A program made the translations under genes and the position numbers. DNA of 64,000 bases, taken from the NCBI GenBank assembly GCA_000247545.1, contig CP003316.1:653233-717232 (forward strand). The letters run 5' to 3'. The notes beneath the pieces were generated by a model. That model had not been told where the DNA came from, did not search any database, and worked only from the letters and a program-made list of their open reading frames with translations. How positions within the stretch are numbered: position 1 is the first letter of the stretch; each line of letters opens with the position of its first letter. This document shows positions 1-64,000 of this stretch, piece after piece. The DNA is from Pyrobaculum oguniense TE7. Its GTDB lineage: Archaea > Thermoproteota > Thermoprotei > Thermoproteales > Thermoproteaceae.

Positions 1-123
1 TCCCCTAAGGCCTTCCTCGTACTGCGGCAATACCTCAATTACCGCGTCCACGGCCCTCTTGGCCTTAACTTCCTCGTCGGTGTACCAGTGCCTAACATAT
101 CCAATCGGCTCAAAGCAAGACAT
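1..123 (-). CDS. TrmO-like tRNA methyltransferase (UPF0066), 5' part only
   Basis: The minus strand opens with ATG at 121-123 and stays open for 41 codons to the window edge. The N-terminus shows FEPIGYV, then a TDEEV stretch and IEVLPQYEEGLRG. This is the signature start of the UPF0066/TrmO family, which uses S-adenosylmethionine to N6-methylate threonylcarbamoyladenosine-37 in tRNA. The gene is cut by the window edge, so the catalytic part cannot be judged. It shares a short divergent promoter region with the permease that starts at 161. The identification rests on about 40 residues only. Confidence 0.6.
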   Translation of the reverse strand, partial: MSCFEPIGYVRHWYTDEEVKAKRAVDAVIEVLPQYEEGLRG

Positions 124-160
124 AGACGCTCTTATATACCCTATATATAAAGATCCCCCC
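124..160. promoter_or_regulatory. Divergent promoter, trmO-like gene and permease
   Basis: The 37 bp between the two start codons hold two TATA-like runs: CTTATATA near 131-138 and CTATATATAAAG near 141-152. One lies about 25 bp above the minus-strand ATG and the other 10-20 bp above the plus-strand ATG at 161. Little or no 5' leader is possible on either mRNA. The assignment rests on spacing alone. Confidence 0.5.
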
Positions 161-1429
161 ATGTCGCCAGACGCCGTCTTGTCCCTACTGCTAATCGCCC
201 TCCTCGTCGGCGGCATGTTGGCCAGGCCGCTGTACCCCAAGCTACCCACGTGGTCTCTTATGTCCCTCGCCGCTTTTATAGCGGTGTTTTTTGGGCCCCT
301 GGGCGTAGACGACGTGCCGCGGATTGTAAACTTCGAGGTGCTGCTCTTCCTAATAGGCATGTTCTCCATAGTCGCCTTGGCCGAGTCAAGCGGGTTGTTG
401 GGCGCCTTCGCCTACTGGTTCGTCTCGCTACTCAGATCAAGGCTGTCCATATTTGTCGGGAGCTCGTTGCTCTTCGGCCTCCTCTCGGCCATAGCAGTAA
501 ACGACACAGTGGCCCTCATGGGCCCCCCTCTCGCCGCCGCAGTGGCTAGAGCCGCGGGTATTGAGTACAGGCACATGTTCCTCCTCCTGGCCTTCTCGCT
601 GACCATAGGCTCCGTGATGACGCCCATAGGCAACCCCCAGAACATGCTAATCGCAGTGGAGTCCGGCATGGCTACGCCGTTTATCACCTTCCTCCGCCAC
701 CTCGCCATCCCCACGCTGATAAACCTCGTGGCCACCCCCCTCCTCTTGTTTAAGCTATTCGGCATAAAGAACGAGAAAGTGCGCTACGTCGCTGTGGCGC
801 GGGAGCACATAAGGAACAGACGCGACGCCGCGGTGGCCGCGGTGGTGTTGTTAGGCACCGTAGCCGCAATACTGGCCAACGACCTCGCCGCGCTCACGGG
901 GCACCCCCACATCAAGAACATCGGCTTCATCCCCTTCGTCGCCGCCTCTCTGCTCTACTTCTTCGCCACCTCGCCCAGGGAGGTTCTGGCCAAGGTCGAA
1001 TGGGGCACAATCATCTTCTTTACCGCGATGTTTATTACAATGGCTACTATCTGGCAAGGAGGCGTGTTGCAACCCCTCATCTCCGCCTTGCTCCCCAGCT
1101 ACTCCGGCTCTGTCCTGGATCTTTTGGCCATCACGGCCTTGTCCATAGCGCTGAGCCAAGTTCTGAGCAACGTGCCTTTTGTTAGCTTGTTCTCCACGTA
1201 TCTCCACGAGCTGGAGGTCGCTGACCCCAAGGCTTGGGTCGCCCTCGCCATGGCCTCCACAATTGCCGGCAATCTCACCCTCCTAGGCGCCGCCTCAAAT
1301 ATCATAATCCTGGAGGTGCTCGAAACCAGGTTCGGCGCCACCATAACCTTCCTCCAATTCCTGAAATACGGCGCCTTAGTAACTGCCCTAAACCTCGCCG
1401 TCTACCTCCCGTTCCTTATACTTGCATGA
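161..1429 (+). CDS. ArsB/NhaD-type (SLC13-like) anion or Na+/H+ permease
   Basis: A 422-residue polytopic membrane protein with about 10-12 hydrophobic segments. The half-site motifs NDTVALMGPPL, near residue 115, and SNVPFVSLFS, near residue 340, are typical of the ion transporter superfamily that contains ArsB, NhaD and SLC13 carriers. The helix-breaking GNPQN and GAASNI loops fit paired re-entrant hairpins. I chose ATG at 161 rather than the upstream ATG at 59, because the latter lies above the TATA-like run at 141-152 and its extra 34 residues overlap the divergent trmO-like gene. The substrate (arsenite, dicarboxylate, sulfate or Na+/H+) cannot be read from sequence. No arsenic genes are adjacent. 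Confidence 0.75.
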   Translation: MSPDAVLSLLLIALLVGGMLARPLYPKLPTWSLMSLAAFIAVFFGPLGVDDVPRIVNFEVLLFLIGMFSIVALAESSGLLGAFAYWFVSLLRSRLSIFVGSSLLFGLLSAIAVNDTVALMGPPLAAAVARAAGIEYRHMFLLLAFSLTIGSVMTPIGNPQNMLIAVESGMATPFITFLRHLAIPTLINLVATPLLLFKLFGIKNEKVRYVAVAREHIRNRRDAAVAAVVLLGTVAAILANDLAALTGHPHIKNIGFIPFVAASLLYFFATSPREVLAKVEWGTIIFFTAMFITMATIWQGGVLQPLISALLPSYSGSVLDLLAITALSIALSQVLSNVPFVSLFSTYLHELEVADPKAWVALAMASTIAGNLTLLGAASNIIILEVLETRFGATITFLQFLKYGALVTALNLAVYLPFLILA

Positions 1430-1521
1430 CGCTCCCAACCCGGGAGAGAGACCCGCAACATAGGGGACGGCTCACATGAGGCGTTTGAAATTGTGGGTTT
1501 GCCCCTCCGGTTGATGAGAAG

Positions 1522-2229
1522 TCAGAGGTCTAGAAGCGCTTTTTTAACCTCGGCTAAGAAGGCCAATGCCTCCCTCACGTCCTTCTGCAACCTGCGCATG
1601 AAGGCGGTGCCCACGACTACGCCGTCTGCGCCGGCCCTCACCAGCTTCGCCGCCTTGGCCGGGCTGTCCACGGCGAATCCCGCCACGATGTAGACGTCGG
1701 GGGCCAGCTCCCTCATGATCTTCACGTTGCGCTCCACGTATACCGGTAGCTCTATGCCCGTGGCGGCGTATAGGCCGATGTAAATGAAATCAGGCTGGGA
1801 GGCGGCCAGTCTCTTCGCCAAGGCGTAGGGGAACTTGCTAGGGAGGAAGAACACGGGGGCAAGGCCATTCTCCCGCGTCAGCTTGAGGTAGATATCGAGC
1901 TCCTCGGGGAAGTCTATGAGCAAGTCCGGCAGTAGCACCCCCCTCGCCCCCAGCGAGGCGGCCCTCTCAAAAAGGTCTGCGGGTCGGCCGCGGGCATCTT
2001 CCCAATACCCCATAAGGTAGGTGGGGGCGCTCGGCTTATCCCAAACCGGCGCCGACACCTCTCTGTGGGCTTTTCTTATAAACGGGCCGTCGTATTTCGG
2101 GTTGGGGCTGGGGATCCCCAGCTCGAAGAAGTCCACCAACCCGTCCATCCCGGCCACGGCCTCTCTGTACGCCTTTTCGCTGGGCCAGCCGGCCAGCAAG
2201 TAGACCCCGAGGCCCGGCCTTCTGAGCAT
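1522..2229 (-). CDS. trpA: Tryptophan synthase alpha chain
   Basis: TrpA splits indole-3-glycerol phosphate into indole and glyceraldehyde-3-phosphate and passes indole to TrpB. The 235-residue TIM-barrel protein shows FELGIPSPNPKYDGP near residue 35, which carries the catalytic glutamate region, then VYIVAGFAVDSPAKA and GADGVVVGTAF for phosphate binding. It is at the short end of the family (usually about 250-268 aa), having lost parts of loops. It is the last gene of a compact minus-strand operon: its ATG at 2229 lies one base after the trpG stop at 2231. A T-rich stretch follows the stop codon. Confidence 0.93.
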   Translation of the reverse strand: MLRRPGLGVYLLAGWPSEKAYREAVAGMDGLVDFFELGIPSPNPKYDGPFIRKAHREVSAPVWDKPSAPTYLMGYWEDARGRPADLFERAASLGARGVLLPDLLIDFPEELDIYLKLTRENGLAPVFFLPSKFPYALAKRLAASQPDFIYIGLYAATGIELPVYVERNVKIMRELAPDVYIVAGFAVDSPAKAAKLVRAGADGVVVGTAFMRRLQKDVREALAFLAEVKKALLDL

Positions 2230-2230
2230 G

Positions 2231-2809
2231 CTACGCCAAGTCGACGAAGTTTTTAATTATCCTGAGTCCGTGGGGCGTGCCGATGGACTCCGGGTGGAAC
2301 TGGACGCCGAAGGTGGGGTGCTCCACGTGCCTAACCCCCATTATCTCCCCGTCGTCTAGCGAGACGGCCTCCACCTTCAGCACTGGGGGTAGCTCATCTA
2401 TTACCAGGCTGTGGTACCTCATCGCCTTGAAGACCTCGGGAACCCCCGCGTAGAGGACGCCGCCGCTGTGCCTCACGTCGCTGACCTTGCCGTGTTTTAT
2501 CGTCCGCGCCCTTCTCACCTTTGCGCCGAAGACTACGCCAATTACTTGGTGGCCCATGCAGACGCCCAGGATGGGGACCCGGCCCGAGAACTCCCTCACG
2601 ATGTCGGGCGACGCCCCGACGTCCCTTGGGTTCTCCGGGTGGCCAGGCCCAGGCGATATGATGATCCGGTCGGGTCTCAGTCTCTCCACCAGCTTCACCG
2701 TCACCTCGTCGTTCCTAAGCACAACGGGCCGGCTGCCCGCCTCCGCCACGTAGTGGGCGATGTTGTACACGAAGGAGTCGTAGTTGTCTACTATCAGCGT
2801 CAGGTCCAT
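2231..2809 (-). CDS. trpG: Anthranilate synthase component II (glutamine amidotransferase)
   Basis: A class I glutamine amidotransferase of 192 residues that supplies ammonia to TrpE for anthranilate synthesis. The family motifs are in place: DNYDSFVYN at 8-16, the oxyanion strand ISPGPGHP near 51-58, the nucleophile Cys84 in GVCMGHQ, and GVQFHPES near 168-175 with the catalytic His and Glu. The start overlaps the 3' end of trpE by 10 bp and trpA follows after one base, so translational coupling in the operon trpD-trpE-trpG-trpA is likely. PabA function with the same neighbour cannot be excluded, but the trp context argues for TrpG. Confidence 0.93.
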   Translation of the reverse strand: MDLTLIVDNYDSFVYNIAHYVAEAGSRPVVLRNDEVTVKLVERLRPDRIIISPGPGHPENPRDVGASPDIVREFSGRVPILGVCMGHQVIGVVFGAKVRRARTIKHGKVSDVRHSGGVLYAGVPEVFKAMRYHSLVIDELPPVLKVEAVSLDDGEIMGVRHVEHPTFGVQFHPESIGTPHGLRIIKNFVDLA

Positions 2810-4068
2810 AGCCCCAGCGCCTCTCTAAGGGCTTTAAGCTTAGCCTCGGTTTCCCTAAACTCCCTCTCCGGCGTGGAGTCATATACCACCCCCGCCCCCG
2901 CCTGTATCCTCAGCACTCCCCCCTTCACGATGGCCGTCCTGATAACTATGGCGAACTCGGACAGTGCCGGGGAGAGGAACCCCAACGAGCCGGCGTAGTA
3001 ACCCCTCGGCTCGTCCTCCAGCTCGGCGATTATCTCCATGGCCCTCACCTTTGGCGCCCCCGACACAGTGCCGGCGGGGTGCGTGGCGAAGAGGGCGTCT
3101 GCCGGCGTGTACTTCTTCTCCAAGACGCACGAGACCCTCGACACGATGTGTTGCACCCTGCTGTACTTCTCCACAGCGAACAGCTCATCCACCTTCACAG
3201 TCCCCGGCCGGCAGACTCTGCCCAAGTCGTTGCGAGCCAGGTCAACAAGCATGTAGTGCTCCGCCCGCTCCTTCTCGTCTGCTAGCATCTCCTCCTCCAG
3301 CGCCAAGTCCTCCTCCTCGGTGGCCCCCCTCGGCCTAGTTCCGGCAATTGGGTGCGTCTCCGCCCTGTCCCCCTGGACTTTTACCAGCAACTCCGGCGAG
3401 GTTCCCAGCAGTTGGAAGTCCCTCCACTTGACGAAGAACATATACGGCGACGGGTTGACAGACGCCAGCGAGGCGTATAGGGCAAACACGTCTCCAGACA
3501 CGGCGAAGTCCACGTGGCGCGAGAGCACCACCTGGAAGATCTCCCCCTCCTCTATCCTCCTCTTCGCCTCAGCCACCCACCTCTTAAACGAAGAGGCGTC
3601 TGTCTCGGCGATTGGCCCCCTCACCATCGGCGACTCCAGCGACGCGGCCCCGCCGTTTGGCAACTCCCCGTAGACGTAAGCCCGGCCCAGCAACTTGTCG
3701 TACAGCGCCCAGCCCCTGGGCTTTACGAAGAAGGCGACAGGCGACGACTTGTCCAACTTGCCATACCTAAGCAACACAGGCTCAAGGTAGGCAACCGCGT
3801 CGTAGGCAACGGCGCCTATGGCCACCTCGCCGCCGAATGGGGTGGGGCCCCTCTTCAACCTCTTGTAGGCGCTATCCACTACTTGGTAGACGTCGGCCCC
3901 CCACGACACGTACTCCTCCTCCACCCCCCAAGCCACTAGGGTGAAGCGGCTACGCTCGGCGTAGCCCACACCCGACTCAAGCAACGCCACGAAGTCCTCG
4001 CCTCGGGCGTATAAGGACTTCGCCAAGGCCCTGGGCTCCGGTAGCTTGGAGAGGGGGATCTTCCTCAT
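2800..4068 (-). CDS. trpE: Anthranilate synthase component I
   Basis: A chorismate-utilising enzyme of 422 residues, somewhat shorter than bacterial TrpE (about 450-520). Visible motifs are IFQVVLSR in the N-proximal half of the catalytic domain, PIAGTRPRG near residue 250, the conserved DLARNDLGRV, and ATHPAGTVSGAPKVRAMEII with the chorismate- and Mg-binding residues. The C-terminal strand IQAGAGVVYDS is also present. With TrpG it converts chorismate and glutamine to anthranilate. It overlaps trpD by 4 bp at its start and trpG by 10 bp at its end. The feedback-inhibition site of TrpE is in the N-terminal region and cannot be assigned with confidence here. Confidence 0.94.
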   Translation of the reverse strand: MRKIPLSKLPEPRALAKSLYARGEDFVALLESGVGYAERSRFTLVAWGVEEEYVSWGADVYQVVDSAYKRLKRGPTPFGGEVAIGAVAYDAVAYLEPVLLRYGKLDKSSPVAFFVKPRGWALYDKLLGRAYVYGELPNGGAASLESPMVRGPIAETDASSFKRWVAEAKRRIEEGEIFQVVLSRHVDFAVSGDVFALYASLASVNPSPYMFFVKWRDFQLLGTSPELLVKVQGDRAETHPIAGTRPRGATEEEDLALEEEMLADEKERAEHYMLVDLARNDLGRVCRPGTVKVDELFAVEKYSRVQHIVSRVSCVLEKKYTPADALFATHPAGTVSGAPKVRAMEIIAELEDEPRGYYAGSLGFLSPALSEFAIVIRTAIVKGGVLRIQAGAGVVYDSTPEREFRETEAKLKALREALGLWT

Positions 4069-5066
4069 GTCCGAGACGCCTCCACCGCCTCTACCAGCTT
4101 CCGATACGCTACTCCCTCTTGTATCGCCCTCATGGCAAGCTCAAAGCCATCTCTCGGATCTCCAACCACTCCTGCTACGTAGAGGGCAAAGGCGGCGTTT
4201 AGGGCAATGGCCACGGAGGCCTCCCTCAGCTCTCCCCGAAGCCCAGCCAAGGCCTTAGCCACCGCCTCTTCCCTGTTAGAGGCACGCGGTATGGGGACGC
4301 GGGGGGCGCCTAAATCCTCCGGCGCTATTTGGTACCTCTCCAACGACCCCCTCTTCACCTCGTACACCGTCGTCGCCCCCTCACTGGACACCTCGTCTAC
4401 TCCAGAGCCGTGGACAACCACCGCGTGTTCAAAACCCAGCTCAGCCGCGGCGGCCGCCACCACTTCGAGAAGCCTCTCCTCGGCAACGCCGATGAGTTGC
4501 CTCTTCACCAGCCCCGGGTTGGCCAAGGGGCCGACGATGTTGAAAATAGTTCGGAACGGCAGGGCGCGGCGCACAGGCGCCACTTTGGCGAAGGCCGGGT
4601 GGTATCTAGGCGCGAAGACGAAGGCGAAGCCCACCTTCTCCACAAGCTCAGCCGCCTTTTCAGGCCCTACTTCTAAGTTGTAGCCAACCGCCTCCATAAA
4701 GTCAGCGCTACCGAAGAGGCCTGAGGCTGACCTATTCCCGTGTTTCAGCACCTTAGCCCCAGCCGCGGCGGCGACGATGGCCGCCGCCGTCGAGAGGTTT
4801 ATGGTACCGGCGCCGTCCCCGCCAGTCCCCGCCGTATCCACCGCCTCTACGCGGAGGGGCACCCTAACCGCGAACTCCCTAGCCATCTTCACAAACCCAG
4901 CCACCTCCTCCGGCGATTCACCCCGCACCCTCATAGCAGTGAGGGAAGCCGCCACCTCGACGTCGCTAAGGGAACCTGAGAGGATCCCCCTCCCGAGGAG
5001 GTAAGCCTCGTCGGCCGTAAGCCTAAGGCCGTTGCCGAGCTTTCTCAATAGGGCTTTTAGATCCAC
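4065..5066 (-). CDS. trpD: Anthranilate phosphoribosyltransferase
   Basis: TrpD transfers phosphoribose from PRPP to anthranilate. The 333-residue protein has the glycine-rich PRPP loop DTAGTGGDGAGTINLS (about residues 77-92), the KHGNRSASG anthranilate/PRPP segment, and FNIVGPLANPG near residue 175. The start is GTG at 5064-5066, about 33 bp below the TATA element that overlaps the trpB2 stop. It is the first gene of the four-gene unit trpD-trpE-trpG-trpA, whose genes overlap or are one base apart. Confidence 0.94.
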   Translation of the reverse strand: MDLKALLRKLGNGLRLTADEAYLLGRGILSGSLSDVEVAASLTAMRVRGESPEEVAGFVKMAREFAVRVPLRVEAVDTAGTGGDGAGTINLSTAAAIVAAAAGAKVLKHGNRSASGLFGSADFMEAVGYNLEVGPEKAAELVEKVGFAFVFAPRYHPAFAKVAPVRRALPFRTIFNIVGPLANPGLVKRQLIGVAEERLLEVVAAAAAELGFEHAVVVHGSGVDEVSSEGATTVYEVKRGSLERYQIAPEDLGAPRVPIPRASNREEAVAKALAGLRGELREASVAIALNAAFALYVAGVVGDPRDGFELAMRAIQEGVAYRKLVEAVEASRT

Positions 5067-5092
5067 CCCGAATGCATAGAAACCTGAACAGC

Positions 5093-5106
5093 CCTATATA
5101 TAAATA
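5093..5106 (-). promoter_or_regulatory. TATA element of the trpDEGA operon
   Basis: On the minus strand an A/T-rich TTTATATATAG-type box sits between the trpB2 stop (5107) and the trpD GTG (5066). Its centre is about 33 bp above the start codon, which predicts a 5' leader of only about 6 nt. It implies that trpDEGA can be transcribed apart from trpB2. No attenuator-like hairpin is seen in this short gap. Confidence 0.55.
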
Positions 5107-6336
5107 TTACAAGAACTTCTCGTAGGCGTCGGAGTCGAGGAGGCCGTGGCCGGAGAGGTTGAACGCTATTACCGAGCCGCGTGGGAGCTTTTTTGCGAGG
5201 TCTAGCACTGCCCTTATCGCGTGTGCCGACTCCGGCGCCGGTACAATGCCCTCCGTCCTCGCGAAGAGCACCGCGGCTTTCATGACCTCCTCCTGGGGGT
5301 AGGAGAGCGGCTCCACTATCCCCAATTTCCGAAGCAAGGAGAGGGACGGCGCGGCGCCGTGGTACCGGAGGCCGGCCGCGTGGACGGGCGGCGGGACGTA
5401 GTCGTGGCCTAGGGTGTACATCTTGATCATGGGGAGGACCCCCACGGCGTCTGGGAAGTCGTATTTGTACTCCCCCTTTGTGAGCTTGGGGGCGGCTTCC
5501 GCCTCAACTGCGACGAACCTCGTCTTGTCGAAGCCCTCGCCCCTCAGCTTCATCCCGATCATGGGGTAGGTAAAGCCGGCGAAGTTCGACCCCCCGCCGA
5601 CGCAGGCCACGGCGGCGTCCGGCTCCTCCGGCAGTTGCCTAACCGCCTCTAGTCCTATGACGGTCTGGTGCATGAGCACGAACTCCAAGACGCTGCCCGG
5701 GAGGTAGCGCCTCTTCTCGCCGGATAGGACGTACTCCACCGCCTCCGATATTGCGATCCCCAGCGAGCCTGGGTGGTCCGGCCGGTAGTGCCTCCTCCCC
5801 GCCTCCGTCACTTCGCTGGGGCTGGGGTACACCGTCGCGCCGTAAGTCCTCATAAAGGTCAGCCTCTGCCTCTTTGAGTTGTAGGAGGAGCGGGTCATAA
5901 ACACCACGGCTCTTAGGCCGAAGAGAGCTGCCGCGAGGGAGACAGCCATGCCCCACTGCCCCGCCCCCGTCTCGGTGGCCACTTCCACCGCTCCGTCGGC
6001 CTTGGCGTAGTAGGCCTGTGCCAGGGCTGTGTTGAGCTTGTGGCTACCCACTGGGAGCACCCCCTCGTACTTGTAGTATATCCTCACCCCCGTGCCCAGA
6101 GCCCTCTCCAGCCCCTCGGCGCGGAGGAGGGGCGTCGGCCTACCAACACGCCGGTACGCGTCTCTAACCTCTTCTGGAATAGAAATCCAGCGCTCCGCAG
6201 AAAATTCTTGGTCTATAAGCGCGGATGGGAGTATTCTCGTAAGCAGGCCGATTCTACTCTCGCCCTCGTCTGGGTCTTTGGGGGGAGCCAAGACAGCGGG
6301 GAGGTCAGCGGCGATGTTGTACCACCTGTCTACCAC
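5107..6336 (-). CDS. trpB2: Tryptophan synthase beta chain, TrpB2 type
   Basis: A PLP enzyme of 409 residues that condenses indole or indole-derived substrate with serine. It belongs to the TrpB2 class rather than TrpB1: the Schiff-base lysine (K100) sits in LPVGSHKLNTA, the N-terminus is long (WYNIAADLP...), and VGGGSNFAGF near 233 and ETGAGQWG near 121-128 follow. TrpB2 proteins interact weakly or not at all with classic TrpA, and some prefer O-phosphoserine; which applies here cannot be told. The start is GTG at 6336; a nearby ATG is out of frame. No TrpB1 gene is seen, so this is probably the working beta chain. A degraded second trpB2 lies at 46183-46846. Confidence 0.9.
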   Translation of the reverse strand: MVDRWYNIAADLPAVLAPPKDPDEGESRIGLLTRILPSALIDQEFSAERWISIPEEVRDAYRRVGRPTPLLRAEGLERALGTGVRIYYKYEGVLPVGSHKLNTALAQAYYAKADGAVEVATETGAGQWGMAVSLAAALFGLRAVVFMTRSSYNSKRQRLTFMRTYGATVYPSPSEVTEAGRRHYRPDHPGSLGIAISEAVEYVLSGEKRRYLPGSVLEFVLMHQTVIGLEAVRQLPEEPDAAVACVGGGSNFAGFTYPMIGMKLRGEGFDKTRFVAVEAEAAPKLTKGEYKYDFPDAVGVLPMIKMYTLGHDYVPPPVHAAGLRYHGAAPSLSLLRKLGIVEPLSYPQEEVMKAAVLFARTEGIVPAPESAHAIRAVLDLAKKLPRGSVIAFNLSGHGLLDSDAYEKFL

Positions 6337-6363
6337 CCCGAAGCCATAGAAAAGGGAAACCTA

Positions 6364-6377
6364 CCCATTATAAAAAA
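6364..6377 (-). promoter_or_regulatory. TATA element of trpB2
   Basis: The minus strand carries an A/T-rich run reading TTTTTTATAATG about 30 bp above the GTG start of trpB2. This spacing fits a leaderless or nearly leaderless transcript and supports the GTG start. Confidence 0.5.
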
Positions 6378-6494
6378 TTTCCCACCGCAAAATCGGCTGG
6401 CCCAGCTAGTGCCTCGCCGCTCGTTGATGTGTGTAGAGTCTGCGCTGGGCCTGCGCTGCGTGGGTTGAGGTTGAAAAAGACCGAGTTTTATCCC

Positions 6495-6992
6495 CTATTC
6501 TTTTCTCTGTGCTAAGAGGTTGTCCAACGTAAGGAGAGCCGCCGGCGAGTCCTTTGCCAGCTTCACCTTAGCCAAAAGCTCAGCCGCCAACTTCTCCTCC
6601 TCTACCTGCTCGTCAACGAACCACTTGAGAAAAGACTCCGTGGCTTTGTCCCCCTTTGCCTTGGCCAAATCCACCAGTTCCCAAATCCTCTTGGTGTTCT
6701 CGACCTCTGCGTTGTAGAAATCCTCCACTGCTTCCAACACGCTACCCCAGCCAGACTTGGGCTTGGGGATGTCGTACAGCTCTACTTTCCACCCCCTCTC
6801 CACGAGGTGGTTGTAAAACCTCAGGGCGTGTTTAAGCTCTTCATTAGCTTGCACTTTGAAGAAGTGCGCAAACCCTCCTAGGCTCAGCCCGTCGAAATAC
6901 GCCGCCATGGAGAGGTAGAGGTAGGCATTTCGAAGCTCGTAGTTCAACTGCCTGTTGAGAGCCTCGACAAGTTCCTTATCGCTCCTCGACAT
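6495..6992 (-). CDS. ftn: Ferritin (internal start with its own promoter)
   Basis: From ATG at 6990-6992 the same frame encodes a full-length non-haem ferritin of 165 residues, which oxidises and stores iron in a protein shell. Ferroxidase ligands are visible: E in LNYELRNAYLY (about residue 19), EELKHA (about 51-55), an ENTKRIW helix, and VDEQVEEEK near 126-133. The length is that of an ordinary prokaryotic ferritin. On the minus strand a TATAAAAG box at 7013-7020 lies 21-28 bp above the ATG, the canonical distance for a leaderless archaeal mRNA. I infer that ferritin is made from this promoter even though no stop separates it from the upstream frame. Confidence 0.85.
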   Translation of the reverse strand: MSRSDKELVEALNRQLNYELRNAYLYLSMAAYFDGLSLGGFAHFFKVQANEELKHALRFYNHLVERGWKVELYDIPKPKSGWGSVLEAVEDFYNAEVENTKRIWELVDLAKAKGDKATESFLKWFVDEQVEEEKLAAELLAKVKLAKDSPAALLTLDNLLAQRKE

Positions 6993-7928
6993 TATCTCAT
7001 AAGGGGAATGGGCTTTTATACGTTGCCCCGGATGTGTCCTCCCGCTAAAAAGCTCGCCAAGCGGAGGCAGACGCCCAGATGCCTCAACAATGTCGCGGAC
7101 AGGTGACAGCGGAACTTCAAGTCTTTCAGCCGCCGAGATTAGCTCCCCGCAAACCCTCCGCTCCACCTCTCTCCTCACCTCATCCACAGCCGTGGGGTCG
7201 TACATCCGCTCCTTTAGATCCTCCCTGCCAATGACATCGCAGAACCTCCTCCAGAACTTCTCCTCCACCGCCCCCAGCGCCACCAATCCGCTGGCGCATC
7301 TATACACATTGTAGAAGGGGTATCTACCGTCTAGGGGGAGAGCCCCGAGATCTCTCAACGCGGCGAAGTTGAGCAGGTTGAGCATATACGCCACGTTCTC
7401 CATGGGTATCTCCACATAGCCGCGGCGCCCCGCGGCCACCGCCGCCGCGACGGCGAAGGCGGCCATGAGCCCGCTCGCCACGTCGACGCACTGCGGGATC
7501 GTGGGCTTTTCAGCGATTAGGCCGGCCAACCCAGCGAAGTTTATGTCGTGTCCAGGTAGGTCTACCTCCCTATACCCCACCAAGGCTATGTAGAAGACGT
7601 CGGAGTTGACTTCTTTCACCGCCTCATAGGAGATTCCCAGCCGCTCCGCCGTGCCCCTCCTAAAACTCGTCAACACAGCCCTAGCCGCCTTGGCCAAGTC
7701 CAGAACTCTGCCTCGATCCTCAGCTAGGCGGAGGTCGAGATATACCACTTCCTTCCCCTCGTTGAGCCTCTGGTAAAGCGTGGGGCTCAGCCTCCTTAAG
7801 GGGTCGCCGCCGGGCGGCTCCACCTTTACCACCCTGAACCCCCACTCCTTGAGCAACCTCCCAGCGAGGGGGCCCGGGTAGAGCTGCGCAATTTCTAAAA
7901 CAACCGCCACTGTGTGTACACCTCGCAT
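6495..7928 (-). CDS. Family III CoA-transferase reading frame continuous with ferritin
   Basis: One open frame of 477 codons. Residues 1 to about 312 are a CaiB/BaiF family III CoA-transferase (YPGPLAGRLLKEWG, then VVKVEPPGGDP, YLDLR and a GHDINFAGLAGL segment). This is shorter than the usual ~400 aa and the expected family C-terminus is missing. Without any stop codon the frame then runs into a complete 165-residue ferritin (6495-6992). Bifunctional proteins of this kind are not known to me. The ferritin part has its own TATA box, so a separate product is likely. A TATA box directly above ATG 7928 suggests the CoA-transferase may really start at GTG 7910. The substrate is unknown. Confidence 0.7.
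   Translation of the reverse strand: MRGVHTVAVVLEIAQLYPGPLAGRLLKEWGFRVVKVEPPGGDPLRRLSPTLYQRLNEGKEVVYLDLRLAEDRGRVLDLAKAARAVLTSFRRGTAERLGISYEAVKEVNSDVFYIALVGYREVDLPGHDINFAGLAGLIAEKPTIPQCVDVASGLMAAFAVAAAVAAGRRGYVEIPMENVAYMLNLLNFAALRDLGALPLDGRYPFYNVYRCASGLVALGAVEEKFWRRFCDVIGREDLKERMYDPTAVDEVRREVERRVCGELISAAERLEVPLSPVRDIVEASGRLPPLGELFSGRTHPGQRIKAHSPYEIMSRSDKELVEALNRQLNYELRNAYLYLSMAAYFDGLSLGGFAHFFKVQANEELKHALRFYNHLVERGWKVELYDIPKPKSGWGSVLEAVEDFYNAEVENTKRIWELVDLAKAKGDKATESFLKWFVDEQVEEEKLAAELLAKVKLAKDSPAALLTLDNLLAQRKE
7013..7020 (-). promoter_or_regulatory. Internal TATA box of the ferritin gene
   Basis: TATAAAAG on the minus strand lies inside the last codons of the CoA-transferase-like frame and 21-28 bp above the ferritin ATG. 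Its position is the main evidence that ferritin has an independent transcript. Confidence 0.6.
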
Positions 7929-8072
7929 TTATAAAAATATGTAGAGCCCAGCCGACGTTATATAGCGACGAAGCGGACAACGCGAGGAACACGCACCCCG
8001 CCTTCGTTCCGCGTAGTTCCGCACGTAGTTTCTAGGGAAGTCTATAAACCCTCCCCCAAGTATCTCAGATAC

Positions 8073-9191
8073 ATGAACACAAACAAAATAATACTAATAG
8101 TAACACTGGCGGCGGCACTGGCATTTGCCCAGACCGTGACGGCCAGCGCCGGGGCGAACGCGACTCTGAGCGACCCGGCTAAGTTCCACCTCTGGCTCAA
8201 GTGCAGGGCCGTGGAGCTCTATATCAACGCCACGGACGTCGGGCTGAGGGGCAACGTGACGTTGCCGCCGTGCGAAGAGCTGGTTCAGAACTTCACGTCT
8301 AATAGACTAGTCTTCATCATAGGGAGGGCCGGGGTTAGGCCGCTCCCCATGATAGGAATGGGGGAGCTAAAAGCGCTCAACGCGTCCGACCCCCACGGAG
8401 TTTTCACACAACTCAGGGAAATTAGGAGACAAGCCCTCCTCAACCTCCCCAAACAGATCAACAAGACGGTTGACGCGGCGTATAGGGAGATTGAAACCGG
8501 AAACGGAACGGAGCCGCTCGAAAGAGCAGTACTAACACTAACCAGAGTTAGAAGCTTACTAGAGAAAGTAAACGCTTCCCAGCGCGCGGTTGATGTACTG
8601 AGCAGAAATATAGAATTTCTAAACAACACGCGCCAGTTCATCGCCGAGGCGAGGACGGCGCCTTACGACAAACTAGCAGCGCTGTTGGAGAGAATTCAGA
8701 ACCACACGGACCTGCCTCATGCCAAGAAGGTTATGGAGAGGTACATGGTCCAGACTAGGGCTACCATAGAGGAGAGAGCGTGGAAGGAACTTGAGGAGAT
8801 CTACTCAAATCTCAACGCGACTTCCGAGACGGAGATGCTCGCCGTGCTCAATAAATCCATGGCAACGCTTGAGAAAGTGACGAAACTGCTTGAGAGGGTA
8901 AATGCATCTAAAACTGCAGTGGAGGCGGTGAGGAGAAACATATTGTTGCTCAACGAGACGAAGCAGGCGGTGGAGTCTTTGCTCAGAGGCGACTACGAAA
9001 AAGCCAGGGCCCAGTTTGAAAAATTAAGGCAAATTCTCGGCCAGCTCCCCGAGTGGGCTAAAAAAGCGCTGGAGGAAAAGATAAACAAAATCAGTAAAGC
9101 GGTGCAAGAACGAGGAAGCGGCACCCCAGCGCCGCCCATAGGCAATTCCCGTCCGCAAAGGGGCAACGAGGGGAAGGCGCCGGGCAGATAG
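8073..9191 (+). CDS. Secreted, helix-rich protein with internal duplication
   Basis: No family was recognised. The 372-residue product starts with a signal peptide (hydrophobic core [14 protein letters not shown], likely cleavage after AFAQ or TASA) and is otherwise dominated by long charged helices. Two stretches look duplicated: [19 protein letters not shown] near 170 and [19 protein letters not shown] near 275, each followed by a LNxTxQ motif. Many N-x-S/T sequons suggest glycosylation outside the cell. The C-terminus is low-complexity (Pro, Gly, Arg). A TATA box at 8041-8048 precedes ATG 8073. The transcript seems to end in the T-rich gap before trpF. Confidence 0.7.
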
Positions 9192-9216
9192 AATTTTTTC
9201 TACTCAACCTTTTTCC
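9192..9216 (+). terminator. T-rich tract after the secreted protein gene
   Basis: Immediately after the stop at 9191 are runs of T6 and T5 within 25 bp. Oligo-T tracts like this end transcription in archaea. It lies directly above the trpF start, so trpF may depend on read-through or on a promoter inside the upstream gene. Confidence 0.4.
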
Positions 9217-9843
9217 GTGCCCCTCGTCAAGATATGTGGAGTTGCTAATGTGGAAGACGCCGCGGCCCTTGACGGCTTAGTGGAGTACATCGGCTTCATA
9301 TTAGAGCCGTCGAGCCCCAGATCTGTTAAGCCAGAGGGGCTGGGGGCGTTGCGAGATGCCGTGAAGAAGAGCAGACCTGTCCTCGTGACCGCGTCTTTGC
9401 CGCCAAAAACAGCCGTCGATATAGCCGCCGAGAACGACATCCCCGTGGTACAACACCACTCACTACTCGCGCCTGAGGACTTCGACTACGCCAACTCCCG
9501 CGGAGTGGCGGTGGCCCCCGTGGCTACCTACAGACCCGGCGTTGAGCTGAGGTCGCTGGTCGAGAGGCTTTTGAAAACCCCCCACGAGTACGTGCTGGTA
9601 GACGCCGACAAGAAGAGCCAGGAGAGGTACGAGGGCGGGTTGAAAATCCCCCTGGCCCTCTTGGCGGAGGTGGCGCCTCTCGGAAAGGTGGCGCTGGCCG
9701 GCGGCATCACGCCGGAGAACGCCCCGCTGGTCGCCAAGCTCAACCCCTACATGATAGACGTCGCCAGCGGCGTGGAGGCGAGCCCCGGCGTTAAAGACAT
9801 GGCCAAGGTCAGAGCACTGCTAAAAGCAGTCGGGAGGCTCTAG
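9217..9843 (+). CDS. trpF: Phosphoribosylanthranilate isomerase
   Basis: TrpF performs the Amadori rearrangement of phosphoribosylanthranilate, the step after TrpD. The 208-residue TIM barrel begins VKICGV with the catalytic Cys at about residue 7. It continues with [24 protein letters not shown] and [13 protein letters not shown] for phosphate binding, and ends [15 protein letters not shown]. The start is GTG at 9217. It is on the opposite strand from, and 3 kb away from, the trp operon, so the pathway genes are split. No trpC is present in the window. Confidence 0.92.
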
Positions 9844-9893
9844 CAACAAGGCGAAGCGCAACGGCCGCTCCGGGTAGTAGGCGGGAGCCGCCG

Positions 9894-11073
9894 TTACGAC
9901 GCGCCCCGTAGCTGTAGCAGGAACTTGGGAATTTCCTCCCGCCTTAGCACCGCCACGTCTCTTGGGTAGCCCCTCCTGGACCTCGCGCTTTTCATCTCTA
10001 TCTTGTAGGGCCCCGCCACCACGTCTATCTCCGTCTTGTTTCTGTAGTAGTACACCTCCCCGTACTTTCTAAGCAGGTGTTCCTGCACCACCTGCTCCAG
10101 CAACGCCGCCTCGTCGACCCTCCGCGAAGTCCAAAGAGCAGCGGCGCGGTATAGGAGGGGGTCTCTGAAGAAGATCTTCTTCTCCCTCCTCGTCTGCGGC
10201 TTCCCGCCGGAGATGAGGTGCGCCACCCCCACTGCGTATATGTCGGCGAGGAACTCCACGTACTCCCTCACGGTGTTGTGGGAGACCCCCACCTCCTGAG
10301 CCACTGCGTGGTATGACATAGGCGACGGGATCTTCTCAAGGACGGCGCCTAGGATGTCTTTGAGGAGCTGGGGGCTCCTCCCGTGTCTATACGTCTCGGA
10401 AACCGCCGCGTCTCTGACCGCGTCCACGGCGTCGGGGTGTCTGTTTATCGCCTTGGGGAAGCCGCCGGTCTCCAAGTACTCCTCGAAGAGTTGCGCCACG
10501 GCGGCCGGCTCCCTTGGGTCTACGCCGTGGACCTCGACATACGCTGGGAAGTCCAGGGGGAGGACCACCACGTCTCTGCCCAGCCCCCGCCTCCCGGGGA
10601 AGCGCTCCGGAGTCTTCAAAAGCCCAACCGTGGAGGAGCCCGTGGCCACCACCACTGCCCTGTCCAACACGCCGGTGTCGACGTAGTACTTCAACACCCT
10701 CCACCACCCCCTAACCGAAGTCACCTCGTCGAGCAAGAGATAAAGCCTCTTGACGCCACGTCTAGCCTCCCTCCCCACCACGTACTCAAAAGCGCGCTTC
10801 AGCTCAGCCGGCGACAGCACAATGTCTAGGTCCAGATACGCCACCGAGTCCGGCCCAGCCCTCCTCAGCAACTCCCTCACTAACAGCTTAAGCCCAGTGG
10901 TCTTGCCGGTCTGCCTAGGGCCGTAGACGAAATTCAAGGCAGACGGGTCGAGGCCCAGCTATCCACCCGGGCACCCACCTCACCCTCTCCCCCTGCCACT
11001 GCCTCAAGTGCTTATCCTCGTCCTCCCAGCTGGGCGAAAACCACCAGGAGTTCAACCGGTCCACCACGTCCAT
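9894..11073 (-). pseudogene. Archaeal AAA+ ATPase with C-terminal nuclease-like domain, frameshifted near the N-terminus
   Basis: A continuous frame from 10937 to 9894 encodes FVYGPRQTGKTTG (Walker A), YLLLDEV (Walker B), VATGSS (sensor), a DUF4143-like winged helix, and a C-terminal TEIDVV...EMKS strand typical of PD-(D/E)XK folds. The first ~38 codons lie in another frame: ATG at 11071-11073 gives MDVVDRLNSWWF...VRWVPGWI, and one extra base (or two missing) near 10959 shifts the frame just before the P-loop. Such ATPases normally begin with this WWFSPSW...D.HLRQW segment. Either the gene is inactivated, or there is a sequencing error, or the protein starts internally at a TTG at 10937. The function of the family is not settled. 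Confidence 0.75.
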
Positions 11074-11090
11074 TGTCACTAAACTGACAA
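11073..11090. promoter_or_regulatory. Operator-like palindrome overlapping the ATPase start codon
   Basis: TTGTCA-N6-TGACAA, a perfect 6-bp inverted repeat that touches the ATG of the ATPase gene. It is a copy of the palindrome at 11106-11123, with centres 33 bp (about three helical turns) apart, and the two flank the A/T-rich TATA region near 11094-11104. Confidence 0.55.
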
Positions 11091-11105
11091 CAGCTTAAAA
11101 AATTC

Positions 11106-11123
11106 TTGTCAGCATACTGACAA
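11106..11123. promoter_or_regulatory. Second operator-like palindrome upstream of the ATPase
   Basis: TTGTCAG-N4-CTGACAA, a perfect 7-bp inverted repeat upstream of the TATA region. Together with the site at 11073-11090 it brackets the core promoter, as expected for a repressor acting on a leaderless gene. Which protein binds is unknown. Confidence 0.55.
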
Positions 11124-11129
11124 TCAAAG

Positions 11130-11565
11130 GCGAGGACAGTACATATCCCAACAGCGGGGGTTCCCAAAGCGACCTGGCGTTAACCACCTTTCCACAAAGC
11201 TACCTGAGGATCATACAAGCTGCTTCTAATCCGCTTTTAACGTATTGCTGGCTACAAGGGGGCTAAGCCCAGGACAGACACCTTCCCGGGAAGGAAAGCC
11301 TTTATGTTGGCAGAATTCTCTTCTCATTGGCAAACAGCTTCGCCAACAGATTCAGAGGTGTCGTTGACGGCATTCCCGTAAGCCCTTAAGTAGTCGGACA
11401 CTCTCCTTTGAGAAAGGGGTTTCCCCAGAGCTAAATAAGGCAAGGCCATGACGCAGAGTTGTCTCGGCAGGTGGAGGTCGAGACAGCAACAGGTAGAGAA
11501 CCTTGTGGTATTTTCTCGTCGGAGAAAGCGTTTGCGGAGTCGCCTGAGCTAATACGCCAATAATA
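11130..11565. other. Degraded stretch without an intact gene
   Basis: About 440 bp with no convincing start-to-stop gene on either strand. On the minus strand, short open pieces such as SDYLRAYGNAVND appear in changing frames, which suggests old coding DNA that has decayed. No RNA gene or repeat was recognised. Confidence 0.4.
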
Positions 11566-12031
11566 TTCTTGACCTCCGCTGTCTCCTACGTGTGCCAACA
11601 TCTCCCTAACGAAGCCGAGAAGTTTCTCCACGTCCGACTCCACATCCTCTATGTCTGATAATCTACAAAATTGGGGTCGAAGCCGTTGTGTGCAAATCTG
11701 TGAAGCCCCAGGGCGATTCTCGCCGCGTGCTCAACCCCCTTAAAACCCAAGGCCTCCAGATCTTTTGCGATTTTCAGCAGGCCTTTGCCGGGGCGGCGTA
11801 ACCCACCTTCATACACCACTCCCGCCTCCTCTCACCTCTGGCCAAGTCCTCAAGCCTCGACACCACCAATGCGCTTGCCAAGGCCTTAAAAGCCATAAAA
11901 GCCCTATCCGCCGCGTTTTGGTAAAGCCCGCGCTTAAGCATCTCCTCAGCCAACTCGGCCTCGACCGCCGCCTCGAGGACGTGTGCAGCGACGTACTCCC
12001 TACTTTTAGCGTCGAGATGTCCCTCCACAAG
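11566..12031 (-). pseudogene. PaREP1 family protein, broken by at least two frameshifts
   Basis: On the minus strand, piece one (from about 12028) reads YVAAHVLEAAVEAELAEEML and then a FKALASALVV helix. Piece two, in another frame (about 11800-11660), reads GLLKIAKDLEALGFKG and HRFAHNGFDPNFVDY. Piece three, in a third frame (about 11655-11570), reads DIEDVESDVEKLLGFV. Joined, these form a helical HEPN-like protein of the PaREP1 family, which is multicopy in Pyrobaculum. Shifts lie near 11785 and 11655. The original start is uncertain. The family is often thought to be part of toxin-antitoxin-like or mobile gene sets; that is inference. Confidence 0.65.
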
Positions 12032-12313
12032 TCGTTGCCGGCTTCGTCAATAAAAGTGTTTAGACGCGTCGACTACAAGCGCCGCTCAACCCTAACATAT
12101 AGGCCGCGACGGCAGAGGGGGCTTGATATGCCCAAGCCCGGCGCCGGCAAGGCCCCCGTGGCGAGTGGTGTTGAGCGAGCCGCTTCAGCCTCCACGCGCC
12201 GCCTTGCAACCGCGGCGGTCGGCCCCGCCCCTCCGGCGCCTTGACCTCCAGCAACGTTTCCCTAGAGAAACAAGTGTATCCAAAGCTTTAAAGCTGTGAG
12301 TCCTTGAAGTGCC

Positions 12314-12727
12314 ATGCGTCTTATAGTGGTAGTGGTTCTCATATCGCTTGTCGTTGCGGTTTTGGCATTCCAATTACAATACGCCAAGACTGCGATCGAG
12401 GTAAAGACGGGGAGTTGGAGTTACGAAATCACAAAAGCAGAGGCTAAAAACACTGGACATGGCAGAGGTGTATGCCTGCCTCAAAACGTCACAGTTTCCT
12501 ACACAGAGAACTCCGTCACGGTAGTGATGTACGGTTGCCAGCGCGTGCTTGTAGACATCACGATAAGAAGCAAGGCGACGGTCCCGCTGTGCCTAATCTC
12601 AAAGGGGGCAGCCGAAGGGCCAGGCAAAATACCCCTTGCCATCGGAGCGACGAAAACGGTCAATTACGTATTCCACACAAACGACACCCTTACCTTCGGG
12701 AGACAGATCGGCGACTGCGGTCGATAA
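12314..12727 (+). CDS. Membrane-anchored secreted protein near the pilus locus
   Basis: Unrecognised 137-residue protein. An N-terminal hydrophobic helix (VVVVLISLVVAVLAF) acts as signal or anchor, and the rest looks like an extracytoplasmic beta domain with four cysteines (VCLPQ, YGCQR, PLCLI, GDCGR) that could form two disulfides. The TATA-like GCTTTAAAGC at 12283-12292 lies about 25 bp above ATG 12314. Its 3' end overlaps the convergent signal peptidase gene by 38 bp. Position suggests, but does not prove, that it belongs with the pilus genes. Confidence 0.65.
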   Translation: MRLIVVVVLISLVVAVLAFQLQYAKTAIEVKTGSWSYEITKAEAKNTGHGRGVCLPQNVTVSYTENSVTVVMYGCQRVLVDITIRSKATVPLCLISKGAAEGPGKIPLAIGATKTVNYVFHTNDTLTFGRQIGDCGR

Positions 12728-13787
12728 GTTTCTTCACGGCGACCTCCAGAAACGCCGCCGTCAAGAGCAGTGTTGTCAGATAAGGCCACCCGTTTACCGG
12801 GTCCCTAGCCCACAAGACGATCCACCCAGCATATGGGATTTTTAAAATGGCCTTACCGACTAGGTTGTCCTGCGGCACTGGCTTTGGATCTGGCGATTCG
12901 TTGGCGTCTCCCTTCGTCCTGTAGTACCAGCGGCCGTCTTCGCCCCTATACTTGTCGATGATTCTGTGGAGAACGTAGCCGATATCCGCCCTAAACAGGA
13001 CTACATCTCCCACCGAGGCCTCCTTCACAGGTACTACAAACACCACGTCACCAATGTTGTACACAGGCGCCATGCTGCCAGAGGCGATTACATAAGGCCT
13101 AACCCCAAATGCCCCCACGGCAAAGGCGACAAGCATAACTATCGAGAGCACAGCGACTACCTCCCCCCGGCTTATGGGAGCCGGCGACGCGTCGAGATAA
13201 ACTGCTAGTAAGAACAGCGCATGAACCAATCCGTAGAGAACCCAAGGCATCTTGAGGGCGACTGGCACGACGTATGGCACAACCCCGTAGGCGAGGGCCA
13301 GGGGGATAGAGACGAAGACCCCATACCTAACCTGCAAGAAGGAGGAGGCGGCCGAAACTGCTAGAGAGGGGAGTAGGTCCGTCCCCACCCACTGCGGCGA
13401 CGGCCGTAGCCAACTGTCGTTGAAGGCGTAGGCTACAGACACCAGCCAGACCCACCACTCCCCCCTTTTCAGGCCCAGGGCCGCGAAGCGGGAAAACTCC
13501 CTGGCCAGCACAAACAGCGTTAAGTACACCCCATTCCACACAGCAGCCGTTACCGAAGCGGCGTAGGGGCTCCTCTCAAACCCGTAGACGAAGCCCAGCC
13601 CCCACACCACGGCCAAATAAGCCGCCGCGTATAGAGACCCGGGAGATAGCCCCCCGCCCCAGGCGTACCTGGCAAAAAACAGCGCCAAGACCCCCCAAAC
13701 CGGCGTAAAAAACCACGCCTCGACCTTAAGGTACTGTTGCAGAAACTGCAAGAGGGGGACTACAAGCCACAGCCAGCGCGGATCCAC
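12690..13787 (-). CDS. Signal peptidase I (SipW/ER type) with long N-terminal membrane domain
   Basis: The 365-residue protein has about six hydrophobic segments (residues 5-225) followed by an S26 peptidase domain. The catalytic serine is S238 in IASGSM. VGDVVLFR follows near 259-266, the archaeal/ER-type histidine is H274 in VLHRII, and TKGDAN near 291-296 completes the motifs. A histidine in place of the bacterial lysine marks the SipW/Sec11 type. I chose GTG 13785-13787, two bases past the preceding gene's stop codon; the longer frame would overlap that gene. It follows two TasA/AbpA-like subunit genes and one membrane protein on the same strand, so it is probably the dedicated peptidase of that fibre, as SipW is for TasA. 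Confidence 0.85.
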   Translation of the reverse strand: MDPRWLWLVVPLLQFLQQYLKVEAWFFTPVWGVLALFFARYAWGGGLSPGSLYAAAYLAVVWGLGFVYGFERSPYAASVTAAVWNGVYLTLFVLAREFSRFAALGLKRGEWWVWLVSVAYAFNDSWLRPSPQWVGTDLLPSLAVSAASSFLQVRYGVFVSIPLALAYGVVPYVVPVALKMPWVLYGLVHALFLLAVYLDASPAPISRGEVVAVLSIVMLVAFAVGAFGVRPYVIASGSMAPVYNIGDVVFVVPVKEASVGDVVLFRADIGYVLHRIIDKYRGEDGRWYYRTKGDANESPDPKPVPQDNLVGKAILKIPYAGWIVLWARDPVNGWPYLTTLLLTAAFLEVAVKKLIDRSRRSVSRR

Positions 13788-13788
13788 A

Positions 13789-14598
13789 CTACTCCTCCAC
13801 CACAGAGAAGGACGCCCCCCTCCTCCTGCGCCATGCATAAAAGGCGCCGGCAACTCCGGCGGCCACTCCCACCGCCAACGAGGCATAGAGGGCGATTGCG
13901 TTGGGGCCCAGGACAGCCAACCTATCCCTCTCGGCCCTCAGCGCCGCCAACTCCCCCCTCAAGGCGCTGATCTGCCCACTCAATTCTTTAACCCGTTCGT
14001 CGCAGTCCCTACGGACGGCGGCCAGCGCCGAGGACAGGTTGTAAACCCTCCCCAAAAGCACAGAGGCGTTGTACGCCTCAGCCCGCCAAGAACCGCCACG
14101 CAGAGGCAAGCCCGACATCACTGCGGGTTGAAACGCCGTGACCACCACATCGCCCCTCACCCGAACCGGCCTATCCGAAGAAAGCAGAGAAACCGTCTGC
14201 CTCCCAGACAGCGCCACCACGCTCACCCCCTCCTCGAACAACATAGCCGACCTCACCCCGCCGACACCCAGCACTGCGGACGTCGCCTCGGAGCACACAA
14301 ACACGGCGTAGGTCACGTCAAGCGCCACGCTGTAGAAGTGAAAGACCTCGCATCCCCCCGCGGGAGCCCCAACCACGACGAAGACATCCCCCACCACGTC
14401 CACCGGCAGGGAGAAATTACCCACGACAACTTTCAAAACCCAGCCATGCGGCACGTAAAGAGAAATAGGCGCAAAAGCCCTCCCCTCAGCCAAGAGCAAC
14501 GAGCCGTTATACATCCTGACATCGCCGCCGTAGGATATAACAGTGACGCTCCAGCCAAACGAAAAAACCACTAACAACAAGGACAAAAGCAATCTCAT
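13789..14598 (-). CDS. Secreted protein with C-terminal coiled coil and membrane anchor
   Basis: No family was recognised. From ATG 14598 the 269-residue product has a signal peptide (LLLSLLLVVFSFGWS), then about 170 residues of predicted beta structure with two cysteines (GGCEVF, FVCSE). A coiled coil follows (RDCDERVKELSGQISALRG), then one membrane helix (ALYASLAVGVAAGVAGAFYAW) and a basic tail RRRRG. This type I topology would hold a domain outside the cell on a stalk. A TATA-like TTTTTTAAG about 23 bp above supports ATG 14598 over 14613. The signal peptidase gene follows after one base. It may anchor or nucleate the pilus; this is inferred from context only. Confidence 0.7.
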   Translation of the reverse strand: MRLLLSLLLVVFSFGWSVTVISYGGDVRMYNGSLLLAEGRAFAPISLYVPHGWVLKVVVGNFSLPVDVVGDVFVVVGAPAGGCEVFHFYSVALDVTYAVFVCSEATSAVLGVGGVRSAMLFEEGVSVVALSGRQTVSLLSSDRPVRVRGDVVVTAFQPAVMSGLPLRGGSWRAEAYNASVLLGRVYNLSSALAAVRRDCDERVKELSGQISALRGELAALRAERDRLAVLGPNAIALYASLAVGVAAGVAGAFYAWRRRRGASFSVVEE

Positions 14599-14626
14599 AG
14601 AAAAAAGCGGCAACGCTCTTAAAAAA

Positions 14627-15202
14627 CTATCCTACGTACTGTTCGTATATACACGTAAACGTGGCTGTGCCGGAGACCTCCTCTCTGGCATCATCTTTTG
14701 CGTGGAGATATATCACGACGTCGGCCGTGCCACCGGGATTTAGAACAAACGGTGGATATGAACCGCCGACATCAGCATCGACGTCGACACGGATGTCGAA
14801 GTCGTAGTCTACATCCATGTAGAAGCCGCCGCCGAGACTCGTAAAATCACAGCCATAGACCCGGACGGGTATTGTGCCGTCGTTCCTAAGCAGAGCCCTC
14901 AGGGTCACGTAGGCGCCTGGGTACATATTAGCCACGTCTATTACGAGCTCGGGCGGCCCATCATTGCCTGCGCCAGAATTAACAACCGTCACGCCGACCG
15001 TCATGTAATTCACTACCACGTAGTCTGACGGTGGACTGAACACGTAGGTTGTAGGCAATGTTAGTCTAACGTTTATGAAGTCTGCGTCTATGTATCCTGT
15101 ATCGGCGTTTACTTGTATAGTGGCTTCCTCGGTCCACGTGGCGAACGCCACCCCGAGTATTACCGCCAGCGATACAAACACCACGACAGCCTTTCCCTGC
15201 AT
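14627..15202 (-). CDS. AbpA/TasA/camelysin-like pilus subunit, longer paralogue
   Basis: The 191-residue product starts with a signal peptide ending AFA, followed by the mature N-terminus TWTEEATIQVNADTGYIDADF-like strand also found in the next gene. TasA/camelysin-type fibres use such an N-terminal strand for donor-strand exchange between subunits. It carries the DGTIPVRVYGC loop and a final TCIYEQ, so two cysteines can bridge. It resembles the archaeal bundling pilin AbpA described in Pyrobaculum calidifontis (family knowledge). Being longer than its neighbour and less repetitive, it could be a minor or cap subunit. A TATA-like run about 25 bp upstream gives it its own promoter. Confidence 0.75.
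   Translation of the reverse strand: MQGKAVVVFVSLAVILGVAFATWTEEATIQVNADTGYIDADFINVRLTLPTTYVFSPPSDYVVVNYMTVGVTVVNSGAGNDGPPELVIDVANMYPGAYVTLRALLRNDGTIPVRVYGCDFTSLGGGFYMDVDYDFDIRVDVDADVGGSYPPFVLNPGGTADVVIYLHAKDDAREEVSGTATFTCIYEQYVG
15076..15171. repeat. 96-bp direct repeat, copy 1 (pilus subunit 5' region)
   Basis: This segment matches 15732-15827 at 95 of 96 positions by eye. It encodes the end of the signal peptide and the N-terminal strand of both pilus subunits, while the remaining parts of the two genes differ strongly. Confidence 0.8.
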
Positions 15203-15369
15203 GGTCCTAAGGACATACTTAACATAAAAAACCTAACGAAACACCTGTTGCAAAAAAGAAACAATATATAAAATACAATACACAAAGAAATAATGAAAAT
15301 CTAAAAAGTAGAAAAGTAAAAAGGGACAGGCGAAAAAAGGGGGTGTTGTTTATGTGGTGTGGCCTATTA
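15203..15369 (-). terminator. A/T-rich gap with oligo-T terminator below the main pilus subunit
   Basis: Read on the minus strand, the 167 bp after the stop of the 162-aa subunit gene contain several T runs (T6 around 15334-15340 and T5 around 15317-15321). They are followed by the promoter of the next gene. This fits strong termination after an abundant mRNA. Confidence 0.4.
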
Positions 15370-15858
15370 TTACGGAACGTCTTGCTCGTAGGTGCACTGG
15401 ATAGTCACGTCGTAGGTATCCTCCTCATCCACGGCTCCAGCAGTTATGGTCAACGTAACGGACTCGGAGTCACCTATAGCCAACGTGAACGGAGTACTGG
15501 GGAGGCCGGAGACTGTGAGCATGCCCGTGTCGCCCGACGCAGAACAGCTGGTGAATTCGATGGGGATGGTGCCGTCGTTGTATATCTCAAAGTACACCTC
15601 TACCTGGGCGCCGGGGTAGGCGTTTGATATACTCACCGTCAGCGAAGGTGCACCGTCGTTCCCAGAATCCGATCCGCTTGCTGTAGCCGAAGCACTAACA
15701 TATGGTGAAGTACTGGTAACCACAACGCTTGTGAAGTCTGCGTCTATGTATCCTGTAGCGGCGTTTACTTGTATAGTGGCTTCCTCGGTCCACGTGGCGA
15801 ACGCCACCCCGAGTATTACCGCCAGCGCCGCTATTACTAGTGTTGTTTTGGTTTTCAT
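15370..15858 (-). CDS. abpA: Archaeal bundling pilus subunit (AbpA/TasA-like)
   Basis: Product of 162 residues: signal peptide VIAALAVILGVAFA, then TWTEEATIQVNAATGYIDADF-type N-terminal strand, then a Ser/Thr/Gly-rich beta sandwich with DGTIPIEFTSC and a C-terminal IQCTYEQ, giving one likely disulfide. Length and composition match the TasA-related archaeal bundling pilin AbpA, which polymerises by donor-strand complementation and bundles cells in biofilms (known for Pyrobaculum calidifontis). The 5' part is nearly identical in DNA to the neighbouring paralogue. A TTTTATAAGC box at 15879-15889 is about 25 bp above ATG. The symbol is by resemblance. Confidence 0.78.
   Translation of the reverse strand: MKTKTTLVIAALAVILGVAFATWTEEATIQVNAATGYIDADFTSVVVTSTSPYVSASATASGSDSGNDGAPSLTVSISNAYPGAQVEVYFEIYNDGTIPIEFTSCSASGDTGMLTVSGLPSTPFTLAIGDSESVTLTITAGAVDEEDTYDVTIQCTYEQDVP
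15732..15827. repeat. 96-bp direct repeat, copy 2 (pilus subunit 5' region)
   Basis: Second copy of the segment at 15076-15171, with one difference that changes Asp to Ala in the N-terminal strand. It lies in the 162-aa subunit gene. Confidence 0.8.
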
Positions 15859-15878
15859 GAGTTCCCAGACTCTTCGCT

Positions 15879-15889
15879 TATAAAATCCT
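15879..15889 (-). promoter_or_regulatory. TATA box of the pilus subunit gene
   Basis: TTTTATAAGC on the minus strand, about 25 bp above ATG 15858. No operator-like repeat was seen close by. Confidence 0.5.
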
Positions 15890-16125
15890 TGCCCAACAGC
15901 CGTTGCTTATTGGAAACAGCTGTGTACAACGTTTTGCGAAGCCGCGGCGTCTGGATAGGCGACGTGGCGGTAGCCGCTGTTAGCTCTTGGCTGGTTTGTC
16001 CAGCGCCGGGCGGCGGCTTTGGCCATTTGGGGTGTCTAGTATTTCCGGGGTGCGTACCCTGGGCCGGGGGCGGGTTGTTGCGGTGTTTGTTAAAACGGCG
16101 GCTGGGCTCTGCCTTGGTGGAAAGA

Positions 16126-16404
16126 TTATGTGTGGTTTAGATATTGGCGTAGCCAGGCGTATCGCTCGGATAGTTTTATGATCATTACACGGGGTCCTGG
16201 CCTGTATATCTCCACTACTCCCTTCCTCTGAAGGGCGTCTATGTACTTGTACAGTGTCTTGGGGGCTACCTCGCTTCTCCTTGCAAGCTCGCGGAGAGTG
16301 AGGCCCTCGGACCTGCTCAGTGTCTTGATAATCCTCCACATAACGCTGTCGTTAAAGACGTGGTTTAGAAAATGAAGAAACTTGTGTAAGTCGTTAGTAT
16401 CCAT
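16126..16404 (-). CDS. Winged-helix transcription regulator of the pilus locus
   Basis: A 92-residue DNA-binding protein. Residues 20-75 form a winged helix: MWRIIKTLSRSEGLTLRELA as helices 1-2, RRSEVAPKTLYKYIDALQRK as the recognition helix, then a VVEIYRPGPRVMIIKL wing. The family is MarR/ArsR-like. Its own TATA element (ATTATATATA) lies about 20-28 bp above ATG. It is the first gene upstream of the pilus subunit on the same strand, making it the likely switch for fibre production. No ligand-binding domain is present. Confidence 0.75.
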   Translation of the reverse strand: MDTNDLHKFLHFLNHVFNDSVMWRIIKTLSRSEGLTLRELARRSEVAPKTLYKYIDALQRKGVVEIYRPGPRVMIIKLSERYAWLRQYLNHT

Positions 16405-16476
16405 ATTCGTATTGGGGGTGGTATATATAATTTTTGCTCTGTATAAACTTTAGGTTTGTAATCTTAACAGTTGTTA

Positions 16477-16641
16477 CTATTTAGAAACATCGGTAGTAGC
16501 GTTGGCTAGCTGGTAGATCTTGACTTCCAGATCAACCTTCAGCTTTTGGAGACAAAATGGGCACTGGGCTGTTGGATCTTCTGTTATGAATTTTTTGCCA
16601 CAGTTTGGACACCTAATCCACAGCCGATACTTAACCAGCAT
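16477..16641 (-). CDS. Small zinc-ribbon protein (54 aa)
   Basis: An overlooked short gene: ATG at 16639-16641, stop at 16477-16479. The protein begins MLVKYRLWIRCPNCGKKF and contains CPNC at 11-14 and CPFC at 27-30, two knuckles 12 residues apart that can bind one zinc, followed by a hydrophilic tail. A TATAAAT box lies 25 bp above the ATG, so it is probably expressed as a leaderless mRNA. It lies upstream of the winged-helix regulator on the same strand. It may be a DNA- or RNA-binding accessory factor; nothing more can be said. Confidence 0.7.
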   Translation of the reverse strand: MLVKYRLWIRCPNCGKKFITEDPTAQCPFCLQKLKVDLEVKIYQLANATTDVSK

Positions 16642-16818
16642 GTGCTTTACACTGTCTTGATTTATAAGACTATTGTTATACTACCACATACCTAATTTTC
16701 ATTTGGAAACATCTGTTTCCAAGTCCTGCGTGTTAGCGGATGGCTTGAGGCAGGTCCGCTACCGGCGCCGTGGCCGTGTATACTGGTCGCCCAGATAATC
16801 TATGCTTCTAGTCCTCAT

Positions 16819-17040
16819 TTATGTAGCGGCGTCTCCTCCTCGCTGTGTTACATAAGTGCGTTTGGGCAGGGGGGCGTCCCACTCTAGTATGTACTCGCGG
16901 GCGTCTGCTATAAATCTTGCTTGTCTCGTTGCCGCCTTCAGCTGGCTGTATGCACCTGCCAGCTTCCACTGGCTGTGTCTAATTCTTCTGGTCGTCAGCA
17001 AGACTCTGCCCTCTTTATTGTTAACGTATACGTAAAACAC
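16819..17040 (-). CDS. Small conserved-looking hypothetical protein
   Basis: Unrecognised basic protein of 73 residues (FYVYVNNKEGRVLLTTRR...). The N-terminal strand pattern FYVYV followed by a basic helix could bind nucleic acid. It starts with GTG at 17040. A GATATAAAAC box about 25 bp above fits a leaderless transcript and is the main argument that the gene is real. Confidence 0.5.
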   Translation of the reverse strand: MFYVYVNNKEGRVLLTTRRIRHSQWKLAGAYSQLKAATRQARFIADAREYILEWDAPLPKRTYVTQRGGDAAT

Positions 17041-17091
17041 AGGTAAAGAGTTGCGGAGTGTTTTATATCTATCAGGTAAAATGTCCTTGGA

Positions 17092-17406
17092 CTATGAGGT
17101 GATGCCTATGGCGAATAGGAACTGGCGGAGGGCCTCGCCGTCGGGCGGCCTCTGGGTATTTACGAAGTGGCTCAGCGCCAGGGTGATGAAGGCCTCCCAC
17201 TGCTCGTCGTCTATCTCCGCGGTTACGGCGCCTACTTCCAGCATGTTGCCGCGCCTCCTGGCCTCGAAGTCGCCTATTTTTAGGTAGTCGCTCTGCACCA
17301 CCAGCTCGACGCCGAGCCTCTTCGCCGCGGCGGAGGCGTGGCTGAGTATAAGCGATGTGGAGTCCTCGCCGAACCTGCGCTTGTCCCTCGGGTCTATCAC
17401 CGCCAC
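17092..17406 (-). CDS. Hypothetical protein (104 aa)
   Basis: No family recognised. The sequence has a strand-helix pattern (LGVELVVQSDYLKIGDFEAR, then VGAVTAEIDDEQWEAFITLA) and ends in a hydrophobic tail. The start is GTG at 17406. It shares the A/T-rich element at 17424-17434 with the divergent HEPN gene, so the two may be co-regulated. Confidence 0.6.
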   Translation of the reverse strand: MAVIDPRDKRRFGEDSTSLILSHASAAAKRLGVELVVQSDYLKIGDFEARRRGNMLEVGAVTAEIDDEQWEAFITLALSHFVNTQRPPDGEALRQFLFAIGITS

Positions 17407-17423
17407 CGGGGCTTAGGATTGGC

Positions 17424-17434
17424 CATTTTTAAAC
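17424..17434. promoter_or_regulatory. Shared TATA element of two divergent genes
   Basis: ATTTTTAAAC-type sequence lying about 20-25 bp from the GTG at 17451 (plus) and about 20 bp from the GTG at 17406 (minus). The element is nearly symmetric, so it could serve both directions. Confidence 0.45.
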
Positions 17435-17450
17435 AAAGTTGCCCTCTGAC

Positions 17451-18328
17451 GTGGACGCGTTGCAGAGGTTGAGGAGGCAACTGGAGCTGATTAGGGCCTA
17501 CGCGGCGGAGCTGGGGGAGGAGCGTAGCTCCCCCGGGGTGGAGCGCCTTGAGCAGTTGATAATCCAGGCGTTGCTCGACCTCGGCGCAATGGCCCCCTCG
17601 GCGCTGGGGGCACCGCCTGCCCGGAGCTACGGCCAAATAGGCTACGAGTTGTACAGACGCGGCGCGTTGTCGAAGGAGGACGCGGCCGTTCTGAGGGCTA
17701 TGGCGGGGCTGAGGAACATCCACGTACACGGATACGCGGCGGTGGAGCCGGAGAAGGTGGTGGAGTGCTCCAAGCGGGTTGGGCAAGACGCCTTGAGAAT
17801 AGCCGAGGCGATCATAAGCGCGCTGGAGGGACGGGGCATCAACCCGCTTGAGGAAGAGGCAGTTGCGAAGATTAGGGACGTGCTGAGGGGAAGGGTGAGG
17901 TTGGCCTACCTCTTCGGGGGAGGGCCAAGGGGTACAGCCTCAAGGGGGACTACGACGTCGCAGTGTACGTGGAGGGCGGTTGCGACCTTTACGAGCTCGG
18001 CCTAATCCAGGTGGACCTCTCGGAGGCTTTGGGGGATGAGCGGGACGTGGTGTGCCTCAACTCGGCGCCGCCGGACATGGTCCTGGAGGCGCTCCCCGGC
18101 GTCCCCGTAATAGACGACCCGGCGCTGAGGGCGGAGCTCTACGCGAGGGCGCTTGCTGAGCTAAACGACGTGGAGATAACCACAAGACGCGCCTACCGGC
18201 GGTGGCGCCTCGCCGCGGCCCACTCCTCCTCTGCGTCTACGCAACGGGCTCCCACCTTGGCGCATATATCCTCCACGGCCTTCTTGACGCGGGCCCACCA
18301 ATCTTCCGAGACTTCCACCTTCCTGTAA
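17451..18328 (+). pseudogene. HEPN-nucleotidyltransferase fusion, frameshifted in the catalytic motif
   Basis: Frame one, up to about 17920, encodes a DUF86-type HEPN domain (HepT-like toxin family) with the RNase motif RNIHVHGY near residue 90. At the G5 run 17916-17920 the frame changes. With one more G the text would read LFGGRAKGYSLKGDYDVAVYV, the MNT-type minimal nucleotidyltransferase core (G-[GS]...DxD), which is then open to 18328. HepT and MntA are normally separate partners: MntA AMPylates and silences HepT. Here they are in line in one gene. The last ~45 codons run antisense into the radical SAM gene and are probably not native. Real inactivation, slippage or sequencing error are all possible. 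Confidence 0.75.
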
Positions 18329-18996
18329 TTTGCCGCTAGGCGGGCGTCGGCCATGGGTCTCGGCCTGTACTTGTCGTAGATCAGCTCGGCGCCCGTTGAG
18401 TGGGCCACCCTCACCACCTCCTCGATGTCTTGGGGGGAGTCGTTGAACCCGGGGATTATGGGCCCCATGAAGATCCACACCCTCACCCCCTCGGCGGCTA
18501 GCTTCTCCACTGCCCTTGCCCTGGCGAGGGGGTGGGCGGCCATGGGCTCCAGAATCCTGGCCTTATCCCTCAGAGTGGTTATGGTGATGCCCACGTCTAC
18601 CATTTCCCTGTACCTCTTGAGGACGTCCAAGTCGCGGACGACCATGCCGGATTTGGTCTGCACCGAGACGTGGAATCCCGCCTCTGCCAGCACCTCAATG
18701 GCTCCGCGGGACAGCTTGTAGAAGGCCTCTGGGGGCTGGTAGGGGTCGGTAATTGTGGAGAGGCCCACGACGCCGGGCTTTAGGCGCCTCACCTCTCTCC
18801 TAAGCACCTCCAGGAGGTTAGCCTTTACGTACACGACGCTTCCCCACATCTTGCCGGGGGGGCCCTTGGTGTAGTCTATGGCGTAGCAGTAGTGGCAGCC
18901 GTGGAGGCACCCCACATAGGGGTTGAGGGCGTAGTCGTACTCGGGGAGGCCGGACGGCGAAAGCGCCCTCTGCACCCTAATCTCGTAGACCTTCAC
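18193..18996 (-). CDS. Radical SAM protein, SplB-like (COG1533)
   Basis: The 267-residue protein begins with YDYALNPYVGC and the Cx3Cx2C cluster C30, C34, C37 (CLHGCHYC), which binds the 4Fe-4S cluster that cleaves S-adenosylmethionine. Barrel elements VGLSTITDPYQPPE, VSVQTKSGMVVRD and FMGPIIPGFNDS follow. This matches the COG1533 group related to spore photoproduct lyase, common in archaea and without a proven reaction. The 3' end overlaps the frameshifted HEPN-nucleotidyltransferase frame by 136 bp in convergent orientation. Confidence 0.85.
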   Translation of the reverse strand: MKVYEIRVQRALSPSGLPEYDYALNPYVGCLHGCHYCYAIDYTKGPPGKMWGSVVYVKANLLEVLRREVRRLKPGVVGLSTITDPYQPPEAFYKLSRGAIEVLAEAGFHVSVQTKSGMVVRDLDVLKRYREMVDVGITITTLRDKARILEPMAAHPLARARAVEKLAAEGVRVWIFMGPIIPGFNDSPQDIEEVVRVAHSTGAELIYDKYRPRPMADARLAANYRKVEVSEDWWARVKKAVEDICAKVGARCVDAEEEWAAARRHRR

Positions 18997-19043
18997 AACC
19001 TACAGCCGTTTTTAAGTTTTTAAGATGGGCCCCCCGTAGATGT

Positions 19044-19691
19044 GTGGGGTTGAAGGAGGAGCTTCTGAGGCTGTTGCGCGAGGACGAGGAGTTTAGGTAC
19101 GCGGTGGCCGGCCTCCTCAGCCTCGGCGAGGTGCTGGCAGAGCTGAAGAGGTTGAGGGAGGATTTCAATAAATTCGTAGAGGAGAGCCAGAGGAGGTGGG
19201 AGGAGAACAACAAGCGCTGGGAAGAAAACAACAAGAGGTGGGAGGAAAATGAGAAGCGCTGGGCGGGGTGGTTTGAGACGTGGAAAAAGTTCCTAGAAGA
19301 TTATTTCAACTTTAAAAGCGAGGTGAACAAGCGGTTCTCTATACTTGAGGAGAATTTGGGGGCGTTGACAGAGGCAGTTTACACGCGCTATGTTTGGGAG
19401 GACCTCTCAACAGAGCTTAGGGCCTCGGGGGAAGCCGTAGTTAGGCGTATTAGAAACGCCGACTTTGACGGGGTCGAGGTGGACCTCCTGGTGGAGACTG
19501 AGAAGAGGGTATACGTAGTGGAGGTGAAGGTAAGGCCGAGGATTGACGACGTGGGAGCTCTTCTGGCAAAAGCCGAGATTGTGGGTAGCCAGGTAGGCAA
19601 GCCGGCCGTCCCCGTGCTGGCCGGGTCGTACGTGGGGAGGGAGGTGGAGGCATACGCAAGGGGCAAGGGGGTGTTAGTCTTTACGTACTGA
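19044..19691 (+). CDS. Coiled-coil PD-(D/E)XK nuclease-like protein (DUF3782-like)
   Basis: Product of 215 residues. Residues 1-100 form a charged coiled coil that contains three tandem RWEENNK heptads (encoded by 19195-19260). Residues 110-215 show a restriction-endonuclease-like fold with FDGVEVDLLVETEKRVYVVEVKV (D...E-x-K), matching the DUF3782 families common in Thermoproteales. It may cleave or merely bind DNA; the family function is unproven. The start could be the first codon or the TTG two codons on. A TATA-like TTTTTAAG lies about 25 bp above. Confidence 0.7.
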   Translation: MGLKEELLRLLREDEEFRYAVAGLLSLGEVLAELKRLREDFNKFVEESQRRWEENNKRWEENNKRWEENEKRWAGWFETWKKFLEDYFNFKSEVNKRFSILEENLGALTEAVYTRYVWEDLSTELRASGEAVVRRIRNADFDGVEVDLLVETEKRVYVVEVKVRPRIDDVGALLAKAEIVGSQVGKPAVPVLAGSYVGREVEAYARGKGVLVFTY

Positions 19692-19779
19692 TGTTGCGTT
19701 TTCCATCTCACTGAGAAGGGGCCCGTTGCCGCGGCGCTGGTGTAGTCGTGTCGGGTGCCGGCGCTGGGGGCCGTCGCTT

Positions 19780-20277
19780 TCAGCGCCTCGCCTTTAGGAC
19801 TATGTTGACTTCTATTTCTGCCCAGCCCTCTCCGTCTGCGGTGCAGGTGCCGCTGAGGAGTAGGTCGTATCTGCCGGGGGCTATTTCGAGAGGGGCGTCG
19901 TACCCCGGGATGACCACCATGATCCTGTAGCAGGGCCCCGTGGCTACTGCGCAGGGCATGTCTATTGTGTACTCCCGCTCGCCGACAAGCCTAGCCCTAA
20001 GCCCGCCTACCACGCTTATATTCCCGCCGGCGGCCCTGGTCTTTGTCTCCGTCATGAACTGTATCTCAACCGGCTTCTCCGCCTTCACTGCGGCGGCCCG
20101 CACCTCCCTTCCCGAGCACAGCTCCGCCACGTCGAGTTGGAGCTCTGCCGGCTCCATTTCTATCCCATCGGCAGATATCTTGGCGACGCCTCTTATGCCC
20201 GACCCCACCACCCCAATCCCAGCGATAATTATAAGAATTACGGCGGCAAGGACGGCCGCCAAGAACAGCGATTTCAC
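19780..20277 (-). CDS. Membrane-anchored secreted protein
   Basis: Unrecognised product of 165 residues. One N-terminal hydrophobic helix (FLAAVLAAVILIIIAGIGVVG) anchors an extracytoplasmic domain with four cysteines (ELCSG, MPCAV, GPCYR, GTCTA) in a beta-rich, immunoglobulin-like pattern. The cysteine content may be linked with the VKOR gene that starts about 100 bp away on the other strand. Confidence 0.65.
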   Translation of the reverse strand: MKSLFLAAVLAAVILIIIAGIGVVGSGIRGVAKISADGIEMEPAELQLDVAELCSGREVRAAAVKAEKPVEIQFMTETKTRAAGGNISVVGGLRARLVGEREYTIDMPCAVATGPCYRIMVVIPGYDAPLEIAPGRYDLLLSGTCTADGEGWAEIEVNIVLKARR

Positions 20278-20383
20278 GTCGTATGCTCTATGCGGCTTTA
20301 AAAACTTTCACCTGCCGCCGTGCGGGTTGGTGCAGTTTTTGCCTATGCGGTTATGGTTATTAATAGCTTGATAAAGCGCATGT

Positions 20384-20839
20384 ATGAACTTCTGGTTGCC
20401 GTTGCTTGTGGTCTTTTCCTTAGGCGGCCTCGTCGCCTCGGGGCTTGTGGTGTACCTATTCTACATGCTTGGCCAGCTCCCGCCGGGGTGCTATGCCGAC
20501 GTCGAGATACTGCCAGGTGTAACCGCCGACTGTGTAAAGGTCCTGAAGAGCGAATACGCTTACATAGGCCCTGTTCCGCTGGATGTGGCCGCAGCCTTCT
20601 GGTTCGTCGTCAACATCGCCGCGGCGCTTTGGCTCTACCGGACCTTGGCAAGGCCAGCGGCGCGGTTTATCTTCTGGTGGCGCCTCCTGGGCCTCGCCAT
20701 TTTGCCGTACCTCATATACCTAGAGCTGGCGGTCCTCAAAGCCGTCTGTATATACTGCACCATAATGCACGCCTTCATAATCGCCGACTTTGTGGTAATA
20801 AGCATCTTTTTAAAAAAGATGGCCCCCCTCATTAGGTGA
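20384..20839 (+). CDS. Vitamin K epoxide reductase family protein (disulfide formation)
   Basis: VKOR homologues reoxidise a thiol oxidase partner and pass electrons to quinone, so they drive disulfide formation outside the cytoplasm. The 151-residue protein has four membrane helices, the loop cysteines C36 and C50, the GPVPLDVAAAFWF segment at the second helix, and the redox pair CIYC at 122-125. No fused thioredoxin domain is present, so a separate DsbA-like partner is expected elsewhere. The aminotransferase gene overlaps its stop by 4 bp, implying co-transcription. Confidence 0.87.
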   Translation: MNFWLPLLVVFSLGGLVASGLVVYLFYMLGQLPPGCYADVEILPGVTADCVKVLKSEYAYIGPVPLDVAAAFWFVVNIAAALWLYRTLARPAARFIFWWRLLGLAILPYLIYLELAVLKAVCIYCTIMHAFIIADFVVISIFLKKMAPLIR

Positions 20840-21924
20840 TATTTCCCGAGTTCTGCCTAGAGAGGTGGCAGTCGCTGAGGGATTGGAGAGCGCGGTATAA
20901 CCTATCTGAAAGCGGCGTTGAGCCTCTCACATATGAGGAGTTGGTGGAGTTGGTTGGGGTGCCCCGCGGGGTGGTGCTTGGCTACGGGATGACGAAGGGT
21001 CTTCCGAGACTTAGGGAGGAGTTGGCGGTGATGCATGGCGTTGGGCCAGAGGAGGTTTTAGTCACTTCGGGAGGCGCCGAGGCGAACTTTGTAACTACCC
21101 TCGCTTTGGTGGGGCCGGGGGACCGCGCGGTAGTGGTTATGCCTACCTATATGCAGATACCTGGAATACTCCGGGGGATAGGCGCTGTGGTGGATAAGAC
21201 GTGGATAAAATACGGCGAGGGGCTAGACGAGGAGGAGCTGAAGAGAAAAGTGGCTAGGGGGGTAAAGGCGGTGTTTGTGACAAACCCCAACAATCCCACC
21301 GGATACGTCCTCAGCGAAGGCGAGAGGAAGTTGCTAGTAGACTTGGCCGAGGATGCAGGGGCGTACCTCGTGGTTGACGAGGTGTACAGAGGACTTGAAC
21401 ACGAGGGCCCCGAGACCCCCACCTTCGCCAAGCACTACGACAAGGCTGTGGTCACCGGCTCTCTTTCAAAGACGTATGGCCTACCGGGGCTTAGAATTGG
21501 CTGGGTAGTGGGGCCGGAGGATGTGGTGAACGGGGCCTGGGCGGTGAAGGACTACACGACTATATCTCCCCCCTTGCTTGACCAACACCTCGCCGTAGCC
21601 GTGTTGGAGAAGAGGGACTACTTCATAAACAGGTCTAGAACCATAGTTAGGCGCAATTTTGCCATCTTCGGAGAGTACGTCAAGGCTAGGCCATACGTCA
21701 AGTGGTGGAATACCAAGGCGGCGGCGTTTAGCCACATCTATGTAGGAGGCGACACCTTAAAACTCGCCGAGGAGATTTTCGAAGAGACCGGCGTGTTGGT
21801 AAACCCCGGGGAGTGCTTTGAGATGAAGGGATACCTCAGAGTGGGCCTCGGGTGGGCAGACGAGAATAGGCTAAGAGAGGCCCTGGACCTCTTCTTCTGG
21901 GCCTTAGATAAGAAGCGTCCCTAG
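20836..21924 (+). CDS. PLP-dependent aminotransferase, class I/II
   Basis: Fold-type I aminotransferase of 362 residues. Landmarks are GYGMTKGLPRLREELA (50-65), NPNNPTG (150-156), DEVYR (181-185), the Schiff-base lysine K212 in GSLSKTYGLPGLRIGW, and a C-terminal LRVGLGW arginine for the carboxylate. It is shorter than typical aspartate aminotransferases and resembles archaeal enzymes annotated as aspartate aminotransferase or capreomycidine-synthase-like; the substrate cannot be decided. The start is GTG, overlapping the VKOR stop by 4 bp. It converges with the next gene with a 4-bp overlap. Confidence 0.82.
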   Translation: MIFPEFCLERWQSLRDWRARYNLSESGVEPLTYEELVELVGVPRGVVLGYGMTKGLPRLREELAVMHGVGPEEVLVTSGGAEANFVTTLALVGPGDRAVVVMPTYMQIPGILRGIGAVVDKTWIKYGEGLDEEELKRKVARGVKAVFVTNPNNPTGYVLSEGERKLLVDLAEDAGAYLVVDEVYRGLEHEGPETPTFAKHYDKAVVTGSLSKTYGLPGLRIGWVVGPEDVVNGAWAVKDYTTISPPLLDQHLAVAVLEKRDYFINRSRTIVRRNFAIFGEYVKARPYVKWWNTKAAAFSHIYVGGDTLKLAEEIFEETGVLVNPGECFEMKGYLRVGLGWADENRLREALDLFFWALDKKRP

Positions 21925-23072
21925 GGGGCCTCTGCCTTTTTTAAAACCTCGGAGACGGCTCCGTGCACCACCTCCACGTCCTCCTTTGAGATCATGTAGG
22001 GCGGGAGGAACCTCAGGGTGTTGACCCCCGCGGTGAGGGCCATTACTCCGCTGTCTAGGAGGGGCTGTATGAACTGGTCTGCCTTTACCCTCAGCTCTAG
22101 CCCGAGCATTAGGCCCATGCCCTTTACCCTGACGGCTAGGCGGGAACCCGTCTCGGCGAGGGCCTTGGCGAGCTCAGCGCCGGCGCGTTCGGCCTTGGCG
22201 GGGACGTCCTCCTCCCTAAGGAGCCGGGAGGCGGCGGCGGCAGCGGCCATAACCACCGCGTTGCCGGCGAAGGTGGATCCGTGCTCCCCCGGCTCGAAGA
22301 CGTCTCCGAACTCCTCCTTGGCTACGGCGAGGCCTATGGGGAGGCCCCCTGCCACGGGCTTGCCGGCGGTGAATATGTCGGGCTCTACGCCGTATTTCTG
22401 GAAGGCCCACACAGCGCCTGTTCTGCCGAAGCCGGTCTGGACCTCGTCTATTATGAGCAGGGCGCCTTTGCGCTGAGTCTCCTCTCTGAGCGCCTTGAGG
22501 AACTCCGGCGTGGCAGGATTCACCCCGCCTTCGCCCTGGATGGGCTCCACGACTACGCAACAGGTGTCCTCGCCGACGACCTTATCCACCTCGGCCGCGA
22601 CGTTGAACTTGCCGAAGCGGACGTGGGGGTAGAGGGGCTCGAAGGCCTTCCTATACTTCTCGTTCCAGGTGATTGAGAGGGAGCCCATGGTCCTTCCGTG
22701 GAAGCTGTTGGTGAAGGCCACTATTGTGGGTCTCTTGGTGACCTTCTTGGCGATCTTGATGGCCACCTCCACGGCTTCCGTGCCGGTGTTCTGTAGGAAG
22801 ACGACCCCGAACTTGGCGGGCAGAAGCTTCGAGAACTCTTCAATAAACCTCTCCCTGGCCGGGGTGGAGAAGTTGAGGGGCACAGCCCAGACCTCTTCCA
22901 ACTGCCTCTTGACGGTCTCTGCGATTTTGGGGTTGGCGTGTCCCAGGAAGACGACGCCGTGGTTGGTGTTGCAGTCAACATAGCGCCTCCCCTGGTCGTC
23001 CCAGACGTACTGCATAAAACCCCTCACAATACGTACTCCGTACTCTCTATAGTACTTGGCAATTCTGCCCAT
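21921..23072 (-). CDS. Acetylornithine/LysW-aminoadipate-semialdehyde type aminotransferase
   Basis: Class III aminotransferase of 383 residues. Signs are NTGTEAVEVAIKIAKK (95-110), SFHGRTMGSLS (123-133), EPIQGEGGVNP (176-186), IDEVQTGFGRTG (208-219) and the PLP lysine K238 in TAGKPVAGG. This pattern matches ArgD/LysJ enzymes, which in crenarchaea can serve lysine and arginine synthesis on LysW-carried intermediates. None of the other lysW genes are adjacent, and GABA aminotransferase remains possible. The gene is preceded by a TATATATAC element about 20 bp above the ATG. Confidence 0.78.
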   Translation of the reverse strand: MGRIAKYYREYGVRIVRGFMQYVWDDQGRRYVDCNTNHGVVFLGHANPKIAETVKRQLEEVWAVPLNFSTPARERFIEEFSKLLPAKFGVVFLQNTGTEAVEVAIKIAKKVTKRPTIVAFTNSFHGRTMGSLSITWNEKYRKAFEPLYPHVRFGKFNVAAEVDKVVGEDTCCVVVEPIQGEGGVNPATPEFLKALREETQRKGALLIIDEVQTGFGRTGAVWAFQKYGVEPDIFTAGKPVAGGLPIGLAVAKEEFGDVFEPGEHGSTFAGNAVVMAAAAAASRLLREEDVPAKAERAGAELAKALAETGSRLAVRVKGMGLMLGLELRVKADQFIQPLLDSGVMALTAGVNTLRFLPPYMISKEDVEVVHGAVSEVLKKAEAP

Positions 23073-23111
23073 TGAAAACGTGAAATTTGTAGTATATATA
23101 CGCCCCCGCCG

Positions 23112-23231
23112 TTAGTAGTACTCTACCTCGTAGGGGGATTCAGCCCCCTTCTTCCTGAGAATGCGCACCCAGATGTTCTTCCTTAAATCCATGCCAACCG
23201 CACCTTCTCCGCTTATAACCCCAATCTTCAA
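23112..23231 (-). CDS. Possible microprotein (26 or 39 aa)
   Basis: A minus-strand frame ends at TAA 23112-23114. From ATG 23192 it encodes 26 residues (MDLRKNIWVRILRKKG, then AESPYEVEYY); from TTG 23231 it encodes 39. A GGTTATAAGC box lies about 25 bp above the ATG, which favours the short form. The peptide is strongly basic with an aromatic tail. It lies in the intergenic space next to UPF0248. The only evidence is promoter spacing and composition. Confidence 0.35.
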   Translation of the reverse strand: MKIGVISGEGAVGMDLRKNIWVRILRKKGAESPYEVEYY

Positions 23232-23232
23232 G

Positions 23233-23245
23233 TTATTATATAGGA
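23233..23245. promoter_or_regulatory. TATA element upstream of the UPF0248 gene
   Basis: TTATTATATAGG centred about 33 bp above the ATG at 23271. It supports that ATG over the GTG at 23259, which is too close. Confidence 0.45.
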
Positions 23246-23270
23246 GGCATATGTAGACGTGACTAACCCC

Positions 23271-23507
23271 ATGAAGCAGATTTTCAATAAGGTAAAGTGG
23301 ACAGGCCGCCGCGCCCTATTTTGGTACATCAGCCGCGGCGGCGCCGGCGGGGAGGAGGTGGGCTCAACAGACGACGTAGTGGAGATAGGCCAAGACGGCG
23401 TTGTGATAAACGTGGGCGGGAGGAGGCGTTTCATACCCTACCACCGCATTGTGGAAATAAGGCTAGAGAGTGGGGAAGTGCTACTGAACAGAAGAAAGAA
23501 TAATTAG
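23271..23507 (+). CDS. UPF0248/DUF504 protein
   Basis: From ATG 23271 the product has 78 residues starting MKQIFNKVKWTGR, with a strand-rich middle and the conserved end FIPYHRIVEIR-x-ESGE, the hallmark of the small archaeal UPF0248 family. The role of the family is unknown; some members are linked to RNA metabolism by neighbourhood only. A start at GTG 23259 would add four residues but lies too near the TATA box. Confidence 0.75.
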   Translation: MKQIFNKVKWTGRRALFWYISRGGAGGEEVGSTDDVVEIGQDGVVINVGGRRRFIPYHRIVEIRLESGEVLLNRRKNN

Positions 23508-23820
23508 AGCAATTCGATAGACGTAGCTGTGCGAGTGGTTTCGTTACTAGCTGGTTTAATCGCCGCTTGACTTTACCCAAATTTGGAAGTCTCTGTGGCC
23601 TTGGTCGGGGCCTATAAGTAAACCACTGCGGCTTTCGCCCCCTTTCTACTCCCCGGGCGCCCTGTCGTGGCTTTCAACAGCCCGGACCTTGATTTCACAG
23701 TCCATGCTGCTTGTGGGTTCCAGGTCTTGTCTGTTGGCATGTACTCGGCCGCGGTCCTTGTAGTGTTGAACCTCGCTGAAGGCTGGGCGTTCTATAAAAA
23801 GACCTGCTGTCTATTGGCAC
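23508..23820. other. Intergenic stretch, 313 bp
   Basis: No gene was found. The last 30 bp hold the TATA box (TTCTATAAAAAG near 23791-23802) of the following nnrDE gene. A few short hairpins (for example GGCC...GGCC near 23598-23613) are visible, but no tRNA or C/D-box pattern. Confidence 0.4.
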
Positions 23821-25344
23821 ATGGAGGTGATAACATCGCTTGAGATGTACGTCGCTGATAGAAACGCCGAGTGGCTCGGCGTGCCCCGGCTGGTTCTCAT
23901 GGAAAACGCGGGGGCCGCTGTGGCGCGTAATATTTTGAAGAAGTACCCCCACGCTTCTAGGGTGTTGGCTGTCTGCGGGACTGGAGACAACGGGGGGGAC
24001 GGCTACGTGGCTGTGAGGCACCTCCACGCCGCTGGGAAGGAGGTGCGGGTGATCGCGCTGGGCGAGCCGAGGGAGGAGCTAGCGGCGAGGAACTACCAAG
24101 CTGTTAAGAGGCTGTGGGGGGTCGAGGTTGCTGTGGCCCAGTCCCCTCTTGAGCTCTTGGCGTTGCAAGACTGGCTTATGTGGGCAGATGTTATAATAGA
24201 CGCGGTCCTAGGCACGGGGATTAGGGGCGCATTGAGGGAGCCGCACGCAACGGCGATTGAGCTCATGAACATCGCCCCGGCGCCTAAGGTGGCTGTGGAC
24301 GTCCCAAGCGGCTTAGACCCCGACACGGGCGAGGTGAGAGACAAGGCAGTGAAGGCGGCTCTCACCGTGACTTTCCACAAGGCGAAGAAGGGGCTCCTCG
24401 CCCCCAGCGCGGCGCGGTACGTGGGGGAGCTGGTGGTGGAGCCGATTGGCATTCCGCCTGAGGCAGAGGTTGTGGTGGGCCCCGGCGACTTCGCCTACCT
24501 GAACTTCTCCCGGAGAGCCGACTCGAAAAAGGGCGACCACGGTCGGGTTCTAGTAGTGGGGGGGTCGCTCGAGTATTCAGGTGCACCGGTTCTGGTGGCG
24601 AAGGCCGCCTTGAGGGCAGGCGTCGACTTGGCGGTGGTGGCGGCGCCTGAGCCGGCCGCCTACGCTGCAAAGGCCATGGGGCCGGACATAATCGCCGTCC
24701 CTCTCGAGGGGCCGCGCCTCTCTCTGAAACACGTCGATAGGATTGCCTCGCTTGCGGAGAGGTTTGACGTGGTGGCAATAGGGCCCGGCCTCGGCACTGA
24801 GGGGGAGACCCCCGACGCCGTGAGGGAGATCTTCCGTAGGCTAACCGGGAGGAAGCCGCTGGTGGCCGACGCTGACGCCTTGAAGGCGTTAAGGGGAGAA
24901 AAGGCCGCGGGCATCACCGTCTACACGCCTCACGCGGGGGAGTTCAAAGCGCTGACCGGCGTGGATCCGCCGCACGGGCTTAGGGAGAGGGTCGAGGTTG
25001 TGAGACAACACGCCTCCTCTATCGGCGCCGTCATATTACTCAAGGGCAGATACGACGTCATCTCCGACGGGTCTAGGGTGAAGGTGAACACTACGGGAAC
25101 GCCTGCGATGACTGTGGGCGGCACCGGCGACGTGTTGACGGGTCTGGTGGCATCTTTCTTGACGAAAACCACAAACCCACTTGAGGCGGCGGCGGTGGCT
25201 GCCTTCGTCAATGGGCTGGCAGGAGAGGAGGCGGCCGCCCAGTTAGGCTTCCACATCACCGCAAGCGACCTCCTGGACAAGATACCGGGCGTAATTAGGA
25301 AATTCGCAAGGGAGGACGTCACCCCCGCCTCCTCGAGAGCTTGA
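23821..25344 (+). CDS. nnr: Bifunctional NAD(P)H-hydrate epimerase / dehydratase
   Basis: A metabolite-repair enzyme that restores NAD(P)H from its hydrated forms. Of 507 residues, 1 to about 210 are the YjeF_N epimerase (VLMENAGAAVARNI, CGTGDNGGDGYVAVRH, AVDVPSGLDPDTGEV) and about 225-500 the ADP-dependent dehydratase of ribokinase fold (GRVLVVGGSLEYSGAP, AIGPGLGTEG, YTPHAGEFKALTG, VGGTGDVLTG). The order and length are those of the standard fusion. A TATA box at 23791-23802 gives a leaderless mRNA. The 3' end overlaps the convergent secreted-protein gene by 26 bp. Confidence 0.93.
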   Translation: MEVITSLEMYVADRNAEWLGVPRLVLMENAGAAVARNILKKYPHASRVLAVCGTGDNGGDGYVAVRHLHAAGKEVRVIALGEPREELAARNYQAVKRLWGVEVAVAQSPLELLALQDWLMWADVIIDAVLGTGIRGALREPHATAIELMNIAPAPKVAVDVPSGLDPDTGEVRDKAVKAALTVTFHKAKKGLLAPSAARYVGELVVEPIGIPPEAEVVVGPGDFAYLNFSRRADSKKGDHGRVLVVGGSLEYSGAPVLVAKAALRAGVDLAVVAAPEPAAYAAKAMGPDIIAVPLEGPRLSLKHVDRIASLAERFDVVAIGPGLGTEGETPDAVREIFRRLTGRKPLVADADALKALRGEKAAGITVYTPHAGEFKALTGVDPPHGLRERVEVVRQHASSIGAVILLKGRYDVISDGSRVKVNTTGTPAMTVGGTGDVLTGLVASFLTKTTNPLEAAAVAAFVNGLAGEEAAAQLGFHITASDLLDKIPGVIRKFAREDVTPASSRA

Positions 25345-26386
25345 GGGTAAGGCCAGCCGCGAAGGCGGCAATTGCAGACGCCGAGGCGGCAAGTTTCTGC
25401 GCCCTCATTACTGGATCCTCGGGCAGTTCTATGCACGCCTCAAGTCCTATGGCGGCCACTAGTGGAGAGGGGCTGAACCCGGCGAGCTCCACAAACCTCC
25501 TCACGTACTGCTCAGCCGTAGCTCTGTCAACACTGGCCGTGTTGGCCGTGGGAAGGTACACAACGACTAAGCCGCCGCCATAGCTCCCAACCACGGGTAA
25601 CCCGCCGCATGGGGTTGCCTTTCTCTGTCCCCTCTCCCACGCCCACATCTCGGCGGCTGGCCTGAGTCTATTCCAGTCGTCGGCGGTTAAGACGCGGCCT
25701 ACGTAGACATTTGTCCTCACCCGATGACCCACGACGCTCTCTATCTTCTCCAGTATTTGCTTCGCCTTTGTGAAATTCGAGGTCTTTACAACAAAGTAGG
25801 GTGGGTAGAATGAGGATTCAAGCAACACATCTCCGAGGTTCTTAACCACGTAGGTGATGTACACAAGCCTCTCCCGCCCGCCGCTGCCCACCGAGGTTGA
25901 GGACACCTCACTGCACGTGTAGAAAATCACCTTTGTAGCTCCGAGCTCTCTCGCGGCTCCCTCCACAAACTCGCCGAGGCTCTGCGCCTGGACCCTCATC
26001 GCGGCTCTCCACCCCTTCGTGGAGACGCTAAAGGCTGCCGGGGCTACATCGATCACCTTCACCCCTACTTGAAACTCGCCGCCCAAGACTTGCAGAGCGC
26101 CGTCAAGCACAGCGGCGAGTTCGGCGAGGGTGTAGTTCTGCCAAGCCTGGGGTAGCAGGGCTATGCCGGGTAGCATCAGCCCACTCTTCTTGTTTACGTC
26201 TATGCTTCTGTAGACGGTGACGTACACCGTGCAGTCACCCCAGTTGAAAATGTAGTCGAAGTTCTCCGCTTCCACCGCCTCTGTGAGGTTCACTACTAGG
26301 TAGCTACCCGCCCAGTAGGAGGAAGCCGCGTAAGCTGCGCCGGTCACTAGCAGAAGCGCCCAAACCCAGCGGGCCATTGCCTCCAT
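25319..26386 (-). CDS. Secreted, C-terminally anchored hypothetical protein
   Basis: No known family. About 352-355 residues: signal peptide (WVWALLLVTGAAYAASS), a large extracytoplasmic part with cysteines (GDCTVYVTVYR, FYTCSE, ATPCGG, EACIELP), and a final hydrophobic helix with basic end (ASASAIAAFAAGLTLKLSRRR). This topology fits a surface-displayed domain held by the C-terminus. The start may be the fourth codon (MARW). Pattern matches within it (two related sections of alternating strands and helices) hint at a tandem alpha/beta fold. Confidence 0.65.
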   Translation of the reverse strand: MEAMARWVWALLLVTGAAYAASSYWAGSYLVVNLTEAVEAENFDYIFNWGDCTVYVTVYRSIDVNKKSGLMLPGIALLPQAWQNYTLAELAAVLDGALQVLGGEFQVGVKVIDVAPAAFSVSTKGWRAAMRVQAQSLGEFVEGAARELGATKVIFYTCSEVSSTSVGSGGRERLVYITYVVKNLGDVLLESSFYPPYFVVKTSNFTKAKQILEKIESVVGHRVRTNVYVGRVLTADDWNRLRPAAEMWAWERGQRKATPCGGLPVVGSYGGGLVVVYLPTANTASVDRATAEQYVRRFVELAGFSPSPLVAAIGLEACIELPEDPVMRAQKLAASASAIAAFAAGLTLKLSRRRG

Positions 26387-26657
26387 TTGCGCCGCGGATT
26401 ATTAACCTTTTGCGCCTAGCCGCCGGGGAAGGCCCCAGGCATAGAGATAGGAAGAACTGAGCCGGGTTTTCTCTGGCTCCATACTGTTTACTACCCTGTG
26501 CTTGAGGCTGGAGGCCCGTAGGAGGGAGTTCGCCGTCGCTGTTGTTGGCTGGATGCCGAGGCGGCGACGCTGCGGCTACCGGCCGGTGATTGTGCTGGCA
26601 TGCCTATAGCGGGATTGATCCGATCCAGATATTTATAATGTGGTGAAGTAGAGATAG
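26387..26657. other. Intergenic stretch, 271 bp
   Basis: No gene seen. The end holds GATATTTATAATG (26627-26639), the probable TATA box of the SWIM-domain gene that starts at 26658. The rest is GC-rich and unexplained. Confidence 0.4.
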
Positions 26658-27236
26658 ATGCGCCGCGAGGCGCTGGACGCGGCCTTGGAGGAGCTTAGGT
26701 CGCTGTTTCCGGGTAAGTCTAAGTCGTGGCTCCGTAAGGCGGTTCTGCGTCTAGGCGACGTCAAGGAGGGGAGGGACGGGTCCTACCGGGTAGAGGGGAG
26801 GCGGGAGCTGGGGGACTGGAAGCCCGTCTATCTAGTGTGGTATTCCGAGGAGGACGGGCGGTGGCACTGTTCATGCTACTTCTCACACTTCGGCTTTGCT
26901 AGGCAACGCGACGTATGCACCCACGTGGCGGCCGTCATGCTGTACAGGAGGTACAAGAAGGCGTTGGAGAAGGCAGAGCGCAGGCGCGTATACGTCGCAG
27001 AGGGCGAGGTGGAGTGCAGGGGGAGGCTGGAGGCAAACGGGGAGCTCTACGTGAAGCCCGCCGCCGAGAAGATAGACCTCACCTTCTACGCCTCGCCCAA
27101 GTACAAAATCCTCGTGGTCTCAAACACGAGGCGGATAGTGGTGAAGTGCAACGGCCTTGAGATTCTCGAAATGGAAGGCGAGGAGGTTCAGTTAGCCACG
27201 GCGAAATTCCTCGTGGAGAGGTGGCATGGCCGTTAG
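26658..27236 (+). CDS. SWIM zinc-finger domain protein
   Basis: Product of 192 residues with a clear SWIM motif, C-x-C-x(n)-C-x-H, in WHCSCYFSHFGFARQRDVCTH (about 75-94), followed by a long basic helix and a C-terminal beta domain. SWIM fingers bind DNA or proteins; they occur with SWI2/SNF2 ATPases, RecA-type paralogues and archaeal repair factors. The next gene overlaps its 3' end by 11 bp, and radA follows a little further on, so a link with recombination is possible but inferred only from proximity. Confidence 0.75.
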   Translation: MRREALDAALEELRSLFPGKSKSWLRKAVLRLGDVKEGRDGSYRVEGRRELGDWKPVYLVWYSEEDGRWHCSCYFSHFGFARQRDVCTHVAAVMLYRRYKKALEKAERRRVYVAEGEVECRGRLEANGELYVKPAAEKIDLTFYASPKYKILVVSNTRRIVVKCNGLEILEMEGEEVQLATAKFLVERWHGR

Positions 27237-27639
27237 GAAGACAAAGAAAGGCCGCTTTGTGCTGAGACCGGCCTCCCTGGCCGAATACAGACGCCTCTAC
27301 GTAGACGTCTTCTCCATCGCCGCCTCCCTCACGTACCCGGAAGAGCTTTTTCGGTCGGCGGCCGAGGCGGGGATAGATGCCGTCTTTGTAATAGACGCTT
27401 GGCATGAGTTCCACATGCCGCTGGCGAGGCGCTATCTTGACCTCTGCCGGCGGTACGGCCTCGACTGCCGCTTCTCCGAGCAGAAGCCGGCTGAGCAATA
27501 CGCCGTGGAGCTATGCGAATCCGAATGCAACTCCAGTTGCGCAGTTGTCACTAGGGACTACGACGCCGCTCTGAAGGCGAGGAGGTGCGCTGTTCTGTTA
27601 CTCCAGCGGGGCAAATTATGGCTTGTGTCGACGGCCTAG
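27226..27639 (+). CDS. Hypothetical protein, possibly PIN-like fold
   Basis: Unrecognised 137-residue protein. The alternating pattern DAVFVIDAWHEFH ... CAVVTRDYDAALKARRCAVLLL resembles the acid-residue strands of PIN or DUF188-type nucleases (an Asp at the first strand and a TRDYD at the third). Not all catalytic acids can be placed. It overlaps the SWIM gene by 11 bp, so the two are very likely one operon. Confidence 0.55.
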   Translation: MAVRKTKKGRFVLRPASLAEYRRLYVDVFSIAASLTYPEELFRSAAEAGIDAVFVIDAWHEFHMPLARRYLDLCRRYGLDCRFSEQKPAEQYAVELCESECNSSCAVVTRDYDAALKARRCAVLLLQRGKLWLVSTA

Positions 27640-27669
27640 AAGCCGGCAACGTGATACGGAAGTGCGGGG

Positions 27670-28311
27670 ATGCCGGAGTACTTTTCTTGGTGTCAGTCTT
27701 CACAGATGCGTGAAGCTATTTTAAGGCAGTTCTCTAACCATGTGGTGGAAGTCGCCGTGTTGAGGGAGGGGTTTAAGTACGTGCTGATCTCGCAACTTTT
27801 GTTTCTTGTGCCATTTGCGGCAGTGCTTGCCGTGGTTGTTTTAGGCGTTCGGCTACCAGACCCCGGCGGGGTTGCCGTGTTTCTTTTATTCCTTGCCGCT
27901 GTTTTCGCCGCGGCGGCCGTAGGGTTTGTGGGCCTATATAAGCTGTGGAGGGGGTACAATGCGGTTTTGGGAAGTGGTAACTGGCCGGCGCGGGGGGTGT
28001 TGTTCACATTTGTCGCAGTCGCCCTTTACATAGCCGCGTTGCCCCTCTTTTTATCATCGCCACCGGCAGGGATTGGGCTGTACCTATCGTCTAATGCGGT
28101 CTCGCTCGTCAGCTACGTCTTTGTCTTCGTGCTTGGCTCAAAAGAGCTGTACGACAAGCTGAAGGTGCCCGAGTTCCATAAGGCATTCATCCTATATCTC
28201 TTCTTCTTTTTGCTTGTGCCCGTAGTGGTTGCCACTTGGCTAATGTACAGAGGCTTGGGCAAGCTGGGGCAAGCCTCAGCGCCTGAATTTAAATTTTCGA
28301 CAACACCATAG
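27670..28311 (+). CDS. Integral membrane protein
   Basis: Product of 213 residues with five or six hydrophobic helices (LISQLLFLVPFAAVLAVVVLG, VAVFLLFLAAVFAAAAVGFV, VLFTFVAVALYIAALPLF, ...FILYLFFFLLVPVVVATWL). The N-terminal 30 residues are polar. The layout recalls DUF973-type archaeal membrane proteins, but I could not confirm the family. radA starts three bases after its stop, so the promoter of radA may lie inside or before this gene. Confidence 0.6.
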   Translation: MPEYFSWCQSSQMREAILRQFSNHVVEVAVLREGFKYVLISQLLFLVPFAAVLAVVVLGVRLPDPGGVAVFLLFLAAVFAAAAVGFVGLYKLWRGYNAVLGSGNWPARGVLFTFVAVALYIAALPLFLSSPPAGIGLYLSSNAVSLVSYVFVFVLGSKELYDKLKVPEFHKAFILYLFFFLLVPVVVATWLMYRGLGKLGQASAPEFKFSTTP

Positions 28312-28314
28312 GGC

Positions 28315-29253
28315 ATGAGCAGGAGGAAGACAGAGCGGGACGACCTCTCATCGCTGGATGGGGTGGGGCCGAAGACGTTGGAGAGGCTTAGGGAGCTGGG
28401 CGTAGTGTCGGTGGAGCACCTCGCCGAGTTCACGGTGGAGGAGCTTGTGGAGGCCGGCGTGGAGTACGACAGAGCTGTGAAGATAATCCAGCAAGCCTTG
28501 GCGAAGGCCGGCGGCGTTAGGGCGGCCACGGTGAAGGAGCTGAGGGCGAGGCAGTACAAGACGTTTAAGACGGGGGTAGCTGACTTCGACGAGAAGACGC
28601 CGTGGAGGGGGATTAGGGAGGGCTTTATCTACGAGTTCGCCGGGGAGTTCGGCGCGGGGAAGTCAATGCTGGCGCACCAGCTCTCAGTCGCCGCGCTTAA
28701 AGAGGGGTTCACGGGGAGGGTGGTGTACATAGACACGGAGGGGACCTTCAGCCACGAGCTGGTGGAGGCCGTGGCCAAGAGGTTTGAGGCCGACATCGAC
28801 AAGGTGGGGGAGTCCATATACGTATACCAGCCGGCCAACGTGGTCCAGCTGGAGCAGATCGTGAAGTTTGAGATCCCGAAGCACGTCGCGGAGGGCTGCC
28901 GCCTCGTAGTTGTGGATACCATCACAGCGCTTTACCGTGCCGAGTTTGTGGGTAGGGAGCACCTAGCCGCTAGGCAGCAGAGGATCCACTACCTAGTGGA
29001 CTGGCTGAGGAGACACGCGAGGACTTTCGGCGTTACGTCTATACTGACGAACCAGGTGATGGACGTGCCTGAGGTCTTCGCCTCTAAGAGGCCGGCGGGG
29101 GGAAACGTCCTCGCCCACGCGGTAAACGCCAGGTTTATGATGAGCCGGCCCAACAAGATGAGGCCGGAGGGCCGCATGTGGCCGCTGGACGTCCCAGGCA
29201 TGGCCCCAGACGTGGAGATCGCCTACCAAATCTCAGGCGACGGGTTGCACTGA
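28315..29253 (+). CDS. radA: DNA repair and recombination protein RadA
   Basis: The archaeal Rad51/RecA recombinase of 312 residues. It contains the N-terminal helix-hairpin-helix domain (DGVGPKTLERLRELG, 15-29), the polymerisation motif region (KTFKTGVADFDE), Walker A GEFGAGKS at 110-117, Walker B RLVVVDT near 197, and the loop segments with TNQVMDVPE and GGNVLAHAVNARFMM. The length is typical. It assembles on single-stranded DNA and exchanges strands. The start is ATG, three bases downstream of the membrane-protein stop. Confidence 0.95.
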   Translation: MSRRKTERDDLSSLDGVGPKTLERLRELGVVSVEHLAEFTVEELVEAGVEYDRAVKIIQQALAKAGGVRAATVKELRARQYKTFKTGVADFDEKTPWRGIREGFIYEFAGEFGAGKSMLAHQLSVAALKEGFTGRVVYIDTEGTFSHELVEAVAKRFEADIDKVGESIYVYQPANVVQLEQIVKFEIPKHVAEGCRLVVVDTITALYRAEFVGREHLAARQQRIHYLVDWLRRHARTFGVTSILTNQVMDVPEVFASKRPAGGNVLAHAVNARFMMSRPNKMRPEGRMWPLDVPGMAPDVEIAYQISGDGLH

Positions 29254-29311
29254 CGCGTTGTAAATACGGGGGGACAACATAAAACATTAAAAAGAACCCC
29301 AAGGCTTGGTC

Positions 29312-29398
29312 ATGCCCAGCGAAAAGACGTCGAAGAAGGATAAGAAAGAGAAAGAAGAGCGGCGCGTCACCACCGGGGTGGGCGTAGGAGTGTTGTAG
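29312..29398 (+). CDS. Possible lysine-rich microprotein (28 aa)
   Basis: ATG at 29312 opens a 28-codon frame (MPSEKTSKKDKKEKEERRVTTG, then VGVGVL). The promoter-like ATTAAAAAG lies about 20-28 bp above. The high lysine content looks like the tail of a ribosomal or translocon protein, but no family fits and the frame is short. It could also be a chance ORF. Confidence 0.3.
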   Translation: MPSEKTSKKDKKEKEERRVTTGVGVGVL

Positions 29399-29422
29399 AA
29401 TTTATATCGCATAAAGTAATTT

Positions 29423-30517
29423 GTGTGGTTTTTGCTTCTTTTTGCGGCCTTAGCCGCGGCGGTAGCCGGCTACAACGTATCTACTGTGTACGTCGTAGAT
29501 GTACGCGGCGTCGTGGGGCCTCACACCTACTGGCAGGTGGCTAAGGCGGTTGAGGCGGCGGAGAGGGGCGGCGGCGCCGTGTTGCTGCTCTTGTCCACCC
29601 CAGGTGGGCTGGCGGCGCCTGCTAAGCGCATAATGGGCCTCATCCTGCATTCCAAAGTCCCGGTGCTGGGCTACGTGTATGGCGAAGAGGCGGCGTCTGC
29701 GGGGACCTACATCCTAATGGCTACCCACATCGCCGGGATGGCACCCCACTCAAAAATAGGCGCTTGTCAGCCGGTGTTGTTGGTATTCCTGGTGGAGGAT
29801 CCTGGGGTTATCGCGCAGCACTTGAGCATCTTGGCGGAGGCGATGAGCAGAAGGGGGCGGAACGTGGAGTTTGCGGAGAGGTGTGTCCGGTCAAAGGAAT
29901 ACCTAATCGGCGCTGAGGAGGCCCAGAGGATGGGGGTAGTGGAGGTGGTGGCGGGGAACTTCGTCGAGTTTGTGAAAAGGGCTAACGGAACCGCGGTGAG
30001 CCTCGACGGGGTTGAGGACAAGGTGTTTTTCTACTCTCCTAAGTACGTCCCGGTGACCCCAGGCCCCATTGAGCTTTTCCAGTCTTGGCATCTGCCCGAG
30101 TCGCCCGCCGCCTTGCTTTACTTCTCGACACTCCCCCTTCTGCTACACGTTGCGCTGTTCCTCGCCGCGATGTACGCAGTACTTCTCTACGCCAAGATGA
30201 GGGACTGGGCCGCAGTGGCCAACCTGTCGGCGTTTGCCCTCGCGTTGTACGTATCCCTTGCAACATTGCCCCCGCCTTGGCTCTTGGCCTCCGTGGCAGG
30301 CGCCGTGGCTATCCTCGCCGACCTTTTTATAAGTAGGCACACGCGGGGCTTCGTCGCCTTTGCGGCGGCGTTTGCCCCCCAGACGGCGGTGGCCGCCTTC
30401 TACCAAGAAGGCGCGGCGGCGTTGGCGTGGGCAATTGCCCTAATAATCTCAGCGTCAGCGGCCGGGGCTGTTATTTACATATCACGCAGAAAGAGGCCCC
30501 AGATGCCCTCCTGGTAG
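29423..30517 (+). CDS. Membrane-bound ClpP-class serine protease (NfeD N-terminal type)
   Basis: Product of 364 residues. A signal helix is followed by a ClpP/crotonase-type protease domain (VVDVRGVVGPHTYWQVAKAV; STPGGLAAPAKRIMG; catalytic Ser92 in EEAASAGTYI) and then four or five membrane helices (about 215-355). The layout matches the PH1510/1510-N group of archaeal proteases, which cleave the C-terminus of stomatin-like proteins. Neither stomatin nor the NfeD OB domain is next door here. The start is GTG, 25 bp below AATTTATAT. Confidence 0.83.
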   Translation: MWFLLLFAALAAAVAGYNVSTVYVVDVRGVVGPHTYWQVAKAVEAAERGGGAVLLLLSTPGGLAAPAKRIMGLILHSKVPVLGYVYGEEAASAGTYILMATHIAGMAPHSKIGACQPVLLVFLVEDPGVIAQHLSILAEAMSRRGRNVEFAERCVRSKEYLIGAEEAQRMGVVEVVAGNFVEFVKRANGTAVSLDGVEDKVFFYSPKYVPVTPGPIELFQSWHLPESPAALLYFSTLPLLLHVALFLAAMYAVLLYAKMRDWAAVANLSAFALALYVSLATLPPPWLLASVAGAVAILADLFISRHTRGFVAFAAAFAPQTAVAAFYQEGAAALAWAIALIISASAAGAVIYISRRKRPQMPSW

Positions 30518-30741
30518 CTGGTCAGCAACGCGACGCCTCTTCACGCCTTCGGGAGGGAAAGGGTCATCACCGGAAGCCTCTGTTTAGTGCTTTATAAGGC
30601 TGTAGAATCAGCCAACCGGGCTGTAGTCCTCACAGATCGGGCCTGGCCACTTACATCACGCCCGACGCATGGTCGGATGTTTTAAAAGACATGTAGGCAA
30701 AGCTACTGCAGAAAGTTTTATATTTAGTGATAGGCCTATTC
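30518..30741. other. Intergenic stretch with promoter of the beta-propeller gene
   Basis: 224 bp without a gene. GTTTTATATTT at 30714-30724 is the likely TATA box for the next gene. A GCTTTATAAGG element near 30589-30600 could start a short RNA, but no known RNA motif follows. Confidence 0.4.
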
Positions 30742-32775
30742 GTGGCAAAAGTTCAATTAGCGGCGCTTGCATTTACTATCACGGCTCTTATATTCCTACT
30801 ATACTCGTTGTCTGTTCCCTCTGTCCCTCAGTCCCCGCCGCCGGCGGGTGCCCCGCCCGCCGCCTCTGGGGGGATAAAGACTCTCAGGAACTTCTCCTCG
30901 TACGAGGAGCTGGTGAGGTTTGTCTCGCTGGTGGCCGAAGCTGAGGTGGCATACGGCTATGTCCCCTTCGCGGTCGCCCCGGCTGTTGCGTGGACTGCCG
31001 TCCCAGTAGCCGCACAAGTTGCCCGAGATTCGGCGAGGCGCATGTTTTCCACTACAAACGTCCAGGTGGCCGGCGTCGACGAGCTGGACATTGTGAAAAC
31101 TGACGGGAGGATAATCGCAGTGGCTTCTGGAGAGAGAGTTTACCTAATTGACGCGGCCGCTAGGAGGCTCATCTCGGCTATTAAGCCTAACGGCACGGCG
31201 GAGGGCCTATTCTTGTGGGGAGGCGTCCTGGCTGTGGTCACGGCGAGGTATCCCATCGGGGGCGGCGCAGTGGCGTCTACAGCCTTAGAGATTTACGATA
31301 TTTCAGACCCACACGCCCCGGCGGCTATGGGGGCAGTTGTGTACAGCGGAACGCTGGTTGGGGCAAGGATGATTAACGGCACGGTGTACCTAGTGCTTTC
31401 CACGCCGGCGAGGCCCGATGGCGTGCCCAGGGTAAACGGGGCGCCGATTAGGCCGGAGAGGGTGTACCTGGTTGATCCTCTCCCAACCTCCTTTACCACA
31501 GTCGCCGCTGTGGACATGAACAGCGGAAAGAGGGGCGAGGTCTCCCTCCTGATATCCCAAGCTACTTGGATTTACATGAGCGCAGCCCGGCTGTACGTGG
31601 CGTCGTCGGGATCGCCTTATGCTGAGGCCCTTGCCAAGGCGCTGGGGATACTGGCAGATGTGGCCCCCGGCGAAGTCGGGGCTAGTATTAAGTCTGAGCT
31701 ACAGCGGGGCAACCTCACAGGAGCCTTGAAAATAGCCAGGCGCTACATCGCGTCTTTACCCGCCGCCGAGGCGGAGGAGGTTTTAAGAAGAGTTTCCGCA
31801 GCGCTGTCGGCGTACGTCTTCAACGAGACCACGAGAATACACGTCTTCTCCGTGAGGGGCGTCGACGTGGACTACCAGGGCTACGTGGATCTGCAAGGCC
31901 GCGTCTTGGACCAGTTCTCGCTTGAAGAGTACAAGGGCTACTTAATTGTGGCCACCACTGCCTCGAACTACACAGCGTCGTTGGTTGAGCCAAAACCGAT
32001 ACTGCCGCCCATACCCACGACCGACGTGGGTATCAACGTGGTGGAGTGTACGGGGTCGCAGTGCAGTGAGCGGCGGGTGGTCATTAGGCCGCCTCCTTCG
32101 CCCCCCTACTGGCCACCTGTATTCTACGTGGTTATAACACCCAAGGGGGAGAGCCTTAACAACGTCTTTCTCGTATCCCCAGCTGAGCTTAAGGTAGTTG
32201 GCCGCCTCGGCGGTTTGGCAAAGGGAGAGAGGATATACGCGGCTAGGCTAATCGGCGACTTGTTCTTTTTAGTGACCTTCCGCCAGGTAGATCCCCTCTA
32301 CGCCATAGACGTGAGCAACCCGGAGAAGCCCGCAGTGCTCGGCTTTCTCAAAATACCGGGCTACAGCGAGTACCTACACCCCCTCGGCGGCGGTATGTTG
32401 CTAGGCGTCGGGGTCGAAGACGGGTCGCTTAAGGTATCGCTGTTCGACGCTTCAAACCCCAGAGACATAAAGGAGGTGGCATATGTAAAGGTGGAGGGGT
32501 CCAGGAGCCCAGCCCTCTTCGACCACCACGCCTTTACCATACGCCCTGACAAGAGGCTGGTGATGATTCCAGTAACTGCTGGGCACTATGGCATCCCGGC
32601 TGGGATCGCGGCGATAAGCTTCTCAGAGGGGCTGAAGCTTCTGTACCTAATGGAGCACTGGGGCGCGGTCAGATCGCTATATGTGAACAACACCGTATTT
32701 ACGATAGCGACAGACAGCGTGAAGATGTTCGACATTGACACATTTAAGGAGCTGGCAGAAATCCCGCTGAGGTAG
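30742..32775 (+). CDS. Secreted beta-propeller protein (PF09826-like)
   Basis: From GTG 30742, product of 677 residues. An N-terminal membrane helix (LAALAFTITALIFLLYSLSV) and a Pro/Ala-rich linker precede a large propeller. It carries the family signature TTNVQVAGVDELDIVKTDG near 110-128, repeated blade motifs such as YLIDAAARRLISAIKPNG, and a C-terminal part with DHHAF and VMIPVTAGHYG. Such proteins stay membrane-tethered on the outside and their role is unknown. I prefer 30742 to 30727 because it lies about 24 bp below the TATA box. Confidence 0.82.
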   Translation: MAKVQLAALAFTITALIFLLYSLSVPSVPQSPPPAGAPPAASGGIKTLRNFSSYEELVRFVSLVAEAEVAYGYVPFAVAPAVAWTAVPVAAQVARDSARRMFSTTNVQVAGVDELDIVKTDGRIIAVASGERVYLIDAAARRLISAIKPNGTAEGLFLWGGVLAVVTARYPIGGGAVASTALEIYDISDPHAPAAMGAVVYSGTLVGARMINGTVYLVLSTPARPDGVPRVNGAPIRPERVYLVDPLPTSFTTVAAVDMNSGKRGEVSLLISQATWIYMSAARLYVASSGSPYAEALAKALGILADVAPGEVGASIKSELQRGNLTGALKIARRYIASLPAAEAEEVLRRVSAALSAYVFNETTRIHVFSVRGVDVDYQGYVDLQGRVLDQFSLEEYKGYLIVATTASNYTASLVEPKPILPPIPTTDVGINVVECTGSQCSERRVVIRPPPSPPYWPPVFYVVITPKGESLNNVFLVSPAELKVVGRLGGLAKGERIYAARLIGDLFFLVTFRQVDPLYAIDVSNPEKPAVLGFLKIPGYSEYLHPLGGGMLLGVGVEDGSLKVSLFDASNPRDIKEVAYVKVEGSRSPALFDHHAFTIRPDKRLVMIPVTAGHYGIPAGIAAISFSEGLKLLYLMEHWGAVRSLYVNNTVFTIATDSVKMFDIDTFKELAEIPLR

Positions 32776-32897
32776 TTTTTAAAAGGCGAGCAAGATTAGC
32801 CGTGACCCAATCCACTGACAGGTTGTTTGCCGTGACAGATTGCCCGACCTCCCACACCGCCATGTACCGCGACACAGTGGCGTAGGCCTCAAGATAA

Positions 32898-33297
32898 TCC
32901 CGCCAGCGTGTAAACAGTTAGGCGCGCTTACTCGTCCGGCTCGCGGCACGCAGTGCAGTTCCTACGCCCCTCTCACGCCTCCGTTCTCACACGCCGGAAA
33001 TACGCCGGGTTCTACGCAAATTGAGAACGGCGTGTTTTACAGGAACGGCACAAAAAATGCGTCGTTCTCAAACGTTGCATCCACGGCGCAATCCTCTCCA
33101 CGTCCGCCTCCACCCACTTTCCGCACGCCACTACAAAGGCGCAAGTCATAGCCTCCGCTATGAAGCGCCTTTTCCGCCTCGGCCTCTTTTTGTAGATATT
33201 GCCTTAGGCGCCACGCCGTGTCTTTTATCGTGAATTTAGACACTTTTAGGATTTCTGCGACAACGCTCTTGTGCACGTATATGCCCAGCCTCTCAGC
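32898..33297. repeat. Dispersed repeat, copy A (TFB-like 3' end)
   Basis: About 350 bp are shared with 39893-40263 at roughly 90% identity by eye; the core from TCGCGGCACGC (32941) through the GCCCAGCCT segment is nearly identical. Copy A holds an extra ~20 bp around 33031-33055. The shared part encodes on the minus strand the C-terminal portion of a TFB-like protein. Confidence 0.75.
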
Positions 33298-33489
33298 CAT
33301 GTCGTTAAATGAGAGGTCACCCCTTCCTCCTATATCATATATAACATATATATTTCCCTTTAGAGGCGGTGCTGCAGTGGAGGTAGTCCGCGGAGGCGTT
33401 TGTGAAGAGGGCCGTTGAAACACGACCAACGCCCCCACTATTGCTATAATTACCACCGCCGCTATTGCTATCCAGAGTTTTGCGTTCAT
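33037..33489 (-). CDS. Chimeric ORF: start of a BMP-type binding protein joined to a TFB-like C-terminus
   Basis: Residues 1-30 form a membrane anchor (LWIAIAAVVIIAIVGALVVF). Then comes a Thr/Pro linker and NIYVIYDIGGRGDLSFNDMA, the typical first strand of Med/BMP (PnrA-like) nucleoside-binding lipoproteins. The rest of that ~350-residue protein is absent. Instead, from residue 66 the text reads ERLGIYVHKSVVAEILKVSK, the cyclin-fold portion of the TFB-like gene found at 39950-40624. The junction falls at a shared Met-Ala/Ala-rich spot. It is most likely a product of recombination between a binding-protein gene and the dispersed repeat and is probably non-functional. Confidence 0.65.
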   Translation of the reverse strand: MNAKLWIAIAAVVIIAIVGALVVFQRPSSQTPPRTTSTAAPPLKGNIYVIYDIGGRGDLSFNDMAERLGIYVHKSVVAEILKVSKFTIKDTAWRLRQYLQKEAEAEKALHSGGYDLRLCSGVRKVGGGGRGEDCAVDATFENDAFFVPFL

Positions 33490-33511
33490 GTGACAAGCTT
33501 GCCGCAGATTT

Positions 33512-33850
33512 TTATCTATTGGGTGCCCTGGGGCGTATTACATATCCAAACACAGCGCCAAGGGTAAAAAACACAGCCCAGAATATCACCCACAGCCAGA
33601 CGAATAGAGGGAATATCGAAATAAATCGTATAAGCCTTGCACCGTTAATAACCCCGTAATAAGCCAACACAACTGCCACCGGCACCAGCGCGGCCACAGG
33701 AGCAATAGCAACGCCGCGGCGTTTGTCAGTAAAATAGCCGTATATAACGCCGCCTATAAACGGTAACAGCGCTACGTTTAACTCGTGCCAAGGCGACGCT
33801 ATGCCTAAAAGCGGCACTAGGAGGCTTATATACCTAACCCACTTTGACAT
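33512..33850 (-). CDS. Small integral membrane protein
   Basis: Product of 112 residues with three or four hydrophobic helices (YISLLVPLLGIASPW, LLPFIGGVIYGYF, VAALVPVAVVLAYYGV, LFVWLWVIFWAVFFTLGAVFG). No family was recognised. It overlaps the penicillin-acylase gene by 17 bp and is therefore translated with it; it could be an accessory membrane partner. Confidence 0.65.
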   Translation of the reverse strand: MSKWVRYISLLVPLLGIASPWHELNVALLPFIGGVIYGYFTDKRRGVAIAPVAALVPVAVVLAYYGVINGARLIRFISIFPLFVWLWVIFWAVFFTLGAVFGYVIRPRAPNR

Positions 33851-35921
33851 ATTCGCCCCTTACCCACGGCATATACATTGCATCGTACAACGGACTTAGG
33901 GGATCTCCGTCTGGACCCCCTGGCAACATCATATAAACGCCGTCGCCAAAGGCCGCAATAAACCTCACGCTGGGGCCGTGAGAGACGTCAAACCCAGGGG
34001 CCACGTTTATAGTAAACCAATCCCCCGGGGCTTCTACTTTCTTATAGTTAAGTCCTGGAAACACCGCTCCTAATACATGAGATATGCTATATTTGTGTAA
34101 ATTACCCCAGGGAGTGTTAATTTTCAACGCCTCCTCGGCGGCTTTTTCAACAATAGATCTCTCTATAAGACCTCTCTTAATTGCCGCAAGCGTGATTTCA
34201 AAAGGCACAAACGTAATTGAGACATTGAACCGCCCCCATGCCAGTTTTTGCAGGTTGTATAGAAACATGGCATACCTCGCCGCGGTCAAGGACTCGGCCG
34301 ACATTGAGCAATCCCATTTGTTTAACTCATTTAGGAGCTCCCTCCCCTTTTCTCCGCCGTACATATCTAGCAACACCTTAACATCTTTACATGAAATATC
34401 GACGATATCTCTCTGGATCTCCATTACATCTTCAACAGATATTTTACCACGTGCTACTTTCTGAGCTATGAGTTCCATAATCCTGTCGTGTCTGTAACGA
34501 TCAGCCCAGCGCCACTGGAGGTAAATATTGGCATCTGCAACTTTATTATTGGCAGTGGCTAGGTAGGGCGGATTTATGTAGTACAACACCGACGGCAACC
34601 ACACATAACCCCTCCACTCGCCCTCCCCCCTAGATCCGTTAAAGGGCAGATATCCGCCGTTCCTTATGGGGAAGTAGCCGCTGGCGAAATACGCCACTAC
34701 TCCATACCTGTCGGCGTAGACAGTGTTTTGGCTCGGCGTGACGAAGTACTTAAGCCCGTTGAGAAACTCGGTGATGTTCCTCGCCTTGTCCATGTAATAT
34801 AGCGCGAGTGCTTCTAAAGTCACATTATTGCCAAGCCACCTCATGGAATACCTCTGCCCCTTATATTCAATAACTGGGCCGTGTACAGTTTCTAAAACCT
34901 CTAGACTCCTCTCCACACATCTGTTGTTCAAGTCACATATCTTAAACTTCTCAATACGTCTATTGGCCTCTATCCAACTTCCGTTGTAGTAATACCTAGT
35001 GCCGTTCCAGACGTAGTAGTAATAGTCTATTACGTCAACGCCTGTGTTAGTAAAGCCCCACGCCACGTACCCATTAGTCCCTATAACTACCAGGGGCGTG
35101 CCTGGAAAGGCCACTCCCATAACGGTATAATTAGGCGTCTCAACTCTCTGGAATATCCAAACAGGTGGGGCCGATAGCGAGAGGTGGGGGTCGTTGGCGA
35201 GTATTGGCTTGCCGGTGACGGTAAAATTCGGAGATATAATCCAGTTGTTACTCCCCAAATCAAGCGGCGGTGCAAATGTTACCCTCCGCGGCAAAATTGG
35301 GGTATTCTCCCCTCTTACTAGAGCTAACTCTAGGAACTGCGGCCCCAACGCGTCTACAAGAGTTTTAAGCTCGATGTCGTCTTCCCCTCCGCTGAGAGAC
35401 CACGCTATAAGCTTTGCAATAGCTAGCGTGTCTACAGGACTCCAAGGCTCGGGACTCTTCCCCAGAATTAAATACTCCACAATTGGCGGGCGTCCGGCCA
35501 AGAAATCGTTAATACCACGTGTATAACTTTCAATAAGCTCGGCATAGTGAGGATAGTTCTGTTTTAAATAGTCCCAGGTTCGCCCCGCCGATATATAAAG
35601 ACCCCTGGTCCTAAAATAAACATCGGTCTCAAACGCCGCCTCGCCCAACAGTTCCGACAACTTGCCCTCAGCCACCCTTCTTAAAACGTCCATTTGGAAA
35701 AAACGGTAGTAAGCATGGGCATATCCCAATTTGTAAAAAGCCTCCTTCTCATCCCCAGCCCTTATCACCAAAACGTAATTCTCCAACGGCGCCGGCGGCG
35801 CGGGGCGCGCCACCGCCTTTAAAGGCCCCTGGAACGGATCTGCAAGCCTAAAAAGATACGGGGGGACGGATAAAGCTAGAATTATGATAAATGGAATAAA
35901 AATTGCGACTAACCGCCTCAT
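33834..35921 (-). CDS. Penicillin acylase family (Ntn-hydrolase), membrane-anchored
   Basis: Product of 695 residues with an N-terminal signal or anchor helix (VAIFIPFIIILALSVPPYLF). The alpha part shows YKLGYAHAYYRFFQMDVLRRVAEGKLSE. The beta part begins at Ser224 in LGSNNWIIS, the N-terminal nucleophile freed by self-cleavage. AYGTNGYVAWGFTN-like and NDPHL strands follow. Archaeal relatives act outside the membrane on N-acyl compounds such as acyl-homoserine lactones or cyclic peptides; the natural substrate here is unknown. A small membrane protein gene overlaps its 3' end. Confidence 0.88.
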   Translation of the reverse strand: MRRLVAIFIPFIIILALSVPPYLFRLADPFQGPLKAVARPAPPAPLENYVLVIRAGDEKEAFYKLGYAHAYYRFFQMDVLRRVAEGKLSELLGEAAFETDVYFRTRGLYISAGRTWDYLKQNYPHYAELIESYTRGINDFLAGRPPIVEYLILGKSPEPWSPVDTLAIAKLIAWSLSGGEDDIELKTLVDALGPQFLELALVRGENTPILPRRVTFAPPLDLGSNNWIISPNFTVTGKPILANDPHLSLSAPPVWIFQRVETPNYTVMGVAFPGTPLVVIGTNGYVAWGFTNTGVDVIDYYYYVWNGTRYYYNGSWIEANRRIEKFKICDLNNRCVERSLEVLETVHGPVIEYKGQRYSMRWLGNNVTLEALALYYMDKARNITEFLNGLKYFVTPSQNTVYADRYGVVAYFASGYFPIRNGGYLPFNGSRGEGEWRGYVWLPSVLYYINPPYLATANNKVADANIYLQWRWADRYRHDRIMELIAQKVARGKISVEDVMEIQRDIVDISCKDVKVLLDMYGGEKGRELLNELNKWDCSMSAESLTAARYAMFLYNLQKLAWGRFNVSITFVPFEITLAAIKRGLIERSIVEKAAEEALKINTPWGNLHKYSISHVLGAVFPGLNYKKVEAPGDWFTINVAPGFDVSHGPSVRFIAAFGDGVYMMLPGGPDGDPLSPLYDAMYMPWVRGEYVKVG

Positions 35922-36001
35922 AAGTATTTAACCTATACCGTTTTTAAGCATTAATGACGACGCTTACAAGGTCAGATGGGTGAAGAAGGCTGAGCGGCTG
36001 A

Positions 36002-36535
36002 TTAATCTCTACACTTAACTAGATATCTGTATGTGAGGAAAAAGGCGGCTGCAAGAACGGCATACCTAATGTAACTCGCCGCGGTTCGCGTCGGCTCATC
36101 GCCTAATAACTGGAGATTTTCTGGGGGCAACGCCGTGCCTATTGAAAACTGAAATCCAAACGCGGTGATATTGCCGCCGATAATTCCCCCAAGTGCCTTA
36201 ACTAGTCCCCTAAATTTTTCACACTTATAGGCCCACCATAACGGCCCAAAGATGAGATACCAAAACACTGCGATAATTGCAGGTATTGTGGCGACCAGGG
36301 CGATCTCCGTCGGCCCAATGCCGGCGAGATACAAGACGGTGCTTATTAGCACCGCCTTCCAAATTTGTTTTCTGAGCAGTGTCAATACAATCCATGCCAA
36401 CGTAAGATACGCCCCCCATACGCGTAATACTAAATGTGCCGCTGTAGGCGGAGGCAAATGGGAGAGTAGGTAAAGGAGGAAAAAACCCAAAGCTGGGGGT
36501 ACTATTAGCTGAACTTTATCAAATAACCTGCCCAT
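36002..36535 (-). CDS. Membrane partner of surface protein locus 1
   Basis: Product of 177 residues with about five hydrophobic helices (IVPPALGFFLLYLL, VWGAYLTLAWIVLTLL, AVLISTVLYLAGIG, IPAIIAVFWYLIFGPLWWAY, YAVLAAAFFLTYRYL). No family was recognised. It overlaps the 3' end of the 776-aa surface protein gene by 31 bp, so the two are one transcription unit. Its size and gene order are the same as in locus 2 (55214-55756), and parts such as FGFQFSIGTALPP and FGIVSFGYVIPTP look related. Confidence 0.65.
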   Translation of the reverse strand: MGRLFDKVQLIVPPALGFFLLYLLSHLPPPTAAHLVLRVWGAYLTLAWIVLTLLRKQIWKAVLISTVLYLAGIGPTEIALVATIPAIIAVFWYLIFGPLWWAYKCEKFRGLVKALGGIIGGNITAFGFQFSIGTALPPENLQLLGDEPTRTAASYIRYAVLAAAFFLTYRYLVKCRD

Positions 36536-38835
36536 GCCAAGGCGTAGGGCTCCTCAGGCGCTGTGAAGTAATTGCTAACATCCCTCAATGCAATAACAGT
36601 CCTCAATAAGTATGGAGAATACGATACCAACGGCATCTGGGCATAATTATTATCAGCTTTAAAATACCCATCGACGTTAATATATCTGACGCTAATACCG
36701 ATTAGCTGATTAGTATCGCCAAAGTAGGGAATATAGACATCCCAGTGGGCGCCTAGTATACTACCGGCTGTCCCAGCATCATAGCCAATCCCGTAGTACG
36801 GGACAGGCGAACTCTGTATACACGAAATATTACTAGAAACAGACACGCCCCCTAGCAAGACATCCAAACCCCAGAGGATGGCGCCTGCAACAGCAACGCT
36901 TAAACTACCTGTGAAAAATGACAACACAGCCACTACAAAGCTGGCCGCGGTGACCGCTGCGCCCGTGGCTGAAACTAATGCATCTAAGAACAGATTTCTG
37001 CGTTCTGTTATATTCATTGCCATTGCCGGCACCAGGCCCACTGTCTCTACAGCAAGACAGACTCTTTTCAGCGTAGGCGTCTCGCTTATAAACCGATGCC
37101 TAAACGGCGTATAGTAGTACGAAACCATGGCAAAGCTATTAAGCCCACTTGGTGTGATAAAACCAGTATGCCTAATTTGGGCCAAGGCTGCTATACTCCC
37201 TGCAAATACTCCTGAGGTATATCTCACCGCGTAGGTATAGAAGTCCCTTAAATGGGTTCTCCTTTGCAATTCGTACCTATTAGGCAGATTGCTGAAAATT
37301 AGTTTGGCGCTGAGCCAGGTGGCGCTGTTGTGGCTCCAAATCTCTGGCCAGCGGCTACCTTGGATGTAGAGCTCCTCAACGGTGATCCTGCTACCTGTGT
37401 TCCTATATGTAAACACAATTGGTAGTACCGGAGATGCGTTAAAGGAAAAGTACCATTTTGCAGCCTCAAGCAAGTTAAATAAACTTGAAATTACAAAAGT
37501 ACACGTTCCAGTGCTAGTATCAATGCTCGTCGGCGCGAAGGATCCCAGATAAAGAGAGCCGATTGTAACATCTATCCTTGCATTGGCGTTACAGCCGAAG
37601 GAGGTTTTCAATCGTGCGTAGAAGTTGGCAAATTCGTTAAACCCCTGTGGAATAACGGCTAGAAATACATCTCTTCCCGAATAGCTGTCATAGCTAAATA
37701 CGACGCCTGGCTGTTTTGCATCCCAACGCCACAATGCGGCCAAGCTTCCGTATATATCGGATATGGAGAGGCCAGGCCTTCTATATACGGCCATAAGAGA
37801 TATGTTAATTGGCCTATAGCTTGGATTTCTAATAATAGTATATACATATATGTAGTAGTTTGAATAGGCAGATGTGTCGAATATGTACATCTTTCTAAGC
37901 ACATTACTTATGTTATATAGCGGCGAGGAGCTTGACGTCCAACTCTGTGTGCTAGGCACTGTGGGCTGGGGGAATTGCGAATAGGCAATGTAAAGCCGGA
38001 GATCTGGCCCCGGCTCGCCAAAGTTGGGAGCGGTTATATCAGGCTTCCAAGTTACTTGTACATAGACGCGGACTACGTCTTTTCCTAAATAGGCCCAGTA
38101 GCTGTCAGATGATGATTTAGGAATAAAGTTATAAGTTCTACTTGAGGGATTAAATCCAGTTGCAATAATAAAACTTGCAGGTGTATACAGATAGCTACTC
38201 TGAACATTTGCATATACTGTGGGGGCAAATACATACGTAGACCAGTAGAAACTGGTAGAGGAAGTGCCGCTGTCAAATCCCATTATCCCCGCCTCTCCTC
38301 CAATGCCCTTAGGCGAGGGCTTTCTTAGCGAATTCTTTGGCCTCCTAATATCTATTGGCTTTCCGTCTATGTAGAATTTACCTCCTCTCTCCTCGGCTAA
38401 TATTACCAGCTCAACTCTAGAGGCTAGCCACGACTCATTACCCTGAGATCCTTTTCGTGCAATAACCCCGCCATGAAGTTCAGTTGTATTTCTGGCAAGG
38501 ATTAATCTAACCCTCCCCACTCCCTCTATATCCACATCCACCGCCTTTGGGTGTTGAGCCTTGGCATTATTTACGGCCTCTCTGGGAACTACGAGGTATT
38601 TGCCTACCACACTTAAATAGGTGATGTTAGCGTTGAAATCAACTAGATACACAGTACGATTTAAAGCTATGTATGCCACTGGCGCTTGCTCTATTCTTTC
38701 GCCTATCACTACATAGGGGAATTCATCACCGACATCTAAATCTAGAAAGATGAACTTGTCAACATCACCGGCATGGAACAACGCCGTTAGGACAAGTAGT
38801 ATCGTCAACCCCTTTAACACATACCCTGTTGACAT
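36505..38835 (-). CDS. Large secreted surface protein, paralogue 1 (776 aa)
   Basis: Not a known family. It has a signal peptide (LKGLTILLVLTALFHAGD), a beta-rich and Tyr/Ser/Thr-rich ectodomain, and a very hydrophobic Gly/Ala segment (about 623-662: TGAAVTAASFVVAVLSFFTG and on). Residues about 408-500 hold a domain shared with the genes at 52999 and 60427: a hydrophobic strand with Cys, IGSLYLGSF, GTCTFV, then SRITVEELYIQGSRW. The codon-level A+T content is higher than in the housekeeping neighbours, in keeping with an accessory gene. It is co-transcribed with a small membrane protein. It may be a cell-surface layer or adhesin component; this is inference. Confidence 0.7.
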   Translation of the reverse strand: MSTGYVLKGLTILLVLTALFHAGDVDKFIFLDLDVGDEFPYVVIGERIEQAPVAYIALNRTVYLVDFNANITYLSVVGKYLVVPREAVNNAKAQHPKAVDVDIEGVGRVRLILARNTTELHGGVIARKGSQGNESWLASRVELVILAEERGGKFYIDGKPIDIRRPKNSLRKPSPKGIGGEAGIMGFDSGTSSTSFYWSTYVFAPTVYANVQSSYLYTPASFIIATGFNPSSRTYNFIPKSSSDSYWAYLGKDVVRVYVQVTWKPDITAPNFGEPGPDLRLYIAYSQFPQPTVPSTQSWTSSSSPLYNISNVLRKMYIFDTSAYSNYYIYVYTIIRNPSYRPINISLMAVYRRPGLSISDIYGSLAALWRWDAKQPGVVFSYDSYSGRDVFLAVIPQGFNEFANFYARLKTSFGCNANARIDVTIGSLYLGSFAPTSIDTSTGTCTFVISSLFNLLEAAKWYFSFNASPVLPIVFTYRNTGSRITVEELYIQGSRWPEIWSHNSATWLSAKLIFSNLPNRYELQRRTHLRDFYTYAVRYTSGVFAGSIAALAQIRHTGFITPSGLNSFAMVSYYYTPFRHRFISETPTLKRVCLAVETVGLVPAMAMNITERRNLFLDALVSATGAAVTAASFVVAVLSFFTGSLSVAVAGAILWGLDVLLGGVSVSSNISCIQSSPVPYYGIGYDAGTAGSILGAHWDVYIPYFGDTNQLIGISVRYINVDGYFKADNNYAQMPLVSYSPYLLRTVIALRDVSNYFTAPEEPYALAWAGYLIKFS

Positions 38836-38969
38836 ATTATTCTAAAAAAAAGGTTTAAATACTTTTCTCTGGCGTATTGGGCACATAGATTCTTAAAACA
38901 CATCACATTGCGCGCGGTTCTCAACAATCTCTAACACTAACTTATTTAAAGAGGTATAAAAGGCCGCCT

Positions 38970-39278
38970 ATGGACTACAGTATAGAGCATGCCCGAGTTA
39001 AAGAGGCTATTGAAAAAGCTCAGTGCTCCGCCCCCTCCCCCCAAGAGCTGTTAAGCTGTATAGAGGGGCAGTTGAGGGGCGCCGGGTATACGCCTGTTGT
39101 CTCCCAGTTGTTAGACGCAAATGTAGACCCCGTGGAGAGGCCGGAGCAGGCTAGGTTTATTAGAATAGAGGCCCAGAGGCCGGGCGATAAAAATACTCAT
39201 ATCTTCACCTTCGCCGTATTAAAACCAGGAGGGGTTTACAAGGCCCTCTGGTTACAATCTGCTGTGATCGAGAAGTAA
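38970..39278 (+). CDS. Hypothetical protein (102 aa)
   Basis: Unrecognised soluble protein: N-terminal helices (ARVKEAIEKAQCSAPSPQEL) and a C-terminal strand pair (ARFIRIEAQRP, THIFTFAVLKPGG). The stop is directly followed by the ATG of the HTH/zinc-ribbon gene, so both are translated from one mRNA. A TATA-like TTATTTAAAG is about 25 bp upstream. Confidence 0.6.
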   Translation: MDYSIEHARVKEAIEKAQCSAPSPQELLSCIEGQLRGAGYTPVVSQLLDANVDPVERPEQARFIRIEAQRPGDKNTHIFTFAVLKPGGVYKALWLQSAVIEK

Positions 39279-39578
39279 ATGGAGACGATTAGGGAGAGGC
39301 TTATTAAAGTCCTCCTTGAGAGCAAAGAGCCCCTTACGGTCAATCAGCTACAGGCGCTTGTAAACACCGAGTTAAAGCCGAGCGAATTATATGACGAGCT
39401 TGAACACGTCAAGAAGACATTGAAAAGAATGGGCTATCGCCTCGAGCTAGTACCCGCTGTTTGTAAAAACTGCGGCTATGAGTTCAGAGACCGCGAGAAA
39501 TTAAAAAAGCCAAGCCGCTGTCCCCGTTGTAAAAGCGAAAGAATAGAGCCGCCTAAATTTTACATAGAGCCTCTCTAG
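39279..39578 (+). CDS. HTH plus zinc-ribbon transcription regulator
   Basis: Product of 99 residues: a winged helix (IRERLIKVLLESKEPLTVNQ ... PSELYDELEHVKKTLKRMG) followed by a C4 zinc ribbon (CKNCGYEFRD ... CPRCKSERI, four cysteines at about 62-83). This matches the COG3357-type predicted regulators found throughout archaea. It starts with no gap after the preceding hypothetical gene. Confidence 0.82.
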   Translation: METIRERLIKVLLESKEPLTVNQLQALVNTELKPSELYDELEHVKKTLKRMGYRLELVPAVCKNCGYEFRDREKLKKPSRCPRCKSERIEPPKFYIEPL

Positions 39579-39892
39579 TCCGCAGAGGCGCTACGGTATA
39601 TGGCATAGGCCCTCCACTGCCATCTACGCGCCGCTCTTAGGCGCTACTCCGCCTCGCGCTTGCGGCAATTGGACAGCATGGCGACTGGATTATCCCCTAA
39701 GGGCGCTGGGTCTAGCTCCGGCGCGGTGCATTTAAAAAGAGTGGCAAGACTCGAAAAAAGTCCACTCCCCCACCTGGTGCATCCTCGCCGGCGGGCCCAT
39801 CCATCTCAGGACGGGCCCAATTATTTTACCTATATGTCGTCTTTATTTTTCCCATCATGAGAAAAAAGAGAGTCTCACGTCTTTTCACGCGT
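39579..39892. other. Intergenic stretch with possible short RNA gene
   Basis: 314 bp without a protein gene. A TATA-like CATTTAAAAAG at 39728-39738 is followed by a 100-bp region ending in GGGCCC...GGGCCC (39797-39822) and then TTATTTT, which would form a hairpin plus T-tract. This is what a small RNA with terminator could look like, but no C/D or H/ACA box pattern was found. Confidence 0.25.
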
Positions 39893-40263
39893 AGTGTGTA
39901 AACGGCGTCATGGCCCCCAAGCCTCGCCCGCCTCGCGGCACGCCCCACTGCTCCCACGCCCCCTCACGCCTCCGTTCTCACACGCCGGAAATACGCCGGG
40001 TTCTACGCATATTGAGAACGGGGTCGACGCGTTGTTCTCAAACGTTGCATCCACGGCGCAATCCTCTCCACGTCCGCCTCCACCCACTTTCCGCACGCCA
40101 CTACAAAGGCGCAGGTCATAGCCTCCGCTATGAAGCGCCTTTTCCGCCTCAGCCTCTTGCAAATATCGCCTGAGGCGCCACGCCGTATCTCTTATCGTGA
40201 ATAGACACTTTTAGGATTTCCGCAATAACCCGCTTGTGCACGTATATGCCCAGCCTATCCGCC
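39893..40263. repeat. Dispersed repeat, copy B (TFB-like 3' end)
   Basis: Second copy of the repeat at 32898-33297. Compared with copy A it lacks about 20 bp near 40020 and has a 2-nt deletion near 40198, which breaks the TFB-like frame. Confidence 0.75.
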
Positions 40264-40624
40264 GCGAGATACGCCAGCGTAGCCGCGATAACCCTCGGCG
40301 ACCTAGTAGACCCGCTAGGCGCTTAAACATCTCCAAAGCCACAGCCGCCACTTCAGAACCCAGGGCCTCAACCGCCTTGCCAAGATACATCTCCACTATT
40401 TCAGAGTACCTCCTCCTAACGCTCTTGCCCTCCCTTTCGAGAGCCGCCATTATCAATCTATACTTCGGGGGCGGGGGAGACGCTTCTTTTGTCGCCGGGG
40501 GCATGAGCACTGGGCCTATCACCGTCCCGCAGTCCCGGCACACGTACTCGCCTACCGCTACCACATTCGCCGAGTGGCAGTGTGGGCGTCTAGGCCGCGG
40601 AAACGCTGCGCCGTGGATGGTCAT
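39950..40624 (-). pseudogene. TFB-like protein with one cyclin repeat, frameshifted
   Basis: The minus strand from ATG 40624 encodes a TFIIB-type N-terminus (HCHSANVVAVGEYVCRDCG; one of the four zinc cysteines is replaced by Arg), a linker, and a cyclin-like helix set (KYRLIMAALEREG, YSEIVEMYLGKAVEALGSEV). A frameshift near 40320 moves the text to SGSTRSPRVIAATLAYLAAD and RLGIYVHKRVIAEILKVS. A second shift (2-nt loss near 40198) precedes the C-terminal part shared with copy A. Rebuilt, the protein would have a single cyclin repeat, not two as in true TFB. It is divergent from the PaREP2b gene. Confidence 0.6.
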
Positions 40625-42250
40625 AGCCCACCGCTCCTTAACACCTTTTCCGCTTCCTCTAAGGCCTTTGCGGGGCCTCCGTTGGTGAAAATTAGGCGCG
40701 GCCTCAGCGTCGTGAACTTCGTCCTCGCCTCGTACTCCGATGGCGCCGCCTCCTCACCTCATCGCTTTATGACTGAACACGACGTTTTGCGCTTTTTCGC
40801 CAACGTGACGCTATTCGACGGACATGTATCACCGAATGAGGTACACCTCACCGTGGAAGGCTTCGGCGCGAGGAGCGAAGGGAAACAGCTCCCCCTGGAC
40901 ATATACGACAAAGTGGCGCTTTACCTAATCCTCGCCGCCAAATACGGCGTAGAGGTCAAAGGGATATACGTCAGAAAAGGCGAGGCGAAGATACGCCTTA
41001 AGCCGGAATACGCCGCGTGGGTCTTCGCGGCGGAGTGGCACTTCTTCTCGCAGATGCTCAGAGTGGGCAAGGCGATGGGCATCGGCGCCGACCACGTTAT
41101 TAAAAAACTCGAAAAGATAGGGAAATACGTGGAGAAGCTCGCAAAGAAGATTAGGATTGAGCATAGGCTAATCGGCGATGGGGTAGTAGTCTGGTTCAAG
41201 GACGAGAAGGGGAACGAGCTGGCCCACATAAACGTGAGGTGGGACGGCAGAAGCTTGCGCGCAGTTTTCAACGGCGCCAAGGAGAACGCCGAGCGCCTCG
41301 CCTTAATCCTAAACGCGCTGGGCGCCGCGGCCGAGGCGAAGAAGTACGGCAACGAGTGGTACGTGGAGCTAACCACCGACTCCATCACGGCAATCCGCCG
41401 ACCAGAGTGGCTTGAGGCGGTTAAGGCCCTCGTCGAGGAGCTTCACAGACGCGGCGTGATAAGCAAAGAGAAGAGAGACGAGTTGATTAAGGAGATAGAG
41501 GCCGGCCCCAACGCCGTGGAGGTGGCCGGAGTGGAGATGAGCGTGGTGGCGGAGAGAGACAACGGCTCGAAGCAACTGGTAATCAGATACCAGCCGACGT
41601 CGGCAGAGGCCTTTGACGCCGCTGTGAAGGCGCTTAAAGAGGCGGAATTCGAGGAGGGGGTACACTTCACCGCCAAGAAGCCGGAGAAGGTTAAGCAAGG
41701 CGAACGCGAAATCGTAAAGCCGGGCTTTATCCGCTTGAAGGTGCCTGCCGGCCTCTGGAGGCTGGAGGAGCTTCGGCGGCAAGGCGTGGGGTGGGCCGAG
41801 AAGGCAATAAGCCGGCTGGAGGAGATCGCTAGGAGAAGAGGCTTCTACGACCTCGTTGAGGAGCATCTAAGGCTGGCGAAGGAGGCCGAGACAGTAGACC
41901 CGAGGGGGATGATTGCGGAGGACAAGGAGAGGGGCGTTAAAGCGGTGATAAAAAACGTAAAGAGAGAGTGGGACAAAGGACGGCTGAAGATCGTCGTGGA
42001 GTATGAGACAAATGGGCGGACAGAGACCTTCTCCTTCACCTGGCGCGTGGAGACGGGTGGGGGGATCAGAGCCAGCGTGAGGCTAGACGAGGAGAAAGCC
42101 GCCGTCCTTGCGGCGCTGACGGGAGACGAAAAGCTGAAGGGCAGGAGGGGAACAGTGACTCTCACACCTAAGCACCTCTTCGCCATGGCGAAGATAAAAG
42201 ACGTCGACTGGGTGCTTTTAAGGTGGTACGCCGAGGCGAAGCGTAAATAA
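40574..42250 (+). CDS. PaREP2b family protein, probably 5'-truncated
   Basis: Pyrobaculum-specific repeat protein family. The product shows FFANVTLFDGHVSPNEVHLTV, then LKPEYAAWVFAAEWHFFSQM, a repeated beta/helix middle, and ends with VDWVLLRWYAEAKRK. The first ~20 codons from ATG 40574 are antisense to the zinc-ribbon region of the TFB-like pseudogene and are unlikely to be native. Family-like text begins near 40640 (GPPLVKIRRGLSVVNFVL), and an internal ATG at 40769 gives MTEHDVLRFF. So the gene probably lost its original 5' end. The HEPN gene starts right after its stop. The function is unknown; the family is multicopy and patchy. Confidence 0.7.
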   Translation: MAVWASRPRKRCAVDGHSPPLLNTFSASSKAFAGPPLVKIRRGLSVVNFVLASYSDGAASSPHRFMTEHDVLRFFANVTLFDGHVSPNEVHLTVEGFGARSEGKQLPLDIYDKVALYLILAAKYGVEVKGIYVRKGEAKIRLKPEYAAWVFAAEWHFFSQMLRVGKAMGIGADHVIKKLEKIGKYVEKLAKKIRIEHRLIGDGVVVWFKDEKGNELAHINVRWDGRSLRAVFNGAKENAERLALILNALGAAAEAKKYGNEWYVELTTDSITAIRRPEWLEAVKALVEELHRRGVISKEKRDELIKEIEAGPNAVEVAGVEMSVVAERDNGSKQLVIRYQPTSAEAFDAAVKALKEAEFEEGVHFTAKKPEKVKQGEREIVKPGFIRLKVPAGLWRLEELRRQGVGWAEKAISRLEEIARRRGFYDLVEEHLRLAKEAETVDPRGMIAEDKERGVKAVIKNVKREWDKGRLKIVVEYETNGRTETFSFTWRVETGGGIRASVRLDEEKAAVLAALTGDEKLKGRRGTVTLTPKHLFAMAKIKDVDWVLLRWYAEAKRK

Positions 42251-42664
42251 ATGGATTTTGAGGAGTTCAGACGTTGGATAGACATGGCTGAGAGGACGTT
42301 GCGGTCTGCGGAGAGGGACATGGAGGCGGGGGACTACAACTGGGCCTGCTTTAAGGCTCACCAAGCGGCCGAGTTCGCCGCCAAGGCGTTGCTGTACGGC
42401 GTGGGAAAGCCGTCGAGGGGACACTCTGTGCTGAGGCTTTTGAGGGAGGCCTCCGCGTTTGTTGAGGTGGGCGAAAAGGTGCTGGAGCACGCCGCGTTGC
42501 TAGACAAGTTCTACGTCCCCACAAGGTATGTAGATGCCTGGAGCGAAGGGACTCCCTACGATTACTATACGCGAGGAGACGCGGAAGCCGCAGTGAGAGC
42601 CGCTGAGAGTATAATCGCCTTCGTCAAGGAAGCATGGCGGCTGTTGAGTGGAGGAGGAGGCTGA
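42251..42664 (+). CDS. HEPN domain protein (toxin component)
   Basis: Product of 137 residues with the PF05168-type pattern: WIDMAERTLRSAERDMEAGDYNWACFKAHQ-type helices, then AAEFAAKALLY and GHSVLRLLREA. HEPN proteins paired with minimal nucleotidyltransferases form type VII toxin-antitoxin modules or related defence pairs. It begins at the base after the PaREP2b stop and its own 3' end overlaps the nucleotidyltransferase by 31 bp, so all three genes can be one operon. Confidence 0.85.
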   Translation: MDFEEFRRWIDMAERTLRSAERDMEAGDYNWACFKAHQAAEFAAKALLYGVGKPSRGHSVLRLLREASAFVEVGEKVLEHAALLDKFYVPTRYVDAWSEGTPYDYYTRGDAEAAVRAAESIIAFVKEAWRLLSGGGG

Positions 42665-42999
42665 GAGAGGAGGCTTTGAGGAGGGCGGCGGAGGTGGCGT
42701 CTAGAGTAAGGGGGACGGTCTTCTTGGTGGGCTCCTTTGCCAGAGGAGACTTCTCCGAGAACAGCGATGTGGATTTATTGATCATTGGCGAGTTCAGAGA
42801 GCCGCCACACCGCCGGCTTTTAGACGTCTGGGCCGCGGGCGTTGAGATAATTGCGCTCACCGCGGCTGAGGCGTTCAACGCCGTGGATAAGTGCTACCCC
42901 ATTGCGGAGGATGTGGCCATTGGCGTCGTGCTTAAAGACGACTTGGCCCTAGCCGCCGAGCTGATCAGCCGCGCGAGGAAGTGCTCCAAGACGCGGTAG
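42634..42999 (+). CDS. Minimal nucleotidyltransferase (MNT, antitoxin component)
   Basis: Product of 121 residues with the complete MNT core VGSFARGDFSENSDVDLLI (GS at 32-33; D-x-D at about 46-48) and a third acidic strand (GVEIIALT). In MntA-HepT pairs, the nucleotidyltransferase adds AMP to the HEPN toxin. The upstream HEPN gene overlaps its start by 31 bp. The convergent phospholipase-like gene ends two bases after its stop. Confidence 0.85.
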   Translation: MAAVEWRRRLREEALRRAAEVASRVRGTVFLVGSFARGDFSENSDVDLLIIGEFREPPHRRLLDVWAAGVEIIALTAAEAFNAVDKCYPIAEDVAIGVVLKDDLALAAELISRARKCSKTR

Positions 43000-43001
43000 T
43001 T

Positions 43002-43730
43002 TCAGCACGTCATCGCCGGCTTCCCCCACGTGGGCCTAAGGCACATTGCCCCTCCCCTCATGGCCAAGACGTAGTCGCGCGGCGTCCAGAAGGAGATAGC
43101 TAGAAGCCCCACAGCGGCAGGCACTAAGGCCGCATAGGGCATTGCAACGGCGGTTGCAACTGCGGCAAGCACAACTGCCGACGCCGCGTATATCTTCTTC
43201 CGCCTCCCCCTCGCCTTGTAGTAGGCGCCTATCTGTGGGGAGATCGCGTCGGCGGCGAATTGTCTCAGTAGTGCAGAGGTGAGGGCGTAGGCGTGGCAGA
43301 GGGCTTCTACGGGGTTGTTGGAGCGCCTGTGCTTAGCGCCGTTGCAGATGTGTGGGAGCTGGGAAGTTAGTTGGTCCATCTGAGCCTCCACGTCGTCGTG
43401 GACGTTGAGCAAGAGCCACTTCTTCGTCTTGACCGCCCCGTCGTGGAGGTAGTGGAGGGCCCTCCCTAGCGCCCTCCCCGCGCTGTACATGTCACCCCTG
43501 GCGCGGAAGAAGTGGGCGAGGTCGTAGTACCACCTTACCAAAGCCTCGGGCGGGTCGTGATGAGGCGCCCTCGCCTCCCGGCACCTCTTCTTCCTACACC
43601 TAGTCACGAGGTCCGCCTCTATGTCCGGCTCCACAACTCCCCTCAATACGCCGCGGAGGAGCTCGCCCCGGGGGAGTTCAGGAGGCCAGGCGGCCTTTAC
43701 GATAGCGCGGTGGGTGCGCCAGGTGGGCAC
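43002..43730 (-). CDS. Zinc-dependent phospholipase C / S1-P1 nuclease-like membrane protein
   Basis: Product of 242 residues. The N-terminus WRTHRAIVKAAW, EPDIEAD, HHDPPE, YYDLAHFFRARGD, ALHYLHDG and NVHDDVEAQMD gives the spaced His/Asp set of the zinc-dependent PLC/S1-P1 helical fold. Two hydrophobic helices follow (IYAASAVVLAAVATAVAMPYAALVP...). No signal peptide is seen, so the catalytic domain may face the cytoplasm. Substrate unknown. It lies convergent with the HEPN/MNT operon and is separated by two bases. Confidence 0.65.
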   Translation of the reverse strand: MPTWRTHRAIVKAAWPPELPRGELLRGVLRGVVEPDIEADLVTRCRKKRCREARAPHHDPPEALVRWYYDLAHFFRARGDMYSAGRALGRALHYLHDGAVKTKKWLLLNVHDDVEAQMDQLTSQLPHICNGAKHRRSNNPVEALCHAYALTSALLRQFAADAISPQIGAYYKARGRRKKIYAASAVVLAAVATAVAMPYAALVPAAVGLLAISFWTPRDYVLAMRGGAMCLRPTWGKPAMTC

Positions 43731-43930
43731 CTTGCAGAAAACGTGGTAGTTTTAAACCGTACCGTTGCGAAAATCTGATAGACGCATCGCTGAGCACAGA
43801 GGTGCGGCATTATACTTGTCCAGACATTGTTCGTGAAAGGGGGCGAAGTTGGGCTACGGCTTTTCTCCGCCGAAGTGTGATTGCAAGGGGCGATGTGTCA
43901 GAGTCCTTGAAAAGCCGTGTCTTTATAAAA

Positions 43931-44836
43931 ATGCGGATTAAGCCGCATGTGAAGTTGCTCACTTTTAGAAAAAACGTAGTGAAGGTGGGTCTTTGGAAGG
44001 ATGGGAAAATACTTGACTTGCCAGAAGCATACAAGGCGGTTTTCGGCGCGTACGAAGCGCCGGACTTCCTTTACAGCATGAGGAAGCTCATAGCCGTGGG
44101 GGAGCCCGCCCTTGAAATTATAAGAAAAATAGAGGCCGAGGCGAGAGGGCCCTTCTACGCGCCGCATGAGGTGGTCTGGGAGCCTCCCGTGCAGGATCCC
44201 GAGAAGGTGCTCGCAGTGGCTGTCAACTACAGATCCCACGGCAAGGAGATGGGGCACGAGCCCCCGCCCCGCCCCTACTTCTTCCCCAAGTTGCCGAACG
44301 CCCTCGTTGGCCACGAGAGGCCGATAATAAAACACCGTGTAGTGCAGAAGTTGGACTGGGAAGTGGAGCTTGTGGTTGTCATTGGGAGAGCTGGCAAGTA
44401 CATCGACCCCGAGAGGGCGCTTGACTACGTCTTTGGCTATACAGTAGGCAACGATGTGTCGATAAGGGATTGGCAGTACCCAGCTACTCAGTACGGATTC
44501 AACTGGATATGGGGTAAATCCATGGACACAGCGGCCCCGGTAGGGCCTTGGATTGCTACTAAGGACGAGGTCCCCGATCCGAACAAGCTGGGGCTTAGGC
44601 TGTGGGTAAACGGCCAGCTGGAGCAAGAGGGCAACACCTCAGACCTAATCTTCAACGTCCAGCAGCTGATACACTGGGCGTCCCAGGGCATAACCCTCAA
44701 GCCCGGCGACATGATATTCACCGGCACTCCGCCGGGCGTGGGCTTCCCCAAGGGCAAGTTCCTAAAAGGCGGCGACGTCGTCGAGGCAGAAGTGGAGACT
44801 GTAGGTCTGCTTAGGAACTACGTAATAGAGGAATAA
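43931..44836 (+). CDS. Fumarylacetoacetate hydrolase (FAH) family enzyme
   Basis: Product of about 300 residues. The FAH core is clear: VLAVAVNYRSHGKEMG, PYFFPKLPNALVGH, DWEVELVVVIGR with the metal-binding glutamates, YTVGNDVSIRDWQ, then KSMDTAAPVGPWI and FTGTPPGVG. Family members cleave or decarboxylate 2-oxo-acids; in archaea some act in sugar-acid or aromatic breakdown. The TATA box TTTATAAAA sits directly above ATG 43931, so a leaderless mRNA would begin near GTG 43949 (MKLLTFRKNV), which I consider the likelier start. The kdgA gene nearby, on the other strand, hints at sugar-acid metabolism. Confidence 0.85.
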   Translation: MRIKPHVKLLTFRKNVVKVGLWKDGKILDLPEAYKAVFGAYEAPDFLYSMRKLIAVGEPALEIIRKIEAEARGPFYAPHEVVWEPPVQDPEKVLAVAVNYRSHGKEMGHEPPPRPYFFPKLPNALVGHERPIIKHRVVQKLDWEVELVVVIGRAGKYIDPERALDYVFGYTVGNDVSIRDWQYPATQYGFNWIWGKSMDTAAPVGPWIATKDEVPDPNKLGLRLWVNGQLEQEGNTSDLIFNVQQLIHWASQGITLKPGDMIFTGTPPGVGFPKGKFLKGGDVVEAEVETVGLLRNYVIEE

Positions 44837-45253
44837 AACAGCTTTTTACGTTGCGAGGTTTTCGACCTTCACGAGCCCACGGCGGTGAGCACCGTCGAGT
44901 CAATGGAAAAGGTGCTGTGGTAAAGAGGGTGGGCGAACTGACGCTGTACAGGGGAGTTTACTGCAGCCGGCGCGGCGCCTGGCCAGCGGCGTGACGGAGA
45001 CTGGGCTACCGTCGAAGGGACTTGCCTGCTCCAGCAGGAGGTTTGTGCGCGTCTTGACCCGCCCGGCTCAGTTGAAGAGCTCCGCTGACCTGCCGCACGT
45101 AGCGTAGCAATGTGCATGTCACTTAGTAGTGTTGATCGAGGGGCTCTCCGGAATGCCGTCGTAGCTACCTGGAACCGGATCCAAAAAGAGCATCTGCCAG
45201 AAATGACCACGTGTGGCTAAAAGTGGATAAGGAGACGTCTGCGTTGTTTATAG
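44837..45253. other. Degraded 417-bp region, possibly transposase remnant
   Basis: No intact gene. The minus strand has a broken frame with LLLEQASPFDGSPVSVTPLA and HRRGLVKVENLAT, which recalls the 3' end of IS200/IS605-type orfB (TnpB) genes. The resemblance is by memory of such tails and is uncertain. Several in-frame stops show it is inactive. Confidence 0.3.
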
Positions 45254-46123
45254 CTATAGCTTGTTCAGCGCCTCTTTTATTCTTGACACCGCTTTAGCTA
45301 GTTTCTCTCTTTCTTCGCTCTCCAGCGGATAGATTGGGGGTCTAGGCTCGCCGGGATCATACCCCTGGAAGATCCTCACTAGCTCGTACACCGAAGAGTT
45401 GTACCCCAAAGGCGTCGCAACCTCTAGGATTTCGTTTATGAGGAATTGTAAGCGTTTGGCTTTTTCCACATCTCTTCTCAAGACGGCGTCTCTAATTTTC
45501 ACTAAAACGTCTGGGATGTAGTTGGCAGACGCTACAATTACGCCGTCCAAACCAACTGCGAAGAATGCCATTACTAACGAATCAGAGCCTTTGTAGGCTT
45601 TAATCTCCGGCATTAGCCGCTTGTAGGCGAGAGTGTGTGCTAGGTCTGGGTTTGTGTCTTTCACCCCCTTGAGACAACCTATCGCCTTTGCCATCTCCGC
45701 GTCTACATTTCTGCCTACTGCGGCGGGGTAGTTGTAGAGGTATACTGGTAGGCTTGTGGCGGCGCAGAGCTCTCTAAAATACTTCGCCACCTGTCTCTGG
45801 GAAAGTCCGGGGAAGTAGTACGGCGGGACTGACGCCACGGCCTCTATGTCGAATTTTTCTGCGTACTTCACCAAGGCCAAAACGTCGTACAAGTTCAAGA
45901 ACCCGACTTGCATAATCACCCTCCTGGTTACCGATGAGGCTGCCTCTAGCAACGCCTTGCGCTCCTCAAGGCTCAGCGCAGGCCCGAGACCCGTAGTCCC
46001 AGCGACGAAAAGCGCATCCACGCCCTTCTTCATTATATTTTTTGCGTGGTTTATGAAAGTCTCTACATCTACCTTCCCCGATCTAAAAGGAGTTATTATC
46101 GGCGCGATTATGTCCATTTGCAT
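45254..46123 (-). CDS. kdgA: 2-keto-3-deoxy-(6-phospho)gluconate aldolase
   Basis: Class I aldolase of the DapA/NAL superfamily, 289 residues. FVAGTTGLGPALSLEERKALL (39-59), PVYLYNYPAAVGR (126-138) with the catalytic tyrosine, and the Schiff-base lysine K155 in LKGVKDTN match the KDG/KDPG aldolase of Sulfolobus and Thermoproteus, not dihydrodipicolinate synthase. The long FQGYDPGEPRPPIYPL C-terminal stretch is also typical. It serves the branched Entner-Doudoroff pathway. KDG kinase and gluconate dehydratase are not in the window. Confidence 0.9.
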   Translation of the reverse strand: MQMDIIAPIITPFRSGKVDVETFINHAKNIMKKGVDALFVAGTTGLGPALSLEERKALLEAASSVTRRVIMQVGFLNLYDVLALVKYAEKFDIEAVASVPPYYFPGLSQRQVAKYFRELCAATSLPVYLYNYPAAVGRNVDAEMAKAIGCLKGVKDTNPDLAHTLAYKRLMPEIKAYKGSDSLVMAFFAVGLDGVIVASANYIPDVLVKIRDAVLRRDVEKAKRLQFLINEILEVATPLGYNSSVYELVRIFQGYDPGEPRPPIYPLESEEREKLAKAVSRIKEALNKL

Positions 46124-46182
46124 AGACTATAATGTACTTTAATAGCATGACTATCGATAAACGGCTAAGGTCTCTGAGATTT

Positions 46183-46846
46183 AGCCTCCCTTGCCCAATG
46201 CGAGGACTTGACTCTCGACATAACTCCTTGTGGCGTCCGAAATAGCTATGCCCTACGAGACGGGGTTTTGTGGATCCTCTGCAAGCGATTTTCTCTCAGC
46301 ATCGGTCCTATCACTTAGGCTCAGTATAATCATGGGCCTCTTGGTTCCATTAACACCCAGCGGTGTGGCCCCTCCAGGTATGACGCCCTCCCCAAGTATA
46401 CGGCGGTCTTGACTCAGAAGAAAGAGGCGGCTAACGCCACGGAGGATCCCTACTGCCCAGCACCTGCGTCTATGTTCTACTGTGGCCCCCTCCCTCCACA
46501 CTAGAGCAGAGCCACTGCTGTGTTGGGTCTGTGGCTCCCCGGCGGGGGCGGTCCTCAAACTTAGTATATCCTGGCTGAGGTGCCCGGGGCCACTCAAGTT
46601 GCTGGGTTCGGGTGTACGGCGATGGGCGCCAAATGAGATACACGTCCCTCAACTCCTGCGGCATCCGGCTTTCCTGTGAAAACACCTGCCTAACCAACTC
46701 CTTGGCGAAGAGGCCTTTGAACTCCTCCGGTCTAACCGACTCCTATCGTTGGGTTACAGATGCGGCGGCAGAGGCTTTGGGAGATCGGGGACGATGTTGT
46801 ACCAATACCTCAGCGCCTCCCACTCATAATGAGGAGCTCTATCCAT
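46183..46846 (-). pseudogene. Degraded second trpB2 gene
   Basis: On the minus strand, ATG 46844-46846 opens EALRYWYNIVPDLPKPLPPHL, then a stop. In another frame follow EEFKGLFAKELVRQVFSQ and MPQELRDVYLIWRPSP, then YTKFED, then VYLGRASYLEGPHRWVLME, and finally SLSDRTDAERKSLAEDPQNP and GIAISDA. Lined up with the TrpB2 at 5107-6336 (WYNIAADLP, IPEEVRDAYRRVGRPTP, YYKYEG, PSPSEVTEAGRR, GSLGIAISEAV), these are consecutive pieces of a TrpB2 N-terminal half. At least four frame changes or stops exist, the P-loop-like SHK lysine block is lost, and the C-terminal half is missing at the kdgA side. Confidence 0.75.
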
Positions 46847-46882
46847 AAAACCTCAAATGGCGGAGGTTTTGAACTTTGTGAT

Positions 46883-48847
46883 TTAAGATTCGGCGGTTTT
46901 AATAAACTTCATTTTTGAGACAGCCTCCTTGACCTCTTCTATCGACGCCTCGTCTTCTATTGTTGAGAGATCTCCTAGCGGCTCGCCTGTCCACATCCGC
47001 TTTAGCACCCTCCTCATTATCTTCCCCGAACGGGTTTTGGGGAGCATGTTGACGAACTCCACCCCGGCGAACACCGCAATTGGGCCGAAGGTCTTCCTCA
47101 CATGTTCGATTAGATCCTTCTTGAGGCCCTCTGTGGGTTGCCAGCCTGGCCTCAGCACCACGAAGGCGGCAATCGCCTCGCCCCTCAGCGGGTCTGGGAC
47201 GCCCACCACAGCCGCCTCTGCGACGGCTGGGTGGGAAACGAGGGCCGACTCCACCTCTATGGTGCCTATCCTGTGCCCGGCGATTTTAATAACCTCATCG
47301 GCCCTCCCGGCGAACCAGATATAGCCGTCTTCATCCATGTGAGCCGCGTCGCCCGTGTAGTAAACCATCTTCCCCTCGTATCTGCCCCAATAGTCGTTTA
47401 AATACCGCTGGTGGTCCCTCCACAATGTCGGCGTCATGCCGGGATGCGGCCTTTTAATCACCAACGTCCCCTTGTGGCCAGGCGGCGCCGGGTTGCCCCT
47501 CTCGTCTACTACCTCCACCTCGACGCCCGGTAGCGGGACGCCGGCGGAGCCCGGCTTAATTTCCATGTGCTCAAGGCCGTGGGGCATGCCGCTTACAAGG
47601 GCGTAGTAGTACCCAATAGTGGGGCCTGCCAGCTCGGTCTGCCACCAGTGGTCTATTACGGGCACCCTCCTCCTGAACACGTCCTCGTACAGCCAGCGCC
47701 ACACTTCTGGGTTCAGCACCTCACCAGCCGTGACCACCCGCGTTACCGACGAGAGGTCGTGCCTCCTGGCCAAGTTTGTGCCGTACCTCATCAAAAGCCT
47801 CGCCGCCGTGGGGGAGGTCCAAATCAGCGTCGGCTTGTACTTCTCCACGACCTCCCAGAATAGGTCGGGCTTGGGGTAGTCTATAGCGCCGTCGAATAGG
47901 ATAGAGGTGGCGCCCATAATCAGCGGGGCGAACACTATATAGCTCTGTCCCACGATCCACCCGATGTCGCTTGTGTTGAAAATAAGATCGTTGGCGGAGA
48001 GGCCGTACACAAGCAGAGCGCCGTATACTATCCATACCTGGTAGCCTCCATGTACGTGTACCACGGGCTTGGGCTTTGCCGTGGTTCCTGAGGTGGGCAA
48101 GACGAAGAGGGGCTCGTTGGACTCCACAAACTCGGGATGAGCCGAGTGGCCCTTCCCCATTTCGAGAAACTCCTCCAGCCACATGTCCCGCCCCCTCTCC
48201 ATGGGCACGTCGCCTCCCTCCTCCGTCTTCTTAACAACCACGAGGGATGGGCGCCACGCCGATATCTTAAGCGCCTCGTCGATATTTGCCTTAAGCGGGA
48301 TTTTTCTTCCTCTGCGTAGCGAGTGGTCTTGGGTGAATACGATCTTGGGCTCCACCAGCTCTATCCTATCGGCCACCGCCTTCGGCGAAAATCCGGCAAA
48401 GACGGTGGTGGAGACGGCTCCTATACGCGCCGCGGCCAGTATAGCCGCGACGGCCTCAATTGAGTTAGGCATGTAGACGAGGATGGTGTCCCCCTTCTTC
48501 ACCCCGGTAGCTCTCATGGCGGCGCTGAACTTGTACACCAGCGCCGCCAACTCGCCGTATGTCACCTTCCGCTCCGCCCCCGCCTCGGGGTTTAGGTAGA
48601 TGTAGGCGACCTTGTCGCCTAGAAGCCCCGTCTTATAATCTACCGCGCTGTAACCTGCGTTTGTATAGCCGCCAACGAACCACTTGAACGGCTCGGGAGG
48701 TTGCCACTCGAATATCTTCTCCGGTTTTTTAGCCCAGTAGATGAGGTGCGAGGTTCTTTCTACAAACTCACGCCAAAACCCTTCCGGATCTTCTGCCCAT
48801 CTTTTGTAGAGCCCTTCCCATGCTTTGAATTTTTGAGGAAGCGACAT
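46883..48847 (-). CDS. acsA: Acetyl-CoA synthetase (AMP-forming)
   Basis: ANL-superfamily enzyme of about 654 residues from ATG 48847. It activates acetate (and in Pyrobaculum also propionate or isobutyrate) to acyl-CoA via an acyl-adenylate. Motifs are LPTSGTTAKPKPVVH near 250, DIGWIVGQSY, IDHWWQTELAGP, YYTGDAAHMDEDGYIWFAGR and the C-terminal LPKTRSGKIMRR whose lysine is the usual acylation site. ATG 48847 is preferred to 48877 because of a TTAAAAGGTATATT element just above. It lies next to a trpB2 remnant and diverges from the COG1855 gene. Confidence 0.92.
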   Translation of the reverse strand: MSLPQKFKAWEGLYKRWAEDPEGFWREFVERTSHLIYWAKKPEKIFEWQPPEPFKWFVGGYTNAGYSAVDYKTGLLGDKVAYIYLNPEAGAERKVTYGELAALVYKFSAAMRATGVKKGDTILVYMPNSIEAVAAILAAARIGAVSTTVFAGFSPKAVADRIELVEPKIVFTQDHSLRRGRKIPLKANIDEALKISAWRPSLVVVKKTEEGGDVPMERGRDMWLEEFLEMGKGHSAHPEFVESNEPLFVLPTSGTTAKPKPVVHVHGGYQVWIVYGALLVYGLSANDLIFNTSDIGWIVGQSYIVFAPLIMGATSILFDGAIDYPKPDLFWEVVEKYKPTLIWTSPTAARLLMRYGTNLARRHDLSSVTRVVTAGEVLNPEVWRWLYEDVFRRRVPVIDHWWQTELAGPTIGYYYALVSGMPHGLEHMEIKPGSAGVPLPGVEVEVVDERGNPAPPGHKGTLVIKRPHPGMTPTLWRDHQRYLNDYWGRYEGKMVYYTGDAAHMDEDGYIWFAGRADEVIKIAGHRIGTIEVESALVSHPAVAEAAVVGVPDPLRGEAIAAFVVLRPGWQPTEGLKKDLIEHVRKTFGPIAVFAGVEFVNMLPKTRSGKIMRRVLKRMWTGEPLGDLSTIEDEASIEEVKEAVSKMKFIKTAES

Positions 48848-48983
48848 TAATAGCAAGCACAATATACCTTTTAACACTTATTGTAAATTATTCTTAATTA
48901 CAATATACGTCATTTTTTACGTCGCAAGGGGCACCGGTGTAGCGGAGGCTTAAAAATTTATACACAACTGTAACAAGGCCTCA

Positions 48984-50543
48984 GTGGATCGATACATTGC
49001 CGATACCTCAGCTGTGCTCGACGGGACGTTGAAGGAGGCCGTCGTCAGCGGAAGAGTGAGAGGAACCCTCTTCCTCCTCTCGGAAATGGTGGAGTATTTC
49101 ATATCACTAGCCAGGCAGGGCGACGGTATCGGCATTGTGGGGGTGGAAGAGCTTAAAGACTTGTACGAGGTGGTGGATAAGCTCGGCCTCTCCGACTTCG
49201 TCAAGATAGAGACGGTGAGCCTCAACAGAAAGGTCGACCCCGAGGAGCTCAACATCTACGCCCGGCGCTTCGCCAAGGAGAACGGCTGTATCTACATCAC
49301 CAGCGACGAGGTGGCGAGAGACGCGGCGAGGTTGCAAGGCGTAGAGGTACTCTACCTGGGGAAGACGAGGGAGGTCCTCACATTGGAGAGGTTTTTCGGG
49401 CCGGAGGTGATGTCCGTCCACTTGAAGGAGGGCCTCCCGCCGCTAGGGAAGGTTGGGCGTCCCGGCAACTGGCGGATAGTCCAGCTGTCCAGCGAACCGC
49501 TGAGCCGTAAGCAGTTGGAGATAGTTGTAAGGGAGTTGATAGCTGAAGCCTCGAAGCTTAGTCCACGCACCAAGATCGAGATTCGGAGGCCCCACTCCCT
49601 TATCATACAACACAAGGAATACCGCGTGGTTGTTGTGTTCCCGCCTGTGTCGGAGAGGCTTGAGATCACCGCAACGAAGCCTGTGGTGAGGAAGAAGATA
49701 GAGGACTATGGGTTGCCCCCCAAGGTCCTTGAGCGGCTTGAGAAAAGCGCCGAGGGCATACTGGTTGCCGGCGCCCCAGGTGCTGGGAAGACCACCTTTG
49801 CCCAGGCCCTGGCCGAGTTCTACCTAAGCAAGGGCAAAATCGTCAAGACTATTGAATCGCCCCGGGACATGGTGTTGCCGCCTGCCATTACGCAGATATC
49901 GAAGAACTTGGCCACATCTGAGGAGATCCACGACCTCCTCCTCTTGTCTCGCCCTGACTACACGATCTTCGACGAGATGAGGGACACGGCGGACTTCCAG
50001 CTGTACGTGGACTTGAGGCTGGCGGGGGTCGGCATGGTGGGCATCGTCCACGCCACCTCGCCCATTGACGCGATACAGCGGTTTATAAGGAGGGTGGAGC
50101 TGGGCATGATACCCTCAATAATTGACACGGTTATCTTCATGAAGGACGGGGAGGTGAGGAAGGTGTATGCTCTATCCATGGTTGTAAAGGTGCCGGCGGG
50201 GATGCGGGAGGAGGATTTGGCAAGGCCGGTGATATTGGTGAAGGACTTCATCACAGATGAGGTGGAGTACGAGATATACGTCTTCGGCGAGGAGACCTTC
50301 GTGGTCCCAGTCAAGAGGGGAGAGGCAGTCGCCATGGGCCCCAGCAGAAGGGTCTACTCCATGGTGGTGTCCGCCCTTAAGCGGTACGTGCCGCCTCACG
50401 AGATCAAACTGGAGGAGCGCGACGGGGTCATAGTGGTGAGAGTCCCCGAGGAGTACCTAGGCGTAGTCCTCTCGCGTGGAGTCACCAAGCTAGAGAAAAT
50501 CAGGCGGAAGCTCTCAGTGGATTTCAGAATAGAGCCTAGGTGA
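48984..50543 (+). CDS. PIN-domain/KH-domain ATPase (COG1855)
   Basis: Product of 519 residues in three parts: an N-terminal PIN-like nuclease domain (MDRYIADTSAVLDG, later TSDEVARDAARLQG), a VirB11/PilT-like ATPase with Walker A GAPGAGKTTFAQ near 263 and the Walker B FDEMRDTADF, and a C-terminal KH-like end (VIVVRVPEEYLGVVLSRG). This conserved archaeal architecture has no proven role, but an RNA or ribosome function is expected. The start is GTG, below a TTTATA box at 48956-48962. The methyltransferase gene overlaps it by 4 bp. Confidence 0.88.
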   Translation: MDRYIADTSAVLDGTLKEAVVSGRVRGTLFLLSEMVEYFISLARQGDGIGIVGVEELKDLYEVVDKLGLSDFVKIETVSLNRKVDPEELNIYARRFAKENGCIYITSDEVARDAARLQGVEVLYLGKTREVLTLERFFGPEVMSVHLKEGLPPLGKVGRPGNWRIVQLSSEPLSRKQLEIVVRELIAEASKLSPRTKIEIRRPHSLIIQHKEYRVVVVFPPVSERLEITATKPVVRKKIEDYGLPPKVLERLEKSAEGILVAGAPGAGKTTFAQALAEFYLSKGKIVKTIESPRDMVLPPAITQISKNLATSEEIHDLLLLSRPDYTIFDEMRDTADFQLYVDLRLAGVGMVGIVHATSPIDAIQRFIRRVELGMIPSIIDTVIFMKDGEVRKVYALSMVVKVPAGMREEDLARPVILVKDFITDEVEYEIYVFGEETFVVPVKRGEAVAMGPSRRVYSMVVSALKRYVPPHEIKLEERDGVIVVRVPEEYLGVVLSRGVTKLEKIRRKLSVDFRIEPR

Positions 50544-51298
50544 CGGCTGCGTCGCTGGTCGTCGCTAAGTATTACGACCACGCCGCGCAGAGCTACGAGG
50601 ACAAATACCTCAGGACTGAGTACTACAGAACTCTGTATAGGAAAGTCGGCGAGGTCCTCGACAAGTATATAAACGCCGGAATGCGCGTGCTGGACATTGG
50701 CGCGGGGACGGGGTTCTGGACTGCCTACATGACGAAGAGAGGGGCGAGGGTTGTGGCGCTGGATATTTCCCCCATGTCGGTAAAGCGGTGCAGGTGCGAG
50801 GACAAAGTGGTGGGCGACGCCGCTTTGCCCTCAGCCGGCGCGGGGAGATTCGACGCCGTGACTGCGCTGGGTAGCGTGTACAACCACATGGTCGATCTCA
50901 ATAAGGCGTTGCGGCGCATATCCCACGCAGTTAAGAAGGGGGGCCTCATGATAGCTGACATAGACAACGCCTTGTGTTTAGACATGCTTTACGAATACCT
51001 TCTCTTCCAGGGCTTGGGCAAGCTGAAAGAGGCGCTGACAAAGGGCCGCGTGGCCGGCGTCTGGGAATCAATAGACGGGGAGATACCCTTCTACTACTAC
51101 ACATACTTCAGCGTGAAGTCGGCGCTTCACGACGCCGGGTTCAAAATAGTTGAGACCAGGCCAATATACATAATGCCTGTACTCCCCACTAGGATTCTCC
51201 AGAGGTCGTTCAAAACGAAGTTTCTAGAAAAGCTTGATCTCCTAAAGCCCCTAGCCCCATTCGCCACCACGGTGATATACGTCGCTAAGAAGCTGTAA
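50540..51298 (+). CDS. Class I SAM-dependent methyltransferase
   Basis: Product of 252 residues. Motif I is RVLDIGAGTGFWTAYM near 48-63, followed by ALDISPMSVKRC (motif II) and AVTALGSVYNHM (motif IV). The shape is that of small-molecule or lipid/quinone methyltransferases (Methyltransf_11/25). The C-terminal hydrophobic LKPLAPFATTVIYVA strand closes the fold. It overlaps the COG1855 gene by 4 bp and may be co-translated. Substrate unknown. Confidence 0.85.
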   Translation: MTAASLVVAKYYDHAAQSYEDKYLRTEYYRTLYRKVGEVLDKYINAGMRVLDIGAGTGFWTAYMTKRGARVVALDISPMSVKRCRCEDKVVGDAALPSAGAGRFDAVTALGSVYNHMVDLNKALRRISHAVKKGGLMIADIDNALCLDMLYEYLLFQGLGKLKEALTKGRVAGVWESIDGEIPFYYYTYFSVKSALHDAGFKIVETRPIYIMPVLPTRILQRSFKTKFLEKLDLLKPLAPFATTVIYVAKKL

Positions 51299-51303
51299 GC
51301 CTT

Positions 51304-52167
51304 TCAGAGCTGGACTAGAAGCGTGTCGAAATCGTCGGGGACGTAGATATGGGGCGGTGGGGGCACCCTCCCGGCGAGCTGGCGGTGCCTGGCCTTGTCG
51401 GTGTATCTGGCACTTATGTGGGTAAGAACCAGCACCCCCGCCCTAAGCGCCTTGGCCGCCTCCACTGCGTCGGCCACCGTAGAGTGGCCTTCCTCATGTG
51501 CCTTTTTGGGATCAACATCGTCGGCAAAGGTAGCCTCGTGTATGAGGACGTCCACCTCCCCCACAGCCTTTAGCATTCGGGGGCATGGGCCCGTGTCGCC
51601 GGTGTAGAGAAGCCTCCTATACCTCTTATGCGCTGGGTCGGCCACCTCTTCAGGCCTAATCACTCTCCCCCCAACCTCCACCTCCTCTCCCCTTATCAGC
51701 TTTGTCAAAGCCCACTTGGGGAGCCCCTCCACCTTTTTCAAATCTAACTTATACCCAACGTCCCACTCCAGCAGCCAGCCACAGGCGTCGACGGTGTGGC
51801 AAACCTCCACGCATCTGATCTTGAGGCGGCCCCCGTCGTAGCTGTCCGCCACCTCAACCCCCAGTCTTGACAACACCTCGTGGGCCGACCTCGGTCCAAG
51901 TAGCTTGACCTTCCCCCCCAGGAACTTTGCAGTGATGACAAGCCCCGGGAGCCCGAGCACGTGGTCTTCGTGCATGTGCGTCACGGCAACGAGGGTCAGC
52001 GAGGACGGGGCCACGCCGATTTGGAAAAGCCTGTACTGGACCCCCTCACCAGCGTCCAGGAGAATTCTGTGGCCCAGCCAGTCCTCTAGGTATATTGCAG
52101 GTAGCATTCTGTCTGCCCGCGGCACGGCGCCGCCTGTGCCTAAAAAGACAAGCTTAAGGAGAGGCAC
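51304..52167 (-). CDS. rnz: Ribonuclease Z
   Basis: The tRNA 3'-processing endonuclease, a metallo-beta-lactamase of 287 residues. The zinc motif THMHEDHVLGLPG lies at 63-75 (His64, His66, Asp68, His69), preceded by FLGTGGAVPR and LLDAGEGVQYRL. YTGDTGPC, HEATF and LTHISARY near the C-terminus supply the remaining ligands and the RNase Z-specific features. Length is normal. It ends four bases from the convergent methyltransferase and is just downstream of ksgA on the same strand. Confidence 0.92.
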   Translation of the reverse strand: MPLLKLVFLGTGGAVPRADRMLPAIYLEDWLGHRILLDAGEGVQYRLFQIGVAPSSLTLVAVTHMHEDHVLGLPGLVITAKFLGGKVKLLGPRSAHEVLSRLGVEVADSYDGGRLKIRCVEVCHTVDACGWLLEWDVGYKLDLKKVEGLPKWALTKLIRGEEVEVGGRVIRPEEVADPAHKRYRRLLYTGDTGPCPRMLKAVGEVDVLIHEATFADDVDPKKAHEEGHSTVADAVEAAKALRAGVLVLTHISARYTDKARHRQLAGRVPPPPHIYVPDDFDTLLVQL

Positions 52168-52188
52168 TGGCTGGGAGGCGGTGGGGCT

Positions 52189-52875
52189 TTAAATACTACG
52201 CGATGATTGGAACAGTTCTACTATTTCTTCCACAGTCAGCTGGTAAACCCGTTTGTCCGACTGGGCCAGCTTGAGGCGCCTCAGCGTCTTCCTCCTCGCA
52301 GAGAACAACTTGGCGGTGAAGCGCTCGAAGGCCTCAAAGTCGTCTACACACGGTGCTTTAGGTCTCAGCGTAACCACCGCGGAGTACACCTTGGGCGGCG
52401 GGCTAAAGACGCGGGGAGGGAGGACCCTCACAACCTCAACTTCATACATGCACTGAATAGCCACGGTGAGCCGCCCGTATTCCTCAGTGCCAGGCGCCGC
52501 GGCCATCCTCTCTGCCACCTCCCTCTGCACTGTGACCACCGCGGGTAGCCTATGCCTAGCCAGCTTTAGGAGAAGGGGCGACGTGATAGAATAGGGCATA
52601 TTGGAGACGAAGAAGTCTGCCTTTGGCCACTCTATTTGCAGGGCATCGCCCCAAATCACAACGACGTTGGGAGGCGCCCGGGCCCTTAGCTGCTCTGCCA
52701 ACGACTTGTCCAGCTCTATGGCGTACACCGTCTTGGACTTCTCGGCCAGGGGAAAAGTCAGCGCCCCGGTTCCCGGCCCTACCTCTACGACGTCTAGCCC
52801 CCCAGGGACGAGCCCAACGATAAACTCAGCCACAGACCTATCCCGAAGGAAATGTTGCGAAAGACGCCGCCCCAC
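52189..52875 (-). CDS. ksgA: 16S rRNA dimethyladenosine transferase
   Basis: KsgA/RsmA/Dim1 dimethylates two adjacent adenosines at the 3' end of 16S rRNA. Of 228 residues: SQHFLRD at 6-12, SAM motif VVEVGPGTGALTFPL (29-43), IELDKSL, and the catalytic NMPYSI at 92-97. The C-terminal domain is short, so the protein is smaller than the ~260-280-residue bacterial forms. It lies 21 bp above rnz on the same strand: two RNA-processing genes together. Confidence 0.92.
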   Translation of the reverse strand: MGRRLSQHFLRDRSVAEFIVGLVPGGLDVVEVGPGTGALTFPLAEKSKTVYAIELDKSLAEQLRARAPPNVVVIWGDALQIEWPKADFFVSNMPYSITSPLLLKLARHRLPAVVTVQREVAERMAAAPGTEEYGRLTVAIQCMYEVEVVRVLPPRVFSPPPKVYSAVVTLRPKAPCVDDFEAFERFTAKLFSARRKTLRRLKLAQSDKRVYQLTVEEIVELFQSSRSI

Positions 52876-52998
52876 AGCAACTCATAAGCCTTTTTATCTT
52901 AATTAAGCGCCGGCCGGGCGCCCCTCCACCAGCCCCGCACTCCGCTACTCGACCCGAGGCACTAGAACCACAAAGTATTTAAATACCGTTTTTTTGAC

Positions 52999-55221
52999 AT
53001 GTTGCGTGCGGTCTTGTTCTGGGCGTTGGTGCTGGTTATATACGCAACGGCAGCTCCTCCCGAGAGCGTAGGCAAGCCCCAGCTCATATGCATAGACGCG
53101 GCTGAGGCGGGCTTCAAGGGCTCGCCGCCGTTTATAGGTGCCTACGTCGTAAACAGAGGCGAGAAGCTACCTTCACAGATCTACACAAACGGCACTGTTA
53201 TAAGGATAATCGGCGTGTGGGAAGCCAATTCCACAAATCCCTCGGTCCGCAACATCACAGTGTTGCCCACGGAGTTATTTGGGCTGATTTGCTTCCGGCC
53301 AGGTGAGGCGCGGCCGGCGAGGGTGAAAAAGGGCGTGTACATAGAGGTGGAGGCTAGGGGGAGGAGGCACGGCGTGACAATTGTGGACGCGGGGGATGAG
53401 CCCATGGCCTTGCCCCCGCTGCCGCTGACAGACGATTTCGAATTGATAAGGGGGAAGGTGGTGGCGAGGAGGGAGGTGGCCTCTGAGGAGACTCCCGCCG
53501 AGGGGGTAGCCGAGCGGCTTGACCCTCCGCCTTTGGCCCAGCCGGCATCCCAGCTAATACAGCCTTCGCAGAGCCTCTTTAGGGATTTCTCCGGCACAAT
53601 AATAGCGTCCTTTAAGCTCAAGAACACAGACGGCTACGTCATCAGCTCGCAGACCGCAAGGGGTAGCTGCGCCACGGGTAGGTTTATACTCCCAAACGGC
53701 ACCTCTTGGATAGCCCTTGTGTTCAGCCCAGCCACCCGCGCAGAGGTATACGGAGGCGCCAGCGAGCTGTGGCTCTACATCACCGCCGATGTCTACCGAA
53801 CAGACGGCACATACCTCGGCGGTCTAAGCTTCGGCGGGGCGTACTACCCCAACGTATACAGAATCCCCAACCCGCCGAGGCCATGGCATATACTTTACGC
53901 CGACCTGAGCCGGTGGAGAGACATAGACAAGGAAATCCGCATAGAGATATGCAATGAGAACCCAGTCTACGGGAGGTACATCATAGATGCCTTTATATAC
54001 ACAGCAGTGCCGGCGAAGTCTTACGGTGAGCCCTTTGCTCTAGAATCGCCGGGAAAAGGGACCACCATCAAGCCTTACAGCGCAGACGTTCTCTACAACG
54101 GCACTTATTTAGCCATTCCAGGCTTCACCCCGCCGCCGGGCTACGCGCTGGGTAGCGCCAGGGCAGTAATAACGCTCAGGACTTGTTCCCCTAACCCCCC
54201 TGCCAGCATTAACATCTACTGGGGACCACTTTACATAGGTACAATAAGCCGGATGGTTGGCACAGACGGCTGTTGGTACTACGTAGTTACGCCGACGATG
54301 CTCACAAGCGCATGGGACGTCTCAGTAAGATCGTCGCTGTACATAGGCGGCTCTTTACACGCAATCTTCGTAGGACCCTTTGACGCAACGACATACAGCT
54401 CAGGAATTACAATACAGAACTTCAGAGTAGAGGGGATATACAGGCCAGAAATGAACGCAAGAGCCTCCATAATTTTCAGTGACTATGCAGTTAACTGGCT
54501 ACACTACACCGCATCTGCATTCGCCTCATATTTTGATTACTACACGGGTGCCGCCTCCTACGGTAGCAAGGTGAATGTAATGCTCACGGACAGTGGTTTC
54601 TTCTATGCGAAGCCTCACGTTCTGATTAGCGTAAGTAAATATGAGAGCACGTCATTCCACTGTGGACGTATTGAAATAAGCGTGAGGGCATATTCCAACG
54701 GTGTGCCAGTCATGTTAAGTCTCCAAGGCCGCCCTGTTGCTTATCAAGAGAGCGCTTCAGGCCAGGTTTCATCCTACCTACAAATTGTAGTGGATTTCGT
54801 TTCAAAAATTTTTGAACATAGTGATAAGTGCGCGTCAAATGTATTAAAGTTTATTAGCTGGCCTTCTTTTGGAATAAGTATATTACAGTCGGCCTTTGGT
54901 GTCGATGTCATAGCAGATACGTCTGATCCCTACGTCGTGCGTTACACAATATGTCCAAGTCCGTTTGCGCCCTCGGCAATTGCAATAGATGGAGCAAGTA
55001 TCGCCCCATACATAAGCCTATTCCAGCCTGTTGTGTATGAAGTAGGCGTCTATATGTGGTGCTTGGGCGATCGTTATTATGATGGTGGCAAGTCTTATTT
55101 AGATGGTACGCCCATCACTTTTAGTACTCAGAATATACACATTTTCAGAACCTTTACGTGCGGCAAGCAGGAGATAGGGGATATAGATATGTATAAGTGC
55201 ACTCCCTCGTCGTATGGGTAG
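52999..55221 (+). CDS. Large secreted surface protein, paralogue 2 (740 aa)
   Basis: Signal peptide (AVLFWALVLVIYATAAPPES), a cysteine-bearing N-terminal domain (QLICIDAAEAGFKG, FGLICFRPGE), a Pro-rich stretch (about 170-195), and a long beta-rich ectodomain. Residues about 387-481 carry the shared domain: RAVITLRTC, IYWGPLYIGTIS, DGCWYYVV, then SGITIQNFRVEGIY. The last third is less GC-rich and has hydrophobic blocks and six cysteines. It is unlike any family I know. The 180-aa membrane protein gene overlaps its end by 8 bp. A TATTTAAATA box lies just above ATG. Confidence 0.7.
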   Translation: MLRAVLFWALVLVIYATAAPPESVGKPQLICIDAAEAGFKGSPPFIGAYVVNRGEKLPSQIYTNGTVIRIIGVWEANSTNPSVRNITVLPTELFGLICFRPGEARPARVKKGVYIEVEARGRRHGVTIVDAGDEPMALPPLPLTDDFELIRGKVVARREVASEETPAEGVAERLDPPPLAQPASQLIQPSQSLFRDFSGTIIASFKLKNTDGYVISSQTARGSCATGRFILPNGTSWIALVFSPATRAEVYGGASELWLYITADVYRTDGTYLGGLSFGGAYYPNVYRIPNPPRPWHILYADLSRWRDIDKEIRIEICNENPVYGRYIIDAFIYTAVPAKSYGEPFALESPGKGTTIKPYSADVLYNGTYLAIPGFTPPPGYALGSARAVITLRTCSPNPPASINIYWGPLYIGTISRMVGTDGCWYYVVTPTMLTSAWDVSVRSSLYIGGSLHAIFVGPFDATTYSSGITIQNFRVEGIYRPEMNARASIIFSDYAVNWLHYTASAFASYFDYYTGAASYGSKVNVMLTDSGFFYAKPHVLISVSKYESTSFHCGRIEISVRAYSNGVPVMLSLQGRPVAYQESASGQVSSYLQIVVDFVSKIFEHSDKCASNVLKFISWPSFGISILQSAFGVDVIADTSDPYVVRYTICPSPFAPSAIAIDGASIAPYISLFQPVVYEVGVYMWCLGDRYYDGGKSYLDGTPITFSTQNIHIFRTFTCGKQEIGDIDMYKCTPSSYG

Positions 55222-55756
55222 TCTTCTTAAACTCCCATTTTTGCGGATGGGTATCTTTCTGGGTTTTTTCTCTTTGGTGCATCTGCTTGTTTTTGGGTTT
55301 TTGTGGGAGGGCCTTCTCCTCGCCGCTGTGGTGTCTTATTTCTCGGCTTTTGGCTGCGCGTATAGCAGGAGGTGGCTTTTGCCGTGGGTGGCGGCGCTTG
55401 TGGCTGGGGTCTTCGTGAGGGGCCAGACGGCCGTTGCCTTAGCCATTTTGTTGCATGTGGGGTTCTTGCTGGCGACGCCGCTCTTGTTGGCCAGGGGCGG
55501 TTGGAATAGGTTTAAGTCGCTTGTGTTTTTCATATTGGGCCTAGTGGCTTCCGGCGTTGTGTTGCTCTTTGCTTCTCCTCTTTGGAGGGCGGTTGTCCCT
55601 CATCCTTTTGGCATCGTCTCTTTTGGCTACGTCATACCGACGCCGGTTGACTGGCCGTGGTATTTCGTGGGGTACTACATCTGGGAGAGGATCCACTCCC
55701 TGCACCGGGGGTTGCCCAAGAGCTTGAGGGCTTATTTCACGTACAGGGAGGGCTGA
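55214..55756 (+). CDS. Membrane partner of surface protein locus 2
   Basis: Product of 180 residues with about five hydrophobic helices (GIFLGFFSLVHLLVFGFL, LLLAAVVSYFSAFG, LLPWVAALVAGVFV, AVALAILLHVGFLLATPLLLA, LVFFILGLVASGVVLLFA). The C-terminus reads IPTPVDWPWYFVGYYIWERI and resembles VPDPAHAPLYFFYYWALHWV of the protein at 59802. It overlaps the surface-protein gene by 8 bp. It may export or anchor its partner; this is inferred from the repeated gene order. Confidence 0.65.
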   Translation: MGSLLKLPFLRMGIFLGFFSLVHLLVFGFLWEGLLLAAVVSYFSAFGCAYSRRWLLPWVAALVAGVFVRGQTAVALAILLHVGFLLATPLLLARGGWNRFKSLVFFILGLVASGVVLLFASPLWRAVVPHPFGIVSFGYVIPTPVDWPWYFVGYYIWERIHSLHRGLPKSLRAYFTYREG

Positions 55757-55780
55757 GCGCTTGCCGCTATTGGACTCGAA

Positions 55781-55793
55781 TTCTTATAAACAG
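55781..55793 (+). promoter_or_regulatory. TATA box of gatE
   Basis: TTCTTATAAACAG, centred about 23 bp above the GTG at 55810. It sets the true gatE start well downstream of the first possible start codon of the open frame (55657). Confidence 0.5.
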
Positions 55794-55809
55794 ACAGTGT
55801 TGGGGCTGT

Positions 55810-57636
55810 GTGGATTACAGATCGCTTGGCTTGAAGACGGGTTTGGAGATCCACATCCAGCTGAACACGAGGCGCAAGCTCTTCTGCCACTGCCCGCCTG
55901 TGCTGAGGGACGACGAGCCCCACTTTAGGCTGGAGAGGAGATTGCACATATCTGTCAGCGAGCTGGGGGCGGTTGACCCAGCGGTGGTGTGGGAGGTGAG
56001 GAAGCGGAGGAAGTACATATACGAGGGGTACAGGGACACCACCTGCCTCGTGGAGCTTGACGAGGAGCCGCCCCACACGCCGGACGAGGAGGCCTTGACG
56101 ACGGCGGTGGCCGTGGCTAAGATGTTCAACGCCAAGCTCTTTGACGAGATCTACGTGATGAGGAAGACGGTGGTGGACGGCTCCAACGTGTCGGGCTTCC
56201 AGCGCACGATGCTCGTGGCGTATGGCGGGAGGGCCAAGATCCTGGGCTACGACATCGGGGTGGAGACCATCGCCCTCGAGGAGGACGCGGCGAGGAAGAT
56301 GGGGGAGGAGGGCAAAGCTGTGGTGTACCGCCTGGACAGGCTGGGGATCCCCCTCATCGAGATCGCCACGGAGCCCATGACCTATACGCCGCAACAGGTG
56401 GAGGAGGTGGCGTGGATTATAGGCTACAGCGTGAAGATAACGGGGAGGGCCAAGAGGGGGGTTGGCACAGTGAGGCAAGACGTCAACGTCTCCATCGCGG
56501 GCGGCGCCAAGACTGAGATAAAGGGGGTACCCGACTTGTCCCTAATCCCCAAGGTTATCGAGTACGAGGCGACGCGCCAACTCAGCCTGTTGAAAATAGC
56601 AGAGGAGTTGAAGAGACGCGGCGTGGAGAAGGTGGAGCTCTCCCTCGCCGACGTCACCCAGGCCTTTGCCAACACCAAGTCTAAGCTCGTGAGGCGGGTG
56701 CTAGACGCCGGGGGGAAGGTGGTGGCGGTGAAAGCCCCCGGCTTCCATAAGCTCCTAGGCGCGGAGGTCCAGCCGGGGAGGAGGTTCGGCACGGAGCTGG
56801 CGGACTACGTGAGGGCTTGGACGGAGCTGGGGGGCCTCCTCCACAGCGACGAGCTCCCGGGCTACGGCATTGCAGCAGACGAGGTAAGAGACGTGGAAGC
56901 GAGGGTGGGGGTTAACAGCTACGTCCTGCTCATGGGCGTCGACGAGGGGGAGCTGGAGGAGGCGGCGAGGGTGGTGGTGGAGAGACTCAACGCGGCGCCT
57001 AGGGGGGTGCCCGAGGAGACCCGGGCCGCCAACCCCGACGGCACTACGAGGTTTCTCAGGCCTAGGCCCGGCGCGGCTAGGATGTACCCCGAGACAGACC
57101 TCCCGCCGGTGAGGATTACTTTTGAGATCTTGAAGAAGGCCGAGGAGGTGGCCAAAGTTACCCTTGAGGGCAAGCTCAAGGAGCTCACGTCGAGGGGGCT
57201 GAGCAGGGACTTGGCGCTTCAGCTGGTGAAGTCCCCACACCTGGAGAAGTTCGAGGACTACCTCCAGAGGTTTAAGGAGGTGCCGCCCCAGCAAATTGCC
57301 GCGGTTCTACTCAACATCTCCAAGGCCTTGGGGAGGGAGGGCGTCGAGATCACCGATGAAAAGGTTGAGTCTGTTCTCGACGCTTTGAATAGGAAAGTCA
57401 TAACCAAGGAGGCTGTGGAGGAGGTTCTTAGGAACATGAAGCCGGGGGAGTCGGCCGAGGAAACGGCGAAGAGGCTGGGGCTGTTGAGAATGTCCTACGA
57501 CGAGGTGAAGAAGATAGTGGCAGAGGTGGCGGCCCAGGTGGGTAAGGAGAAGGCGGTGGGCGAGGTGATGAGGCGCTACAGGGGAAAGGTGGATGTGGAG
57601 GACGTAAGACGGGCGCTGGCCGAGATATATTTATAA
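55810..57636 (+). CDS. gatE: Glutamyl-tRNA(Gln) amidotransferase subunit E
   Basis: GatE, with GatD, converts Glu-tRNA(Gln) to Gln-tRNA(Gln) in archaea. The 608-residue protein begins GLKTGLEIHIQLNT and CHCPPVLRDDEP, holds the kinase-like core (DGSNVSGFQRTMLVA, EEDAARKMGE, RLDRLGIPLIEIATEPM, VRQDVNVSIAGG), an AspRS-like insert (RFGTELADYVRAW ... YPETDLPPVRI), and the YqeY-type C-terminus (AVGEVMRRYRGKVDVEDV). GTG 55810 was chosen for its TATA spacing. gatD is not in the window. nop5 follows 21 bp later. Confidence 0.95.
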   Translation: MDYRSLGLKTGLEIHIQLNTRRKLFCHCPPVLRDDEPHFRLERRLHISVSELGAVDPAVVWEVRKRRKYIYEGYRDTTCLVELDEEPPHTPDEEALTTAVAVAKMFNAKLFDEIYVMRKTVVDGSNVSGFQRTMLVAYGGRAKILGYDIGVETIALEEDAARKMGEEGKAVVYRLDRLGIPLIEIATEPMTYTPQQVEEVAWIIGYSVKITGRAKRGVGTVRQDVNVSIAGGAKTEIKGVPDLSLIPKVIEYEATRQLSLLKIAEELKRRGVEKVELSLADVTQAFANTKSKLVRRVLDAGGKVVAVKAPGFHKLLGAEVQPGRRFGTELADYVRAWTELGGLLHSDELPGYGIAADEVRDVEARVGVNSYVLLMGVDEGELEEAARVVVERLNAAPRGVPEETRAANPDGTTRFLRPRPGAARMYPETDLPPVRITFEILKKAEEVAKVTLEGKLKELTSRGLSRDLALQLVKSPHLEKFEDYLQRFKEVPPQQIAAVLLNISKALGREGVEITDEKVESVLDALNRKVITKEAVEEVLRNMKPGESAEETAKRLGLLRMSYDEVKKIVAEVAAQVGKEKAVGEVMRRYRGKVDVEDVRRALAEIYL

Positions 57637-57657
57637 CTTGTTTCTAAACTGCAGACA

Positions 57658-58926
57658 ATGGCGAAAATACATATCGCAACGGACGTTCTCGGCTTCTTCG
57701 CGGTAGACGAGGGGGGCAACCTCGTAGACAAGGAACTATTCGAGAAGAAGCCTGAACTTATTGCGGAGAGGCTTATCGAGCTGGAGAAGTCCAACCCGGT
57801 GCCGGAGCTTGTGAAGCTTGTGGAGAGGCTAAGGGGCAGGGCGGAGAAGATTGTGCTAGAAGACCCGGAGCTGGCGCGGAAGCTTGTATCCACGGTGAAG
57901 GGGGCCGAAGTGGTGGGCGAGAGCCCCTCCCCCGTATTGGTGGCGTTTAGGCAGAATTTCCAGAGGCATCTCTCCAGCATTGGCCTGAGCTGGGAGGAGT
58001 ACACAAAGTTCCTCTTCGAGATAAGCGATCTGGTAACGAGGCTAAAGCTGAGGCAGGCTGTGGCCAAGCGCGACTTGTACATCGCCCAGGCCATAAGCGC
58101 GCTTGACGACGTGGACAAGATCATGAACCTAATCGCGTCGAGGATAAGGGAGTGGTACGGCCTCCACTTCCCCGAACTTGAGGAGTTGGTGAGAGACAAC
58201 AAGGAGTACGTCTCTATCGTATACCACATAGGCCATAGGTCTAAGATTACGGAAGACGCCTTGAAGAAGGTGGCCCCCGAGGCGCCGGAGGACAGAGTCA
58301 AGAAGATAGTGGAGGCGGCGAAGAGGAGCGTCGGCGCAGAGATGTCAGACTGGGATCTCGACCAGCTCAAGACGTATGCTGACGTATTCCTGAAGCTCAA
58401 CGCCTACAGAGACCAGCTGGCTGCGTACATCGACGAGGCCATGAAGGAGGTGGCCCCCAACATCAGGGAGCTGGTGGGGCCTCTGCTGGGCGCGAGGCTG
58501 ATAAAGCTCGCCGGCGGCTTGACGAGGATGGCGTTTCTCCCCGCCTCGACGATACAGGTCCTCGGCGCAGAGAAGGCGCTGTTCAGGGCGTTGAGGACAG
58601 GAGGAAAGCCTCCAAAACACGGCGTCATATTCCAGTATCCGGACATCTTCCGCTCTCCCCGCTGGCAGAGGGGGAAAATCGCCAGGGCCCTTGCGGCTAA
58701 GCTGGCGATTGCTGCCAAGGCAGATGCCTTCACTGGGAATTTCATAGCGCCGAGGCTAAAAGAGGAGTTGTTGAAGCGTATACAGGAAATAAAGACGTTA
58801 TATGCAAAGCCGCCTCCCAAAGCCCCCGCACAGCCAAGCGCCAAGACGCCGCCTCCCCCACCGCCGTCACCGCCAAGAGGGGGCGAGAGGAGGCCTCCTC
58901 CGAGGAGGGAAAGGGGAAGGAGGTAA
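57658..58926 (+). CDS. nop5: Nop5/Nop56 C/D-box RNP core protein
   Basis: With fibrillarin and L7Ae it forms the complex that 2'-O-methylates rRNA and tRNA. The 422-residue protein shows an N-terminal domain, a coiled-coil, and the Nop domain with GPLLGARLIKLAGGLTRMAFLPASTIQVLGAEKALFRAL-type core and PKHGVIFQYPDIF. A Pro/Arg-rich tail closes it (PPPPPPSPPRGGERRPPP). In many archaea the fibrillarin gene follows directly, but here the next 800 bp hold only decayed sequence. A TTTATA element precedes it inside the end of gatE. Confidence 0.95.
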   Translation: MAKIHIATDVLGFFAVDEGGNLVDKELFEKKPELIAERLIELEKSNPVPELVKLVERLRGRAEKIVLEDPELARKLVSTVKGAEVVGESPSPVLVAFRQNFQRHLSSIGLSWEEYTKFLFEISDLVTRLKLRQAVAKRDLYIAQAISALDDVDKIMNLIASRIREWYGLHFPELEELVRDNKEYVSIVYHIGHRSKITEDALKKVAPEAPEDRVKKIVEAAKRSVGAEMSDWDLDQLKTYADVFLKLNAYRDQLAAYIDEAMKEVAPNIRELVGPLLGARLIKLAGGLTRMAFLPASTIQVLGAEKALFRALRTGGKPPKHGVIFQYPDIFRSPRWQRGKIARALAAKLAIAAKADAFTGNFIAPRLKEELLKRIQEIKTLYAKPPPKAPAQPSAKTPPPPPPSPPRGGERRPPPRRERGRR

Positions 58927-59084
58927 ATATGGTATATGCGTGAGCGAGAAGTTCCTATATATTGTTGGCTCCGACTACTCTCTGAATAGATCAAGATGGC
59001 GAATAGAAATGAGGGAAAAAATAAGTGGAAGACTAAAATAAATTCTGGATATACAACGTAAGCGGTGGTCATGGCTAACTAACG
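58927..59084. other. Intergenic stretch after nop5
   Basis: A short open frame continues in another phase (VSEKFLYIVGSDYSLNRSRW near 58940-59000) but has no recognisable start or family. No fibrillarin motif is seen. Confidence 0.35.
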
Positions 59085-59480
59085 GATTACATCACAATAA
59101 GCCGAGAAGTGTTAGCACCATACTTCCCAGGCGCCGAGATTGAATTGGCGTATATCTTTCCCAGCTATCACACCATCCACTTTAAATATAGGCTATGATA
59201 TGCAGATGCTCAGCGTTAACGGCGCTGTTTAATTCCACAGTACTGCGACTTTAAGAGGCAGTCTGGCCATTAGGCTTAAAATGGGAACGCTTGCCCACCC
59301 ACCTCCTAGGCCAAACACCCCACCAATAAACCCCACACCTGAAATTAATAATGCTGAGGCGAGAAGCCTATTAGGGACGTACTCCACTCGTCCCTTGACT
59401 GGATCGTTGTAAAAGCCGCGAAGATGCTCAGAGAAAAATACTGGTGGGCTTAAGGCCCTTTTGGGTTCTCAACCCCTCGT
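59085..59480 (-). pseudogene. TauE/SafE-type permease remnant
   Basis: On the minus strand: LSPPVFFSEHLRGFYNDPVKGRVEYVPN-like text, then LLISGVGFIGGVFGLGGGWA and SVPILSLMARLPLKVAV, then stops, then FKVDGVIAGKD. The GFxGG-FG-GGG...VP.L....P.KVAV pattern is the second half of the sulfite/sulfonate exporter TauE/SafE (DUF81) family. Two in-frame stops and lost 5' half show that it is dead. Confidence 0.6.
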
Positions 59481-59801
59481 ATTCGCCCTATCTCACCGCT
59501 TTCGGAAGAGCGGCCAAGGCCTATCACTCGGCTCGCCTTAATGCGCAACAACCTTTGGTTTAAAAAGGGCTTATCGCAAGAATGGCTCGAAACTTACGCT
59601 TAAAATAAGGGGCATTTCAGTTGTAAGAGGCCAGGCGTTGCGCCCACATAGCTGTAACAGCAGATGGCGCATACCCACTACGGCTAGGGAGATAGCGGTA
59701 TAGACAAATATTACAATCGATAAAGGTTGACGCTAGTTCTGTTTGACGACATAATTAACAATCCGGCCCTTCCGATATTTTTTACTAAATTTCTAATACC
59801 A
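59481..59801. other. Non-coding stretch above surface protein locus 3
   Basis: 321 bp without an intact gene, some of it perhaps the lost 5' end of the TauE-like remnant. The A/T-rich run near 59777-59789 is a plausible TATA box for the membrane protein at 59802. Confidence 0.35.
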
Positions 59802-60602
59802 ATGCCCACTGCTCGTGACATAAAAAATTTGTTGTTGTACGGAGGAACTGTGCATTTCCCTAGGGCCGCCGCATCCGCCTTGTTACTGTATTTATTAAAC
59901 CTACCCCTTTACTTATACAACCCCTTATTTTACCCCCCGCTCTTTTCGATAGGCGCCGCTTCTTACCACACCGCCTTCTTCGGCCTATATACTCTATGGG
60001 GATGGGCCTTTTTGGCAAGTTCTCTTTTAATATCGGCACTAATCAACCCCGCGCTGGGCGCCCTGTTAGCATATATTGGAGGCTTTTTCTTAGCACTAGC
60101 TTTGAGAAGCGGGTCCAAGAGGCTTTTCTCGCTTTTGCTATATCTCGTCCTTTACGTCTTACTCACTAACGTTCTAGTCCTAGTTTCGCAATTTATGCCT
60201 TACCTCGTAGAGAGGGAGGACGTGCCTGACCCCGCCCATGCGCCTCTTTACTTTTTCTACTACTGGGCACTGCACTGGGTCTTCGGTCGTTTGGTAAAGC
60301 CGGACTTGATCTCAGCGGCGAGGCTTCGCGCCATGGCGAGGGCCCTCTTGAAGGGATTTGGGAGAGCAAGTAGAGGGCATGCGGCAGTTGTGCGCAGAGT
60401 ATTTCAAAAAGCGATCTTTTTCGGATATGAGATTTATTTTCTACTTGGCCTTGCTGGCCGCCGCCGTGGCGGCCTCTGCCGTGGAACTGAGGGAGGTATG
60501 TCTAAGGGCCGTGGACTTGGGGATCGCGGGAAGGGGAGCTACCGAGATCGCCTTCTTGGCGTGGCTCGGAGACGGGCCTATTTCCCTCCCCTACCGGGTT
60601 GA
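59802..60602 (+). CDS. Membrane partner of surface protein locus 3
   Basis: From ATG 59802 (MPTARDIKNLLLYGG) about 266 codons. Five to six hydrophobic helices (AAASALLLYLLNLPLYLY, AFFGLYTLWGWAFLASSLLI, LGALLAYIGGFFLALAL, LLLYLVLYVLLTNVLVLV) precede EDVPDPAHAPLYFFYYWALH, a motif shared with the partner at 55214. The frame continues 175 bp into the surface-protein gene, and its last ~45 residues (Arg/Gly-rich) look like shadow translation, so the native stop may have been lost by a frameshift near 60400. I preferred ATG 59802 over TTG 59727 for TATA spacing. Confidence 0.6.
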   Translation: MPTARDIKNLLLYGGTVHFPRAAASALLLYLLNLPLYLYNPLFYPPLFSIGAASYHTAFFGLYTLWGWAFLASSLLISALINPALGALLAYIGGFFLALALRSGSKRLFSLLLYLVLYVLLTNVLVLVSQFMPYLVEREDVPDPAHAPLYFFYYWALHWVFGRLVKPDLISAARLRAMARALLKGFGRASRGHAAVVRRVFQKAIFFGYEIYFLLGLAGRRRGGLCRGTEGGMSKGRGLGDRGKGSYRDRLLGVARRRAYFPPLPG

Positions 60603-62307
60603 GGCTAGGGCAGTTTTAAAGATCCCGCTGGTTTTTGGCATAGGCGGTTTGGAGCGCTATGCGTACACGTCGTATATACTGCCGGATAGACTAGAAAACA
60701 ACACTGTAATTTGCATTTCAGTACCTAACGCGTCCGCGCCGCCGCCAGGCGGAGACAGAGGCGGCGAGCTTTATATTATAGACGGCGCATATGTGTTGAT
60801 AACCAGCAAGTCGCCCCTAGATTTGCCCCCCACGCCTGTGGTTAGCCCAAGGCCTGTCTCCGTGAGCATGGCAAAGGTGGGGCATGTAGTGGGGAAAGCC
60901 GGCGGCAATCAAGTTGCCGAGGCGTACTTGGGCTGGTACAGGAGAAAAGCCTTGTCAAACGCCGAGATGCCGCCCCGCGGAGTGAGGTTTACTACTGTTG
61001 ACCTCATTGGCGCCACGAGCCACGTGTGGCTCGTCTTTTCAAACGCAACTCGGCCAGGGCGTTATACACTACACTATAAATTGTATTCCCCTAAAAACGG
61101 CACGGTGTACAAAGAGGGCGTAGTGATATATGTAGTAGACGGGAAAAGTCCCTATTACCCAGTACTTTTAATATCAATAGGCCGTGGGGCGTTGAGAGAG
61201 GCGAGCTTGTACATGACTGTTAAAAACGACAACCCCTATCCCGCGGTGGTGGACTTAGACGTGGTGGGCGCCTCAGCCGCTCCGCCGGGACTTCACGGGA
61301 GGTGGATAGCGGGCATTGCGTCTAAGAGCGGGTATCCCGAGTTTGCCCTTGCCGTCGCCGGGGGCTACGCGGCTTTGCCAATACGCCTCCCGCCAGGAGG
61401 CATTACAGGCACTGAGGCGCTGAGAGTGCGGCTTAGTCTTAGGATCTGTTCGCGCAATACAACGGACGTAGTGAGGACGAATGTCTATGTGGGCTCCTAC
61501 TGGGCCGGCCAGATAACTTTTAACTATTCACACAGAGATGGGTCGGGATGTGCCGTTTATCACACAGCCAACAGCGAGTTTACCGGCTTCATCCCCACGG
61601 CTTATATTGACGGCGAGGACATATCCATTGGCCCCCTCCCCGCAGGTTCCCGCCTAACTGTATACGAGCTTTATGCGCAAGGCCGTAAAATAATAGAGCC
61701 AAGACGGTTGTGGGAGTGGGAATACATCAGTCACATGACCGCTGTGCTTGTGGCCAACGCCTTCGTGGAGATTGACATTACACCGCTTCGGTTTTTAGGC
61801 GACGACGTTGAAGTCAAGATCAGGACGGCCATTAAGCCAATAGTCACTCCGAAGGGCGCCATCCCGCTTAGGCCGGGGTTCCATGAAATTAAGCATTACT
61901 TACCTGATAACGACATTCCGTCAGCTGGCCCAGAGGGCCTCGCGCATAGATCGCGGTCGGCAGTGTTTAGGGGCATCCCGGCTATGGTATATGAGACCAG
62001 CTTTTCAGACCCGTTTAAGGCGTATTTGTCGTGGCTCAGCGGCCTGCCTAACATAGTCGATGTGACCGCCAAACGCCAAGCAGTATTCCCCCATGTGGTA
62101 GTTTCTTACCTTATGAAAACCTCATCAACGTGGTATGTTGTGACTCCAAACGCCACATACATCCACGTAGGGTGGGAGGATGTTTACCAGCCGGCGGGGA
62201 TAAACCTTGGTTTCTACCTGGGGCAAAAGAGGGGTTTAGTGGCAGTGGGCGGGTACAAGGCGCCCGGTATTACAAGTGATATCTGGGCGTATTTAGAAAT
62301 TAACTAA
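60427..62307 (+). CDS. Large secreted surface protein, paralogue 3 (626 aa)
   Basis: Start at ATG 60427, whose product begins with a signal peptide (FIFYLALLAAAVAASAVE); upstream in-frame ATGs would put charged residues before it. The N-terminal part (REVCLRAVDLGIAGRG, NTVICISVPN) resembles that of paralogue 2. Residues about 333-421 hold the shared domain: RVRLSLRIC, VYVGSYWAGQI, GSGCAVY, SRLTVYELYAQGRK. The rest is beta-rich with many N-x-S/T sites. Function unknown; surface location is predicted. The membrane partner gene lies upstream rather than downstream as in the other two loci. Confidence 0.7.
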   Translation: MRFIFYLALLAAAVAASAVELREVCLRAVDLGIAGRGATEIAFLAWLGDGPISLPYRVEARAVLKIPLVFGIGGLERYAYTSYILPDRLENNTVICISVPNASAPPPGGDRGGELYIIDGAYVLITSKSPLDLPPTPVVSPRPVSVSMAKVGHVVGKAGGNQVAEAYLGWYRRKALSNAEMPPRGVRFTTVDLIGATSHVWLVFSNATRPGRYTLHYKLYSPKNGTVYKEGVVIYVVDGKSPYYPVLLISIGRGALREASLYMTVKNDNPYPAVVDLDVVGASAAPPGLHGRWIAGIASKSGYPEFALAVAGGYAALPIRLPPGGITGTEALRVRLSLRICSRNTTDVVRTNVYVGSYWAGQITFNYSHRDGSGCAVYHTANSEFTGFIPTAYIDGEDISIGPLPAGSRLTVYELYAQGRKIIEPRRLWEWEYISHMTAVLVANAFVEIDITPLRFLGDDVEVKIRTAIKPIVTPKGAIPLRPGFHEIKHYLPDNDIPSAGPEGLAHRSRSAVFRGIPAMVYETSFSDPFKAYLSWLSGLPNIVDVTAKRQAVFPHVVVSYLMKTSSTWYVVTPNATYIHVGWEDVYQPAGINLGFYLGQKRGLVAVGGYKAPGITSDIWAYLEIN

Positions 62308-62569
62308 GCCCGACGCCGGCGCTAGAAGAAGCCCAAATGCCGTTGAGGGCTTGGCGAAAGTCGCCACGAGACGCTAACTGCCACCTTTATACCTCGCCTA
62401 ACCTGCGTTTAATATTGCCGTTGCACATCGTAGCTACCTTGAGGAGGAGAGCCCTGCTCTTCACGCTGAACGACAGATAAGGAGGTATTGCCTCATGGGG
62501 GCAAGGACGTTGTTTCCATTTACCCGCGCGTCTAGCACTTCCTGAGTAGCTTTACTCTCTGCCTGTTGC
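62308..62569. other. Intergenic stretch, 262 bp
   Basis: Short open pieces such as RRRALLFTLNDR occur in one frame but end in stops. No gene or RNA was recognised. It separates surface locus 3 from the convergent HTH gene. Confidence 0.35.
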
Positions 62570-63334
62570 CTATTGTTCCAGCTTTATATAGCCGTATTTT
62601 GCCAGTTTGTGTAGATGTCTGTGGAGAGTGGTTTTCGGGAGGTCCAGCGCCTCTTGGAGCTCTGTCCTTTCGGCGACGCCTCCCCTGTTAATTAGCGCGT
62701 TGATTATTGCCTTATCAGTTTCGTTTAAATCGGCGCAGTCGCCCCTCCCCCTTTTCCTAAACAGTAATGTAGCTGTAATTGCCGCGACTACAATTAACGC
62801 GGCGGCAATTAAAAACTCCGTCCCCGGGGCATGTGGCTGGGTCGAAGTGGCAGTTGACGGCGGAGGCGTTGCTGTTGTGGGCAGAGATGTCGGCGTCGGA
62901 GTCGTGGAGGGAGGCGGCGAGGGGGGCGGCGTGACTGTTAGTGTAAATAAGCGACTTTCACGTCGCCGGGTTAAATAGAGGTAGAGACTTGTCTTGTTCA
63001 TCTCTACTCTCTCGGGCCTTGGGGAGATGTCCTCTATCATTACCTCCGGCGGCGCCTGTACCCCTCCTTCATTGACCCTCTCCAAGATCCACCTGACATC
63101 ACTCTCTTTCAGCTTTATGACGATGGTTCCGCCGCCCCACTTCCTGATGCGCACTTCCCTCCTCGGCAAGTCCACAAAGACGCCGCGGCTCATGTCCCTC
63201 TCGTCAGCCAGTCTCAGCTGGGCGTCAAAAGGTAGCGGCACTTTCCACTCATTCTTAAGCCCATTCACGGGAATGAGCTTCAACACAAACCTCAGCTTCT
63301 CGGCGAAGTACTTCAGCGAGTTTTGTTCCGGCAT
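62570..63334 (-). CDS. Membrane-anchored winged-helix protein, probably a mosaic gene
   Basis: Product of 254 residues. The C-terminal part is clear: Thr/Pro-rich linker (about 135-170), one membrane helix (FLIAAALIVVAAITATLLF, about 173-193), and a cytoplasmic winged helix (ETDKAIINALINRGGVAERT ... PKTTLHRHLHKLAKYGY). Such proteins sense an outside signal and regulate genes at the membrane. The N-terminal ~105 residues (KLIPVNGLKNEWKVPLPFDA, VFVDLPRREVRIRKWGGGT) lack a signal peptide and recall the start of an IS605-type TnpB; I think this piece was spliced on by recombination. An in-frame TAG lies nine codons above the ATG. Confidence 0.6.
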   Translation of the reverse strand: MPEQNSLKYFAEKLRFVLKLIPVNGLKNEWKVPLPFDAQLRLADERDMSRGVFVDLPRREVRIRKWGGGTIVIKLKESDVRWILERVNEGGVQAPPEVMIEDISPRPERVEMNKTSLYLYLTRRRESRLFTLTVTPPPSPPPSTTPTPTSLPTTATPPPSTATSTQPHAPGTEFLIAAALIVVAAITATLLFRKRGRGDCADLNETDKAIINALINRGGVAERTELQEALDLPKTTLHRHLHKLAKYGYIKLEQ

Positions 63335-63356
63335 CGGCGCCTTGAATCCGCTGAGG

Positions 63357-63437
63357 TACTACTCCGTGGCCCACCTCCGGAATTGTTGTTGCACCTCCAC
63401 AAAGCGGTTTAGTTGCTCCGGCGGAATCTCCATTACC
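63357..63437 (-). other. Short in-frame piece above the mosaic gene
   Basis: ATG 63437 to TAG 63357-63359 encodes 26 residues (VMEIPPEQLNRFVEVQQQFR and RWATE) in the same frame as the gene below; after the TAG the frame continues YLSGFKAPMPEQ. It looks like the original N-terminus of a longer protein, interrupted by one stop codon. Confidence 0.45.
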
Positions 63438-63525
63438 ATACGCCTAAGGCGGAGAGTTCAGTACTTCATGTCTCTGTTTGCGCAAATGTGCAATTGAAAG
63501 TTGCTGAACAGCAAAAAAGAGGGGG

Positions 63526-63816
63526 TTACTCTATCCAGAACTTTCTCAAATACTCAGCCACCTCCTCCCTCGTCTGTTCGTAGATCCACCTGCCCTCTTT
63601 GGTGAGCTCCGCCACACCATCTTTCACCACCACCTCCCGTTTCAGTAGCTCTGGCCAAACCCTCCAGTCGTACCTAATCCCCGTCTTCTCCACGGCCTCC
63701 CTCGCCAGCTTGTCCAGCTCCTCCACCGGCGCTGGGCCTCTTGCCAGCCTCTGCATTACGACTAGGCGCAGGTACTCGCCGACGGGGCTGAAGCGTACTG
63801 GCTGTATGCCCATCAT
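63526..63816 (-). CDS. Small winged-helix-like protein
   Basis: Product of 96 residues with helices EYLRLVVMQRLARGPAPVEE, DKLAREAVEKTGI and a wing-like VVVKDGVAELTKEGRWIYEQ. This is a typical layout for a small archaeal DNA-binding protein, but without a precise family. The start may be the first or second Met. It lies 50-150 bp from an unusual cluster of inverted repeats, which could be its binding region. Confidence 0.55.
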   Translation of the reverse strand: MMGIQPVRFSPVGEYLRLVVMQRLARGPAPVEELDKLAREAVEKTGIRYDWRVWPELLKREVVVKDGVAELTKEGRWIYEQTREEVAEYLRKFWIE

Positions 63817-63914
63817 GACCGCTCCTACGCGCGTAGAAGCTATGATTGCCGCCGGAGCTGTTACAACTCCTCATCGCGCCGGGGAGGTTAAAATATGTCA
63901 AGAAGAGTTACGCC

Positions 63915-64000
63915 GGCCTGACAGACTAGCCTGACGCGATTTTCCACCGGTCAGGCCGCCAGTCAGGCTCCTGAGCACAGGAGCCTGACAATCCGCCTGA
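63915..64000. repeat. Cluster of interleaved inverted repeats (GCCTGAC / GTCAGGC)
   Basis: Within 86 bp the heptamer GCCTGAC occurs on the plus strand at 63916-63922, 63929-63935 and 63983-63989 and its complement GTCAGGC at 63950-63956 and 63962-63968, with another partial copy at the window end. GGCCTGAC/GTCAGGCC and AGCCTGAC/GTCAGGCT form two interleaved 8-bp pairs. A 9-bp hairpin with a 4-bp loop lies at 63965-63986. It could be an operator array, a terminator complex or the end of a mobile element. Confidence 0.6.

What the first reader, a model, noticed from the sequence alone, without database searches (positions are those of the whole stretch)
6495..7928. CoA-transferase frame fused without a stop to a complete ferritin that keeps its own TATA box
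A 477-codon frame joins a short CaiB-type CoA-transferase to a full-length 165-aa ferritin. The canonical TATAAAAG box lies 21-28 bp above an in-frame ferritin ATG. So one DNA frame may yield both a ferritin and a fusion protein, or the CoA-transferase lost its stop and C-terminus and is decaying onto the ferritin gene. The promoter of one gene would be inside the codons of another.
Basis: partly seen in the sequence, partly recalled or inferred. Interest (0 to 1): 0.72.

Follow-up and report, generated by a model that had tools for sequence, protein, structure and literature searches.

The report
Two archaeal genes sharing one frame
In a hot-spring archaeon, a complete short CoA-transferase gene runs without a stop codon into a newly acquired iron-storage (ferritin) gene that has its own promoter; this looks like an ordinary pair of neighbouring genes that lost one stop codon (or a one-base sequencing slip), not a designed two-in-one protein.

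Summary
Minus-strand frame 7928-6495 is open for 477 codons and joins a CoA-transferase family III domain to a full 165-aa ferritin. A TATAAAAG box lies 28-21 nt before the ferritin ATG (6992). The genome is Pyrobaculum oguniense TE7. The box fits the genome's own leaderless-promoter pattern (0.6% of internal ATGs score as well), so an independent ferritin promoter is likely. The CoA-transferase is not truncated or decaying: relatives are equally short and end in their own stop, its active-site residues are kept, and it evolves no faster than the P. aerophilum copy. Its real start is probably GTG 7910, with a strong promoter. Ferritin occurs in none of the other sampled Thermoproteales; it resembles Desulfurococcales-type ferritins (66-76%), so it was probably gained laterally. 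The missing stop has a one-base explanation: a T5 run at 7051-7047; one more T gives TAG where relatives end. The genome was sequenced by 454 and shows homopolymer frameshifts elsewhere. Promoters inside upstream codons are common here (about 11% of tight pairs), and about 10% of tight pairs would fuse in frame if a stop were lost. Most likely: two separate genes, with incidental fusion.

The parts
7047..7910 (-). short CoA-transferase family III (CaiB/racemase-like) gene, probable leaderless GTG start at 7910 to the homologous C-terminus at LGELF
   Evidence: Pfam CoA_transf_3; eight intact relatives of the same length; promoter score at GTG 7910
7928..7943 (-). promoter box (TATTTTTATAAA) of the CoA-transferase gene; ATG 7928 of the longest ORF overlaps its end
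   Evidence: score 12.06, reached by 3% of true starts and 0.06% of internal ATGs
7047..7051 (-). T5 run, GAG CTT TTT AGC; a T6 here would read GAG CTT TTT TAG, a stop at the homologous end of the CoA-transferase
   Evidence: chance of a +1 stop at such a run 0.4%, of a +/-1 stop 4%
6993..7046 (-). 18-codon linker without homology to relatives' tails; predicted disordered; holds the ferritin promoter
   Evidence: tail comparisons; pLDDT below 50 at residues 274-309 of the 471-aa model
7013..7020 (-). TATAAAAG box of the ferritin gene, -28 to -21 from its ATG, with AA at -32/-31
   Evidence: genome-derived promoter profile, score 6.46
6495..6992 (-). complete 165-aa archaeal non-haem ferritin, ATG start
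   Evidence: Pfam and PDB matches, fold match to Archaeoglobus and Pyrococcus ferritins, relatives

Best explanation
These are two separate working genes. The upstream gene is a naturally short CoA-transferase/racemase-like enzyme, transcribed leaderless from GTG 7910. The downstream gene is a laterally acquired ferritin, transcribed leaderless from its own TATA box at 7020-7013, which lies in the tail of the upstream gene. The open frame between them is incidental. It most simply reflects one T missing from a T run at 7051-7047, either a real slippage deletion or a 454 homopolymer under-call. If the deletion is real, transcripts from the CoA-transferase promoter yield a CoA-transferase-ferritin read-through product, while most ferritin comes from its own promoter. 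Shown: the frame, domain completeness, promoter statistics, the phylogenetic distribution and the T-run position. Inferred: transcription, the protein products, and that the T run is the cause.
For: Relatives with the same short length and their own stops. No ferritin in 18 other Thermoproteaceae or the rest of the order, but ferritin at 66-72% in one other family of the class and 73-76% in Desulfurococcales MAGs. In relatives the CoA-transferase sits in a thioesterase / CoA-transferase / acyl-CoA synthetase cluster, and in the P. aerophilum-type genome G001 the trp genes lie about 4.6 kb downstream. Both genes have promoters on the genome's leaderless pattern. T5-to-T6 gives TAG at the homologous end, a coincidence of 0.4-4%. 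An acyl-CoA synthetase in the same assembly is broken at a G12 run and an A4 run while its pieces stay 67-81% identical. Sequencing was 454 plus SOLiD (PMC3558965). About 10% of tight same-strand pairs would fuse in frame if a stop were lost (16 of 156).
Against: The genome paper reports 59x coverage above Q40 for 99.95% of bases, and a T5 run is not long for 454, so the base call may be right. No second strain was available to show the T6 form. The ferritin box scores below the median of true starts (6.46 against 7.58).
Confidence: 0.77

Rival explanations
1. A genuine functional fusion: the cell makes both free ferritin and a CoA-transferase-ferritin chain, which co-assemble so that the enzyme is displayed on the outside of the ferritin cage (ferritin N-termini face outward, established knowledge).
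For: The frame is open in the deposited sequence. Both domains are complete and the model gives two folded domains joined by a flexible linker. An internal promoter would supply free ferritin.
Against: No other genome searched holds this fusion. The linker has no homology or visible conservation. Ferritin and this enzyme have no known functional link. A one-base event explains it.
Confidence: 0.11
2. The CoA-transferase has lost its stop and C-terminus and is decaying onto the ferritin gene.
For: The gene has lost its operon partners at this locus.
Against: Length is that of its relatives. The catalytic His, Asp and Glu positions known from alpha-methylacyl-CoA racemase align with conserved residues. 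There is no rate acceleration (chi-square at most 2.4 in seven tests) and no internal stop. Its promoter is among the strongest sampled.
Confidence: 0.06
3. The box is not a promoter; ferritin is made only as part of the fusion or by internal initiation on the long mRNA.
For: The score is below the median of true starts. Some internal ATGs score as high by chance (0.56%).
Against: Position and sequence fit the genome's leaderless pattern, and no Shine-Dalgarno signal is seen in the profile.
Confidence: 0.06

Closest known systems
CoA-transferase family III (Pfam PF02515), alpha-methylacyl-CoA racemase-like members (MCR 1x74, FAR 2g04)
   Same: Domain match, GHDIN motif and the aligned Asp and Glu positions
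   Different: About 290 aa instead of 360-400, like all close relatives in Thermoproteaceae; substrate unknown
Archaeal non-haem ferritins (Archaeoglobus fulgidus 1s3q/3kx9, Pyrococcus furiosus 2x17)
   Same: Full length, 49-51% identity, fold match rmsd 1.0-1.4 A
   Different: Its frame is open upstream into another gene; single occurrence in the Thermoproteales sampled
Archaeal leaderless genes with TATA boxes inside the upstream gene
   Same: Box position -28 to -21; 11 of 97 tight same-strand genes here show a similar or better box in upstream codons
   Different: Here the two genes also share a reading frame with no stop between

Membership tests
CoA-transferase family III | Pfam PF02515 domain match above cut-off | tested here: met
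   152 bits against a cut-off of 23.3, profile 5-317 of 366
CoA-transferase family III | Active-site Asp, and the racemase-type His in GHDIN | tested here: met
   Aligned with FAR 2g04 and conserved in relatives
CoA-transferase family III | CoA-transfer or racemase activity | not testable with these tools
   No assay
Non-haem ferritin | Ferritin-like four-helix bundle, full length | tested here: met
   Pfam PF00210, 2-141 of 142; fold match
Non-haem ferritin | Ferroxidase-centre Glu and His residues (Glu of ELRNAY, Glu and His of EELKHA, Glu of NAEVEN, Glu/Gln of DEQVEEE) | tested here: met
   Motifs aligned with archaeal and bacterial ferritins
Non-haem ferritin | 24-subunit cage and iron uptake | not testable with these tools
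   No biochemistry
Leaderless archaeal promoter | BRE/TATA at about -32 to -20 from the start codon | tested here: met
Leaderless archaeal promoter | Mapped transcript 5' end at the start codon | not testable with these tools
   No RNA data held
Conserved gene fusion (Rosetta-stone type) | Fusion present in more than one genome or under selection in the linker | tested here: not met
   Not found in 18 other Thermoproteaceae, 81 class genomes or the 80 loci kept from genome contigs

The most novel reading that the evidence does not exclude
A single DNA frame yields both free ferritin (from an internal promoter) and an enzyme-ferritin fusion, giving a natural ferritin cage with CoA-transferase units on its surface.
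Probability: 0.08. Interest if true: 0.65.

Novelty: new member of a known kind. Interest (0 to 1): 0.2.

Why it matters
As ordinary biology it records a lateral gain of ferritin by one Pyrobaculum and a promoter embedded in the upstream gene, both common kinds of event. It is also a caution: in 454-era genomes a stop codon next to a homopolymer can vanish and create a false fusion in databases. Only if the fusion were confirmed at protein level would it be notable.

Tried and rejected
Looked for other CoA-transferase-ferritin fusions: hits whose alignments ran upstream of ferritin (L011, L024, L036, L037) extend into unrelated sequence, one with a stop. Compared the linker in three frames with relatives' C-terminal tails: only one of 27 comparisons had a shuffle frequency below 0.05 (0.018), as expected by chance. 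P. arsenaticum, about 96% identical and decisive, is not in the searchable genome sets; literature on its ferritin was not found. A first mixed alignment (A1) misplaced CoA-transferase C-termini and was not used for folding; A2 was used instead. I looked for published evidence of homopolymer slippage in Pyrobaculum and found nothing usable in the held library.

Full report
What is there. The minus-strand frame 7928-6495 is open for 477 codons. Pfam places CoA_transf_3 at residues 9-283 and Ferritin at 322-457. The ferritin Met is residue 313 at 6992, and TATAAAAG lies at 7020-7013. The genome has contigs of 2,436,033 and 16,887 bp, which matches Pyrobaculum oguniense TE7 (PMC3558965).

The CoA-transferase half is complete. 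Thermoproteaceae relatives are all of this short type. Counting from the LAGR motif to the stop, the eight intact relatives have 275-304 aa; here it is 274 aa to the end of LGELF and 292 aa to the residue before the ferritin Met. The GHDIN histidine and the Asp and Glu positions used by alpha-methylacyl-CoA racemases are aligned and conserved (the roles of these residues are established knowledge). Relative-rate tests against the P. aerophilum-type genome (G001) with seven outgroups give chi-square values of at most 2.4. So truncation and decay are not supported. The longest-ORF ATG (7928) lies in the gene's own TATA box; GTG 7910 fits the genome's promoter pattern far better.

The ferritin half is a newcomer. 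Among 81 genomes of the class, ferritin of this kind occurs in this genome and in seven genomes of one other family (66-72% identity). Desulfurococcales MAGs reach 73-76%. None of the other Thermoproteaceae has it. In relatives the CoA-transferase is flanked by a thioesterase and an acyl-CoA synthetase. In G001 the trp genes lie about 4.6 kb downstream of the CoA-transferase, with acyl-CoA genes and an ABC ATPase between. In the window ferritin occupies that interval directly. Lateral gain is an inference from this distribution.

Promoters. From 189 genes in 464 kb of this genome a clear profile emerges: A-rich at -32 to -29, TTTAAA/TTTATA at -27 to -20, and no Shine-Dalgarno signal, the leaderless pattern. 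The ferritin ATG scores 6.46, reached by 65% of true starts and 0.56% of 1602 internal ATGs. A promoter inside upstream codons is ordinary here: 11 of 97 tight same-strand genes have an equal or better box in the upstream gene.

Why there is no stop. A T5 run sits at 7051-7047 in GAG CTT TTT AGC. With six Ts it would read GAG CTT TTT TAG, ending the protein at LGELF, where relatives end. The chance that adding a base to a run of five or more makes a stop at that run is 0.4% in comparable stretches; for either direction it is 4%. The genome was assembled from 454 reads with SOLiD scaffolding. An acyl-CoA synthetase elsewhere in the assembly (C1:1734224-1735487) is split at a G12 run and an A4 run with otherwise well-conserved pieces. 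So either a real slippage or an under-call is a sufficient cause; the data cannot separate them. If a stop is lost, about 10% of tight pairs here would fuse in frame (16 of 156), so the fusion needs no special explanation.

If the deletion is real. A 471-aa product would have two folded parts joined by a disordered stretch: residues 274-309 have pLDDT below 50, while the ferritin helices are mostly at 85-94. The parts match family III CoA-transferases and archaeal ferritins. Such a chain could enter a ferritin cage through its ferritin part. This is possible but unsupported: no other genome searched has the fusion and the linker shows no homology.

Verdict. Most likely two separately promoted genes with an incidental, single-event loss (or apparent loss) of a stop codon. 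Interest is low unless resequencing and proteomics show a real and abundant fusion.

Noticed in passing
G000:C1:1734224-1735487 (outside the window; L134, L135, L137): An acyl-CoA synthetase homologue is split across three frames at a G12 run and an A4 run, pieces 67-81% identical to the P. aerophilum-type copy; real slippage or 454 errors.
   Followed up: partly
7910-7943: The true CoA-transferase start is probably GTG 7910; automatic longest-ORF calling would take ATG 7928, which overlaps the TATA box.
   Followed up: yes
6336-6370: trpB-like ORF start GTG 6336 has no box at the usual distance; a TATA-like stretch lies roughly 10 nt too far upstream, so it may have a short leader or another start.
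   Followed up: no
6495-7928 compared with L113-L121: The thioesterase / CoA-transferase / acyl-CoA synthetase cluster of relatives is not kept at this locus in P. oguniense; homologues of the other genes lie elsewhere (25.5 kb; 1732-1735 kb).
   Followed up: partly

Follow-up and report, generated by a model that had tools for sequence, protein, structure and literature searches.

A probable accessory gene set for a donor-strand fibre of the TasA/AbpX type in Pyrobaculum oguniense

The locus described here lies in a 64,000-nucleotide stretch of the Pyrobaculum oguniense TE7 genome, hereafter the window. It is quite probably an accessory cassette for a donor-strand heteropolymer of the TasA/AbpX type, with a dedicated signal peptidase (SPase) and a membrane partner. 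At the sequence level, this reading is carried by the homology of the pilins to a solved fibre subunit, the Ser-His residues of the SPase, the conservation of the cassette, and the matching of donor strands within loci. The features concerned are the following.

16126..16404, minus strand: winged-HTH regulator, HTH_24, 92 aa (Pfam HTH_24, E 3.8e-8)
15878..15885, minus strand: TATA-like box TTTTATAA, read by eye, 20-27 nt before the abpA1 start
15370..15858, minus strand: abpA1, AbpX-type pilin, 162 aa (phmmer matches to AbpX, 9sj2 and 9rhp)
15732..15827, minus strand: 96-nt segment of abpA1 shared with abpA2 (95/96 nt identical)
15203..15369, minus strand: T-rich gap of 167 nt on the 3' side of abpA1, read from the sequence
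14627..15202, minus strand: abpA2, second AbpX-type pilin, 191 aa (46% identity to abpA1)
15076..15171, minus strand: abpA2 copy of the shared 96-nt segment (95/96 nt identical to abpA1)
13789..14598, minus strand: TMcc, coiled-coil membrane protein (the ORF itself runs from TTG 14613)
12690..13787, minus strand: ER-type SPase I, 365 aa, GTG start (TIGR02228, E 6.1e-26)
12314..12727, plus strand: third AbpA-like gene, convergent to that of the SPase and coding for a small secreted protein (137 aa)

The five minus-strand ORFs of an earlier sequence-only reading (an HTH protein, two pilins, a membrane protein and a SPase) were all found in place; the third AbpA-like gene was absent from the locus as drawn there. 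We take these genes to be more than chance ORFs because the SPase matches its family, the pilins match AbpX or each other, and the cassette is kept in two further genomes. Rfam and tRNA scans of the whole window gave no matches. With regard to the SPase, a 398-aa ORF would overlap the TMcc gene by 98 bp, while GTG 13787 lies one base past the TMcc stop, is preceded by GGAGG, and gives 365 aa; we take this GTG as the true start. For TMcc, ATG 14598 is more likely than TTG 14613. The T-rich gap at 15203..15369 is a possible terminator followed by a second promoter.

The subunits had been described as TasA/AbpA-like, and homology to the solved AbpX fibre subunit now makes them TasA/AbpX-type pilins. 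AbpA1 matches AbpX in phmmer searches (9sj2, E 2.3e-9; 9rhp, E 1.2e-7), and AbpA2 alone reaches an E of only 0.0096. The A1 pilin profile matches AbpX at E 1.8e-17 and AbpA2 at E 2.7e-71, AbpA2 being itself one row of that profile. The Trp at the second residue of the solved 9sj2 chain aligns with the Trp of the mature window pilins, which these comparisons group with AbpX, the subunit of a fibre of solved structure (PDB 9sj2). Mature AbpA1 contains 0 Lys/Arg and 20 Asp/Glu by composition, and it is the probable major subunit. The Peptidase_M73/TasA family (PF12389) scores the window pilins at 15.7 and 14.3 bits, below its 22.5 cut-off, and gave no match at E<=0.001 within the genome itself. 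The weakness of the profile matches to Ig-like domains would also suit soluble or S-layer-bound secreted proteins that make no fibre, but the homology to a solved fibre subunit includes the donor strand and a similar cassette stands beside AbpX, which makes this alternative very unlikely.

AbpX itself is encoded in genome G253 (100% match), where the next gene is a SPase with a long N-terminal part. Its source is Pyrodictium abyssi, according to the accessible text of PMC11952670 and this same match. The AbpX fibre (9sj2, 9rhp) and the window system have in common the pilin homology, donor strand included, and the adjoining long SPase. The loci differ in content: the 19.5-kb AbpX stretch of G253 has one pilin, and the P. 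oguniense locus has two pilins, TMcc, the HTH gene and the third AbpA-like gene. Neither TMcc, nor an HTH gene, nor the DUF5305 protein discussed below was detected in the 19.5-kb stretch around AbpX in G253, so a membrane partner is not universal.

The locus had also been likened to that of the P. calidifontis bundling pilus (7UEG), a likeness that our comparisons do not bear out. The two share the genus and a secreted archaeal pilin, and the accessible part of PMC10151520 reports that ABP resembles TasA in structure, which might favour a bundling-pilus locus of that type. Pilin homology is nevertheless undetectable: hhalign to the 7UEG sequence gave 5.6%, and 7UEG is not listed by the A1 profile search at E<=1. 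No SPase gene was found in the 7UEG locus, and the P. calidifontis genome has a single SPase I. Moreover, a 7UEG-type pilin with 70% identity sits elsewhere in the P. oguniense genome, with a match in 11/11 genomes of the genus. A bundling-pilus identity is thus highly improbable. Since the 7UEG counterpart lies elsewhere in the genome and the window pilins are of the AbpX type, the locus is read as a second pilus system of this genome, beside the 7UEG type.

Within the genus, the AbpX-type pilin system is present in 4/11 genomes, and both pilins, TMcc and the SPase are kept as one cassette in two genomes besides that of the window (G009 and G002). A single chromosomal site occurs in three states, namely empty, with the TMcc type, or with a DUF5305 type. 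The cassette therefore looks like an exchangeable accessory set. An extra SPase I accompanies it, being present in all four genomes with AbpX-type pilins and in 0/7 of those without.

The proposal of a dedicated ER-type SPase holds up well. The protein scores 91.2 bits against TIGR02228 (cut-off 51.85), and Ser238 and His274 are invariant in an alignment of 17 long SPases; against the SipW equivalog NF046067 it scores 60.1 bits, below the 190 cut-off. Residues 1-208 form a polytopic N-terminal domain, and as the peptidase domain begins at about residue 209, the polytopic part comprises ~205 residues. Its presence was correctly predicted, although not its length of ~225 residues nor its unusual character: it is conserved among the cassettes (17 aligned), is found also in the SPase beside the AbpX gene, and appears to be a hallmark of such cassettes. 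Pfam assigns S26 and S24 to the catalytic part of the 17 long SPases, and finds no recurrent family in the N-terminal part. A relationship of this part to CPBP proteases was dropped, as its spacing (ExxR) differs from that of the CPBP motif. The single-sequence structure model of the SPase has a pLDDT of 44 and, like that of TMcc, is not good enough to be used.

TMcc consists of a signal/TM helix, a beta-rich ectodomain, a coiled coil (~195-233), a TM helix (~236-257), and a short basic tail. Its single-sequence model (pLDDT 53) contains a helix at 175-265, with blocks from 201 to 270 at 65-94. Among the 61 genomes searched, homologues other than that of the window were found only in G009 and G002 (51-52%). 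As anticipated, the membrane protein stands beside AbpA genes, in 3/3 genomes that have it and each time within this cassette; none was found away from them. Other cassettes have DUF5305 (PF17231) instead. These cassettes of Thermoproteota likewise comprise pilins and a long SPase, and their membrane protein, too, has two TM helices and an ectodomain. In TMcc, however, the second TM is not followed by a C-terminal domain, and its gene precedes the SPase gene, whereas that of DUF5305 comes after it. TMcc has no family match to DUF5305 at E<=1, and the idea of a diverged DUF5305 was rejected, because a weakly similar stretch (11% with 4 rows) was gone with 37 rows (hhalign 0.4%).

TMcc and DUF5305 could also be partners of the SPase, acting as substrate receptors or regulators rather than as fibre anchors. 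This is possible, if somewhat doubtful. It agrees with the single base between the TMcc stop and the SPase start, with the SPase-DUF5305 fusions of three genomes (G029, G030 and G042), and with the SPase found within 3 kb of 22/33 DUF5305 genes. The 33 regions were chosen by DUF5305 alone from 42, leaving out 2 without a DUF5305 ORF and 7 fetched via pilin or SPase matches. However, pilin genes lie within 8 kb of 16/33 of these DUF5305 genes, which are thus not linked to the SPase only. Anchoring of the fibre, as first proposed, is a putative role of TMcc.

Pilins that share a locus are specifically alike in their cleavage site and donor strand. In the window, the shared 96-nt segment spans the end of the signal peptide, the cleavage site AFA|TW and the donor strand; outside codons 12-42, abpA1 and abpA2 are identical at 177/393 nt. 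Among 18 loci with at least two pilins, the excess of within-locus over between-locus identity is 0.23-0.29 over residues 13-38 (14-column windows), against 0.01-0.08 in every window from residue 33 onwards, and the donor strand is more similar than the remainder in 35 of the 36 within-locus pairs. In a set of 50 pilins (24 loci), for which entry required a Trp after a hydrophobic stretch, the predicted cleavage sites are A-x-A-like and have A/G/S at P1 and A/T/V/S/G/I at P3 in 50/50 cases, with Trp at P2'. Archaeal housekeeping SPases are ER-type. A P2' effect is reported, in the accessible part of its source, for a P-type SPase; Trp at P2' therefore need not demand a dedicated enzyme.

These matching plug ends suggest that co-located pilins assemble jointly. 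As the donor strand adjoins the cleavage region, the matching may instead stem from recognition by the SPase, or simply from gene conversion, the pilins making separate fibres. The 96-nt tract resembles a single recent conversion, the matching peak includes signal-peptide residues 13-21, and abpA1 may be its own transcription unit. Nevertheless, the excess runs past the cleavage site through the donor strand to ~residue 38, and in B. subtilis, as far as the accessible text of PMC10151520 goes, TasA and TapA have common first residues (AFNDI/AFHDI) and TapA complements TasA. We thus consider separate fibres unlikely and joint assembly the better reading.

The Bacillus tapA-sipW-tasA system resembles the locus, in the accessible descriptions, by its dedicated ER-type SPase, several donor-strand proteins, an aromatic residue at P2', and the near-identical N-termini of TasA and TapA. 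The gene order, which had been said to mirror that operon, differs. To our knowledge, neither TMcc nor the polytopic SPase domain has a counterpart there.

Based on these observations, we infer the following mechanism. AbpA1 and AbpA2 would be exported by Sec and both cut by the ER-type SPase of the cassette at A-F-A|T-W, which would free an N-terminal strand with Trp at P2' that plugs into the next subunit. As the cleavage site and donor strand are the same in both, the two pilins are probably interchangeable and would build a single mixed fibre. Its base, and the precursor, would be kept at the membrane by TMcc (DUF5305 elsewhere) and by the polytopic part of the SPase. A donor strand common to the pilins of a locus could serve as a sequence signature predicting which TasA/AbpX-type subunits co-polymerise, and the polytopic SPase domain, TMcc and DUF5305 form a testable set of membrane parts for the start or attachment of donor-strand fibres. 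A more speculative idea, which we hold to be quite unlikely, is that the polytopic SPase is itself the assembly platform, a fused peptidase-usher adding subunits from below with TMcc or DUF5305. The precursor would then stay in the membrane, to be cut one residue ahead of the anchoring Trp once a basal subunit can receive the freed donor strand and not earlier. Each cassette would follow a donor-strand and cleavage code of its own, which gene conversion keeps the same among its pilins.

The third AbpA-like gene, whose position is conserved in the relatives G009 and G002, matches the pilin profile in hhalign at 94% with its signal peptide and at 26% (E 7e-4) without it, and the A1 profile picks up the G002 copy at E 0.02. 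TapA (TIGR04087) was considered and rejected for it, with no match at E<=1 for the window gene and 13.1 bits, against a cut-off of 80, for the G002 copy. Its product is a candidate minor or initiating subunit, which may start or cap the fibre. Expression would be controlled by the HTH protein, relatives of which adjoin abp genes in G009, G002, G004 and G011.

The gene set proposed by the sequence-only reading for the minus strand, namely an HTH regulator, two pilins, a coiled-coil membrane protein (TMcc) and an ER-type signal peptidase I (SPase), is present, and a third AbpA-like gene, absent from that reading, was found on the opposite strand.

16126-16404, minus strand: winged-HTH gene
15370-15858, minus strand: abpA1, 162-aa pilin, with a TATA-like box 20-27 nt upstream of its start
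14627-15202, minus strand: abpA2, 191-aa pilin
13787, minus strand: GTG start of the SPase gene, behind GGAGG and one base after the TMcc stop; product of 365 aa
12314-12727, plus strand: third AbpA-like gene, convergent with the SPase gene and overlapping its 3' end

As the TATA-like box precedes abpA1 and a T-rich gap of 167 nt follows it, abpA1 may be its own transcription unit, with abpA2, TMcc and the SPase gene forming another. The cassette is real and a new version of the TasA/AbpX kind; its fibre is predicted from the genes. What chiefly stands out is shared across such cassettes: the polytopic SPase, the membrane partner (DUF5305 or TMcc) and donor-strand matching.

The 162-aa pilin matches AbpX, the solved fibre subunit of Pyrodictium abyssi (the source named in PMC11952670), with E values of 2.3e-9 (9sj2) and 1.2e-7 (9rhp), and a pilin profile of 12 relatives reaches 1.8e-17. 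The 191-aa pilin, which is 46% identical to the 162-aa pilin, gives an E value of only 0.0096 by itself. Residue 2 of the solved AbpX chain is a Trp aligned with W23 of the 162-aa pilin, so the mature protein begins T-W after A-F-A. This mature pilin lacks Lys and Arg and carries 20 Asp/Glu. Two of its Cys, possibly forming a disulfide, recur in each of the six Pyrobaculum pilins compared in one alignment (A6).

The donor strand, the N-terminal strand freed by cleavage that plugs into the next subunit, is matched within loci. Over its 14 residues, identity is 0.61 within loci (36 pairs) versus 0.38 between loci (1189 pairs), and within-locus pairs show 0.32 outside it. None of 2000 shuffles, which disregard relatedness, reached the within-locus value. 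The relatedness objection is met by sliding windows, as the within-locus excess is concentrated towards the N-terminus: 0.12-0.18 in windows over residues 1-22, 0.23-0.29 over residues 13-38 and 0.14 at 29-42. No window lying wholly beyond residue 32 exceeds 0.08. In abpA1 and abpA2, 95 of 96 nt are identical (15732-15827 versus 15076-15171), compared with 177 of 393 elsewhere. This tract looks like a gene conversion limited to the cleavage site and donor strand, and a recent one, since for the orthologous pilin pairs of two other genomes, G009 and G002, the best of five ungapped offsets matches 46 and 50 of 90 nt in this stretch. Shared N-terminal residues between fibre proteins are also a feature of B. 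subtilis TasA and TapA, the latter donating its strand to TasA, according to PMC10151520. The residue before the cleavage site (P1), preceding Trp at P2', is A, G or S in 50/50 pilins from 24 loci, a set for which Trp after a hydrophobic stretch, at any spacing, was required. An aromatic P2' residue hinders the E. coli P-type SPase, and TasA is cleaved by the ER-type SipW, as stated in PMC10269814.

The SPase of the cassette matches TIGR02228 (E 6e-26), with SipW below the cut-off. Across 17 aligned enzymes, Ser238 and His274 never vary, nor do five residues in the N-terminal part: G65, E97, R100, G156 and P175. This polytopic part, previously regarded as unusual, is common to such cassettes, and is also found in the SPase encoded next to AbpX itself in genome G253, where AbpX is matched at 100%. 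Among regions chosen for DUF5305 alone, AbpA-like genes lie near 12 of the 13 SPases with a long N-terminal part, the remaining one (L134) being at a contig end, and near 3/9 short SPases, beside which divergent pilins may escape a profile made from long-type loci. Besides the cassette enzyme, the window's genome encodes an ordinary SPase I (C1:2331847). Within the genus, the genomes with two SPases are precisely the four that have AbpX-type pilins (for G004, three rows, two of them adjacent pieces); of the other 7, 6 have one and G007, 74% complete, has none.

TMcc homologues were found in 2/60 other genomes, G009 (52%) and G002 (51%), both adjoining AbpA and SPase genes. Membership of TMcc in the DUF5305 family (PF17231) was not detectable by Pfam or profile comparison; cassettes elsewhere carry DUF5305 in its place. 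DUF5305 is present in 42/398 genomes of the phylum, and no paper on it turned up in the literature searched. The 35 regions fetched for DUF5305, two without an ORF, gave 33 genes, with an SPase within 3 kb in 22 and an AbpA-like gene within 8 kb in 16; among the 20 genes flanked by 5 kb or more on each side, these counts are 17 and 13. In three genomes (G029, G030 and G042), SPase and DUF5305 form one protein of 516-528 aa (L070:6138-7691, L071:6913-8499, L072:4633-6183), with no recognised pilin nearby. In two of these loci, the next gene encodes a protein of ~200 aa that has a hydrophobic stretch at its N-terminus. No membrane partner was recognised near the SPases of G253 (L214) and G113 (L216), and in G238 (L215) and G314 (L217) the gene after that of the SPase encodes a two-TM protein that does not match DUF5305.

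The window, G002 and G004 all carry their cassette between trpF and a radical-SAM gene, adjoining g17092 (17092-17406); it is of TMcc type in G002 and DUF5305 type in G004. The G009 cassette is at another chromosomal place. In G006, g9894, g17092 and the radical-SAM gene are consecutive, without a cassette. A weak AbpX-type match in the G006 genome (E 0.037) has no pilin-like ORF on its strand. The trpF to radical-SAM interval (9217-18996) is a variable site in the genus: empty, TMcc-type or DUF5305-type.

The proposed likeness to the P. calidifontis bundling pilus did not hold. The chain of that pilin, 7UEG, has an exact copy among the ORFs of G010 and shows no relation to the window pilins (hhalign 5.6%). 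Its gene neighbourhood lacks an SPase, and its genome has one SPase I. The window's genome encodes a separate 7UEG-type pilin outside the window (C1:80963-81583, L196; 70% identity), whose neighbours resemble the G010 locus. By gene distribution, the cassette is a second, accessory pilus system, since the 7UEG type is matched in 11/11 genomes of the genus and the AbpX type in 4/11 (the window's own, G002, G004 and G009).

The third AbpA-like gene is 40-43% identical to convergent genes next to the SPase in G009 and G002, and its product combines a signal peptide with a strand that ends in TG and a TVP motif resembling the TIP of the pilins. Its homology to the pilins is likely rather than proven, because the profile comparison drops from 94% with signal peptides to 26% (E 7e-4) without them. 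Some cassettes (L111, L114, L136, L139 and L066) also encode a large AbpA-like protein (411-502 aa) that includes a donor strand and is a candidate tip or adhesin.
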